Positions 1-64,000 of a stretch of 64,000 bases of DNA are shown here, in pieces. The stretch is from Cladochytrium replicatum. Its lineage: Eukaryota; Chytridiomycota; Chytridiomycetes; Cladochytriales; Cladochytriaceae. The stretch's first letter is position 1. Every line of letters starts with the position of its first letter. The notes under the pieces were generated by a model. That model was given only the letters and a program-made list of their open reading frames with translations, ran no database searches and was not told where the DNA came from. The DNA lies in NCBI GenBank assembly GCA_025526935.1, contig JAHLKD010000027.1, positions 248,001-312,000 on the forward strand, given 5' to 3'. The translations under genes were made by a program, and so were the position numbers.

Positions 1-768
1 TACTAATCATACCATATGTGCACAATGTATTGTCTAGCCCAGATGGATTCCCATGCATGACCTTCTCCGCAACGAACGCCCACTCATTCACCAGCCGTAA
101 ATGATCTTGATCGAAATCAATCTCGTCCTTCCGATCCGCTTCCTTCGGCTTTCCCAGTGCTCCAAATGCTCCCAACATTCCAGCCGCGAGTGCGACTGCA
201 AATGACGCAGACGATCCGAGTCCCCCCGCCAGCGGAAGATCCGACACCAGCGTCAAATCGATACCCGTGGATTTCGACCCTCCTATGGTTTCGCTTCGAA
301 CGCCGCAGAATAGGTAGAGAAATGCCAGGACCGCACGTTTCACGTTCCTATCGTGCAAGCTCCAGCAATGTTGTTCAAGCTGATCCAAGTGGTCTGGAGC
401 TTTGTGTAGACATAAGAAGCATTTTAGTATGGAAATATTTCCACAATGCATGAGTTGGCCTTACTTGATCTAGAGAACTGTGAATTTGGGAGAGCGGACA
501 CGTCCCAGGAGAGGCTGACATTCAAATCGGGCAGGTTGAATTCGACGAGGCTGTCTGCCCTTGTTCTGCAAACAGCGTAGGTGTGCAGGCCGAGACTCGC
601 AGCTACGGCTTTCTGGAGAGATAAAAATCGGTTCGAAATGTGCACATTGTACCAAAGTGATGGCACGCCAACACACACCTTGCCATAAACCACCGCATGC
701 TCCCCGAACAGAATAACCTTTCCAGGTGCCCAAACGAGGACGGGCCGAGATGTAGAATCGACGGTCAT
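1..768 (-). CDS. ERG12: Mevalonate kinase, N-terminal part (runs off window)
   Basis: Mevalonate kinase phosphorylates mevalonate with ATP in the isoprenoid/ergosterol pathway. The protein starts at 768 and residues 13-28 or so read APGKVILFGEHAVVYG, the hallmark GHMP-kinase N-terminus. After an intron near 420-470 the reverse strand continues with PLAGGLGSSASFAVA, the glycine/serine-rich ATP-binding loop, and then HGNPSGLDNT, a conserved mevalonate kinase segment. The frame is still open at base 1, so the C-terminal half lies outside the window. No lesion is visible in the part present. The GHMP superfamily also contains phosphomevalonate and homoserine kinases, but this motif combination fits mevalonate kinase best. 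Confidence 0.93.
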
Positions 769-1060
769 CTGAGTTTATGCTCTAGCGAGTGGTTTAGGGA
801 AGATGCACAAAGTGGGGTGATTTGCGAAGCGTGAGCAATCGGAGTTGTAACTTATTAACAGATATCACAAAAGTTTGGAGATTAAATTACAATTCCAGTT
901 CGGATGGCGAAAGTTGTCTCGTTTGCACGCTGATGCTGACTCATGGCCCATGCAGGTGTGCATAGGTTGACCAGTTTAAACAAAATATGAAATTACAAGG
1001 CATGCGTTGCAGGGCATATTCAATACTGGGCGAGTAAATTTGTTGGTGTTAGAGGGTCTG

Positions 1061-2325
1061 CTAACAGGCTCGGTTGTGAGAGTCTGGTGTTGGTAACGTG
1101 GAAAGTGCATGATCAGATACAAGTTCAGTGGTGGTCGATTGAGGACCTCTGCTTGGCACACCATTCGTCGAGCATTTCCCATTTGAAAGTCGTCTGGATT
1201 TGTTTGGCCTTTCCTCAACACCGTCGTCATCATCTGGTGATAGTGCACGGGAAACCTTCGATTGCCCAATCGTATCTCTGTCACCACTTGTCGCGTCTAC
1301 AATGTCTGCTTGTGCGATCGTCTGTTCTTGCGTACCAGAACTGTCCTTTCCTCTTCAAGACATCACAGCTTCAGCATCACGGAAATTGCAGATTTAGCAA
1401 TCCAACGTTTTGAACTCACTTTTTGCTCCGTGTTTCTTTCCGGATTCTTATCTTCAAACCCTGGTCAGCAAAAATTCGGGAGAGTTGGGTGGATTCTGTC
1501 GTGATTTCATTTTGAGATACCAAAAGGCTGTGGTATGAACGAATACGTACCTTCCATCCCTGGAAACTTCTTAGCTGCATAAACATCTACAAAACGTTGA
1601 GAACAAGATGAGATCCGTTTTCACTCGATGGTACGTACTGAACACATCGGATATGATGGAGGTACAAAAGTAGATCTCGCTGTTGAAAATCTCATACAAC
1701 GAGAACTGTAAGAATTCGCGATCAAAAATTCAAACTGGCAGTGATTTGACTCCGTCAACTACCTTCAGGCGATAAAGCCCATCCATTCGTACCCCGAGAT
1801 CAGGGAACACGAAGAACACCCCGTCTTTTCCATCAATACCTTTGAGTCTGTACAAGCTCGACACCATCGAGCCCGTAGTTGAGCGTGTTTTTCCATCCCG
1901 CAGGAAGTGCAATTCGTCCCCAGAGTCTGGCGCGATCAGAGATGCATATAAAAAGTAATACGAATCCTCCAAGCCCGGAGCTGGTGTGTATGGAGACTTG
2001 GCGTCAATTGATTCGAGTTGCTATTCGAACGAACGAAATCTCTTCATCAGACTGTGTTTGAAATGCTAATATCGCTGCTTACGATGATAGGAGGTGGGTC
2101 CACTGGACGACGGTCCACTGGAGACATTCCGAGTGATATTTGCGGACACAATAAGAAGAAGAGGTCATGCATATACCATTGTCAACCATACCTCCCACCT
2201 TTTTCGCCGAACCCACACATCCTGGAATGCTTAGGCTGCTGCAGCAGGGAGAGTCTGTAGTTCCTCTGAGGTCGATCGCACACAGAGTGATGTAGACCCA
2301 CGAACTGGTAACCCGAGGTCTCCAT
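1061..2325 (-). CDS. Velvet-domain transcriptional regulator (VosA/VelB-like)
   Basis: Velvet proteins are fungal DNA-binding regulators of development and secondary metabolism. The reverse strand gives, over about seven exons, a start METSGYQFVGLHH at 2325, then RNYRLSLLQQPKHSRMCGFG, DRRPVDPPPII, a core with YFLYASLIAPDSGDELHFL, GKTRSTTGSMVSSLYRLK, GVFFVFPDLGVRMDGLYRLK, then FSLYEIFNSEIYFCTSII, VYAAKKFPGMEE and STQLSRIFADQGLKIRIRK. This is the complete velvet order, ending in the usual basic C-terminal motif. Introns are short with clear GT...AG ends; for example, the frame passes from PPPII straight to QLE. The tail after KETRSKK is acidic and Ser-rich, with a small basic cluster (PNKSRR), and stops at TAG 1061-1063; this last exon is the least certain. 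The large insertion typical of VelB is not seen, so it is closer to VosA or VelC in layout. Targets and partners cannot be told from sequence. Confidence 0.88.
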
Positions 2326-3899
2326 CGTTTCTCTTCGGCGTCATAAGCGGGTTGTGCCACAGAGTGTCACATGACCGGAAATAACAACAACGCTGTGGGT
2401 GAGAATCCCGTAAGTCCCTAGAGTCATATTCATTGAGATAACTAGCAAAAATCTCAGTCTTTTAAAAATCAAAGAGTTTCATTCACTGCCTTTCCCACTC
2501 TTCTTTCTTATTCCCCTGCTTGATATTGTGCAACTCATACGTGAAAAATTTTGACTTCTTCCCTTTTGTCAGCCGCTCACCCTTTGCCCCCCTTTGTCTC
2601 ACGTTTAATGATGAATTATCGCTAATGCAAGATTTTAAATCCTGTTGCAGCTGTGAGTACATGTTGCATTTACTCACTAAAACTGCCTCTCCGCGCTCAC
2701 TGCTTCTGAGTTATTGGGTTTCCAGATCTGGTTAAGCCATCCCAAATAGATGCTCAAGTAGTTGAGTGGCTGCAAGATACTCCTGTTAATCTATGGACTT
2801 CATCAAATTATACTCATGTGCACAATTTACCAATTCACAGCCATCATTTTTTCGAAGTCTGTTGTGGGCTTGATTTCTGGGCTTGGTGAAACTTCTACAA
2901 TTTCTTCCAATCCTTTAGGAAGTTTGCAACATCTAGGGAGATACCATGATTCCATTTAGCAAGATATCTTGAGGAGCATGTGAGTATTTGTCTTAACAGA
3001 AAGAAACAAATTGCAACATGTACTTACCACAACGTTTGAAGCCGAGAAATCATATGCATCAATATTGGGGTTGTAGAGCTTCGCAATGATGCTCCCATCA
3101 ATGTTTGTCTTCAAATAATTACTGTGAAATCAGCTACAGACAGCCTTTGAACACACGTTGACCACTAAGCTTCAAACCACCTGATATCTCAAAGCATGTA
3201 TCTGCCCTTATTTTGTCCTCAATCACTGTCATCTGTTCGCAGATTGGCTTGATATCCTTCACAGACTCTTGTAGTGTTCCAAGTTCCTAGCATATATACC
3301 AGCTGTTGCCCTGGATTCAGCCTGCCAGATGCGACCATTTCATCGACTGCTTCGGCACTTCCAAGCAACTCTGAATCCAATCCTCAGAAACAAGGGACAC
3401 ATCAGAGGTGCAAGAGGGGCACGCCACCTCTTCTTGCCTATGGGTTGCTCAAAGATGCAGGTGGCAGTGCACAGGACCAATGCATTGTTGGGGTAAACTC
3501 CATTTGCGCGAAGCGAGGGTTGTGGTGTGCCCCAAGTGTGCCCTAGATACGGATTTGGAGAAAGTGATAGGTAAATGGGGATCTTTCTTTTGTTTGAATT
3601 TAATTCTTTATAGAAAGTTTCATTATTTTGATTTATTTCAAATTTCTATTAATTGCTTCAGAAAGCAGGTGAGTAAAAGATCTCAACGCACTTGCAAATA
3701 GCACATAAATCTTCCTGGACACAGCTATTGACTTACGTGAGCTATATTCAGAAACAGTAGGTTGGTTCCACTTGCTCCTAGTGTTCGGATTGTGCCTAAG
3801 TTATGGAATTACTGTATAAGCAAGGACCGCTACTTTGAAGTTACTATACTTTCAAGAAACAATTCGACAGCGATGGGATCAACTCCCGGCTGCCAACGA
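2326..3899. other. Intergenic stretch without a convincing gene
   Basis: About 1.5 kb upstream of the velvet gene. It is partly T-rich, and its ORFs of 60-110 codons show no family motif. The part beyond about 3260 may be further debris of the copia relic that follows: reverse-strand fragments such as EAVDEMVASGRLNPGQQLV read like gag-type sequence, but I could not anchor them. Confidence 0.5.
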
Positions 3900-5090
3900 C
3901 AATTTCGATTGGTTGAGGTAACCGCACCAGAGATCCGGGGCTCAACAGGATTTTGTCACAGCAAATGTGTATCGAGAATATGTGTCGATGTACCACACCG
4001 TGTGGTTCACAGAAATGATATTGGTTGGTGTAGCATATGCATTCATCTTCCCCTCAATTGCCATCATTACAGACTCGGTCAGCACTTCTGCTACATTGCT
4101 GTGCTCCTTCTTCTCGCCAATCTTCTCTTTTTCTCTTTATCGGAAATTCACTTCCTGCATTCGCGTTGTTAGTAGTGGCCAAGCTTCTCGCAGTAGAAGC
4201 ATTTCACCTTCTTCTTGCAATCTTCTTGCAATCCTTCTTGGCCTTGCTCTCGTCTAAGCCAGAGCCAGAAGATCCCTTCCCACTGTTGCCTTTATTGTAG
4301 ACTGCCATATAGAACGCCTGGTGTTGATCACCAATTGTCAATTGTTGTGTGCCGCTCTGGAGATCAAGCAGTCATAGCCTCCCCCTTGACTACCTCCAAC
4401 TTCTTCTGATCAGCAGGCAGAGCATGGGTCACTGGCACAAAACCAGCATGCTCCAATGGCATCCTAGCCAGACTCTGCTTGACAAAATACTTGTCTGTCA
4501 CCGGGCCGGATCACATTTAACTTCTGCGCAACTCCACAAATCTGTTGGCAGAAAGCCAGCCTTTTCTTTTCAGCCTTCTTCTCCACCAATGCGAGTTCAT
4601 GACTCAGCAGCACAACAGTCACATCAGTCTTTGGAGGTAGGCATCCTTCAGTCATTTCCAAGAGTCCTTCATGGTCTTCGCACCTATCACACGCTGCAAC
4701 CATCTTGTCAGGTAACTCCTCCACCAGACCCACAAGTGCCTTGCGATCCTTCTTCTTTCCATCTCGAGTGGTCGCATCAAACACATGTTCAATTGCATCA
4801 GTCAAGTCCTGAACTCAAGCCAAGACTTTATGCAATATATCAACCAGAAAGCTTGTCGCTGTTCCGTCAAACTTTGGCAGAGCCTGAGCACGATTAGATT
4901 CATCAGCATTGCCCATCACAGGTGTGTGCACAGCAGGCTCAACAATCAGCGCAAAAACAGCTGGCTTGATTTGTTCAATATCAGGTTCTGCTTCTTCCTC
5001 TTCAGGATTAGAGAGGTCTCTCGTCGTCTTTGGAAGAATCGCCAACAAGAGAGTTCTTATGGCGGCTGGGTCAGTGTCACAGTCCAAATT
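3900..5090 (-). mobile_element. Degenerate Ty1/copia gag-protease relic
   Basis: Read on the reverse strand, this holds pieces of a copia polyprotein in the expected order. A gag segment around 5087-4470 contains NADESNRAQALPKFDGTAT. A CCHC-type zinc-knuckle remnant, KKVKCFYCEKLGHY, follows at 4172-4207, and is itself broken by a stop straight after HY. Next come MNAYATPTNIISVNHTVWYI at about 3990-4050 and other residues resembling the copia gag/aspartic-protease junction (VWYIDTYSRYTF). Several frameshifts and stops separate the pieces. No LTRs belonging to this copy were found. It lies opposite in orientation to the short LTR element directly to the right, so it is a separate, older insertion. 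Confidence 0.6.
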
Positions 5091-5327
5091 TGCGGTGGCT
5101 GAGACAGCTGATGGTTTGGACAGATGTTATGGGATACACTCTGTTGTAATGTGGTTCGATCCTGAGACTCATACACACCTTTCAACCATCATGCGTCCTT
5201 TTTTAAGATACAGCTTCCAAACTAATCTACTGTTCCCAAGAAGTAAATATTATTCTGATTATTAAGTAATTCCTCAATCATATCACATGTTCATCACATC
5301 CACTTTGCCATTCTGCAACTGTAAAAT

Positions 5328-5422
5328 TCAAACGTGCACTCTACACAAATGTGCTGTCCTGCCGTAAATCAATAAACACGTGACCACGATCCTCTCTGCA
5401 CAAGAGCTAGTAGAGACTCACA
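5328..5422 (+). repeat. Left LTR of the short copia element
   Basis: It matches 7080-7168 over nearly its whole length, sharing for example CAAACGTGCACTCTACACAA and AAATCAATAAACACGTGACC. It differs by small indels and a few substitutions, which implies that insertion was not very recent. The end ACTCACA is shared with the right LTR; the canonical TGTG start is lost here. Confidence 0.85.
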
Positions 5423-5572
5423 CGTTATCAGCACACTGCTCCAAATCATCAACGATCAAGCTCCAAACTGGCCGGAAAACGTCGCACCCGCTCTACTCGA
5501 AACGGAAACAGGTAAAACAGCCCACCAGCACAACAAAACTACCACCCCAGATCATCACCACCGCCACTCACC

Positions 5573-6830
5573 ATGTCCAACTTGAAGGGCAAGAAGATTA
5601 TCCTGCAGACTGATGGATCCAACTGGATGCCTGGCACGCCAACATCCAGAAAATCGCCATCGCCCACAGTCTCCGCTCATTTTTGGACAAAAACAAAAGT
5701 TATCCCTGACAAAATGATGATGGCAGAATGGACTCAGCAAAAATCTGTCTGGGTTCCTGCACCACCTCCATCTCGAACAAAAACCTCCTCACTTCGCTCA
5801 TTAGCCATCTACATCGGAGTGAATACACCAAAAATTATCAAGTCGCTGGACCCATATACAGGCTATGTGTTCACTGCTCACTTTGCTGATTGTGTTTTTG
5901 ACGAATCTTCTTTCCCAGAACTACATCCCTACCTAAGACTGCAACTACCATCATCTTCACCTCTGACAGTATTCCCAATCGATAACTGGCCCTCTCAGAT
6001 CCCATTCCCTCACCCGAACCCAGCAAACCGCGAATCTCTCACTCAACATGCGATCGCTGCTGCTGAACCACCCACAATCGTTCGGGCACACTCATCACAA
6101 AAACAACAACGCCCCAGCAAATCAACATCAGATGCACCACCAGACAGTACACCAACACCAGCGAACGTCCCTCCAGTTTGACGCACACCAGGTGGTCAGC
6201 CTAAACACCTTCGACAACAACAACCCGACCAACCACCCCAACAACCTCGCAAACGAAACATTACTCCATCACCTACTTGCCACGTCAACAACACACGCAA
6301 AACCTATCATATTAATAGGCCAAAAACATCTCATGTGCAACCTGAAAGTGACAATGACAAGTGGTAGTGGAAAACAGACCCTCTGGGACCACTGTGGTAG
6401 TGGATAATGCCGGCGCCACCGTGGGAGTGAGTAATGCCTCAAATTGTGAAAGTCACAGTGCTCAAACTGGTATGTAAGCAGCATCTTGATGGAGTTGTGG
6501 AGTTGGGAAAACGTTCATTGGAAAATCCATGTTCAATGGCCCTCCGTCTCGCTCTCTGACAGTTGTTTGCTAGCTAGGTCCTCACTCTTTGTGGTGTATG
6601 TTTGGAAGTCCGGCATATCGCTTAAGAGCTGGATTCGATGCTTTTTCTCTATCTTTATTAGTCTTCCATATTTTTATTAACATTTTCTAATCCCAATTAT
6701 CTATTACTCACCAAAATCTCCTCTTCTGAGAACGTGGCCGACTCACTCACCAAAACTCTCGGCTGTATTCAGTTTACCAAACACCGCGATTCCCTTGGTC
6801 TCCGATCTCCTGCAGATATTCCTTCTATGA
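5573..6830 (+). pseudogene. Deleted copia polyprotein inside the short LTR element
   Basis: The frame opens with MSNLKGKKIILQTDGSNW, a gag start; one frame over it continues WHANIQKIAIAHSLRSFLDK, so there is a frameshift near codon 20. Without any protease the sequence then reaches DPYTGYVFTAHFADCVFDE and SSFP, the C-terminal end of copia integrase. The frame closes at 6181. At about 6735-6805 NVADSLTKTLGCIQFTKHRD corresponds to the end of copia RNase H. Between 6182 and 6730 nothing is recognisable. The order gag, integrase tail, RNase H tail with everything else missing points to internal deletions, not a new gene. Confidence 0.75.
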
Positions 6831-7079
6831 CATCCTTGTCCAAAGGGGGAGTCTCTATGCGCGAAATATCACGAGTTGGTCAACGATGTCGATTTGAGGG
6901 GGAGAGAGCCAATATGCATTTTATTCTATTGTTGGGCTTTAGTTCTTTTGTGGCAAAAGACAATAATCGTTCTTCCATTTATTTTCGCTCTATGATTCTT
7001 CGTCGCCGATATATATTTCCTAGAGCACTATGTTTAGTTTTATTTCTCTATGCTTTTACATTTGTTCAGAGTGAGGGGG

Positions 7080-7168
7080 TGTGTCAAACGTGCACTCTAC
7101 ACAAATGTGCCCTCCTGCCATAAATCAATAAACACGTGACCACGATCCTGCACAAGAGCAGACTCACA
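7080..7168 (+). repeat. Right LTR of the short copia element
   Basis: It starts TGTGTCAAACG and ends GACTCACA, so it has the TG...CA ends expected of an LTR. It directly abuts the AAAAT target duplication and contains AATAAA-like sequence (ATCAATAAACACG) that could act as a polyadenylation signal. It sits immediately in front of the ATG of the next gene. Confidence 0.85.
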
Positions 7169-7171
7169 AAA

Positions 7172-8066
7172 ATGCTGTGCCGGATGCTTGGCCTGTGTGG
7201 TGCGCTGCTGCTGCCGCTGGGGCTGGCACCCGGGGTCACGGCGTCAATCAGCAAAATTGTGCGTCGAGTTCCAGGCCAGCTTCCAAACGACCATTCGGTC
7301 CGGAACTGGTATTCGCGCTCGGTTGCAAACCAGACATAGTGATAACTTATCAAACCCCCAGCACTGCGGAACTCTATCCACCATGGTCGCAGATCTCTGC
7401 ATCGCACATCAAAATACCACTTGCCGTCAACGCCCTTGACGATCCTTTCGGCACGGATGTGAATTGCTACAGAATTCAATCTCGGTCCCATCCACAAGTA
7501 ACCTCCGTAATCGCAGCTCTAGGATTTTGGATCGACAGATGGATTGAGCTTCCATTAATGGAATCACTTTCACAAACTGGTGCTGGACGACTGTACGAGT
7601 TTCGAGTTTCATATGCAGTGAGCGTTTTCGGCATTATCCGACAGCGTCGAATTGATTTTTGCTGAAAGCATCCAGCAGCGTTCGACTTGAAGTTGGTTCA
7701 GTCTGGAGGATCAGACATGCTGCTGGTCACCGCCAATCCAGAAGCGTACGTTTCTTCGCGCGTGCTGCGAAATCGAAACTGCATCAACAGCTCGAATAGC
7801 TCCGATCAGTTACGGAATGGCTGTTTCATCAGTGTCCCCTACGATGTCGGTAAGTTCCGAAATGAGACTCGCTCAACGCTTGCTCACATAACCAAGTCAT
7901 GGAACGCCTTTATTTTGGATTTCTTCCGATTTCGGCCATCCCAGTTGTGTTTTGGTGTATTGGGATTCTTTTCTTCGCCTGGCAATTCGTCGTGCCGCTT
8001 GTTGAAGGACAGCTCGAGCCTCTTCGTGCAAGAGCTTTGGGATATACCGAAAAGAAGGACAACTGA
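7172..8066 (+). CDS. Type I membrane protein with signal peptide and KKXX tail
   Basis: The proposed start gives MLCRMLGLCGALLLPLGLA, a classic cleavable signal peptide, followed by PGVTASISKIVRR. Later exons carry DLKLVQSGGSDMLLVTANPE and NGCFISVPYDVG. The last exon encodes MERLYFGFLPISAIPVVFWC with ILFFAWQFVV, one transmembrane helix, then a short tail ending YTEKKDN before TGA 8064-8066. KKDN fits the dilysine KKXX signal for retrieval to the ER, so an ER-resident type I protein is inferred. The middle (7260-7680) needs introns I could not place with certainty. I do not recognise the family; a PIG-X/Pbn1-like ER protein was considered without a decisive motif. The start codon overlaps the target duplication of the LTR element, so the native 5' leader now lies 1.85 kb upstream. 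Confidence 0.6.
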
Positions 8067-8231
8067 GGTTGGTCTTGCACTATATCTCAAGATGGTTTAT
8101 GTGACATTCATCGAGTATTTTGGTACTCAGTGCGTGTCGCTTTCAAACACATAATACATGGAAAGTCAGTCCCAACGTACTGAATATTAAAATTGTGAGG
8201 ATGAAAACATATACATGTAAATATGGGCATA

Positions 8232-10587
8232 TCAAAATTCAAATTTCGGAAGTGGATCAAAGCTAAACTCCAGGTCCCAAGTCTTCGATTCCGGCTTGCA
8301 ACTCAGCACCTCACCAACCTCTCCAGCAACCAGTCCCAACGCCTCCCTCACCTTCTGCGTTGGCAGGAACGAATGCGAGCCGCCTGCATCCAATTCCGAC
8401 GGCATAGATCGAATCCGCAATGCGAACAACAACGGGTCCGGACGCGGTGCTCCACCCATCGCGTTCTCCACAAGCTCATTGAACGTGACCATCTTGTCAA
8501 CAACCACATTAGTCAACAGGACATTGCCTTTATACGAAAGGTTCACTTTGACCACAGTAGTAGGTGCAGGCGATTGAGCGACGTCTTCCGCCGGCCGCGT
8601 CTTCGAATCTTCCGGCATTGTGCGTGAACGTTTGGACGAGTGCTGCGCGCTACCGTCTTCAGATCCGTTTAGGCTGGGTCGTGCACCAGTAGAGTATTTG
8701 GAACTGGACTTTACTCGACTCCCGCTCGCCGGAGCACGATAAAGTGGGAGTGATTCGGGCTCGAGGAGAACATAGCCCATAGGTGGAGGACCACCCGCAA
8801 ACGTGCCGTTCGTATACGCTGCTGCATCCCATGGACCGTTCTCTGGTCCAGATGGGGCAACTGAGTGAGCGGGAGCGGCGAGCACGCCAAACGCACCAGG
8901 GTAGTATCCTGTCGTCCAGTAACCGCCGCCACGCGTCTCTGGATAGTAGATCATACCACTAGATTTCGAAGAGTGACCATTCGATGACTTCCGGTGCTTG
9001 GTTGAAGTGTGTGACTTTTCTCTGAAAGCCCCATTTTGCGACGATGAGGCGTGCGGTACGTCATTCGATGTGTCATGCGATGCTTCTGCACCGGGATCAG
9101 TTCCTTCCGAAATTCCTTCCCCAGTACCGTCGGCAGATTGAGCTTCGAAGGACGCCCGAGTCCGTTTGCGTGTTGGCGGAGATTGGTGGTCACGTACAGC
9201 CTCTGCAGAGCCATCGACTTTTGGTTCCACTTCTGGCGGCTTCTCCGATGTTGTCGAAGACGAAGCAGGTGGCTCATGCGACCCAAAGTTTTGTGTGATG
9301 GCGGCTTTAGCAGCGGCAGCGGCAGACCTCGTTGGCTTCTTCCCTGCAGCGGCAGCTGCTGGGGTCAATTGGCGATGGTTCACTGGCTTTGGGCGTCCCG
9401 TCTCGATTGTAAACTGAATCTTTCGATAAAGTTCGCTCGCTTGACCCGTTGGCGCAGGTATCTCTTCGGAATCGGCTTGGCTGCTGGACGGCTCCGGTAA
9501 ATTCTCATACCATGTTATACCTGCCTCAGTTACTTCAGCGGGCTGTGAATTCTGTTGATGGCGCGAGCTCCTCCGTTGAGGCTCGGTTGACGCATGTTTG
9601 GCTCCCATCTCAGGATGATACTTGGCGATGTGTTGACTAAAGCTTGACGTACTCAGAACGCGAGGGAAAGGGCAGCCTTCCACTATGCAGTGCTTTGATA
9701 ACACTCTGAAAGAGAAAAACAGATCTGTATCCGTTCCAACAAAAGTTCACCCCCAACGAAATCGTTTACCTTGAAGAATGTTTTCCACACCGCCAGCCGT
9801 GCGGCCTTCTCGCGAAATTTTGTCGTTGTTCCTCTATTGGAATTTCCTCTTGATCGCAACGATCGCAAAAGTACTCCCAGTATGCAGTAAAATTTCTTCC
9901 GGTAATTGGACCAGGCCTATATCTACGCCCACCCTTCCGTACAAAAGGACCCAATATCTTCGAAGATATCCCATCACCTTCATTTCCAATACTGTCCGCG
10001 ATACCTTCCCATTGATTTCCATTCGCCTCCCCATGCTGCACAAATGCCTGTTCTCCATTAGTATCCAGAAGCGGCGTTCCAATTTCCCCAAGATTATCCA
10101 CAGAATAGTCTCGATCCCCGTAAGATTCATTCCCTTCAGATGGCATGTCCATCCTTTCTCCGTCCATTAGCTCCCCCAATCCATCCACAGTCTCTTCCAG
10201 ACTCACGACCGCATTAAGGAGCGGGTCATCGCCACAATGATCTCCACTCTCTTCCATGGCAACTTCAGCGCGTTTCCCTAGCTCGACTTCAGCTAGCGAA
10301 GATGCAAACAGCTCATGCGTGTCGGATGTTGTTTGGGTAGGGACAGCAAAGTTGGCGTTGTTGGCAAATTCACTGAATGAGCCGAAATTTTCCATAGAGA
10401 CGGTTGGGAATTTAGTGACCGCCAGGTCCGAAGTTAGAACTTCCGACACAGATGCATGCATGATGTCGGCGGCTTGCATGAGCGAGTCGGTCGTCATGAT
10501 ATGTGTAGTGGAGCGTTCCTCCGAAGTGCTAAACGATAGATTCGAGGTTGCTTCGTTAATTGCAAGGGTATAGGGAGAGGTCGTCAT
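8232..10587 (-). CDS. Zinc-finger protein of unknown family
   Basis: Two long reverse-strand frames join cleanly across one 57-bp-class intron near 9710-9767: ...CGKHSSR continues into VLSKHCIVEGCPFPRVLSTS, giving about 760 residues. The joint creates a Cys/His-rich module: FCDRCDQEEIP, then RRPHGWRCGKHSS, then C-x4-C in CIVEGC, and finally SFSQHIAKYH (H-x4-H). This looks like a C2H2-type finger preceded by further zinc ligands. The N-terminal 200 residues are acidic and Ser/Thr-rich. The middle is low complexity with KRTR- and KRSR-type basic patches, suggesting a nuclear protein. The C-terminal 110 residues (VVKVNLSYKGNVLLTNVVVD onward) look folded and beta-rich. A transcription or chromatin role is only inferred. 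The stop is TGA at 8232-8234. Confidence 0.72.
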
Positions 10588-11377
10588 CCCCAGGCTGGGT
10601 GCGTGTGAGCAAGGTAAGTGGCAAGGACGGGCGAGGAGAGGGAGTGTTTAAAATGGTTTGTTGGATCTTGGCGAGTCAAAAGAACGAAAGTAAAGAATCT
10701 CTGAAATGCACAAACTCGCCTAGCTGGCAGGAAACAAGCACGAGACAAAGTCTGTTTTTGGGGGTGAAGCAATCGGCGTTTTTGTTGTTTCACCGCCCAG
10801 CAAACAAATGAGAGGTGGGCTGGAAAAAAAATTCTGGGGCGTGTTTGCATCATCTGTAGTAGATCATCAAGAGTCGAGGATACTTCATGCTAATGCGTAG
10901 CGATCAGAGAGCCACGTAGGAGAACATCTTCCCAAAGCATGCCAACTTCACTAAAACATTGCGATCGCCACCGGATCAACCTCAAGCTCAAATGTGTTTG
11001 AGAGGGTCTGTATCAGTGAAATTAGTTCGGCGAACAGAATATAACACTATCCACACTTAATTTGGCCCAGTTTTATAATGAAACCTACTCACTCAAATAC
11101 TTTATGGTGCTGGGCAGGGATATCCTTCCCTTTCGAGGGCGTTTCAGGGGACAAGGCAAATAATAGTGTTTCTGTTGATCTTTCCTCATTTTAATTAAGA
11201 ATCCATTGCGGCTCTTATCGTACAGGCGCCTGTGTTTCTGCTACTGGTGTCTGTTCAAACAGACGCGCTTGACCGAAATGGCGCATCCCCACCAGTATCC
11301 CCTCTCACTGATTCAAATAGGGATGCAGGAGCTTTACCTATGACCTTCTCCACTCGAGCAATAGCTTCGTTTATTGT
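10588..11377. other. Intergenic region, no gene seen
   Basis: About 790 bp between the zinc-finger gene start and the 3' end of the POC1 relic. It probably holds the promoter and leader of the zinc-finger gene on its left side; no conserved coding segment or repeat was noticed. Confidence 0.5.
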
Positions 11378-12830
11378 TCAACCCATCTGTTCCACCGTAT
11401 TTTCAGTCATTGCTAACCGCGTCTTGAGGTCGAGAGAAACATCCGTTTACCATGCAACAAAGGCAAAAAGGCATTCCAGTTTTTACCCCAGAATGTTTCA
11501 TGGCTTGTGTCATCATATCGAACTGACGAACAACTTTCTCCAAAGTAGATGCCAGTTCGTTACGAACAGTACTACTGTCGTTGTGAAGTGTGGGCTTGAG
11601 ATAGGGTCTGCCTTCAAATGGTTGGTTATCTCCACTTTTGGTGGAAGACAATGTTGCATCTCCACGACGCGAATATCTCCCTGCACTTTCATCATCCTGC
11701 TATTTCGATCAGCGCAAACAGAAGCCAATGCGCTTTCTCTCTCAACCTTCTGGAAATGCGGTGCTCCAATTTCGACGATTCCAGGATCAGCCGTCCCTCC
11801 TGTTGCTCGCAAACTGATGAGATCCCGATTGCGGTTTCTTTCCGATGGACCTCTGCTGGGATCAGGACTTTGTAGTTGAAGTAGTGCTAAATCCGATTGG
11901 TGTTCTGTTTGCGGGTCTCTTGTCTTCTAGTGTTAAGGTGGTGGTAGCTAATCCCTCCCCCATTCGACTTTCGCTTCCACCGAAAACCGGCATCTCTTCA
12001 TCGAAATTACTCGTTCAAACCATAACCATTGCATCGGTCCCAGCTGTTGCAAATGTGTCTCCGTCTTCCGTCTGGTGCGAAAACTGCTGCTGTTGTTGGA
12101 CCGACCTTGTGGCCATGCAGTGTATAAAACAAGGTGCCCTCCTTCAGATCTAAAATTATAGTGGTTAGCTGGCGAACTTTTGGATCAACTCGAGAAAGCG
12201 CACCTTCGCCAATCCGTCGCTGGTCGAAATGAGCCATTCGCCGTTTTTGCCCCCAAAGGAAACGCTTTTGATGCCTCCAGATGTTTGACCAGTGAAGCTC
12301 CGCTGGATGGTCGACTCGGCATTGTATTGGAAATGGCAAAAGTAGCAGAGGCTGGTATTCGAACGTGTGCGTCGCCGTAATGTTGAATGAGTTTGGTGTG
12401 TGCTGATATCAAACAAATTTGATCGATCGGTCTGTCGAGCAGGATGCTACGATGGTACCAGATGGGTGAAAAGCTGTTCCTGTGAGCATCCTGGGCAAAC
12501 TACGGTCAGCGGGAACGATCAGAATCTGACGTTATGATATCCGCAACACGATCCAAGTATGTTTTTACACAAATTTTGCTGGCGAGATCCCACAGTTTGC
12601 CTGTTTTATCATCACTTCCGGATACCACAAGTCGAGAATCGGGAGAGAAGCGGGCGGTGCTTACCCAGCTGAGATGGTAGGAAGTGTGTACATGAATTTA
12701 GTTCGATTCGATGACCAAACCTGTCTTGATGTATGAACAACAGAATCCTTGTGCCCTCTGAATGTACGCTCCAGTGGTGGATGCTGCAGGTACGTTATGT
12801 TCAGGACCACATCTGATCACCTGCCCCAGC
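11378..12830 (-). pseudogene. POC1: POC1-like centriole WD40 gene, disrupted
   Basis: POC1 is a centriole/basal-body protein with seven WD40 repeats and a C-terminal coiled coil. On the reverse strand I find, in order: PPLERTFRGHKDSV (first repeat); [20 protein letters not shown] with [34 protein letters not shown] with DISTHTKLIQHY; GGIKSVSFGGKNGEWLISTS; ILDLKEGTLFYTLHGHKVGP; and FATAGTDAMVMV. The coiled-coil end is TLEKVVRQFDMMTQ and LAMTENTVEQM. Repeats 2 and 3 seem to be missing. A 5-bp tandem-like insertion near 12070-12085 shifts the frame after APDG. The next frame has TGA (12015-12017) exactly where POC1 proteins have Trp (MVMV-stop-TSNF). TGA is a real stop elsewhere in the window, so this copy looks dead. 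A functional copy may exist elsewhere. Confidence 0.78.
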
Positions 12831-12993
12831 TTGCTTTTGAACGCGCTATTTCCATGTTGGGTTTAGGAGCAGTCTGATTGGTCGGCAAATTATTGGAAAT
12901 AGAAGATAGAAATCGAAAGACTAGTTCGCATACACGTAATAACAATAATAACTTCCTCGTTCATTGAGTTTGCCGCAAGTTCTTCTAACCAGA

Positions 12994-15794
12994 ATGGGAT
13001 CCAAGAGCGCCGAGCTTGAGCACATTGAAAAGGGTCATGACCCCCACAGCAACGACCACACATCCAACCCTTTGAATCAACAAGACAGAGATGCAAACAT
13101 AGGGAAAGAAGACTGGAGAGCAACTGCCCTGGCGTGGTTACGTATGGTTCAGGAGAATGTGGCCCTTCTTGTGGGTGATGCAGATCAGAACATGAACGCA
13201 ACTTGGAAATCGTTTCTCCGACCATGGCTGTTTTATCTGTTTCCGATCGCCGAACAGCTCCACCCCAAGCGGTACAGCTGGGGATTTCTCCTTGCTGATA
13301 TCCTGGCAGCATTGAGTGTGACTGCCATGATCATTCCACAGTCACTCGCCTACGGTAGCTTGGCTGGAGTGCCTCCGATGCAATGCTTTGTTTCTGCTTC
13401 GTTTCCACTCTTAGTTTACGCATTCCTTGGCTCTGGCAGACAGTTGGCATTAGGTGGGGCAACGACTTAACAAGAATTGGAGAGTTTCATTCTGACCCAA
13501 ATTGTAGGACCGGAAGCTCTCACTTCAGTCCTCGTAGGAGTTTACGCGAGCAAAGAAGTAGCTAGTAACGGCGGAACTGTAGGGGATATAGCAGGTGCTC
13601 TTGCCGTCATGGTAGCCATAGGATGCTTTATACTAGCTGTGCTGCAAGCTGGATTTGTCGACAACATTTTGGCTGGTTTCTTGCTCACAGGATTTGTTTG
13701 CGGAATCGCAACACTTGTGATGGTAGAACAACTTCCAGGACTGCTAGGAATCGTTATCCATCATGACCCAAACGCATCGGCAGCCGAATTTTTCTGGGAA
13801 GTCATCCTCAACATGGGCGATACTCATTTGAACACAGCAATGATTGCGCTTACAAATGTTACTTTTCTGATGGTTGCCAAAAAGCTGAAGAAAAAGTACG
13901 GACCGAAGCTTAAGACTAGCCCCTGGGGAAAATATCTTCTACTTATCCCCGAACTCTTCATTTTGGTGGTGATAATGATCTCAATTGGCTTCTCTCGAGA
14001 CTTGGGCGGCAAAGGTGTGAAGATGCTGGGAGAGATCAAAGTTCAGTTGCAGTTCAAACCCATCCAATTGAGCAGTGAGGTGTTTATGAGACTTATCCAA
14101 CCTGCCGTAATTATCACAGTAATGGCTTTTGTCGTATCACAAGTTGTCAATCGAACATTCGGGATGGAGAACAACTACACGGTATCAAAACATCGTGAAC
14201 TCGTGGCTCTAGGAGCTGCCAATCTTGTTTCCGCTGCCGCAGGAGGCTATGTCGGTAGGCGTACATTTGGCCGTGCATTTCTTTGTTCATGGTGTTTTCT
14301 AGTTTGTGGATCCCTTCCACGATCACGTATATTAGCGACAGCTGGAGGACGATCCATGCTATGCAACCTATTGGTCGGGATTTTCACATTGTGTGGTGTA
14401 ATGTCTCTCGCTTCAACATTCGCCTATCTTCCAAAGGCCACGCTATCTGCCGCTGTTTTCGTTGCGGCATATGGCCTGATTGACTGGACTGAAATTGGGT
14501 TCTTGTTCCGGCTGCGTTCATACTGGGAGATCGCACAATTTCTGGTTACATATGTCATTACAATCGGGAGCTCGATCAGTTATGGCGTGATATTCTGTCT
14601 CATGTTGGCCGCTTTAGTCATTGTCCGCCGAACCACCAGGCTCGAAATGGGAATTATGGGACGCTTGACTCTTTACACTATATCAGACAAGGACAGGACT
14701 GAAGCTCGCGACAAACAGCTCCTGGGAAAATCACCCTTTGGCGATGAACAAGCTACTTCCTCCAACATTCGTGAGTCAAACTCAGTCAGCTCATCGGACA
14801 CCACAAGAGCTTCTCTGATTCCACCGGGAGTTCAGTTCAGGTTTGTAAACATCGAAGAGTACCCGGATGCTGAGCTCTTCGACGACATCGTAATCATATC
14901 TTTCAAAGGACCTCTCCTATTCTTCAATGCCAACCGGGTGCCTCGTGAGATCAGCTTTATGATGCTAAAAGATAAGAAAATACGAATTTATCGGCAACGT
15001 GAACACAAACGACGTGAAATGGCCAAAGGAGAGCCAAGCAAAAATGAAGAAGACACCTACGTTGCGGTCACACTAGACACGCTCGAAGTGGTCACATCTG
15101 CTCCGAAGAAACCACATGGATCACTGTCCTCCTTAAACTTTCTGGCTGATGTTGGGAGTCACAGCAGAGTTACGTCATCAGTGTTACCAACATCCGGGCA
15201 GATCGACAAAACCAAGGACCACTCTGAGTCTCCAAAAGTAAACTCACCCGGAACTGATATTATTAAGGAAGAAGACGAAGATGAGGATGAAATTGAGGAG
15301 AATGAGCGTGACGATCATGATTTTAGAGATACAGCTCCGATCAATTCTCAAAAGTACAAAAGTTCGTTCGCTGGTGACTTCAAGGATGCCTGGAAACGAT
15401 ACTGGAAGCAAGGATCGAAAGATGATACTGAAGGCAGTGCAAGGAGAAGGCATGGAGGTTCACGCAAGAGCACAAAGGCTGACGGGCCAACATTGAAAGC
15501 GGTGATCTTCGACTTTCAATCTTGTGATGACATGGTATTAGATAACTAGTCAGACAATATTTCGAGCTTAAAGTTTCGGCATAGGACTCGGCTGCTGCGT
15601 ATATCTTTGTTTCCAGTATCAAGAACATTAAGGGGAGAGTGCTTCTTGTCAACTTGAGAGAGAATCACGCGCGAATCCTTGTGCGATCGGGAATTCTTGT
15701 TGGAGAAGGACCCGATCAGAATGTGTACTTTACACTTGGACAAGCTGTTCGAGCCGTGGTTGGGGACGCAGAGTACTTCAGGATGAACAAATAG
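12994..15794 (+). CDS. SulP-family anion (sulfate) transporter with STAS domain
   Basis: SulP proteins move sulfate or other anions across membranes using a 14-helix core plus a cytoplasmic STAS domain. The start MGSKSAELEH is at 12994. Four exons join in frame to give 882 residues, with introns at 13454-13507, 14255-14302 and 15535-15584. The core shows SWGFLLADILAALSVTAMII then PQSLAYGSLAGVPP, the SulP signature; GPEALTSVLVG just after the first intron; and CGSLPRSRILATAGGRSM, where many SulPs have a conserved Ser/Arg segment. The STAS part begins near FKGPLLFFNANRVP and ends AVIFDFQSCDDM / DSAAAYIFVS, interrupted by a charged, acidic linker of about 150 residues (EEDEDEDEIEENE). The family is clear; the substrate is inferred. 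Confidence 0.92.
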
Positions 15795-16037
15795 CAGCAA
15801 TGATGTCATCGAAGTACAAAATTTGAAATCATATGGGAGGCTTAGGAATCTGTTCTTAATTTGCTGGATTTGGTCTAATGTTTCCTTGCATGTGGCAGTG
15901 CATCGCTGCGCCATCCCAGTGCGTAGCACCAAATTTGTGTGTGGCTCGCTCCTTCCACTGACCGACATTGTGTGAGGAACAACACTCTTCAAAAGTCCAG
16001 TGCCTTGATTGATTGTGTGAGATCCTAAGTTCAAACC

Positions 16038-19000
16038 ATGAGCTACGAACAGATTGTCACTTCTGAAGGTGGCGGCCAAGTTTTGGCTAAAGCTAAATCA
16101 GAGCCTAATGAGCTTAACACTAAAGTGACTTCAAAATCTGAAGCGAAGCGCCGCCAGATCAATCCCAACTTCTTCCAATTCATGTTCATGACTTGGTTGG
16201 AACCGCTTTTTCATCTTGGTTCTAAGAAGCCATTGGAAGAGGATGACCTCCTTCAGCTCCATCCCTCTGACCAATCTAGAAGGTAAAAACTCATCGAACA
16301 CATCCTTGACAACAATATAAAGTCAGATCTCATAGTATCGCGCACGTTCTCGATCTCTATTGGAAAATGGTCTCCATTTATCTCAAAAATCCCACCGAGA
16401 TCGCTCGTCCGAGTTTCATCAAACCAGTCCTCAATCATTATCGGTGGAAGGGGTGAGAGACCCAAAGCGGGACAACTTTAGGTTTTTCTCACGATCATTT
16501 CGTTCCGCAGAATCACCTGGTTTTTGGCTACCTCTCTCTCTGTTGCTTGCGTTACGCTGACTCCAGTTTTGCTGAAAGAGCTGCTTACCTACCTTCTCGC
16601 ATCTGATGCCAAGAGAGCCACGTTGGTGATTAACAGCGGAGTTGTACTAGCCGGTCTGCTCTTCCTCGCCCAATTAATCGGAACAATTGCCCGAGTTACT
16701 GCTCAGCAGATGGTACGCGATGTAGCCCTTGGCTTGCGGACCATGCTTACCGGGGCGGTCTACGACAAAAGTCTTCGAATTAATGGACCCAGTGCGCAAA
16801 ATTTTTCACAAGGGCAAATTCTGAATTTGGTAATAATACGATCAGCTTAATTAAAGTGGTTTTATTAAGGAGACCATTAATTTAAATCCGGATTCCTTGG
16901 ATCAGGTTAACGTCGACACCGATCAGATTACCTTCTGTCTCCTCAACACCGATGTGATTGGGATTCCAGTGCAAGTGATTGTGTCAATCTACCTCCTCCA
17001 CCTTTACCTCGGAAATGCGATTTGGGCTGGAGTCGGGGCAATGGTCGGGGTCACCATTATCCAGATTTCGTTCATATTCATCTTGGGTAACTTTGAACGG
17101 GCAGTACTAGCCGCAAGCGACAAGCGTTTGAAGCTTATTCGAGAGTTGCTCTATGGTATGGAGGTTGTACTGATTTACCAACGATCCAACTAATATATTT
17201 TTCAAGCTATTAAAGTAATCAAGTACCGAGCTTGGGAAGAGCTGTTCGAAAAGAAAGTCGACGCCCTACGCAACGAGCAACTTAGCTACCTCCGAAAAAA
17301 CAACCTGGCCCTGATCGTGTTTATATGTTTGGGGCAGATCACGCCGATTGTCATGCCAATCGCCTCCTTCGTCGTGTATCAGAAGTTATCCGGCTCACTT
17401 GATCCTATCGTAGTATTCCCAGGTAATCCGGGTCGAAAAGAAGCCAAATTAAGTTGAATAATGTGTTCTCTTCTCACAATAGCTCTGACTCTCTTCACGA
17501 GCTTGTTTATACCTTTGATTGACCTTCCCCAAATCGTCCCGAGCCTCATCAATTTGTCCGTCAGCTGGAAGCGTATATCGGCGTTTCTTACCACCGCAGA
17601 GTTTGAGCCAATCAATTTCGTGCCATCCGTCAAGCTGTCAGCCGAGAATGAACTTGTCTCCAGCGATACTGCGATACGCATATCTAGAGCAAGTTTCAAG
17701 TGGCCAGCACCAAAACTTACGGAAGCGGATAAGGATTCGAAGGGCTCGAAGAGCTGCCTTCGTTCGCATGTCAACGACGTTACCAACACTGAAGGTGCAA
17801 TGGAAAGTTTCACGGCGGAAGCGGAAGGAGCCAGCGATCCTTCCGGATCGAAGGAGAAAGCTCAGGAACGCGCTAGCTCACCGCCAAAGAAGTCTCCCTT
17901 ATTCTCACGAAAGGAGATTAAAAAATTCGAGGATCCAGCACCTGTGATCCAGCCTTTCCTTCGTGATCTTAATGTCGACGTCAAGCGTGGTTCTTTGACA
18001 GCAGTGGTTGGTGCAGTCGGTTCGGGAAAGAGTTCACTTCTTTCTGCCATCCTTGGAGAAATGGAGAAGGACACGGGCTCAGTAGCGATTAGCGGAAAGA
18101 TTGCTTTTTGCGCACAACAACCCTGGACCTTGTCGGACACCGTGAGAGGAAACATATGGTGGGATCTCTACCACGCGATTGTCTGCCCATTCTAATAAAA
18201 ATCACCTTAACAGTTTCTTTAAAGAATACGACGAGGCAAAGATGATCATTGCGCTGGATGTGTGCGCTTTGCGCCGTGATCTGGAGGACTTTCCGGTATG
18301 CTTCGACGCATTGCGTAACGCCAAATTTTCATGATATTTGATTTAAAGGCTGGAGAAATGACCGAAATAGGCGAAAAAGGTGAGATCCAATACGTAAGCG
18401 TAGACATCGACTGAAAAGCGTCTAGGTGTGAACCTTTCAGGTGGGCAAAAGGCGAGAGTTGCGCTGGCTCGAGCAGTCTACGCAGGGGAAGGCGAAGGAG
18501 AAGTTGCCGATATCTACCTTATGGACGATCCTATTAGTGCACTAGACGCGCAAGTTGGAATGCAGGTGTTCCAAGACTGTATTCTCGAGCACTTGGTCCG
18601 TCGCAAGAAGAAAACAGTCGTGCTTGTGACCCATCAGCTCCAGCTCCTCCGGTTCTGTGATCGTGTACTCGTCATGGATCACGGGCGTCTAGTTGAGGAC
18701 GGTACTTTAGATCAGCTCATGGAGTCTACTCGACCCGACGGAACTCCTGACCATCTCGCGGAGATGATGAAGAATTATACAGGGGAGCATCGCCGAAGCG
18801 GACGCAAGGACGAGGAAAAGGGGGAAAAAGCGGAAGACTCAGATATTGAGCTAACCGGAGCCTCTTCGGGGGAGGAGACGGAGCAGAAAGGAGATGCAAA
18901 ACCATCTGGTGCTCTGATCGAAGCCGAAGAGCGAGAGATTGGTGCAGTGCGTTTGCCCATTTATGGAGCCTTCATCAAAGCGGGAGGGGGGTGGGCAATG

Positions 19001-21144
19001 TTCGGAGCTGCTGTCTTCGTCGCGCTATTAACGCAGGCAGCATCTGTTGGCTCAAATATTTGGCTTTCTTACTGGGTTGGCGGTCTCACCAGCTTCGACG
19101 CAAACACCAACCTTGTTATCTACTCCTCGCTTGGTGTGATACAAGCGGTCTTCCTTTGTGAGTGCAAGGCAGCATCCCACCTGAAGCCAGAGCTAACCTG
19201 TGATATTCGATAGTGTTGCTTAACGGTGTGATGGTATTCATGTGTTTAACTGCTGCAACTTACTTCCACAAAGCCGCATTGAGTCGACTCCTGAGCTCCC
19301 CAATGTCTTTCTTTGATTCGAATCCGATCGGAAGAATCATGAACCGGTTCTCGAAGGATGTAATGTCTCTCGACAAGCGCCTTATGTTTGTCCTGTATCT
19401 CTTTGTTCTCGGCGCATCCGGATTCTTAGGATCGTTGGTTGCAATCTGCTTTGCGTCTCCTATCGTTCTCGGTATGTTGAAGATGGTGGCTCTGTCCAAA
19501 CTATTGACCTGCGTTTAAATATATAGCGGTCGTTGGTCCGGTAGCTGTTGTTTACTGGTACCTCATGAACTACTATCGAAACACATTGAGGGAGGTTAAG
19601 CGTTTGGAGTCAATCACTCGCTCCACCGTATGTCTCTTCAATTTCAGTGGAAATCCCTTATTTGTGCTAATTCATTGCTATGGTAGTTGAACGCTCACAT
19701 CTCGGAAACCTTGGTCGGCGTCATGTCGGTATGTGTGCAGCCCGGGCCACAAACTTCCGATCCCAAACACTTCTTATATGACATAGGTGCGAGCATACGG
19801 TGCCGAGGCTCGTTTTGTGGAGAAAGAACGTTCCCTCATGGACCGTTCAAGCGAGCCGATCTACATTCGATGGAGTGCCCAGGGCTGGATCTCAATCCGT
19901 ATTGCCTCCCTCGCGTCCCTTATCACACTTGTACTCTGCCTTATCGGGATCTATTCAGGTGGGACAGAAACCGTGTTTATCGGTTTGGGTCTGTCCTATG
20001 CAGTCGGGGTCAACGAGCAGATCGCCCTCCTTCTCCAGTCTTTGGCCGCTCTTGAAAGCGAGATGAATGCTGTGGAGAGAATGGTGCACTACGCCGAAAA
20101 TTTGCCGCAAGAGAGGCCACGACGTCTCGAAAGTGACCCTAAACCCGCGGAGTGGCCCAAGCAAGGTGCAATCAGCTTCCTAAACCTTGAGTTGCGATAC
20201 GAGAGTCGTCCAGAAACGGCGGTCATCAAGGACTTTTCGGCCGATATTCAGCCTGGTGAACGTGTCGCGCTGGTTGGACGGACTGGCTCCGGTAAAAGCT
20301 CCCTTATGACGGCGTTATTCCGGATCGTCGAATCGTCAGGTGGCAGCGTGATCATAGACTGGCGCGACATTAGTGAGCTTGGTTTGCATTCTCTTCGTAG
20401 TCGTATTCAAATCATCCCTCAAGGTTAGTGGTGAGAGTGTGCACGTTTGAAAGTTGCATGTGTTCATTGTGATTTTAGAGCCTGTGCTCTTTGAAGGTAC
20501 AATCCGAAGCAACCTAGACGTCGAAGACGAATTTGTAGACGACGATCTGTGGAGCGGTCTCGAACAAGTGGGATTGAAGGAATATGTGTTACAGCAGGAA
20601 AAGAAGCTGGATGCTCCGGTCACGGAAGGAGGAGAGAGCTTGAGTGTTGGGCAGCGTCAGCTTATGTGCCTTGCACGAGCTATTCTGAAGAAGCCGCAAA
20701 TCTTGGTGATGGATGAAGGTTGGCAGGTTAAATTCTCTCCAAAGCTTTCCTAACAAATGGTCGTTTTGGTAGCGACTGCATCCGTTGACACGAAAGCGGA
20801 CAAACTTATCCAAGAGTCCATCGAAACTAATTTTGGTGAAACGACCGTCATCTCAATTGCCCATCGTTTGAACACGGTTGCAGGATTTGATCGAGTCATG
20901 TACGGACAAAATCCCTTCAAACTGGCAAAATTCTTCATTTATAAGCTTCACTTTCCAATTTAGGGTGCTAGATGGAGGGAACTTGGTCGAGTTTGACACA
21001 CCCCACAACCTCCTGCAAAATGACATATCATTCTTCACAAACTTGCTCGAAGCCACCGGGAAGGAAAATGCTCGAGTTCTCCGGAAAGTTGCTGCGGACA
21101 AGAACATGCTGGACCAAAACAAATCAAAATCTGCAGTAGTTTAA
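16038..21144 (+). CDS. ABCC-type (MRP-like) ABC transporter
   Basis: A full ABC exporter with two membrane domains and two nucleotide-binding domains in the ABCC arrangement, spread over roughly 16 exons with short introns. The N-terminus MSYEQIVTSE leads to NFFQFMFMTWLEPLFHLGSK, typical of the ABCC entry to the first membrane domain; there is no extra N-terminal TMD0. NBD1 has Walker A GAVGSGKSSLL, Q-loop CAQQPW, signature NLSGGQKARVALARA, Walker B IYLMDDPISALDA and H-loop VTHQ. NBD2 has Walker A GRTGSGKSSLM, signature SLSVGQRQLMCLARA, Walker B ILVMDE and ATASVD, and IAHRLNTV. NBD1 carries the degenerate D in place of the catalytic E, as in ABCC proteins. The protein ends at TAA 21142-21144. 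Likely a plasma or vacuolar membrane exporter of conjugates or drugs; substrate unknown. No lesion was found in the frames I joined. Confidence 0.9.
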
Positions 21145-21239
21145 TTTCCGCAGTATTTTCGATGTTTTCGTTGTTTTGGTTGCTTGCCTCTTTATCGTGG
21201 CTGCCGCCGCCTCTTTGGCTTTCCTTTCGGCGTTGCAGC

Positions 21240-21906
21240 GATTAAATGTATGTCATCTTTTCGATATATGTTAAATCTATCCAGTTGCTCTTGAGTTGCT
21301 GCCGAATTTGGAACATTGTTTGTGGGAAAGGATCATCAGCAGTTGGCTTGAGAATTTGACGGACACGATAGAACACGACATGATTCCGAAGTTCATTGAC
21401 TACGGGTGCTACGGCTGCTCCTACTTTGTAAGTAATTAGCTTTCTAGCCATTCAAGTTACTCATAACTTCCAAGGCTACTCCTCAGCAAGAATTCAACGC
21501 ACAACCAACCAATGCATTCCATGGTCAGATGATGAGCGAGCAGTCATCAAACATGATGCATACAAACGACGATCAGAAAAGCACGCACAACACTTACAGC
21601 ACGTTTCCAGCGCACACACCCGAAGGTCCTTCGCCTCCCTTTTCACCATGCAACACTACTCACGAGACATCCATGGAACTCGAGAACACTCCACAGATGA
21701 TGACCAACGAGAGAGCATCAGTATTCTTTTTGAATCGAGAATTTTATAGAGCTCAAACTGTAGTCAACTACACCTTTGTGACACCGCAAAATCTCATCGA
21801 TACGCACGTGGCGAACGAAGAAGATTTGGTTAAAAAGATGAATCAAATGGCACTTGGAAACTCTGAGGGCTGGTCAAACAATGGAGCTGTTGCCTCGGTC
21901 TCTTGA
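21240..21906 (+). CDS. Unknown small gene, at least two exons
   Basis: An exon around 21286-21429 reads ALELLPNLEHCLWERIISSW and LENLTDTIEHDMIPKFIDYG. A GTAAGT donor at about 21430 and an acceptor at about 21474 keep the frame into ATPQQEFNAQPTNAFHGQMM and the Ser/Thr/Asn-rich second exon, which stops at TGA 21904-21906. Upstream, around 21150-21240, a hydrophobic stretch (VLVACLFIVAAAASLAFLSA) might be a membrane anchor exon, but the phases do not join cleanly, so the start is unresolved. No family is recognised. The first exon looks helical, and a nexin-type PXA domain was considered and not supported. Confidence 0.4.
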
Positions 21907-23062
21907 GCCTCCCTAATTACCTTTCATCCCGCCTTGCGTCTCTTCCCTTCCTCTTATTCCACGGTTATACAACTTACACTTGCAGTGGTAAGTTCGTTTC
22001 CTTTCCTTTTAAGATTTTGGTCAGTTACCCACATTTCATTCCTGTTCGGCAACAGGAATTCAGCAAGGTCGCACAGAATAACTTGATTCTCCATCATTGC
22101 TGTATTGAGAAGACATTACCATCCAAACAACTGAAGACACAATATATTACATTGAAGATGGAGTCTCTTTTTAAGTTTCCCTCCTCCGTCGTTCGTACTT
22201 CATGAATAGAACCCTCTGAAAGCCAACTTTTGATGTGCCCATGGGAGTTCTTCGTATTAAAGCAGTGTAATAGCTTGATGTATATTATTTGTTTCAAACC
22301 TGACATAACGACTGAACTCCGTGATATATTATCATCTTCCGTATGCGATACCTATTGCCAGACGCTTCGACTTTGACCTGTATTGCTGAGACGTAGCTAT
22401 CCGACTTCTGGGAGAATCGGACAGTACATCCGTGCTTCTTAAATCGTTTCCTATCCAGCAGTATACTATTCTGGAAAGACCTGGAAAATCAATTAGTATC
22501 ATGGCTTTTTATCGGTTTGCACTTGTGGTCGTTGGAAGCTCAGTGAGTTGGCTTGAGCGAGGGTCTAGCGAACCGAAATTGTGACACCTTCATCAGAATC
22601 ATCATCCGGAAAATAACATCAGATACTTTGGAGGTAGGGAGCAATGGAATCATCAATAATCTGATTAACGAATGAATGTTGCTCAATAGAAAGAGGAGGC
22701 AAGGATGGAACGTGAACTGCGAATTTTTCATAAGCGGGCTATCGAGGAACTGGATTAAGAGATGTACGCACAGCAGGCAGCATTAGAACCGGTAGGGATC
22801 ACCAACAGAAACTCGATTTTCACTGAAACCACCCATGATATAGCTCGGAGTACCATTATTCTTTGTCACAGACGACAAAGGTAAACGACAACAACAGCGA
22901 AAAGTCCCGAGTTGATTCTGGAGATGATGTCCGATACCCGTACCGAGTAATTCATTGGCCAGAGCTAGCTTTGCTGTTCCCCGGCCGTCCATCAAATTAG
23001 AATCGATATCAGCAGTTTCGGATGGAATAAAGACGGAGCTGATCAAATCGAGTCTTCTCCGC
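21907..23062. other. Intergenic region without recognised gene
   Basis: About 1.15 kb with only short shadow ORFs on both strands and AT-rich patches; no repeat or RNA gene was recognised. It likely includes 3' ends of the flanking convergent genes. Confidence 0.45.
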
Positions 23063-23570
23063 TCACTCCTCATCCTCCGCTTCTCCACCTTTATCGTCAC
23101 GCGAATCGTTTGACGTATCAGTTTTGTCTTTCGCATGCCTCGACTTTTGCTTTGCTCTCCGTTTCCGCTCCTTCGCAATGGCGATTTGCTTCTTCGATAA
23201 CGCTCCATTGAAATGTTCATGGAGCGTCTCTCTCAAAGCTTACGAGTTTCTTGCCTATTGGCAAACAACTCTCGAAAACGATGAGTCTGTTCCAAAGAAA
23301 TGAGAAATAAGGTTAAAAGCAGAGTTATCTGCCAACAGATACCAGCTGGCTTGTGGATAGGCTGCACACAAAAACTTCTGGTGTCGATCTTTTGTCCGCC
23401 TGGTCCTGAGCCTCTCACGGTCTCCTTTGTCCAGGAGATCTTGATCTTTGTTGGTGACGGCGATTGAGAGCCGTGTAAGTTCCCACTTGTAGGTTTCGGA
23501 TTGCTCCCTGAACTCGCAGACAGAGCTACCAGGTAAGCATTCTTTCTATAATATTTTGGAATGTTTTAAG
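23063..23570 (-). pseudogene. Mitochondrial class I release-factor-like gene, frameshifted
   Basis: The reverse strand encodes SPTKIKISWTKETVRGSGPG then GQKIDTRSFCVQPIHKPAGI, the GGQ motif region of RF-1-domain proteins such as the mitochondrial rescue factor mtRF-R/C12orf65. After an intron, THRFRELFANRQETRKL matches the conserved Arg/Asn helix. The C-terminus LHEHFNGALSKKQIAIAKER plus KRRAKQKSRHAKDK is the usual basic tail, stopping at TGA 23063-23065. Between ETRK and LRETLHEH the frame slips: the CTTTG run near 23240 is one base short of keeping the frame. That is either a real frameshift or a sequencing error. A Ser-rich leader (LSASSGSNPKPTSG) precedes the domain; the true first exon probably lies farther right, up to about 23890. 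GGQ proteins hydrolyse peptidyl-tRNA on the ribosome. Confidence 0.7.
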
Positions 23571-23916
23571 ATCCAGGGCTCTGGGTTATGGACAACGACA
23601 GGCGATTTCTACGTGTAAAGACAGATGGCACAACGGAAAATGCACCGCTCAAGGGAGCGCCGAACCGAAGTTCCACCTCATCAACTTCTGGTTCTCATCC
23701 AATTGAAGGCCTCGGAAACGTGCTGATTCAAACAGGTTGGCTTTAACATATAGATAATTATCAGGTTTTCTGAGGTTGAGTGCCAGGGATGTGCTTTGAA
23801 GATGGAAGCTTGCACGGAACAGCGTTGACAGAGGCTGGGAAGGCCCACACGAAATCGTGAGTCGAACATCACACTGTCACACTCCATCGACTTAAAAATT
23901 CGGTTCAGGGTATACT

Positions 23917-25768
23917 ATGGCAGAAGATGGTAAGTGTCAGATGTATACCCTTTTCTTGGAATATACCGTTTTCTTGGAATTGAATGACTTCTCACAGGAA
24001 CAGGAAGTGGAGCAAAGCTGGATAACCGAACTAAATAAAGTTCAAGACGACGAGTTTCGACAGACACAAAAGCTCCGGTACAAAGTTGAAGCTGCGCGGA
24101 GCGATCTCGCGTTTTGGCATCAAAAGTTAAAGCGAAGGCGGGCAGGGAAGCCTGAAGGTGATCCGTCTCTTGCAGTTAACGTATGTCAGAATAGTTTGAA
24201 TTGATTCAGCTTTGGCTAAGTTTCATGATCAGGAAGTTTATCTTCGTGATCAAGCAGAACTCAGGAAGGCCGAAGCAACATACGCCAGGAGATCACTCAG
24301 TTACGAAGCGGCGCTGCGAAATATTGCGAATGAAGGATCTGATGCGTTGCTGCTGAATGTTATGGATCTGCTACGTAGCGAGGTGAGATTTCGCCAGGCG
24401 GCCCTGCAGCGATTAGAAAAGGTGCTGGAAGAAGTTACTGACCGGTAAGAGTCGTCAAAATTCTGTAAATCTGATGCGAAAACAAACATGATTGATAGGC
24501 GAAGAGGCGTTAGGCGGCAACTGACCAAGGACATTAGAGTTGAAGACATTGCAATGGTGGGGACAGGATCAGCTCGCATTAGTCGAAGCTGATCAGTTCA
24601 CCACATTAGTTTCCGTTCAGCGCTAAAATAATTTCATACAGATTGCGAAGAAATCGGTGAGTGGACTGATTTTCTCATTTTGGTATTTCTGAATAACATT
24701 GGATAGACTATTGGGAGGTTTCTGTGAATGGGAGCACTGGTCTGGTACCTGCAAACTTTGTCGGATTTGAAGTTTCAGTTGCACGATATGACTATCCTCC
24801 AGCCGGACATCAAACCAATCCCGACTAACTCGAGTATGTTACTAGGATAGAAATCATTGTGATGTGAATTTGTCGAATATCACGTCATAGTCTCACCAGT
24901 CTAACTCCCATCCAAATTAATTATGATACATTCATTTGCAGTCTGCCTCGAACACGAAGTTTTATTGAGAATCAAACTTTGTTAGACGGAGGAGACGGCC
25001 CAACTACGGTAAGACAGGTAAATACAGCACAATCGTGAAAGGTAATTCCATGTTTTGGAAGGTCTAGAGTTCCCGCACCACAAGCTCTTGTAAATTCCAT
25101 TTCCGGAAACTGAAGACTCCGACTCTGGTCTCCATATTGGATCAGCATCTCTCGCTCAACCTCTCACATACGAAATTGGCCGCTCACTGGAAGCTCATCA
25201 CCAAGAAGGGTCGCCAAGGCCCGGCTAAAATGCCACCAAAAACGACAACAGCAACGTCAACGTCATCATTATTCCCCATGCCAACGGCACCAGCCGTAAA
25301 CAGTTCCTTGGATCTTGACCAAATGGACCCGGGCTGGGCGCTGTTCAACAGGAGCTGCTGAAAACTCTTGCGCACATGTGGGACGAAGGCGTACACAACG
25401 AGGAAGCTGATTTGCACGACAATGCCTACTTGAATCTCGTCGAATCCGTATCCGTGCTGATGCGCGCAGTCCGTGTCATGCACGAGCACACTGCGCCGGG
25501 ATCGCAGGGAAGTGTGACGCCATCTGACGGTGAGATCCGTACGCGCATAATTGCGTCTGCGGAGCGTTTGGAGCAATCTATTCGTGGGCTTGTGGAAGGG
25601 GGATCATTCGAAGAGCGGATTAAGCGAGTGGCGTTGGTCGAATCTGCCATCGATGTCGTTGAAAAGGTCGATCGGCTCGTTGGACAGCACGGTGCGAATG
25701 AAAGGAGGGCAGAAGAGGTTCGGGCGGCTTTTGGAAACTTGGCCAAGTGGATGGAACGACTCGCGTAG
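23917..25768 (+). CDS. BAR-domain protein with SH3 remnants, model uncertain
   Basis: A short first exon MAEDG is followed by EQEVEQSWITELNKVQDDEF, RQTQKLRYKVEAARSDLAFW and HQKLKRRRAGKPEGDPS, then, across a 52-bp-class intron, EVYLRDQAELRKAEATYARR and SLSYEAALRNIANEG with LRSEVRFRQAALQRLEKVLE. This is a BAR-type coiled coil, which binds curved membranes. Near 24705-24770 DYWEVSVNGSTGLVPANFVG is the second half of an SH3 domain, and ARYDYPPAGHQTNPD begins another. That one meets TAA where Glu is expected (DELE). Further exons run to a helical C-terminus (ELLKTLAHMWDEGVHNEEAD ... GNLAKWMERLA) ending at 25768. In the reading I favour, in-frame stops occur at about 24825, 25230 and 25318, so this could be a pseudogene, two genes, or a gene with exons I misplaced. 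Confidence 0.5.
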
Positions 25769-26220
25769 TTTGGGAAGATCCCCATGTAATGCTATTGAGA
25801 ATAAGTGTCACACCAAAAAAGACTGCAGCTCAAAAAACACTTTCTTTTGCTATTGGTTAATTGATTCAGTACTGTCAACAGCTGCGTTCCTTCCGTGTTC
25901 GGTCTGTGTTTTTAGATTAGAGCTAGAAATGGGGCTAATGTTCTTCGTAGTACCTGTGCTTCCAGAGTTGCAAGCCTTCCTTCCAAACGAGTTAACTTTT
26001 CGTCCAAGTGAGCAAGTTCCGTTCGAGCATGAAACTCTTAACCCCACCGTTAGAACATACACATATGGTGGAGCAGTCTCACCAAAGCGGGACAAATAAG
26101 AAGTCATCTGCTGAATTCCTACACTGAGCGAGCGTATCATTTCGCGACTCTCCAGATCATCCTGAAGCACTGATGTTTGTTCGGAGGACATTTAGGTGCG
26201 CACTGGCGCAGTTCGCGTTC

Positions 26221-29006
26221 CTAAAATTCATTGCCATATCCTACAATCCCTTTTCCAAGATTCTCAAGAAACTTTTCCTTGTCCAAAGTCATCCGTGGCC
26301 TTACTTCCGCTACCAAAACTCCGAAACCTCTCGCAACATATTCATCCACCCTTCTCCGACTTTTGTCAGCATCATATCGGGTCAATGCATTCGAAAACTC
26401 AGTCGCTGAAAGCCGGGCATCCTTGGTGTACATTGATTGAATTGCCTTTCGAAGTCCCGAGATGTATGCGATCATTGCTGAAAGATGCTGCTCCCTGAAA
26501 ACATCGAGGAACGTGCAATCCTCCGCATTTTGGAAGAGCCATTTGTACGTAACGTACTCTCCTGGTTGGTCCGAGTCGAGAGCGGTAAGAAGAGACTGTA
26601 CATCAGCATCATTTTTTTCTGGCCACATGCTTCGAAGTAGAGGAGGGACACTTGATTTGGTAATGAAGCCTTTGGATTGGTCTTCGTGGAGATCGAGATC
26701 CGCTCGGTGGAAAGCGTGCTTAAGCGGCCCGAGAACTGCTTGGAGATGGTGATATAATGATTCATCTTTCACGTCTAAGTAGAGTCACCAATGATCATTG
26801 GAAGTAGATGGGCGAACTCACCTGTTAGGATATCATGGAATAGCATACAATCAATGCTTTGCAATCGATACTTTTTAGCTGCTTCTAAGAGATTGTAGCC
26901 CCACTCAGCAACTACATCCTGGCTTCCAAACTTCTTTTTGAGGTACATGAATAGAAAATCTGCAAGCTGCAAATTTGATATGGATCAGATGAATCGTAAG
27001 TCAATGACCGTCCATCTTACGGGGAGTCGATTTTTGGCCTTTGTTGATGCATCGTGAAGAATTTTCGAACTCCATATGTCCCGAAACAACAATGTACAGT
27101 CCTTTTTCGAGAGTCGGTGATTCGGAATCTTTCCTTTAAATCTGAGATACTTTGGAACTTCGCTACTCAATCCCAGACCGATGAAGAATCGCGGCTCTCC
27201 AGCAGATTGCGACTCACTTCAGATACATGAGAAAGTAGTATCGATGTTCCACCTGTCGGTTATACCTCTCAGCTTGCTTCCGCTGTATTGGTCTTGTTGA
27301 TTTCAGCTATATATCATGGAAGTCATCATTAGCAGCTCGGAACATCTTCCCAAAAACTCCCACCTTTATAAGCTCTCTCAATAGTACAACAATTGAATCA
27401 TTGGAGTCGAAATCCTTGCACATGTGAGCCCACTCGTAGATATCTGTCTTGCACAGCCCTTCGATGTATTCCCAGTTTGGGAAGTCCTTCGGCTTGAACA
27501 TGAACTGGAATAACTCTGAAAATGAACAGTGAGGCCTACCTTCGATTTTTGCAGGGACAATAGCTTAGAATCAAGTGCCTTGACATTTTGCTTAAGCTTT
27601 TCATTTTCTTCTCTCTCCAGCCTTCAATCAGAGAATAATCGAGTGCAATCTGTATTTGAAACATACCTGCATTCGTAAAGCTTTATTGGCATCCTCAAGG
27701 TCTTTTTGGAAACGATTGGCTTTGGTTGATGCTTCCTCAAACAACTGTTTTGGAACAGAAAGTGAAAATCGAAGCTGCAACTCTCCAAGCTCCTTCACGG
27801 CCTCTGCTCTCTCAGCGTGAACTAATCGATAGGTTCATCAGCTAAAAACAGCAATCCAGATAATATCACAAATACCTCGGCGTAAAGTTCTTTGAAATTC
27901 TATGCCTTCATCTTCTTTCTGACGAATAAGATCTTGATTCTTCTTCTCAGAAGCCTCAAGTTCTGCATACAGCTCCTTCAGACGAGCTTGATTGAATTCC
28001 TGGTAACTGATTAATTAGACCAAACGGTGATTCGCGTCCATCACGAGTCTGAGTTTCTCACATCATTCCGAGTTGCTTCCATCGCTCCATGGATTTTCTT
28101 GGTCAAATCGCTGATCTCGGTATGCGCTCCCTCAAGTTTCTTCCGTTCCTCAAACAGAGCCGCATTGAGCTTCCTGTTTTCATTCCTTAAGAACCATATA
28201 TGTTGCTATGGTAAAGGTGGAATAAATTGTTTAGACGCCTCACCGCAAACGTTCTGCGACTGCAACTGCCTCGTCACTCAACCGTTGAACTTCCCTCGCC
28301 GACTGAGCCCTCTGTGCGCATAATTTGCTGTCTAGTGGAAGTGTGTGCATTTAAGTGATGTCAAGGAAGTCAAAAGCTGATGATAAGGGAATATTCAGCG
28401 CCATTCGGATATAGTTTGACAATCTCCGATTGTTGCGAGCTGATCAATGTTTCGTATTCCTGCTTGACTTCACTCAGAATCGGAGAATATGTTTTGAATT
28501 CCTCGATAATCATATCTATTTGGAACATGATCAGTGCTGAATCAAGTTCTGTGGAATCTGGAAGTGCGACAAACCAAACACTGTGCGGAACACTTGAAGT
28601 CGTCTTGGATCCCTTTTAATCAAGTGATTAACACAAAGGTCGTATTTTTGATCCACTTTTGGGTTACCCAACCGGAGCACTAACAAGGAGTGAGTTTTCG
28701 AATTTCTCACGACCTTTTGCAATTTTACCTTTCCGCACCGGTGAGCCTCAATTCATCACGGATGTATTTTAGAGCACAATGCAAGAGCTTCGGACGTGTT
28801 TTGTCGGTCGGATACAGAATCTCTGCGCTTGGGGGTACAAAGTTGGACATGACCACTTGGGTGTGGTTGGTATTCGGAGGGAATCCAGGAACAGCGGACG
28901 AGGCTCTTGCATTGTGGTTTGACCATGCCGAGCGAGGACGTGGGAGTGTAATCGGCTTGATGCTTGCTTTTGAAAGATCGGGATCACCGTCTTCGGTTGG
29001 GATCAT
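26221..29006 (-). CDS. TSNAXIP1-like ciliary/flagellar protein
   Basis: TSNAXIP1 (translin-associated factor X-interacting protein 1) is associated with sperm flagella and cilia in animals. The ATG is at 29004-29006 (MIPTEDGDPDLSKAS). The first exon ends with KLLHCALKYIRDELRLTGAE, resembling the TSNAXIP1 N-terminal domain. Coiled-coil exons follow (27550-28500), then KPKDFPNWEYIEGLCKTDIY and VPKYLRFKGKIPNHRLSKKD, the conserved 'yLr..GkI.Nr.lsK' block. After that come LADFLFMYLKKKFGSQDVVA, EWGYNLLEAAKKYRLQSIDC and a C-terminal helical region with acidic loops (ALDSDQPGEYVTY, LTRYDADKSRRR) that resemble EF-hand-like units. It stops at 26221-26223. About ten exons; no lesion was noticed. It is divergent from the TUG gene. 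Its intactness supports a flagellated life stage. Confidence 0.75.
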
Positions 29007-29077
29007 CAACGTGATTTGAACTTTGCGAGTGTGGCTTTGACGAAGCTTACGCACACCAAACACCAACATTAACAGTA
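29007..29077. promoter_or_regulatory. 71-bp divergent promoter between TSNAXIP1-like and TUG genes
   Basis: The two start codons face away from each other with only 71 bp between them, so leaders and core promoters must overlap. No TATA box is evident. Shared regulation is possible but not shown. Confidence 0.5.
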
Positions 29078-31224
29078 ATGGCATCCCAGGTCACTGTCGA
29101 ATTGGATTGGGCACCCTCGCGAAGAACGGTCGTGAAGGTGACACCAGCAATGAATCTCAAAGCAATCGTCACCGCTGCTTGCGAAAAGTTGAAGGAGAAT
29201 CCGTCCCAGCCTCTTGGATTGAGGTGTGTGAATCCATCGTATTTGAAGGTGCTTGCATTCTTATTAGCGGTTTCTTTAAAGGCACCACAAAAACACATTA
29301 GACCTGTCACTTTCAGTTCGTTTTGCCAACCTTCCCCCTGGTGCGAAATTGGTCCTCTTCCGAACCCAAACCCGAGAAGGCAAGTTAACGTCAATGGCGT
29401 GGTCAATCCTTAAAAAGCTGACGAGATAATTGAATTCTACTAGATGCAAAACCCGTGATTGCAACCGTAGCAGTACAAGTTCCGGATCAGCCAAGGCTGA
29501 TGGATAAGTTTGCGGTGAAGAAGACGCTATGGCAGGTGTTGCTTCACTTCGAAGCACTTTCTGGAGAGTATGTGTGTGTTCTCCTAATGAATGTCCTTCA
29601 TGGCTGATACTTGGTGTTAGGACACTGAATCTAACCCGTCGTACGGGAGTTCCACCTACCGACTCCAAGGCTGGTGCGGCACAGTTCTTCAAAGCGATTG
29701 CAGATCTTGGCAAAAAGACTGAACCTGTGTACATGATCCCGGTTTGTGTGGTCATGAATGTGGAGGTAATGCGAAACATGAGAATGCACGCAGACGGAAC
29801 GCATTTAAACATCATTTCAACAGTACAACACTGTTGAATCCCTCCAGAGGACAACTTTGGAGGACGCTGGAATCACCACAAATGGTATCGTCAGGATACT
29901 GTTCCGATTCTCAGATCAAACGCTGGAGCAAACGTTGCCCATCATTGATCGAGAAATTCCAAACCCACGATCCCCAACGGGTGCACAGATTCCAGCTCGA
30001 GTGGCATCTGTCAAGTATGGCGACATCGAAGTTCCTGATATTGTTCTGAAACCGGCCGGGGTGTCTGAAGCAAAGCCGATGGAGTTGGATGTTCCACATC
30101 AACAAGCCTCATCTGCTGCTACAGAACATTCCAGTTCCTCGACAGCTGAGAATACCCCTGTAGTTGCAGAACGGCCATCAACCGCGGAAACGTCATCTGA
30201 TGCTGCCGGGGCGATGGTCGTGGATGGACAACCGACCACCGTACCTGCAAGCTCTGATAATGTCGCAGACGACAACACTGCCACAAAAGAGCAGGTTTCT
30301 GTAGGTCACATTCACTTGTGATATCATTTGATACTAATCTTTGATGTTCAAGTTATCCTTCAATCGGAATATTCATGTTTACCGCCCTCCCGCCGATGAA
30401 AGCTCAGCACCAGTGCGAAGTATGTGTCCACCTTTCTTGTAGCGGAGCTCAAAGTAATTCATTTTCCAGTTGACTTGCCTGATTCTTTCTTTGAGCTGTC
30501 AGGGGCGGAAATCGGCGCCATCCTGCAATCGGCCAAATCGCGCCGGGCACAAGACGAGAACCGACCGCTTATGACAAGGGCAATGCGCGAGAAGGAGCTT
30601 GAGTTGAGACAGAAGAAGTGGCCGAAGACGTTAATCAGGGTTCGACTTCCAGACCGAACGACCTTGCAAGTAACATTTTTTTCTGGAGATCCTGGCAAGT
30701 ATAGTGCGAGGATATTAGTCCGATTTGCTGAGTGGAACTCGTAGTGGCGGAGCTGTACAACATTGTGAGAGAAGGTCTCGCAACACCTGCTAGGGATTTT
30801 TATCTCTATGTAACCCCTCCACAAAAAACGATTCCGGACACGAACGAGATGACATTTTGGAAAGAGTCTCTAGCACCACAGTCTGTGGTATATTTCTCGT
30901 GGAGAGACGGCGAAAAGAGTAAGTCGTAGTGCTCAGCTCAATAGCTCATGTTAACTGGTCGATATTGTACTAACAACATTAGGCGGACCCTATCTATCCA
31001 ACAATATGACAGCTAAATTTGAAGATTTTCCTAAGCCTGCTATGCCAAACATCCAAGTGCCCCCGGGTCCAGAATCAAAGATCATGGCGCAAGAAGAAGA
31101 CCAGCAGGAACGTTCAAAGGAATCACAATCATTTGGGAGTGGATCCACATCAAGTTCGGCCATTCCACTGAGAGAGAATGGACCGAAGGTACCCAAATGG
31201 CTTAAGCTTGGCAAGAAGACGTGA
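29078..31224 (+). CDS. TUG/ASPSCR1-like UBX-domain protein
   Basis: TUG (ASPSCR1; Ubx4 in yeast) binds the AAA ATPase Cdc48/p97 through a UBX domain and carries ubiquitin-like folds at its N-terminus. MASQVTVELDWAPSRRTVVK with AIVTAACEKLKENPSQPLGL is the first ubiquitin-like domain. A later exon reads LSLSVRFANLPPGAKLVLFR, the TUG hallmark after it, followed by KFAVKKTLWQVLLHFEALSG and ESLQRTTLEDAGITTNGIVR. A Ser/Thr/Ala-rich linker spans roughly 30050-30300. The C-terminal UBX part includes WPKTLIRVRLPDRTTLQVTF, TPARDFYLYVTPPQKTIPD and SLAPQSVVYFSWRDGEKS. The last exon ends VPKWLKLGKKT at TGA 31222-31224. The small introns read cleanly and nothing suggests decay. Confidence 0.88.
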
Positions 31225-32189
31225 TCTGTGATTATGCATTCAGCAACTACTGAGGAGTGAACATGCTTCCATTATATGATGAGTCGGGTTGCATTGGGCC
31301 TTAAAAAGTCCAGTATCCCAATCCAAATTTTCCTGTGGAAATGGCTGTCCATCATTGGATGTCGTCCGAAAACCCCTTTTGTACGGGTTTGGTACGGGTA
31401 ACAAACAAATCGGTCCTCCAACAACCCTTCTCGTAACAAGCAGGTTAAAATGGTTTAATTTTTCCAACTTTGGCAGCAAGCCGATACATGCAGTTCATCA
31501 TTTGTGCAACTGTGGTGGTGTAGTAAAATCAGGAGCAGTTGAAGCTGGCCTACACATCCCCTCTTCTTTACCGAGTGCGATCATCTTTACGGAATCGAAA
31601 TTGCCTGTTGTCTCAGGCACATGAATTACCATCCAACTGCCCGCGTAAATTTCATGAACGTCCTGACGACGGGTCGTTTATGACATTGGCCCATTTGATG
31701 AGCTTCTTGATATGTAGGATACAGAAACGATTTCCATATTCAGATCTTTCTACAAGTTTTCTTTGTTTTACATTGTCAAATAGTGGCCCGTTTGGTTCAG
31801 GCAACCGCAACAAATCTAAATTTGTGAAACCAAAAGCAGTCTTCACAAAAGCGGTTTTGGAGGACATCCATTTAATGGACCAGAATGGACATATTAACGC
31901 CATTGAATATACCCAACCTGAACATCCAAAACATCTGAAGAATTGTCTCACGGTTTCCATTGCAATCACCATACATTCGCACACTTTGTGTTGTTCTCTA
32001 CGCGCTCAACAGCTGGACTATGCTTGTACACAGCCACTGACCATCCTTGGAACGATCTCCCGCAGTGGCACTGGGAGCTGATTCACGTAACGCTCTTGCG
32101 AGCAGAGATCAGCCTGTATGCGTTTCACTGCCAACTCTGTCAACGCAGGGAGGAAACAGTCAATTATTGATCTTTGTTGCCCTGACTCT

Positions 32190-32997
32190 AGAGTCGCCCA
32201 TCCTCTCAAGGGTCAGTACCCCCAGTGAGAACGTACCAGGTCCCTGCATCTTCTATGTGCATCACTCCAAATCCACCTGGAAGGGAGTAATTCTGAGGCT
32301 GCATGAGCTCCCTAATGTTGTCTTTCACTCTCCACTGACGCCTGACTTTAACCGCGAGACTGCTGTAGATCTCCACCACCACTGCGGGCGCACACTGCTG
32401 GATCCAGAGTCTCTTTGGGTCATCTTTCTTTGCGTCACGTAGCTGCTTGACGCGGTGGGCAACACACTGCTGCTTGTAGTACAGGTACGCTCACCGTCCC
32501 GCAAAGAATCCAAAAAGCTGAGACGGAAGCACAGACCATATCATTCTGTCCTTCCCTGTCCAATGTCACTCCATTTGACGTGAGGATATGGGACGGAATC
32601 CCACCGCCAATTTAATCCAGTCCAGGTAGCTCATCCTACTGATATAAACATCCTCATGCTCCACCAACAGCGACGAACCCCCAGGTGCATACACAGGGGC
32701 AGGAGGCGTGGGAGTAGTGGACGTCATGCACCAGGCAACTCTCTTAGCTATAGGGGACCGCGATCGGCTCCCAAACTGTGTAGGGGGCTTCAACTGTGAT
32801 ACTGATTCTGCAATGCTCTTAAGTTGGGCTGTGACCTCGGCAAAGGAGCTATGCATCTCATCCTGCATCTTCTTGAGCGAGTTGGTGCTCCCGTTGACTG
32901 CAGAAATTTCCTCTCTCAGACCCTGCACCTCACACTTGATAAGCTGGGAGAATCTTTCCATGATTGGATTTTGTGGCATTCCTGGGGAGCTAGGCAC
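32190..32997 (-). pseudogene. Relic coiled-coil gene of unknown family
   Basis: The first frame (from 32997) reads PIMERFSQLIKCEVQGLREE then NSLKKMQDEMHSSFAEVTAQ, a short coiled coil, and VYAPGGSSLLVEHEDVYISR. Downstream, shifted frames keep coding character: VVVEIYSSLAVKVRRQWRVK and GVMHIEDAGTWYVLTGGTDP, then a stop. At least two frame changes are needed. It lies just outside the left arm of the fold-back element and may be part of an older insertion. I do not recognise the family, and it is not the arm-encoded coiled-coil gene. Confidence 0.4.
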
Positions 32998-33119
32998 AGT
33001 ACAGCAACTGTTGGCTACCTATTCCTATTTTCTATGGATTGTGTGGGGGCTTGAGTTTCTGATAGCTTAGTTCTGATGACAGACTTGGAGTCTGGGACTT
33101 ATGCTTGCTGCCTATGCAG

Positions 33120-33300
33120 TAAGGTTCGGCGGGTCCGGGTCGGGTCCGGGTCAGGTTCGGGTTTCAGTGGCGACCCGCATTAAACCCTTTATGTTGGGTC
33201 GTGTTTGTCCAGGCACCCGCCGAGAATACCCGGACCCGAAGTGGTTGAAACCCGTACCCGACCCTGACCCGCCGGGGTTTTGCTGCCCAGGAGAGGATTG
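33120..33300. repeat. GC-rich terminal hairpin, left
   Basis: GGCGGGTCCGGGTCGGGTCC near the start pairs with ACCCGTACCCGACCCTGACC and CGCCGG near 33258-33282, so each element end can fold on itself in addition to pairing with the other end. Confidence 0.7.
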
Positions 33301-33409
33301 ATTGAACTTGAGATAGAACACGGATATTTACATGAACACTTTGTGTCTGTGTGGACAGAGTGTTATTTACAAACACTATCGTAAAGAGAAACAAAACTCC
33401 ACTGAACAA

Positions 33410-34659
33410 TCACAAGTTGATATGTGGAACAGCCCAAATCAGCTTCTGTATCTGGTTCATATTGTCAGAGTCCCATCCACCACTGGTTACATCCTTCGCC
33501 AACCCAGTCCTGATGAACCCATCGATGTCGTCATTTGAAAGCATGAAATCCTTGGCTAAACCTGTCTTCCAAGGTTTCCAATCCACCTCAGGGAGCGTTA
33601 TGGACGAAAGATGCCCAATGTATGCCGTCCAGAACCTTTGCCACTCAGAAGGATATGCATCCACTAATGCTCTGAACATGCGATAGATAGTGGCAGACAT
33701 ACTTAGCGAGTTGTGGTGCCGTATCCAGTTTCTGAGCAAAATGTGCACCCTAAGAAGAGTAAGGCCGCTCCCTGCTACTTGAAGTTGATGTTCGGCTTGA
33801 GTGGTCGTCTGATTCAACAAATATGGGCCGTAAGAACTCACTTTGGGAGAGGACTTTGTAGTTAATGCTGACAAACTTGATTGATGGTGGAAGAGACGGC
33901 AATTTAAGGTCATAAATAACCTCACTGATCTTTTTTCATCTGGAAGCAGATGCCCTGGATGACCTCTTTCACCAAAAGGATAGCTGTACGACGGTGCTGC
34001 TGTAGGCTAAGCAATGCAAGGGAACTGGTTGGAGAACTGGTTTGTTGTACCTTCGGAATTCTACCAATCCCCTTGATAGCCGACGAGATACTTATTGGGC
34101 CGCTGGTTGATGTTGGCGCCGCAGGTGTAGCAGCTTCTGAATGACCAGCCTGTCGTTTCAGAGCAGCAAGCTCTCCCTCCAGGGCGGTCACACGTGATTT
34201 CCATTGTGAAATCTCCTGGGAAGCTGCCTGCTTCTCCCTTTCCATTGCAGCTGTGATCTCCCTGAATCTTGCTAGCTCTTCGTGCTCGCTGTGCTGAATC
34301 AATGCACCAGCCCTGCCCAATTCACCAAGGAGAGCCTTCTCTTGCACTTCTGCTGCAATGGGGGTCCTTCTCTCGTTCATTGCCGTCTCTTCAAGATCTT
34401 TTGTCATGTTCAACAGTCGTTCTGACTGTTTGAGGACTTGTTTTGTCCTTTCACGGTCCTCATCTGCTTGTTTGATGGTCACTTGGAACTCGTCAACCTT
34501 TGCAGTGACAGGCTTTCCTCTGTAAATGCCGTACTTGTGTCCCTGCCGCCTGTAAAAGTCCAGAAATGTTGTTTCCTTCTGAAAGGAAGAGCTTTTCAAG
34601 CACTCCATACGACAGGCGTTTGCTGCTGTTATGAACTCCGTTCGTCCACTACATTCATC
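33410..34659 (-). pseudogene. Truncated left copy of element-borne coiled-coil gene
   Basis: It starts mid-gene at DECSGRTEFITAANAYRMEC and runs through SSSFQKETTFLDFYRRQGHK, a coiled coil (QVLKQSERLLNMTKDLEETA; EHEELARFREITAAMEREKQ; SRVTALEGELAALKRQAGHS) and a C-terminal part with YRMFRALVDAYPSEWQRFWT and KDFMLSNDDIDGFIRTGLAK. It has a frame break around 33920 and lacks the N-terminal 150 residues present on the right side. The protein family is unknown. Confidence 0.65.
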
Positions 34660-34708
34660 CTCTCTATCAATGTTACTAGCAATACAATTCTGTCTACCCG
34701 GACACTTT
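34658..34708 (-). repeat. Fragment of the 97-bp repeat at the left arm junction
   Basis: CCTCTCTATCAATGTTACTA followed by GCAATACAATTCTG and TACCCGGACACTTTCC is a partial reverse-complement unit of the minisatellite found 2.3 kb to the right. It abuts the inner end of the left arm. Confidence 0.75.
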
Positions 34709-34816
34709 CCAAGAAGTCACAACAGAAGTTCTGTAACAAACAATTTCTACCACGACAGACCTCGAGAGCTGTTCTTTCTGTGCACCTGGACACGTTCCAG
34801 CCACACCACAGCAAAA

Positions 34817-36954
34817 ATGGACGCTGCCTTTGTTAAACCAAAGCGTAAGGCAGCATCCAACGCAAGCCAAAGACTGGTGGACAGTCATCCGCTTGACACA
34901 CGGAAGCAAAGTCTGCCAGCCCCCCAAATTTCAGAGGCGTCCAGCGAGGGGAACATCATGCAGGACAAACGCAGACGTGTATCAGGACACGGTGGCAACA
35001 ACAGCGCTCGAGAGCCGAGCTCCACATCTTCTTCCAATGACTCCAGCGAGTTGGGCCCGGCTTCTCAGCATGCACCAGAGCTTCCTGCCGACGTTAGTTT
35101 TGCTGACTCTTCAGTGCGACAGGAGCCTGCAGCTGGATCAGTTCAACCATCAATGCTTTCATCAGAGGCAGATGTTGAAGGTCGATAAGACGGGATCAAC
35201 AAAAAACTTCCTCCGGCATCTGAAAAACCACCATGGAAGTATTGCCAGGTCGCTTGGACTGTTGGACATTGTCCCCAAGGGACAACAGACATTGAATTTC
35301 GGCTCGCAGGAGAAGGAGCAAGACTTTGTGTTCAATCCAGACGTAGCGTGGCGGTCGATTTTGGACTGGATTGCTGCAGACAATCAGGCTTTTACTGTTG
35401 TGGAGAACGAGTTCTTTGTCAGCATGCTGAAGACTTTTCAGCCAAACTATACACCAAAGACGGCAAAAGCAGTGAAGCAAAAAGGAGATGGATCTTTACG
35501 ATAGGCAGAAGGAGCTCATTAAAGGTCTGATTGTTGGTTCACGTTCAAAAGTATCAATAACAGCTGACTGTTGGACATCGAAGAACCAGATTTCTTTTCT
35601 TGGAATTACTGCCCACTTCATCACGAAAGAATGGGAGCCGCAGGACTTGCTGCAGATGATTCCGATGGTTGGAAAGCATGAAGGCGTCGCCATGGCTAGT
35701 CAGCTTGTCAAGTGTCTGGATGAATTTGGCATGCTATCGGGTGAACGCTTATTGTGCATTACAACCGACAACGGTTCAAACAACTTTACCATGAGTGCTA
35801 AGCTGGAGACGCTCTTGGAAGATAGGGATATTGCGTGGTCTGCAGAAACTCAACACATGCGGTGTATGGCACACATTATCAATCTTGCAGCAAAGGATTT
35901 TATCGATACATTCGCGCCCGCAGTCAAACGAGCCTTACAGCTACGAGAGGCAATGGACAAAATATGCTGGATTGAAGATTCTTTGAAAGATTGGTCAATA
36001 AATCCAAAGCAATGGGAGGTCCTACAGAAGATCCGGGATGGTTTGAGTGTTTTCGAGGTTATATCAAAGGCAATCGAGGGGTCTAGATATCCAACACTTC
36101 CGCTTGTTATTCCATTTTACAACGATCTTATCGATCAACTGGAGGACCTAGAGGATGCAGAATTAGATGAAACTTTCACCAAAGCATTTCGAAATGCACT
36201 AGATAAGCTGAGAATATATTACTCAATCGCTAAGAGCCCGTGTTTAGCAGTTGCTACGGTACTCGATCCTCGTTTTAAGGATCAATATTATCGATTTTCA
36301 AAGGCTTGGGAGAAAGATGTAGGAAGGGATCAGGTCACCCTAGTGCGGAAAGTCTGGGAGGAATCGTATAAGTCACGGAAAATCAAGAACAGTGGTGCCG
36401 ATGTTTTTGGAAACACGCCAGAACGTCGACACGATTCGAGCGGAGCTTCCGGTGATAGACAGAAAAAAACGGACGCTGAACGCTTGAGAGCCATTAGATC
36501 CGTTTTCATCTGGCAAGAAGAGATTCCTGAGGAAAAAGATGAGCTGGATCGCTATCTTGGCGATCAGGTACTCCGCGGTATTGATTCTGATGGGAAGCCA
36601 ATCAATATTATGGACTGGTGGAAGACCGTTGGAAGTGTGAACTTTCCAGCCCTAAGCCAGATGGCAATGGACTATTTAGGAATACCAGCAACAAGCGCTC
36701 CAGTCGAACGAAAGTTTTCAGCCGGGGTTGATTTGGTACCTGCAACTCGCAACCGCCTTGCTCCAATAACAATAAATGCGTTGATGTGCCGTCATGACTG
36801 GTAGCATCAATTGAGTGCTGAAGAACCGTTCAAAAATGATTCCCTAGATTCAAAAAGTGATGTTAGTGAGGATTTTGTAAAGGTGCATAATTTTGGCGAG
36901 GATTTTGATGTGGTATTAGAGTTGGAAGCAACTGATGATAACCCACTCTTTTAA
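34817..36954 (+). pseudogene. hAT transposase, frameshifted
   Basis: The C-terminal 440 residues (from 35488) contain KVSITADCWTSKNQISFLGI (first catalytic Asp), LLCITTDNGSNNFTMSAKLE (second Asp), MRCMAHIINLAAKDFI, LAVATVLDPRFKDQYY and the hAT C-terminal dimerisation block LGIPATSAPVERKFSAGVDL with PATRNRL. Upstream in another frame, KTGSTKNFLRHLKNHHGSIA is the second half of a BED zinc finger; the Cys half is missing. The N-terminal segment (MDAAFVKPKRKAASNASQR, 34817) is in yet another frame. A one-base slip occurs in the A-run near 35487. A TAG at 36802-36804 follows CRHDW, after which the same frame stays open with an acidic tail to TAA 36952-36954. These lesions suggest the copy no longer makes an active enzyme. 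Confidence 0.85.
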
Positions 36955-36985
36955 ATATAAATTGTTGTTTAGACTGTTCATCTGT

Positions 36986-37815
36986 TGAAGTACCGTCCAG
37001 GAGTTGAGAAAGCGACCGCCTGGACAGAATCCTATTACAAGTAGTATTTGTAGAGAGGTTGGTTGTACTTGATCGAGATCAGTGAAGTATCAGTGAAGTA
37101 CCGTCAATGAGTTGAGAAAGTGTCCGGGTGGACAGAATCTTATTGCTAGTAACATTATTAGAGAGGTTAGCTGTACTTGATAGAGATCACTGAAGTACCG
37201 TCAATGAGTTGAGAAAGTTTCCAGGTGGACAGAATCCTATTACTAGTAACATTGATAGAGAGGTTAGTTGTATTGGGTAGAGATCACTGAAGTACCGTCA
37301 ATGAGTTGAGAAAGTGTCCGGGTGGACAGAATCCTATTGCTAGTAGTATTTGTAGAGAGGTTAGCTGTACCTGATAGAGATTACTGAAGTACCGTCAATG
37401 AGTTGAGAAAGTGTCCGGGTGGACAGAATCGTATTGCTAGTAACATTGATAGAGAGGTTAGTTGTAATGGATAGAGATCACTGAAGTACCGTCAATGAGT
37501 TGAGAAAGTGTCCGGGTGGACAGAATCGTATTGCTAGTAACATTGATAGAGAGGTTAGTTGTATTGGATAGAGATCACTGAAGTACCGTCAATGAGTTGA
37601 GAAAGTGTCCGGGTGGACAGAATCGTATTGCTAGTAACATTGGTAGAGAGGTTAGTTGTATTGGGTAGAGATCACTGAAGTACCGTCAATGAGTTGAGAA
37701 AGTGTCCGGGTGGACAGAATCCTATTGCTAGTAGTATTTGTAGAGAGGTTAGCTGTACCTGATAGAGATTACTGAAGTACCGTCAATGAGTTGAGAAAGT
37801 GTCCGGGTGGACAGA
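36986..37815 (+). repeat. 97-bp tandem repeat array (about nine units)
   Basis: GAAGTACCGTCAATGAGTTG recurs (the first unit with variants) at 36986, 37094, 37192, 37289, 37386, 37483, 37580, 37677 and 37774. Spacing is 108, 98 and then six times exactly 97 bp. Each unit also has GTGTCCGGGTGGACAGAATC, which holds the small palindrome TGTCCGGGTGGACA, and AGAGAGGTTAG. The array lies directly 3' of the transposase gene. Confidence 0.9.
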
Positions 37816-37856
37816 AATCTGGGAGACTGAGTGTCACTGTGTTTGTCTGGGTAGAA

Positions 37857-37999
37857 TAGGATTCTGTCCCCCCGGACACTTTCTCAACTCATTGACGGTA
37901 CTTCAGTAATCTCTATCAGGTACAGCTAACCTCTCTACAAATACTACTAGCAATAAGATTCTGTCCACCCGGACAGAATCCTCTCTATCAATGTTACTA
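37857..37999 (-). repeat. Inverted units of the 97-bp repeat
   Basis: After a 40-bp spacer the unit reappears in reverse complement (ATTCTGTCC...CCGGACACTTTCTCAACTCA, then CGGTACTTCAGTAATCTCTA), followed by a second partial inverted unit ending CTATCAATGTTACTAGC. With the direct array it forms a large potential hairpin. Confidence 0.85.
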
Positions 38000-38142
38000 G
38001 CCAGTTTCTTCCCTAGCTTATTATTATTTTCAGATCGGGTAGAAAACTATAGTGTCAGGGAAGTATTATAGCATACATTCCTGTAACATTCCGGCTAAGA
38101 ACACCGGGCCAGTATCTTCCCACGACAAAGAGTACAAACACC

Positions 38143-39840
38143 ATGCCTCGAACTACAAAGAAGCGAGCGTTAAAACAATCCAGACCATCATCTGAAAGAG
38201 AATCAAGTGCAGAACCTGTGACTGCACCTGAAACATCTCTGGCATCGGGTTCTGAAGTGGAAGAAGCAGAAGTTGGCCTTGATGTCAAATCGACAGATGT
38301 CAAATCGACAGATGTCAAATCGACAGCTCCTTCAAAGAAACCGGCGCGACGTGGTACTAAAGGGGATGCTGACTATTTGCTCATCGACGGACTCTGTCCT
38401 GCTTCAGACATACGACTTTGGTATCGAAAATTCAAAGCGAGCGGCCACAGCTACGACTCGGAGGACTTCATCAGCAACTGTCAAACAAATCGTGATGAAT
38501 GCGGCCCAAGATTTGTTCTTCAAGGGTTGATCGACCGACTTAACTCTGACAGCAAGCTAGTTCGTCAAGCCCTGAACAAAATTCACGATGAATGCAGTGG
38601 ATGAACGGAGTTCATAACAGCAGCAAACGCCTATCGTATGGAGTGCTTGAAAAGCTCTTCCTTTCAGAAGGAAACAACATTTCTGGACTTTTACAGGCGG
38701 CAGGGACACAAGTACGGCATTTACAGAGGAATGCCCGTCACTGCAAAGGTTGACGAGTTCCAAGCGACCATCAAACGAGCAGATGAGGACCGTGAAAGGA
38801 CAAAACAGGTCCTCAAACAGTCAGAACGACTGTTGAACATGACAAAAGTTCTTGAAGAGACTGCAATGAACGAGAGAAGGACCCGCATCGCAGCAGAAGT
38901 GCGAGAGAAGGCTCTCATTGATGAATTGGGCAGGGCGGGTACATTGATTCAGCACAGCGAGCACGAAGAGCTAGCAAGATTCAGGGAGATCACTGCTGCA
39001 ATGGAAAGGGAGAAGCAGGCAACTTCCCAGGAGATTTCACAATGGAAATCACGTGTGACCGCCCTGGAGGGAGAGCTTGCTGCTCTGAAACGACAGGCTG
39101 GTCATTCAGAAGCTGCAGCACCTGCGGCGCCAACATCAACAGGCGGCCTAATAAGCATATCGTCGGCTATCAAGGGGATTGGTAGAATTCCGAAGGTACA
39201 TCGAACCAGTTCTCCAACGAGTTCCCTTGCATTGCTTAGCCTGCAGCAGCATCGTCGTACGGCTATCCTTTTGGTGAAAGAGGTCATCCAGGGTATCTGC
39301 TTCCAGATGCATAAGATCAATGAGGTTATTTATGACGTTAAATTGCCGTCTCTTCCACCATCAATCAAGTACGTCAATGTAAACTACGAAGTCCTCTCCC
39401 GAAATGAGTTTTTACGGCCCATATTTGTTGAATCAGACGACCGCTCAAGCTGAATATCAACTTCAAGTAGCAGTTCTCGGAGCAGCCTTACTCTTCTTAG
39501 GGTGCACATTTTGCTCGGAAACTGGATACGGCACAATAATTCGCTAAGTATGTCTGCCACTATCTATCGCATGTTCAGGGCATTAGTGGATGCATATCCT
39601 TCTGAGTGGCTAAGGTTCTGGACGGCATACATCGGGCATCTTTCGTCCATAACGCTCCCTGAGGTGGATTGGAAACCTTGGAAGACAGGTTTAGCCAAGG
39701 ATTTCATGCTTTCAAATGACGACATTGATCGGTTCATCAGGACTGGGTTGGCGAAGGACGTAACCAGTGGTGGATGGGACTCTGACGATATGAACCAGAT
39801 ACAGAAGCTGATTTGGGCTGTTCCACCTATCAACTTGTGA
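38143..39840 (+). pseudogene. Element-borne coiled-coil gene, fuller right copy
   Basis: It opens MPRTTKKRALKQSRPSSERE, a basic leader, then has an exact triple repeat VKSTD (15-bp unit at about 38282-38328), and LLIDGLCPASDIRLWYRKFK with SYDSEDFISNCQTNRDECGP. TGA at 38602-38604 interrupts DECSG-stop-TEF; the left arm has CGA (Arg) there and the frame is otherwise continuous, so this is one gene of about 560 codons. The middle is a long coiled coil. The C-terminus is reached after a frame break between about 39453 and 39502. No family is recognised: it is not a transposase, and no nuclease motif was seen. It may be an accessory protein of the element. Confidence 0.65.
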
Positions 39841-40140
39841 TTGCTCAGTGGAGTTTTGTTTCTTTTTACGATAGTGTTTCTAAAATACACACTCTCCACA
39901 CAGACACAAAGTGTTCATGTAAATATCCGTGGTCTAACTCAAAATTTAATCAATCCTCTCCTGGGCAGCAAAAACCCGGCGGGTCAGGGTCGGGTACGGG
40001 TTTCAACCACTTCGGGTCCGGGTATTCCCTTTGTACCCGTCAGTGACCCGGCGGGTCCACAGACAAACACGACCCGACCCAAAGGGTTTGGTGCGGGTCG
40101 CCACTGAAACCCGGACCCGACCCGGACCCGCCGAACCTTA
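38587..40140 (+). repeat. Right inverted arm
   Basis: Inverted partner of 33120-34659. It contains the 3' two thirds of the coiled-coil gene and the terminal GC-rich hairpin at about 39965-40140. Unlike the left arm, its coding sequence extends inward beyond the repeat to an N-terminus at 38143. Confidence 0.85.
39965..40140. repeat. GC-rich terminal hairpin, right
   Basis: Mirror image of the left terminal hairpin: CCCGGCGGGTCAGGGTCGGG near 39976 pairs with CCCGACCCGGACCCGCCG at the end of the element. Confidence 0.7.
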
Positions 40141-41150
40141 GTAGAAACCACACTACCCCTGTCCCCACCTCTACCCCTACCGGCACCAAAAACTACCCTG
40201 CTTTCCAGTCTGAGGGTGGCAGCAGCAGACTCTGCAACCGGTGGCATTGTTGATGTCTTCAGTTGCTGCTATCGGTGCCTTCGCTGGCACTGTTTTCTAC
40301 ATCAACAATGTTTGCAAGGTTGACAACACCTCCATGGCATAAGCACTGACTTTAGAGACTTTTGCTTGCGGTCACACAAACATTCAGTATTTTTGCATAT
40401 GTTTTGGAACGATTCGTTATCGAATAAGTTTTTCGCCTTGAAATTTTGCTAAGATTTTGGATCAGAAACATTGTCTGAATAACATTCGCGATATCAATGA
40501 GGAATTGTGATTGTTTTAAAGACCAGATATGATGCTAAGGAGGCAGACAACTGCAGCAAACAACATGACAACAAATGTCAAATAAGGGCAACAGCTTAAT
40601 GCAGTTGGAAGGCGGAAATGGTCAAATGGTGTTCAGTCTGTAATGAAAAAACACCACAACAAGTGAACATGGATAGACAAATGGTGAGATCAAAGTTTTC
40701 TTACTTTCTCAATTATAGTACTTTCGTCCACACTGCCGTTTCGTGATTAATTGAGATGGCAGAAGAACCAACAGAACGGGGCTCGTTCCCACGAACCTGC
40801 AAACTACTGACACTTCTGAAATGTTGTTTATTTCTATGTTTATTCTCTATACAACTATTTATACTTATTTCTCAATGGTTTTCTTTATTTCTGAAACATT
40901 GATGCAACTGTGCTATTGACAAGTCACATGATGTTTTCCACCAACATCCACGAGTCGCTCACAGTAGTCAGCTGCTCATAAACTAATCTTTTTCTGCCTT
41001 CAGTATGGACAGCATGAGGCGAACGCGATCGACTTCGCACTAATTCAGTTCTACGACAAATCCTGCCTGAATATAAAGAATGGAACATGCTATACCACAC
41101 TAACATAACTAAGATTATAATATACGGCCGGCCTAAGGTTAATAGTATCA
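40141..41150. other. Region right of the element, no gene resolved
   Basis: Just outside the element the plus strand reads a Pro/Ser/Thr-rich fragment and VAAIGAFAGTVFYINNVCK, which resembles the C-terminal end of a wall or membrane protein, but no start or upstream exon exists. The element or its predecessor may have replaced the rest. The remainder is AT-rich and empty. Confidence 0.35.
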
Positions 41151-41152
41151 TA

Positions 41153-41853
41153 TTATCTACAGATTCGCATGCAGGCTCGCTTCAATGAGCTTCCGGCACA
41201 CCAGCTTGATTGACAGTGAGAGAATCTCGGGCACACTCGAATAATGCGAACTACTGTCTCACTCTCCAAAAGAGGAATGGCAGGAATTATGTTTCCTCTT
41301 TGACTTTGATGATTCGTCTGTAACCAAGATGCCAACGGATCAGAAACATCAACGTGCTTAACTGACCTCCTTCTTGATCGAAACACGCACCTCTTTAATC
41401 GCAACCGACGTCTCTCTCTCTCTTCCGTATCTAGTTCGCTGCAACATCGCGTTCACACGTCACGAGAACTCATCGGCTCTGATCCGTTGCTCTGCAGACG
41501 AAAGAATTACTGGCCCATCTCTGGTCGCTGATGAACCCGATTCGGATTGTTCTTGCTGCAGTCTCTTTTGCTGCGCTGTCTTTCCCGTTGACGCCAGAGT
41601 CAACGGCCCATCTGTATCCGTGTAATAGGTAGAAGCGAACTTCTTCCAGAGTCTCGTGGAGGGCTTTTTGGACAAAGTAGAGGCTTGTTAACTTGAAAGA
41701 TGAACGATAGTGGAGTACTTGGGACCATTGGTGACATAGTTTCTTGTTCGATTGGACACCTTGGTGAAGACATCTTGGGATTCGTATATAGGTTTTTTCC
41801 ACAATTAGCACGTCGCCAATGTCATCTTTTCCACAACAACCATGAGCTCGCAT
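41153..41853 (-). CDS. Hypothetical small protein, frames uncertain
   Basis: The reverse strand has STLSKKPSTRLWKKFASTYY, DGPLTLASTGKTAQQKRLQQ, GPVILSSAEQRIRADEFSRE and VNARVAANSRYG, a charged helical segment with coding character. Two alternative upstream frames (GKDDIGDVLIVEKTYIRI, or FTKVSNRTRNYVTNGPKYS) remain open over the same bases. I cannot choose the exon structure or name the family. A mitochondrial ribosomal protein was considered because of the size and basic composition, without a decisive motif. Confidence 0.3.
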
Positions 41854-42121
41854 GGGACTGATGCTCCAGTGTGAGACCTTTGGTGTAGCGATACTGCTTG
41901 CAAATGACGAAAAGTTTCAGTTATTGCGGTCGTTCTTTCATCATATGGAACTCAATTACAGGCGCATGCTCAGTCTCTGGATCTCCGGCTCCGCTACCTT
42001 AAGGAGTAAAGCGACTGAAAGGATAGATGTAAACAACTCGTCGAGTTCATTTCAATACACGATTCAACACCCAATGCTGACAGCTAGTAAGAAAGACCCA
42101 AAAATGACTTTTTTCTCTATA

Positions 42122-43904
42122 TCACGGACAACGATATTTGTGAGGAAATACCCCAGCAACAAATCCGCTACCAGGGTTGTTTTGTTTCCGTTTCGACCCC
42201 ACTCCTCCCTTCAGCCAGCATGTGCGCCCATCCCATACAAAGGTGACACATTGTGGATCGTTCTCACACTCATCTCTGCATTTTCTAGCTGCGTTATCTT
42301 TGCTCACCGTTCCGGAAGCGCTGTTGTTTTCTCGTTTTGATAGATCTGCGGTTACCGGAATAACAAAGCTTCTGATGTTTTTCAATCCCGGGTAATCTGC
42401 GTCTACGTCCCAATCGCTTAGGATTGGATGGCGCTCCGGAAGAAAAGGAAGCACACTATGCTGAAAAAGGTCCCCGAACGTTGGGCCAGGCGGGATCCCC
42501 GAGGACATGGCAAGGTCCCAGTCAGTGAAGTTCCCTCGTTCAGCAGCAGTCTCACCCCCAATATAATCCTTTTGCTTTTCGAGCCACGAGCTTCTATATC
42601 GCTCCTTTGCGACCACAGCACTCCTGTACAGCTTTTGAATCTGGCGGGCGAGCAAGTGGTGAAAAGTCAGCGGACGAGCGCACGGACCAACGGCGTTTGG
42701 TGGTGGGGCAGTCTTGTTATTATTGGGTTTCTCGATTCCAGGACCGATCCCCCACCAATTATACTCTGCGTTTGCTGGCATGCCGTTGAAACCAGCCAAG
42801 CGGTTGATCAAGACCCCAACATCACGGAGACACAATGCGGTCCTTACGTCGCCGGCGAAACAGTCACGGTACTTTTTCACGCAACTTCGGAACTGTTTTG
42901 GCTCGGCTATCTTTTTGATTGCACCTTGGGACATCAAGATACCAGTACCGCCGTGTGCAAAAAGGGGACCATCCCCGAACTTTTTCACGCCATCACATCC
43001 TGTTATGCGACATAGTGAGTTCGCATTTACGGAGCTTTGATTTGAAGAACTTACCAACAAAAACGTTTGCGCCTCCGAAATACCAGGGATCTCTGTAATC
43101 AATCCCGGCCGCTCCGAGGGCGTATATGAGGGTGTCGAAGAAGACGTACGTGTCATCGTCGATCATCATATACCAATGGGCATCAGGAAACTTCTCATAA
43201 AGGATTTTGAATCCTGGCAAATTTTTGTGCGCATCGAGCTTCCAGCCCTGAGCAGAATTATCCGGAGTCAACCCTTCCGCCATCTGATCGCGTCGATGTA
43301 GCGTATCATGTTCATCGTGATCTTCACCATCGGCCAGCCCATGACCTATCGCTGCGTTTTTGCTGTATCTATTCTGACGGGTTCCGTCGTCGTATAGACC
43401 TGTATAAACGTCGTGTACATGAAGTTCGCCAACTTGGATGTTGGGTGCATCCGCGATGACCAGCAGGTTCTCAATGTCTTTCAGGAATGTGAGGACCTGG
43501 ACAGGCACACGCTCGATGGCGGTGTCTGCCCCCGTTTTCAACGCAACGGCAAGGTGTGAGAAAGGGGACCGTTTGACCGTGGGTATTAGGGGTTGCCCTG
43601 ATGGTGCCATTACGATGCTCACGTCTTCAGCTCCGTCCTGATCCGAGCCCTGGATGTTTAATTTTATGTTTTCTTTGTTATCTGACGATGAGGGGGTATG
43701 TGGAGTTGGGGAGCAGATGCTGGGGATTGAACCGATGTCGATGTGGAGATCAAGCACGGTGAATGCTACAGCACCGATAATGAGGATGAGAAGGAGTGGT
43801 AGGACTCGTCTCAGTAACCGTGATCTCAATGGCACGTAGCCACGTGGTGATATAGGGCTCAACATGCTGGTGTGATCTGGACAGGACGTGTCCCACACGT
43901 ACAC
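42122..43904 (-). CDS. GT31 fringe-like glycosyltransferase with PAN/Apple-like domain
   Basis: A type II membrane glycosyltransferase of the fringe/beta-1,3-galactosyltransferase family (GT31), acting in the Golgi on glycoproteins or lipids. A basic N-terminus precedes RVLPLLLILIIGAVAFTVL, a signal anchor; translation may begin at 43904 or at the next ATG (MLSPISPRG, 43865). The catalytic part has HWYMMIDDDTYVFFDTLIYA, with the metal-binding DDD motif, then PWYFGGANVFVG. An intron at 43000-43054 joins to CDGVKKFGDGPLFAHGGTGI, the family's Gly-rich acceptor loop. The C-terminal 60 residues (CRDECENDPQCVTFVWDGR, CWLKGG) form a Cys-rich PAN/Apple-like module, probably for carbohydrate binding. 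The stop is TGA at 42122-42124. Confidence 0.85.
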
Positions 43905-43943
43905 GTGAAGAATAATGTTTGTTTATGGCTTGGCAATCCTGAC
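43866..43943. promoter_or_regulatory. Very short divergent promoter, GT31 / SLC41
   Basis: The SLC41 ATG is at 43944. The divergent GT31 gene starts at 43904 (39 bp away) or, more comfortably, at 43865 (78 bp). Either way the core promoters overlap. Confidence 0.45.
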
Positions 43944-45660
43944 ATGGACACCAGTTCTCCGTGGGGCTACGTGCAGGCACGCCGGGGAGGGAGGTCATCG
44001 CCAACGGATCTGAGAGGCTACCATAATTCGTACGACCTGCCAATTGCCGATTCAGCCGCTCATGGTGCGCACACGCCTCCAACATCATGGTTCACACTCG
44101 CTTCCGAAATCCTCCCATCCGTATCGCTGGCGCTTCTGGGTCTAATATTGACGGGCACACTTCTTGATTCCGTGCAGACGTGGCCGGTGTTCAAGGCACT
44201 CTCGAGCTTGTTCATCCTGGTTCCGACGTTATTGGGGTTGAAAGGGAATCTGGAGATGAATTTGGCTTCGAGGCTGTCGACTGTCGCAAATATGGGCGTG
44301 CTCGGTAATTTTGATATGAAAAGAAGAGATTCCTCCATGCCTACCAACTGATGCACTATTTTCTGGGGTCTATTTGAAAAGATCATCCAACTGCGCGATG
44401 GAGCGTTGTGTTTGGGAACCTGTGCCTTCTCCAGATCCAAGCGTCGTGCGTGGCGGGAATCTCTGCAGTGTGGTCACTGTTTCTTGGAGGAGTCTTGTCC
44501 TCCGACAGCGCTACTGACAACGCCGGCAATGCAGCATTGCTCGCTGCATCGGCGATTGTGACGGCTTGCGCGGCTTCAGGTGTACTCGGGCTAGCAATGT
44601 GTCTCGTTGTGATCGTGTGCAGGCTGATCGACGTTGACCCGGATAACATCGGTACACTTCATCGCATGAGACCCTTTCCATATGGTTCACCTTGATTTTA
44701 TCAAAGGACAGCTGCTCCTATTGCAGCGAGTTTGGGCGACCTAATCACGCTTGTTACGCTGAGTGGGACATCGAGCCTGCTCTTCTCGTATTTGAATACG
44801 CCGATTAACGTCGTCCTGATCGTGTTTATACTCTCGTGTCTCCCATTCTGGGTGTTTCTGGTGCTTCAGAATGAGGTGTGTCGAAGCACAGCTGTGCGAA
44901 ATAATCCATCTTATCATTTGTGCTGCAGTACGTTCGCGAAGTGTTAAACACTGGCTGGTCACCTCTTTTCGCAGCGATGTTCATTTCCACCTTTGGCGGC
45001 GTCATATTCGAGAGCTTTCTCGACAAGTTCGTTGGATTAGGGCTTCTCGTACCGGTTTTAAATGGTATTTTACATGTTACATTGTTCAATGATGTTTTAC
45101 CATGTATTGCAGGCGTATGCGGGAATTTGGCTTGCATTTATGCCTCGCGGCTTTCCACGATGCTCCACCAACGATCATCTTCGCATATTGATGATGATCC
45201 ATCCGGAAAGCAGAAAGGACGGCATGGGCAGCGACCAGTGCCGAAACTCGACAAACGCGATCCGACGCCGATGACACTTGTGGCGATCAACAACGTGGTG
45301 CAAACTACTTTTTTGCTCATCGTGCGTGTTCTGGGATTGGGCGGAACACAGGTCAGTGCGACTTTTGCTGCAGTTTACGTCATTTCCTCCAATCTTCTGG
45401 TTTGTATCTGAATTTTCTGTAATTTGGCAATGAAGCTCAAACTTTGAAATTTAAAGGTCGTTGTTCTTCTCATATTTACACGGAATCTGACTCTGCTGCT
45501 TTGGCGGTTGGGTTTAGACCCGGACAACTACGTTCTTCCACTCATTACGGCGGTGTGTGATATGGCAGGGTCCAGTTTGATCATTGCGGGATTGTTTTTG
45601 TTAGTGAATTTTCTTGGGGATGATGAGAAAAGCAAGTTGCTTGTACAAAATAAAAGCTAG
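43944..45660 (+). CDS. SLC41/MgtE-family Mg2+ transporter
   Basis: SLC41 proteins are eukaryotic relatives of bacterial MgtE and carry Mg2+ across membranes. After an 80-residue hydrophilic N-terminus the protein shows ILPSVSLALLGLILTGTLLD, then FILVPTLLGLKGNLEMNLAS and RLSTVANMG, the signature of the first MgtE membrane repeat. The second repeat is PLFAAMFISTFGGVIFESFL, then GNLACIYASRLSTML, with the same 'N-[ML]-x-[SC]-RLST' idea. Further helices (DLITLVTLSGTSSLLFSYLN; LTLLLWRLGLDPDNYVLPLI) complete about ten. Roughly six exons; introns near 44318-44380, 44653-44702, 44876-44925, 45064-45112 and 45399-45455 join in frame. It ends LVQNKS at TAG 45658-45660. No cytoplasmic MgtE N/CBS domain is present, as expected for SLC41. 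Confidence 0.87.
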
Positions 45661-46142
45661 AGTATTGTTTTGCCAAAAAAAAATAAGAGAAATCGCTGTG
45701 ATAAACTTGCGAAGTGGCTGAACCCGCTCCTGGCTTTGGACGTAAGCAACTTGGGTGGTGGGAAGACATCTCAGCGACACAGTCAGGGACATCGGCGAAA
45801 GCAGGACTGCTGCTTGCTCTAGTCAGAACCGAGAAGCAACGTTAACGAGCAGCTCTTCATCCCTCAGCTGTCCCATAATCACACCTTGCCTTGGTTTCAA
45901 CCAGCTTCGCGCACAGAGCTGAACCAAGCTCACTACCGTACGTTGAAGACCTTATACTTTTGAAATGATGATCAGGATGCTTCTGTTATATGGTGCCCTG
46001 TTTGTGATGCCCGCGCGGGGAAATCAAGTGACACATATCCGATCTTCTAGCATGAAGCTGACAAATCCAATTCCACTCCTTAGATACTCTTTAACCTCGC
46101 TGCAATTACCTTCAGCCTCTTTTAGTTTCATTTTTGGAAGAA
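45661..46142. other. Intergenic region upstream of cullin-1
   Basis: 480 bp holding the 3' end of SLC41 (with an A-rich stretch around 45675) and presumably the cullin-1 promoter and leader. No other feature was seen. Confidence 0.5.
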
Positions 46143-48985
<2,843 letters not shown>

Positions 48986-49218
48986 TAAATATCGAGGGTC
49001 AGCTGAGCATAACTCTTTTCCGCGGTGCCGATTTGACATAAACCTGCGATTTTTAAGAAAAATAAAGAAGGCCGAACGGGCAGCGAGTTTTCAGATTTCC
49101 TGGTCGTGGCATACCGTGGTTAAAATAGCCCCATCTTGTTGAATAAATGGTATCTTTGTAAAAGATATGCTCGTAAATGCTACTTGACGTGAGTGGAATG
49201 ATTCATCAGCCAGGCTAA

Positions 49219-49476
49219 CATCATCCAGCCCGAAATGCGAGATGAAGGGGAAAGTAACCTCGCGGCGGTTCTTCGGAATCAGTTTCTCTGATGGGCTTAA
49301 ACCCGGGTGCAAAGAACCCGCTCAGATGTCGAAACATAAGTCTCAGGGCAATGTTCCTGGCAGCATTTATGTCCCGGTTCCAGCGGTTTTGCAGCCATGA
49401 GCAGCCACATTCTGTCACTGGTGGAATACGGTCGTAGAGCCCTCCTCCTGCTCCTAGTTCAATTCGGTAACAAATG
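49219..49476 (-). pseudogene. C-terminal relic of a Fanzor/TnpB-type RNA-guided nuclease
   Basis: The reverse strand reads GAGGGLYDRIPPVTECGCSW then LQNRWNRDINAARNIALRLM and FRHLSGFFAPGFKP. The second part of a TnpB/Fanzor zinc ribbon followed by N-R-D-x-N-A-A-R-N-I is the family's C-terminal signature; the Asp is the third RuvC catalytic residue. Upstream, where the first zinc-ribbon half and the RuvC-II Glu should be, only short broken frames are seen, so this is a truncated relic. Eukaryotic members (Fanzor) are carried by transposons. No terminal repeats or guide-RNA region could be delimited. Confidence 0.65.
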
Positions 49477-49639
49477 CTTCAAATCTCCCTCCGGATGCGA
49501 ATTTTGTTGAATTCAATTGTTTAAGTGACGAAATCATCTGGAACAATCGTACCTGTGTCGAGAGGGAGGAAAACACATTAGAGAACGTGGCCCAGCGATC
49601 TGGAACTCTCCTGGTGGATGAGAGAGTGATAGACTCATT

Positions 49640-50720
49640 CTCCATTTCATGTCCATGGTCTCAAATGATCGTCGGCTTCATGGGAAAATTCCCTGTTCGC
49701 AGAATCCATCCGTGTGTTTGTTTGTCAACCGCGATGATTCTCAAAATGGTTGTGCGGGTCTGCATTTGTGCACATTTAAGCTTTTTGGCGCAGGAATGCC
49801 TGTCAAGGTAGGCACGATCGTTACAACTGAAGACAATGAGAATATGGCGTGCAATTTTCGTGCAGTAACGCAGCCCGCACTTCCCGCAACTCAACAACTC
49901 GAGCGACATCTTCCTCCACCTCCCCCTCTCCTAATGATACGGCCTCTCCAAGCGCTAACCAGTCTTCTACATGCACGAGGGCCAGAACCTCTTCGACGAA
50001 GCCATAAGCTTTGCCGGCACGTAGACGAGACGATGGTGAACCTCGCGTGTGAGGGATTGAGGCGATCTTTGTGGGGATTACGAGTATAAGTGACCGGGGG
50101 TCGATCGAGTATGGACCAACGCAGCATTCACGGTATGCGAGACGGAGACGGAGTAGGGCGCGAATGGGGAGGATGCCGGTGCGGGTGGTGGAGCGAACGA
50201 GAGAGTGGATTTGTATCCGTCAAATGCGGATCCGTCCCTTGACTTCATTGAGTTTACAATAAAGCCGATGATCGACGAGGGGTTCAGGACACTGAGAGCG
50301 AGGGAGAGCACGGGGATAATTGCGTCGTCGATGGGTGGTTTGATTGAAATGTATGCACATGCGACACGGAGAGAAGTATTTGGGATGGTGAGTGTTCTTT
50401 CGCCATCGCTTTGGTACGGTGGAGAGAGATCTACGAGGCTGTTCGGCGTCGGCACATCTCTCGCGAGACAAGGATGCCTGCAAAGGCGGAAGAGTTTCTT
50501 TGGACATTGGGCAGAAGGAACACCCCGGGATGCAGAATCATGCCAGATCGATGCGAGATATGCTAACTCAGCTCCCGTTTCCTAGAATTCTGGGACCACC
50601 TCTCGTGGATTCTTTCATGTATTTTGAGGATTGGATGGGCAACCATTCAGAAGCTGCACGGCATCATCGCTTTCCTCTTTGGCTTCGCTTTCTTTTGACT
50701 AAGATCAAACGCACCAAATG
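49640..50720 (+). pseudogene. Esterase (PF00756-like alpha/beta hydrolase), disrupted
   Basis: Pieces in order are FYMHEGQNLFDEAISFAGT (the 'MHDGQNLFD' motif), DETMVNLACEG, AIFVGITSISDRGSIEYGP, DFIEFTIKPMIDEGFRTLRA and TGIIASSMGGLIEMYAHATR. The Ser in ASSMGG is the nucleophile position, and VFGMVSVLSPSLWYGGE follows. The C-terminal YFEDWMGNHSEAARHHRFPL matches the usual end with the catalytic His region. These pieces lie in all three frames: TAG at 50022-50024 replaces the expected Trp after SFAGT, a one-base shift follows near 50060, and more shifts occur near 50165-50200 and 50500. It is most likely a pseudogene; introns cannot explain all of the breaks. Confidence 0.65.
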
Positions 50721-50991
50721 ATTCAACGCTGTTGATCAACCGTTTGATAATTGGAGATTGCTAGCAGATTTTGTGTGTGTGACCAACATCACTAATATAT
50801 ATTTACACAACGTCAACGTCAACGACAAATCCCAGTACTACTTGCCACTCGCCGTCATTATTTAACCTCGTCTGGTTGGCAGCGGAGATACGGGAGATTT
50901 GTTTCACCTGATGCGTGACAAGCATGTTTGAAACCAATGGGTTCGTTTGAACATCCGTATGGTCAGAACGATATTAGGAGTTCAGATACGA

Positions 50992-53900
50992 TCATAAGAG
51001 CATAACTTCTCGGCCACGCTCTGGAAGGCTCTCTCGGAAATTTTTGAGCCGCTCCATGACTGTTTCCTCCTCATTGTGCAACTGGTTGAGGAAGTCCACC
51101 TTTTCGTGTAAGAAAAGTGCATCTAGTTAGCAAACGGCAAAAATTAGATCGCTTCACTCACAAGTTGTACAGACTCCAAATCTATTTCCCAGATCTTAAC
51201 ATCTGTCCACCGTTCGTGCATTTGGCACTTTCCTCTGACATTGTCGCACGGAGAAGTCGATACTCCTTCCGAAACATCAGCAAACTCGACATCCATCTCC
51301 GTGTCTTCCACCATCATTTCGACCGCCCCTTCCTCCGCTCGTATCCAAAGGTCCAACAACCGCCGAATCGTCATATCCGTCTGTTCAGCCCAGGTCAATA
51401 TCCGCTCATCGAAACCACACGTCTCTCGGACAGCCGAAGCAACCTCACAGACCCGATCCCGGCGCTTATCAAGAACTTTCAGCATCTGCTTCACTTTGCC
51501 TCTGAAATCCCTCAGGAAACTCAACCGGTTCACTATCTCCGTGTCGAGTGCGGCCCATCCGTCAATGTAATCCTCGATCTTGCTCCTCGCTCGATCCAGC
51601 GCATCCTCATCGACTTTGAGCGCCGGCAGAACCTCCTGTACCCGCATGAACGCCCAGTTCCTCCCACAGTCTCCCGAGCAGAACCCTGTGTCTGTGTTCG
51701 CCCGTCTGCGACAGCCGGGATTTGCACACGTACGTTTGTATTGCGCGCTGAGGGTTCCACCAGATTTTTCGACGCAGGAACTGCAGTACCACTTGTCGAG
51801 ACGGCGGGATTCGGATTCCGCGACGTCAACACATATCCCGTGGAACCACTGGTCGCATTGATCACATCCAATGTAAAATGTAGACTCCACAGCTCCGTTG
51901 CAAAAGCAAAAGGAATTCGACGATGGTGCGCTGGGGGGTTGTGGTTCATAGTCACCAGGTGCGGGGCTTCCGATCCCAACCAACTCGGATACAGTGGCAC
52001 TTTCCGGGCTTTCGATTTTCGCAGATTCGGAGACTATACTGGACGTTTCAAACTTTTCCTCCGCATCATGCATTGGAGATGGAGACACGCCCATGATGTC
52101 GATTTCTGAACTCGTCATGTCGAATTCCATTTGCACTTCTAAACTGCCAACACCATGCCGTGTGTATTGAACATTTGGTTGACCGCTATCGAAAGGTAGC
52201 GAAGTGGATGAAGAATTGTGGTTGGCGTTAGATTCAATGGGTTGCTCATCTGTACCGTAATTTTCTGTGCCGTTCGACTCTTCTTTGACACCACCATCCG
52301 TTAACGCTTCAGCCCACATGGATGAACCATTGATCTTCGTTTCTGGAATCTGCGATTTTGATGCGTCCTCGATGGAATCTACACTTCCACCCGGAACTGG
52401 TGCAACCTTTTTCTCTTGGCTGCCATTCATCACCATATCAACCTCTGCCCGTTTCATCGTTTCCTTTTCATCATGTCCCGCCGCATGCATCTCCTTTGTT
52501 GGTCTTTCTTTCGAGCTCGTGGTTTCAAGTTTCTTCCTCTTCGAGCTTGCACTCGTACTTCTTATCCGTCTTCCAGCCCCAACACTTCCCTTCCGCTTCC
52601 TCACTCTACTCGAACTCTCCTCGCCCTCGCCTACGTTGGCCGCACCAGCGGATTGACGCTTGCCTTCTTGCACTGCATCGCCGCTTTGGTGCGAGGACGG
52701 AACCACCGTGCTATATTCGGCGCCTTCGCCCTCACTATCTGCGTCCATATCTCCGTCCGCTGACGGTAACCGTGCGGCGGCGCGTATGGCTGGCGGCTCA
52801 GATGCACGCTCGACTTTGGTCGGCTCCATCTTGGGCTGCATGAGCGTGTCGTCGCTGAGGCTCCGCCTTTGCGGGCGTTCGGGATGTAAAGGAGGTCTGT
52901 CGAAGTCAGGACGTATGTTTCGATATGGTGGTACGTGCCCAATTGCATTCGCTTCAGCATTATTGGATTCAACCCAGAGTGGGGGGTGATAGGGATGGTC
53001 CGGTGGATATCGATAGGGAGGTTGTGTGGTTCGGTTTGGGGAGTGGCGTTGAGCTCCATGATCTGCACATGAGTATGTCTGAATACCCGTAGAGGGAACT
53101 GGCATATTTCCCTTAGCCAGCTCTGCACCCGCAGGGACCCCAGCGTAATTTGGCGGTGGCATATAAGGAGAGCTGCGAGGTGGCGCCTGATATTGTGGAG
53201 ACATACTGTGATATCGGTTGTACGCAACCTGTTGAGGACTCCGATCTCTTGGGAAATCAAGATGTGAGTAAGAGCGGTACGATGGTGGGTACGGCGGTGG
53301 GTATGGATGTGGGAATGGAGGTGGGTATGCTGGATATGAGCTGTACGTGCCATTGGTGGCAGTGGTCGTGTGTGGTGGTGGGATACGATATTGCTGCAGT
53401 GTATATGCTTCTGAGTGAGTTGAATGTCGTCGAGGTGGATATAGTCCGCTTTGGTGTGGTCCTGCTGGGGATGGCGAGGTCGAGGACCTTCGGTATGGGT
53501 AACCTTGTCGTTCATCATTGCTTAGAAACGGATGCGAGTTATGAGTAACCGATGGTGATTGTTCGGACACGAAGTTTGCAACGGAGTGCAATCTCAGATG
53601 CCCAGGAGATGGAAGTGTTGGTCTGAGAGCCGCGGGTGGTGCTAATGGCGGCGAATACCTTTCCCGCGGATAGGTTGAAATCACGCTCAAAGGAGCGCTT
53701 GCTGCGTGAGGCCTCTCAACATTGCCAGTGTCTATTGAAGGCTATCATGTTCAAAGTTCACGTTATACTTCAATTAAAATGACAAACCAACAGGATCATA
53801 CCATTTGATTTGCAATTTCGTCATGAGCAGGATTATGGCCATACGAAGATGCGTGATAGGGCCCTGGATGGTGAGCCGCTTGTGGATGAAAGAAAGGAGG

Positions 53901-54386
53901 TGCGCTCATTGGTGGTGGGTGGGTTGATGGTGATTTCCATTGAGAGTGAGAATGCTGTGTCGGAGAAGGAAGTTTGACGCCGTTGATACGCTGAGAAGCA
54001 GGAGATACGTTATGTGTAGCAATTGCAAGTGGAGTGGGTCGTCTCCATGCAGTCGACGGTTCAGGAATAACTGACTCATTTTGATAATGTGAAGTTGATT
54101 GTGATGATCGTTTTTGAAATTCGTTCGTTACTATCGCGTCTCCATTTGGCGCTGAACTCAATCCCACACCGGAACCCGTCGAACTTTTGTGATCCACAGC
54201 AGCTGGTAGACCGGTGTTCAAAAAATTAACTAAAGATGGATAGCCATCCTTTGGAGGCTGATTTGGTTCCACTAGAACGTGATCACGGACTGATTTGGGG
54301 TGGTGGTGGTGCGGAACGTTGTTGATCGGCTCTGGACGGTCAGCGACGAAATGAAGACCGACACTTTGCCCAGGCCCGTCGGCCAT
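50992..54386 (-). CDS. Spp1/CFP1-like PHD-finger protein (Set1/COMPASS subunit)
   Basis: Spp1/CFP1 reads H3K4 methylation for the Set1 complex. The start MADGPGQSVGLHFV is at 54386; exon 1 ends at 53802 and a 60-bp intron (53742-53801) leads to a second exon of more than 2.5 kb. The first 500 residues are low complexity, rich in Pro, Tyr, Ser and His (HPYPPPYPPSYRS), with KRKGSVGAGRRIRS-type basic patches. The PHD finger is FCFCNGAVESTFYIGCDQCD, QWFHGICVDV, KWYCSSCVE, followed directly by KRTCANPGCRRRANTDTGFC and SGDCG, the zinc finger characteristic of Spp1/CFP1. A coiled coil follows. The last exon adds VDFLNQLHNEEETVMERLKN and ends at TGA 50992-50994. The intron before it (about 51110-51155) has a clear GTGAGT donor, but its acceptor is not certain. 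Confidence 0.85.
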
Positions 54387-55077
54387 AAGCTATTAAAGCC
54401 AAACAAGAAATTTGGGAGAAATTTGAAAGTTAGAGATCCCAAAAGTGTGGTATCACCATGTGAAAACATACCACCAACTGGGTTTTTTGCGAGAGATTGA
54501 ACAGGGCACGGGAATGGCGATAGAAAAATTACCAGGCAATCGATATCACAATTCTGCACAAGAACAACTCAGCATTCAGAAATCCGGATCTGCAAGTAAG
54601 AGGATCAAATGAATATCGGAAAGAGAGGACAGCACAGAGGAGCGTATCGACTGTCAGAAATAAAAGAATGGTGGAAAAGAGGACGCAATAAGCGAGCGAG
54701 GTAAGAGCACATACGGTAGAAATTGTGGTTGCAGAGTTTACGTCTCGCAGCGAATCGATATTGCTCCGCCGGTTCGCAGAGGCAGTGTGGAGTCTTGTTT
54801 TGCTTTGATGATACCAGATGATATGCCCCCTGGTCCGTTGTGCACAAACTCGCTGTGCTCGCGTTCGTCTGGAGCTGTGGGCCGAAAGTGTGATTGATGG
54901 CACTGCCACGGAAGTAGAGAGCGACCCGCGAACTTTCGAAGCGGGGAAAGAAGACTGCTAGCTGGTGCATTATTTGCCAGTGGAGAAAAAATAAGCCAGA
55001 ATTGTTGATGCAAAGCTGCATGTGCCGTGTAGAATGTGTTATGCTTCTTAATTACATCACAAAGTGCCAGTGGCTCT
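54387..55077. other. Intergenic region, no gene seen
   Basis: 690 bp between the Spp1-like gene start and the NDUFA11 stop; overlapping minus-strand ORFs here lack motifs. It presumably holds the Spp1-like promoter. Confidence 0.5.
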
Positions 55078-55914
55078 CTAAGCTGCCTCCTTGGCCTCAA
55101 GCTCCTTGATTCGTGCAGCGAACGGATCCCGCTTCTCGCCCACAAAGTATCCTTCACTTCGGTGGGCCATCTTTTCACCCATCGTCAAACCATATTTGCT
55201 CTCTGATTGTTCAACCATGCCGTATCCAAATCCACTCAAAACACCAAGAAAGACCGTGTGTGCGGCGATCGCTTTAATGGTTCCAGCTGAGAGAAGCGGA
55301 ATTCGTCAGATTTTACCGAAGATTCTGGATGAAATTTCACTCACAGCGCAATCCGAGGGCAGTCCCGGTAACCGCACCCGAAATCGCTGCGTTCCAAAAG
55401 TCATTCTTCCCTCGAGTCTGTGCTACGTTGCAGTATGTGCCATAGTACAATCCTCCGAACCCAGCTGAGTAATAAACCAGTGCAAAACTATCTCAGCATC
55501 GAAATGCAGGCAATATTTGGGCAAGAGATCTCACCGAAAATTGCCGACTTCTTAAGCATGTCGCGGTAGACATAGTCCTTTGGTGCCGCGATCCACCAGC
55601 CGAAGGCAGCCGAAGAAACGCCGCCAAACGCACCAGCGACGGCGACGGCTTTGGTGACTTCCGAGATACAGCTGGCCTCAAGGATATCCTTTTTTATTCA
55701 AGGCCATGCGATTTTTACGGCCGATCGGTTTGATTTGTCGTGCAAACAAAAAAGTGTAAAGTGAGATGGTGAGCCGATTGATTTAGGTCACGAGAAGTCC
55801 AGGGCAAGCGCACTCTCATAAAACACAATGATGACTTCCCCACGTCTCGTCCGAGACACGCACCTTTTCGAACAACGGGTATTGCTTTGCGGTTGGGTTG
55901 AGGACGAAACTCAT
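55078..55914 (-). CDS. Mitochondrial complex I subunit NDUFA11 (B14.7-like)
   Basis: NDUFA11 is a Tim17/22-fold membrane subunit of NADH:ubiquinone oxidoreductase in the inner mitochondrial membrane. Exon 1 is MSFVLNPTAKQYPLFEK (55914 down). A later exon reads DILEASCISEVTKAVAVAGA, FGGVSSAAFGWWIAAPKDYV, then ALVYYSAGFGGLYYGTYCNV, AQTRGKNDFWNAAISGAVTG and TALGLR. The final exon has AGTIKAIAAHTVFLGVLSGF and ends GEKRDPFAARIKELEAKEAA at TAG 55078-55080. The Gly-rich helices and the position of the KNDFWN segment match the NDUFA11/NUO-21.3b group better than the Tim17 or Tim23 translocases. About five exons; intact. Confidence 0.8.
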
Positions 55915-56025
55915 TTTGAAGAGCGAGAGCCCAATACACTCAATACACTGCCACTGTTGCAACACCTCTGTTATTTTTTAACAAAGTGGAGTACTATTTC
56001 TTAATCCATCATTTATATATCTAAT

Positions 56026-57514
56026 TTACTGGTAGTGTAAAGAGGTTGCGGATCTCACTTCCTCCACTGCTGAACTGACAACAGAGCTGGGTCGACCAGA
56101 GTTCAAATCTGTTGCCTTTGCCTTCATTTCTTTGACGTCTGAAGCAATCTGTTGATGTTTTTTGCCAGATAAACCATTTTGCATCAGAAGAAATTTTGGT
56201 TCTCACCTTTCCAAGCTTTTCAAGAAGCTGTGTCCCTCCTGCCCGGCTTCCATTGACCTCCTCCATCATACCAAAAGACGCTGCTGGAGTAACGTGTGAG
56301 CTATCTCGTAGAGATTGTGAGCTAGTAGAAAACGACGATCCATTCGCGATAGTGGTTTCAAGTTTCCGAATTCGCAAGAACGCTTTCTTAAGCCCAGATT
56401 TCAAACTCCGGATTTCTTCACTGGCCTGGTCTAACGATGAGTTTTGGCTCGATTCTCCTTTCGCAGAGTTTGCGAGAAGAGATTCGAGCTCTTTGATCCG
56501 TTCGTCACGAACTCGCAGTTCCTCAGCAAGCCGGATACGCTCGTCCGTCGAATCTTGAAGGACACGCGCAGCCTCGCTCAATTGAGATGCCAACAGCGCA
56601 TCTTGTTCCTCAAGTTCGGATTGCGCACGAAAAAGCTCGTCTTCCAAGATTGTATTTGTCCTTTGAAGCGTTTGGACAAACGCAGAGCTAGAGAGAAGAG
56701 CAAAGCTTTTCTCCAGTCGGGAGAGTCGAACTGCAATCGAACCTTCGATGGGCTGATCTGCGGATGTCGTATTTTCCGGCTTATGCACGTCTAACCTCGC
56801 CAATTTTAATGCTTCGGTCGTGTCGTTATCGGATTTCTTGTTCAATCCAGGGTCAAGTACATCCGCGGGCTTCACATCTACAGCAGTTTCGCGCAGCACG
56901 GTTACCATCCCCGTCAACGCTTCGTTATCCTCTTCGAAGATCGCGGCGTTGTTCTCAAGCTCAGCAACACGATCCCGTAATCTCTCATTATCGGCAAGGA
57001 CTTGCGCAACTTTCCCCTCCGCCAGCTCCACCGCATCATCCAAACTCTGAATCATCAAAAAAACATACTCCAACTGTTTCTTCTGCTCCTCCGCCTTCCT
57101 CTTCTCCAAAAACAAACTTCCAAACACGTTCTCAACTTCCGTAACACCAACCTCGATACGACTCGTCAGTGTTTCTATCTCGATCGTGATGTCCCGATGT
57201 AACTCGTCTTTTAAATCTCGGCGAGAAGATGATCGCTTTTCGAGAAGCTCGCTCACCTGTCTGGTGAGTGTGCGGGTTCTTTTTACTTCTGCAGCACACG
57301 ATTTTGCGACAAATATGTCGCTGATAGAGCGCTCAAGGCTTCCCACATAGCCACTGATTGCTTGCCATGACCGTGCGCTAGGTTGCTCTGGCTCAGAAGA
57401 AATCGGGTCTGTGTATACTTCGGTTGATATCGCAGGAAGGTGATCTGATGATTTCGATTCGGAATCATCGTTCTTGTTGGCGGAATGCTCAACATCGTCG
57501 CCTTTTTCGGACAT
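56026..57514 (-). CDS. Coiled-coil protein, unknown family
   Basis: The start MSEKGDDVEHSANKND at 57514 gives about 480 residues, mostly heptad-type helices (LADNERLRDRVAELENNAAI; LRVRDERIKELESLLANSAK; LKSGLKKAFLRIRKLETTIA) after a short acidic leader. An intron (about 56148-56208; donor GTGAGA, acceptor CAACAG) joins LEKLGK to IASDVKEMKAKATDLNSGRP, with a C-terminus ending SLHYQ at TAA 56026-56028. No domain is recognised. It may be a structural or tethering protein, but coiled coils alone do not show this. Confidence 0.7.
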
Positions 57515-57659
57515 TGAACATCTATTATTGTTTTGCAGCTACCACTTAATTGTAGACTGATGACCCAACCGAAATTAGAAGTATATCACTGAGAATACCG
57601 CCCAATCATCAATCATGTTGACTTGATACGTTCTGGGAATCGGTACATTACTTTTATCT

Positions 57660-57960
57660 CAAGCATTAATGCATGTTTTAACTTAATTATAGGCTACTAA
57701 AAGCTTCCTCGACAAATATCTCCATGTCAATAGCGTTCTCATCATCTTTTCCGGTTTGGTGTTGAAGTTTTTGGCGCGAACTTTTTTCATGGCTCCAACG
57801 AACAGCTCGCCCTGCCGGTATGCTCGAAGATCCGGTTTCGTGAAGAGGAACGGCTTGCCCGCGTAATTTGTTAGATACACTTGGAAATCAAAGCTTCGAA
57901 CTGGTCATTTTTCGTTTTACTTAGCACCCTGATTTGATTTTGTAGTGCCGCGCATTGTGT
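57660..57960 (-). CDS. Possible small gene or exon, unassigned
   Basis: FDFQVYLTNYAGKPFLFTKP then DLRAYRQGELFVGAMKKVRA has coding character. One frame over, QTGKDDENAIDMEIFVEEAF ends in TAA, so the reading frame would have to shift near 57760. No family is recognised and no start is clear. It could be the end of an unannotated gene or a relic. Confidence 0.25.
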
Positions 57961-58119
57961 CTTCGTGATAAATCGTCGCCATACTTTATCAGATCTCCTT
58001 CCAAAGGGGGGGGACCTCACGGTGAAAAACAAAGCAAAACGAGTTGCGTTGACATCACACGTCTGGAGAAACTCTGATACTCGCTATTGAAGGAGGCTGA
58101 GATCGACTAAACATCAAAC

Positions 58120-59761
58120 ATGTCTCTGAAGGACACCGCAGAACGGCTACAGCACTAGAAACACCGGCTGCTGATCCTACCGACCGATTAGGCCCGCCAG
58201 ATACCCAAGATCATCGATGCAGAGTTGTCAGTTGATATTTCTGCTGAGACCGCCGATGCTATCTTGAATCTGGCTTTCTCGTTACGCTCCCCAACCTCTC
58301 CTGGAACGCCACCTTTTTCTACTTCCTCTCCACTCACAATCCTGCTCGCCCCATTCGCTGTTATCCTGCATTGTTACACCGGAGAGGATGATATCGTCTT
58401 TGCCTCAAGCTCGCATTCGTTCAACCCACAGGCAATTGCGTCTCCCAGTTGCCTCACAAGTACTTTTGGAACCGTACTGAGGGTATTCTTGGACGCTGAA
58501 GCGGGCGCTTGCAGACGAAATTCCTTTCACGATGCTGCTGGAAGGACTTTCCCTTGAAAATGGAGCGACGGCCACACCTTAATCCGCTTTTTCAACGTGA
58601 CGGACACAACCTCCGAAGCCCTTGCTTCAACAACATCATCTTCAATCTCCGACATCACCATCTTTATCTCGCAAACGCCGACTCTAGGACGCCTCCTACC
58701 CATCCAGTTGCGAGTTGTTTACAACGTCACGCTGTTCTCACAGTCGCGAATTGCAGATATGCTCGTCCAGCTCTAGTTGATCCTCACTTCCGCGGCCGCA
58801 GACGTCTCCACTCCAATTGGAAACATAGACGTCGTGAACGAGCGCCAAGCAGGCTATTCCTGATCCTCGTGCAGATTTGCACTGGGGACAGTTTGAAGGT
58901 GCGATTACCGATATTTTTGCTCACAATGCAGCTGCGTTACCGGAACCCACTTGTGTGGTCGAAAGCGTGTACGTACCGGAAGCGCCGCTGACCCACGATA
59001 CGAATAAAGCACTACAACGTCTTCGAGTTGGATACTGGAGCGAATGAGACGGTGTGCCAAAAAATTGATGCCTGGTTGATGTGCACGTACGAAAAACTGA
59101 GTCATCGAGAATGAGTAGATCTCACGGTTTCCGTTATGGGCGTAGCTCAAGGCAGGTGCAACTTTCAGCTTCATTGGTCCTACTTCTTGGTTGGCGTTTA
59201 TCGTCAGTTCATTTCTGACGAAGAATTTTCTCCAGCGACAAAGCCACTGTTCTCGAGCAAGATAACCTCGAACTATCTCAGGTTGGATTGCGTTCGGGAT
59301 ACGGTCAGACCAAGTGGGTTTTCCGAGAAGCATGCGATGCGTGGGTGCGAGCGTAGGGCCCTGCACTATTATCCGACCTGGATACATCACGCCACAGTAA
59401 GACTGTGGATGATTTCCTATGGAGGCTGGTGAAGGTGGCTACAGGTTGGGAAGGTTGAATATGTTCAGTGGAGATCAGCGTTGATGGCGCTGACGCTGTG
59501 CCCACAACACCCTGTACCAACTGCTGCACTTTGTGCTTGACGAGCTTCCTACAAGCACCAGTACTCGTGCCATACTTGCCGCAGCGGACGCACTTAATGG
59601 GTTGGTCAAGATCACACCCGGAAACGGCTGCCCGATGGGGTTGTACGTTGGTTGCCGTCGGTTTCCTCGAACATGAACCACCTGGTAGTGCGAAAGCATT
59701 GCCCAGCTTGGCGGAATGGATGCTTGTTAATAGAGAAATTATTGGAAGGAGCGGACATTAA
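58120..59761 (+). pseudogene. LYS2: LYS2 (alpha-aminoadipate reductase) relic lacking the middle
   Basis: Lys2 reduces alpha-aminoadipate in the fungal lysine pathway and is normally about 1,400 residues. The 5' part holds MSLKDTAERLQH, then TAG where Trp is expected, SVDISAETADAILNLAFSLR, ILLAPFAVILHCYTGEDDIV and FASSSHSFNPQ. In a shifted frame SDITIFISQTPTLGRLLPIQ and LRVVYNVTLFSQSRIADMLV appear, and then GQFEGAITDIFAHNAAALPE with PTCVVES, the start of the adenylation domain. The next recognisable pieces, at about 59280-59420, are LRSGYGQTKWVFREA, IIRPGYIT and TVDDFLWRLVK, near the C-terminal reductase end. About 1,000 residues in between are gone, and stops and frameshifts are numerous. 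This copy cannot make the enzyme; a functional gene must be elsewhere if the pathway is used. Confidence 0.82.
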
Positions 59762-59928
59762 TGGGTTGGACACTTTCGAAGGACACAAACCAACGTAAGG
59801 CAATAATGCTCTAGTAATGGTCTAGAGCCAAAAGAAATAGTAACTTTCTTCACCCCAACTAAATGAACACTGTAAAACAAATAGCTGAGCAAAATGTAAA
59901 GCGATTTTGTACGGATACTTGATGAAGT

Positions 59929-60652
59929 TCAATCCATACGTCCCTTCAAAGTGCGGGTGATGACCTGGGTGGGTGTGATGACGTGCACGACTGCACCCCA
60001 ACCACTCAGAGCATCACGATCAACAGCGTTCAACATCGCTTGGGAGATAGTCTCAAAGAGATCCTCCGGTTCCTATTTAATAGAAAAATCAATGTCCGCA
60101 AACTCGCCCCGACTGGTGAATCTTACAAGATCTGGCTCCCAGAGAGCCTCGCACATTCCGTATAGTTGTTCGGACGAAGTTCCAGTCACGACGAAATCTT
60201 TAGCAAAGTTGATGCACCCAATCAAGTCCGTAGCGCAAATGAATGGCGTGTCGTCCTTCTCGAGGCCAACGATGACAGGCTCTGAAAAGTAAGGACCAAA
60301 TCTCCGTTCGTAGAGGGTGGAAGAGACCAAACTAGCAAAGGTCGTTGGGGCAATATCGCGCTCCTCCTTTAATTTGTACATGTTGACGCTCATGCGGAAC
60401 TTTTCCGAACTGAGACACGGTCACACAATTTGATAATGAGCAACGCTGCTCTGTGTGCGAATGTTAAACTCACAGAGTTTGAACGTCGGTTCCAAGCCCA
60501 GCCAACCCGTAGTACAGCCGGTTGCTCACGGAGAACATTCTCTGAAAGTTTGTGGACAAGCCGAGGGCTTGCACACCGAAGCGACGGTCGGACGCAATTG
60601 CGACGCAGTTTTTGCCCTTCATCCCCACCAGACACCCACCGTTATACTGCAT
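59929..60652 (-). CDS. PUP3: 20S proteasome subunit beta-3
   Basis: Beta-3 is a non-catalytic subunit of the 20S proteasome core. The start [20 protein letters not shown] leads to [20 protein letters not shown] and [16 protein letters not shown]; an intron (about 60395-60467) joins to [60 protein letters not shown] and [11 protein letters not shown] second intron (about 60074-60129) leads to [20 protein letters not shown] and [12 protein letters not shown], ending LKGRMD at TGA 59929-59931. The order and spacing match beta-3 (Pup3/PSMB3) throughout. A small upstream exon adding one or two N-terminal residues is possible, since an acceptor-like TTCTTCAG sits just before the start. Confidence 0.93.
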
Positions 60653-60699
60653 AATCGACTGAAGAATGCAAGAGTCGTCGAAATCAGATTATGACCGAG

Positions 60700-63600
60700 A
60701 GGTCTGTTAGCTACACGTCGTAAAACCCTCGCAAAAGGGAAGTGTACCATTGTTGAGAGCGGTTTTGGTGATCACTTTGGGAGTGTTTTGATGCTTAGAT
60801 GTGCGCCAGTTCTTAATTTGCACTATGTAACTGTTTCACAAAGGCGATTGCGATACTTTTAGCGAGAGAGACGCACCACACCGATGCACCGAGTCCTCGT
60901 TCAGGTTGTTTTGGTGTCGTAAGCTTGAGATGGGTACGTGGCTTACGTGGCTTGATGGGAGTTACAGGCAATTTCGTTTAAATAAAGCAAATTGAGCAGT
61001 ACATTGGACCGGATCAGCGCTTGTGTCACACTATTCTGCTTTATGTTTGGTTTCTGAAACGATTGATGTGAAATCCACACTCACAACACTGCATCAGTCC
61101 ATTCACTTGACTCTACATACGTAGATCTGGGGCTACTTTGTTTCGTATCTGCTATGGCTTGTAGCTCTTGTGTATTTTGAAGAGGAAAGAAGAAGAAAAA
61201 AGAACATCAAGGCCTTTGATGTACTGTTTGGTATGAGGAGGATTATTCCCACATAGTGGTTTCCCAGGAGTTATTCGGGCTCTCTCTGGATTGGACTCTG
61301 CCTACATTTGATATCTATCAATGAGCAGAACATTTTAAACTATTTTGCCCCGCCTGGCCTTCGTTATTTCGCAATTTCATAGAAGACCCATTAATTTCAA
61401 GCCGGTCTTCAAGGTGGGAGTACATGGGACACTTTTGGTGTCTGGATGGCAATGCTAGACACTGTCAAACAGGTTCACATTGTATTATTCGGAGTAATTT
61501 TTTTATATTGTTATTTTTTTGACAAGTACGGATATTTATGAACGAGCGAAACCAATTTGCAAACAGGCTATCAATAAGAACTGCAAAGATCTTACATTGT
61601 ACAGCGATTATATTATCCAAAGATCAAAAGAGCTGTCATGCAGCCTTGTCGAATACCTTTCTGACTAGCACAGACCGATGCCAACCGACAACTCTAAGAA
61701 CCAAGTCTATCCCAGATACCTCACACACCGAGCTCGCTCCGAGCAATCCGAATGATGAATTCTTATTCGTCAAAAAGAAAAGTTCAGTGAATCTGGTGAG
61801 GAGAGTGGAATCAGCCCCAACCAAGTTTGTTGAAAAGGCAGCCCTGTACGAAAAGGCTTAAGCAATCTTCCAGCCTTGCCACAGATGTTTCATTAGGCTA
61901 TAAAAGTACAGGTGGAAAAGGAAAGCAATGGAGATCATTCAAATAACAGCCCGATACATATATGCTCGAAGTACAAAACCTCAAACCCCACAATGGGGCG
62001 TCAGATCAGCAGCGGGTTCAGATCAGATTTATCTCCCATTAGTGCTGCATTGAATTATCATCACAGGCCAAAGGGTTATCTGCGATTTACCAAAAAGCCC
62101 CTAAACTTAGAGAAGATGGCCTAGTTGCGACGTAAATGCGTGGACATCAGCGGAAAGTGAAGTCCGATCGTGAAGGCAAAGTGGATGGCAGTGGACGGCA
62201 GGCGAGTTATCGAGAGCTGGAAAGCAAACATAAGTGTATGAAAGGATGTGCGGAACGTGTCGGGCTTACCTGGATGTGTACCAGCTTCGGGGAGTAAGGA
62301 GGAGGCCGGACCGTAGTGGTGGGACGAGACTCGCGGGGTTGGATCTCTCGGGGATCGAAGACCGGCGTTCAGAGAGGAAAGCGACCCTCTAGTAGCGGGC
62401 CGGGCACTACAGGAAAGATCTACACAACAGCTGAGAGAAAAGAGCAAATGAGTGTTCGAATGACTCTCAACGTCAACAACAGAAGGATAGATCCCCAACT
62501 ACCCAAAACTCTTTGCACTCTGAATGCATACTGTAATGTCTACTTAAAGCGATCCCAAGCTCTGTTGCTGCGAATTTCCTGCTATTCAACGGGTTCAGCA
62601 CGGGGTTTATAGCCGCGTTGCAGTGAACGCGAGAGTTGGAAATTGGAGGGAACTTGTATGACAGAGTGCACAGAAGGATACCTGCCTATTTAGGAAGGTG
62701 AGATTCGGGGATTTTCACAGTAACTCAGTAACTCGAACAAAAATATGGGAACAATTCACAGGAAGTATTCGGAATGGAACGCTCAATTTAGGAGAGCATT
62801 GCCACAGTTTGGAAATATAATTACAAAGTACAAAAGACTGACAAATAGGAAAAGCTCTTGAAAGGCGCTAAAAGTGTGCTCCTTACTCAATATAATGCTT
62901 AATATTAATTCGGACGGTTGATTTTCGTGGCTGTGACTTGATGAGTCCGATCGACATTGATTGAAGGACAGCTTTTGGTCGAGGTCCAGGACGTGCAAGC
63001 GAATAGTACTCTGTAAAACTTGAGAACAAAGGAAAGCTACTAAGGAAAGCTACTGATACCAGTCTGAATCAATAGGGCGTCCGTTGCATGGTCTTGGATC
63101 TTAACGCTAATGGCAATAATGAGCTCAACCACGAGCGTAACGAGTAAATTCAGCTGGAGGCTATTGTCGTGAGCTTTTGAAACCATTCATAGATGCAAGG
63201 CGTCTTGTAAGAATCGCGTGGAGGAAACTGTAGGGTATTGTCGTGAGCTTTGAAACCATTCATCAGGTCTTGTAAGAATCGCGTGGAGGAAGTTGTGGTA
63301 TGATGATGGACGGTGTTGATATTGGTAGAGAGAGTTGGTCATTCAGACGAAGATGACTGGTTCAAGAATTTTTCGAACATGTTTGGCGCAGAGAGGGCAG
63401 ATATGCGTTACTGGTGATGGTTGAAGCCATGGTATAGGACGCTGTAAGACCTTAGTTCTGTCTGGCGCTGTCCGACGTCAGTTTGTAGTCAGAATGAGCA
63501 TTGATGCAGCTCGAGAGAAGGTAGACGGGAGGAGCACTGTAGACACGAGTACCTTCGACGTTGCTCCAGATATGGTGGACAGGAGGAACTTTGAGGTCAC

Positions 63601-63990
63601 TAAGGCAAAGACTCCCCCAATAAGATGCTCACTAGGGGGCCGAAGTGCACGTTCAACGTTGGCGAGTTCGCTAATCTGCTTGAAGCGATTCGCAGAGTGC
63701 TCAGCAGACTGATAATTGAGATCAGAGCGGAGGATCGGGCTCGAGATCGTGGTACATACCAAGCCATTCAAAGCTTGGTCCCTAGGGGTACGTGCAATAT
63801 AACCCGAAAAGGCAGGTGGCAATTCTAACAACATACGTTGAAGTCCCATCATCGCAGCAAAAATCACAATTACTCTCGATAGGATCATCGACTAAATCAA
63901 CCGATCTTTTATGCTCGCAAGTGCAGACCAACGGTAAGGTTTTGATCTTACAACAGAACTTGGTTTCTCTTCCCATTTGACGCACGCTGG
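60700..63990. other. 3.3-kb region without a convincing gene
   Basis: Only short ORFs are present. The one at 61538-61861 (ending SAPTKFVEKAALYEKA) and its minus- and plus-strand overlaps near 62121-62600 and 63478-63888 show no motif, and none has an evident partner exon. AT-rich and GC-rich patches alternate; some segments look like old transposon debris but cannot be assigned. Confidence 0.45.
63162..63292 (+). repeat. Two-copy tandem repeat
   Basis: TATTGTCGTGAGCTTT...GAAACCATTCAT...TCTTGTAAGAATCGCGTGG occurs at 63162-63230 and again at 63236-63292. The second copy lacks about 12 bp. It is a simple local duplication. Confidence 0.8.
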
Positions 63991-64000
63991 CGTTGTAGAT

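Follow-up and report, generated by a model that had tools for sequence, protein, structure and literature searches.

Long inverted arms around a hAT transposase in Cladochytrium replicatum very probably mark a dead chimeric copy of an abundant, apparently two-gene family

A hAT transposase gene placed between two 1.5-kb inverted arms raises the question of whether such arms are the true ends of an unusual mobile element or arose by rearrangement of a single copy. This layout occupies positions 33120-40140 (the window unit) of the window that we analyzed, a stretch of 64,000 nucleotides from Cladochytrium replicatum (C27:248001-312000; genome 50.5 Mb, 198 contigs), where the original prediction read it as a fold-back hAT element. 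The inverted arms that it described, of 1,540 and 1,554 bp, proved to be real: end-to-end alignment gave 94.4% identity over 1528 positions with five gaps, a similarity far above chance expectation, and six gapless inverted matches (I1, I2, I3, I11, I12 and I23) span almost all of both arms. A hAT transposase was indeed confined to the centre, where the Pfam hAT dimerisation domain PF05699 was detected in the ORF 35488-36804 (E 1.9e-19), and a coiled-coil gene does lie partly in the arms, reaching into the right one and leaving a remnant in the left one (Table 1).

The canonical element of the family was defined from four copies in neighbourhoods of 9.5-10 kb. These copies were 7.3-7.8 kb long and had unlike left (L) and right (R) ends, TAAGGATCGGCGGGTTTTAGGG and TAAGGTTCGGCGGGTCCGGG, respectively (the latter with one mismatch in L041), which share short terminal inverted repeats (TAAGGATCGGCGGGT and TAAGGTTCGGCGGGT; 14 of the first 15 bases in common). 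From the L end to the R end, the ~7.5-kb element carries a reversed array of 97-bp units, the transposase gene (811 aa), a forward array, a short reversed array and a second gene (gene 2; 560 aa). In L040 the element lies at 484-7981 with TGCGTTAC on each side as an 8-bp duplication, and it retains both the 811-aa hAT transposase frame and the 560-aa second frame; no 8-bp duplication was found around the other three canonical copies. The canonical transposase has the hAT C-terminal dimerisation domain, matching PF05699 (E 2.2e-20) and Hermes chains (E 2e-12 to 5e-12). The four copies are longer than the 2.5-5 kb that part of PMC3942097 gives as the usual, though not strict, length of hAT elements, together with terminal inverted repeats of 10-25 bp.

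The family is abundant, with 400 R ends, 347 L ends, 258 transposase motifs and 268 gene-2 starts found genome-wide at up to three mismatches. The 811-aa transposase frame was intact in 14 of 20 distinct loci (window left out), and a gene 2 frame of at least 560 aa was present in 7 of 20 (window included; some loci may hold a partial gene); these loci were the best matches and are hence a biased sample, in which L015 and L039, L028 and L041, L026 and L042, and L005 and L040 were each counted once. A single base separates the R arm of L040 from its counterpart in L041, and likewise from that in L042. Such close copies, together with the perfect duplications, suggest that the family was recently active. 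Its intact copies seem to be two-gene hAT elements.

Judged by exact ends, most units of the family have one L and one R end. Using the first 100 exact sites listed per end, of which 99 R and 94 L sites lay on C1-C53, we found 56 facing adjacent pairs less than 12 kb apart (48 L-R, 4 L-L and 4 R-R); ends with mismatches are omitted from this census, and some pairs are thus misjudged. For the 46 L-R pairs that remain when those of C50 and C53 are set aside, as the transposase sites listed end within C50, exact gene motifs, which undercount, were found for both genes in 26, for the transposase only in 11, for gene 2 only in 3 and for neither in 6. Flanks were compared for L040, L041 and 19 of the 48 L-R pairs; 12 of these 21 L-R units had an 8-bp duplication, 11 of the 12 being perfect and one matching at 7/8, and nine units had none. 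None of the eight same-end pairs, including the window unit, was so flanked (best match 5/8; Fisher p 0.009). An A at position 7 was present in 11 of the 12 duplications, a T at position 2 in 6 and both in 5, close to the hAT target pattern, which is nTnnnnAn; T at 2 and A at 7 occurred together in 7 of 16 same-end flanks.

Several L-R units departed from the canonical form. In L039 (C27:363500-373499), another rearranged copy ~76 kb from the window element, a full-length L-R unit is bordered on its left by gene 2 sequence of a different copy; on the right that gene is not resumed, and no duplication is present. Four shorter units of 2.2-2.6 and 5.4 kb (C9:172156-177559, C10:598701-601260, C9:610651-613208 and C25:151812-154012) lacked one or both exact gene motifs. 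Perfect 8-bp duplications flanked two of the three that were tested, C9:172156 and C10:598701, and therefore shortened copies have moved.

The window unit ends in an R terminus on either side, an L end being absent (Table 1), and both R termini are perfect over 32 bp and face outward. At the junction 34659/34660, the middle of gene 2 is joined to the last 50 bp of a left array, with at most one shared base as judged by eye. The central region is close to the canonical element (22 differences in 2294 positions between the window transposase region and L040). Relative to the intact frame of L040, the window transposase shows three deletions, of 107, 3 and 189 bp, and one inserted base; 13 bp are gone immediately upstream of it, and no intact transposase frame is left. 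We rejected the idea that the 107- and 189-bp gaps are lost introns of a retrocopy, since L040 reads through both in one 811-aa frame. Because the transposase carries deletions and gene 2 has two stops, the window unit is a dead composite.

Table 1. Features of the window unit and its flanks, in window positions
Feature	Position	Strand	Remarks
Left flanking 8-mer CTATGCAG	33112..33119	.	T at 2, A at 7; mismatches right flank
Left arm, inverted right end, apparently of a divergent subfamily	33120..34659	-	R terminus at 33120
Decayed 3' part of gene 2, within left arm	33410..34608	-	Two ORFs; small indels relative to L040
50-bp remnant of canonical left 97-bp array	34660..34709	-	Adjoins junction 34659/34660
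hAT transposase pseudogene	34817..36954	+	107- and 189-bp deletions relative to L040, smaller indels
Forward array of 97-bp units with GTCCGGGT-type motifs	36986..37873	+	
Short reversed array unit, upstream of gene 2	37855..37975	-	
Second gene (560 aa in L040, coiled coil)	38143..39840	+	Two in-frame stops in window copy
Right arm, canonical right end	38587..40140	+	R terminus at 40140; ~99% identity to four copies
Right flanking 8-mer GTAGAAAC	40141..40148	.	T at 2, A at 7

No 8-bp duplication surrounds the window unit, CTATGCAG and GTAGAAAC agreeing at 3/8 positions. Taken alone, this absence is weak evidence because 9 of the 21 L-R units also lack a duplication. In each of the two differing flanks, position 2 is T and position 7 is A, a combination with a frequency of 6.9% among host 8-mers and one that two half-lost insertions could leave; the fit is only suggestive, since just 5 of the 12 real duplications carry both letters.

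A mobile fold-back lineage whose 1.5-kb arms are its true ends would account for the two outward-facing perfect termini, and a similar R-R layout exists on C31. However, a duplication was found at none of the four R-R pairs (best match 5/8, at C31), 48 of the 56 facing pairs are of the L-R type, and the window junction was matched in full by the window alone among the best 40 of 1044 first-look candidates. The C31 junction moreover differs, having a gene-2 start on both sides. What recurs with duplications is thus the L-R copy, and recurrent long-arm copies flanked by target duplications were not found among these candidates and pairs. Considering also that the family ends are short and unlike, we regard fold-back mobility as extremely unlikely; the arms that gave rise to the idea are one copy's rearrangement.

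The C31 unit nevertheless bears on how two R ends can come to face each other. (The four listed R-R pairs are the window unit, which was read whole, one on C31, read in part, one on C14, which consists of two neighbours, and one on C13.) At C31:11280-19821, each of the two R ends has a gene-2 start inward of it at the canonical distance. In L124, a 2-kb piece of this unit (C31:13400-15400), the array that begins at the left gene 2 switches, within the array, to an oppositely oriented left array followed by the transposase. It looks like a second R-R unit with its switch inside the array, which suggests that such units arise when an element recombines by way of its inverted 97-bp arrays.

Other same-end candidates were of different kinds. 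We rejected C14:488231-495533 as a third R-R unit, because it starts with a ~2.58-kb R-L deletion derivative beside another R end, and C14:468416-476777 as an L-L unit, because it holds a full L-R element whose mismatched R end abuts the array and L end of another copy. In L077 (C14:495490-495670), two R termini of the same orientation lie 101 bp apart, where the last stretch of the R end seems to be tandemly repeated. For the L-L pair at C34:7402-10465 (L118 and L119), 7.4 kb from the contig start, the flanks only were read; the 20-bp outer flanks are exact reverse complements, the host flanks being part of a palindrome, either an inverted duplication or an assembly palindrome. The other two listed L-L pairs lie on C3 and C10.

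The divergence of the arms indicated where the left arm came from. It differs by 5.6% from the right arm of the window and by 5.3-5.6% from the R arms of the four other copies (94.4% and 94.4-94.7% identity, respectively), whereas the right arm is 98.9-99.2% identical to those same copies (~1% divergence). Inverted duplication was another alternative offered by the original prediction. It would here have copied the window unit's own right end, for instance by template switching in gap repair, and is in line with both arms holding the same segment. These distances disfavour it, because the left arm is as far from its supposed parent as from the four other copies, and a ~fivefold faster mutation in the left arm alone would be required; we consider such self-duplication very improbable, and the template in gap repair could instead have been another copy. 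An assembly artefact joining two repeats is conceivable for a high-copy family in an assembly of 198 contigs. It is very unlikely here: with 85 substitutions and indels between the arms, a hairpin formed within reads does not fit, and the left arm is a sequence distinct from the others, with no R end elsewhere nearer to it than ~94% among the best 40 of 553 candidates scored. A close version of its diagnostic 37-mer occurs at 15 other genome sites (16 including the window). The left arm would thus be an inverted R end from an older, divergent subfamily, which seems to exist on these sequence comparisons.

We therefore conclude that the window unit is very probably a chimera, now dead, within an abundant family of two-gene hAT elements: its L end is missing, and in that position stands an R end, inverted and derived from an older subfamily. 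This upholds the suggestion that two elements had been combined, the two being joined right end to right end. One element lacks its L end and nearly all of its left array, and a second element is attached at this place by its inverted R end. This may have happened by recombination between two inverted copies through the inverted arrays, or by a deletion joining two neighbouring elements, in either case with further deletions afterwards. Since one element's two arrays are mutual inverted repeats, copies in opposite orientation that exchange segments would give rise to same-end units of both kinds, R-R and L-L. The two kinds were indeed equally frequent among the listed pairs (four each), but at least one of each kind represents neighbouring or abutting elements on C14. 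The window junction sits in gene 2 and not inside an array on both sides, so that a later deletion after array exchange and the plain joining of neighbours are equally possible.

Searches with the flank 8-mers for predicted exchange partners revealed no L end with exact CTATGCAG or GTAGAAAC. The first search returned 12 sites, all with two mismatches, and the second two sites with one and four with two mismatches; the reversed control of the second gave two sites, and no site was accepted as a partner. Another possible source of the window unit is the alternative transposition that has been reported in maize Ac to involve ends lying close together (PMC3744419). Whatever its source, the unit would be expected to be immobile as such, because a Hermes RE/RE transposon with two right ends had no activity in cells (PMC10368747, in part) and duplications are absent at the R-R pairs.

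Over 414 codons, gene 2 of the left arm differs from that of L040 by 27 synonymous substitutions (279.8 sites) and 35 nonsynonymous ones (962.2 sites). This one sequence pair gives a dN/dS of 0.36 (Fisher p 1.5e-4), which shows apparent purifying selection on gene 2 during subfamily divergence; at present the left-arm copy carries small frame-shifting indels. Across Pfam, NCBIfam, PDB sequences and IMG/VR, a scope without eukaryotic protein databases or repeat libraries, gene 2 had no convincing relative: the matches were weak in Pfam (best E 0.019, below cut-off), weak and over the coiled coil in NCBIfam (best E 1.4e-4, with 21 bits where the cut-off is 208.65), two in number and weak in PDB (E 0.86 and 0.97), and absent in IMG/VR. 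A single-sequence AlphaFold2 model was poor (pLDDT 47.1, pTM 0.22), its best-scored part being a helix at 199-319 with block means of 72-81 from ~211 to 310. A 15-bp tandem repeat in gene 2, encoding VKSTD units, has three units in the window (38281-38325) and two in L040 (6137-6167); its length differs between copies, and intact frames are of 560 or 565 aa.

In canonical copies an array is reversed upstream of the transposase, forward downstream of it and, in short form, reversed upstream of gene 2, and therefore each gene has this repeat in front of it, oriented alike with respect to its reading frame. Counted together with its complement, the 8-mer GTCCGGGT is present 29 times in the element of L040 compared to once in the remaining 56.7 kb of the window. 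In L040 it lies close to both termini and then recurs in ~97-bp steps along the arrays. From its placement, GTCCGGGT would naturally be taken as a candidate binding site shared by the transposase or the gene 2 product. A bolder and doubtful, though possible, reading is that this is a true two-protein hAT, in which the gene 2 product would be a partner maintained by selection, a DNA-binding or assembly factor that acts with the transposase on GTCCGGGT sites, and the arrays would serve as self-controlled promoters, as a landing platform and as the weak spot that yields R-R and L-L units.

The locus thus carries a caution, namely that a transposase enclosed by a long inverted repeat may be just one dead copy shaped by rearrangement, and the intact family is of greater interest than the arms. 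For the proposal of a novel hAT lineage the arms give no support; what novelty remains lies in the two-gene hAT family with paired arrays, which may be undescribed, no two-gene hAT being described in the titles or abstract openings of the literature matches listed. The hAT superfamily usually has one protein, and a hAT with a second selected gene and matching arrays before both genes would, if true, offer a system for studying how a one-protein superfamily gains a partner protein.

Like Ac, Hermes and BuT2, the family has a C-terminal dimerisation domain, 8-bp duplications, short end repeats and repeats within its ends, which in Hermes are bound by the BED domains of the transposase (PMC10368747, in part). 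Unlike them, the canonical element is ~7.5 kb long, has a second gene and bears inverted 97-bp arrays before both genes. A transposase accompanied by a second element-encoded protein recalls PIF/Harbinger, as described in part of PMC2836001, although the transposase here is of the hAT type and the role of the second protein is putative. Galileo, of the P superfamily in Drosophila, resembles the window unit in having coding sequence in long inverted arms and a reversed copy at the opposite end, and ectopic recombination is named there among other processes (PMC4168063, in part). The Pfam matches here were to hAT domains and none was to a P-type transposase. In PMC4168063 the long arms of Galileo are taken to belong to copies that transpose, whereas those of the window unit sit in a dead copy from a hAT family with short ends.
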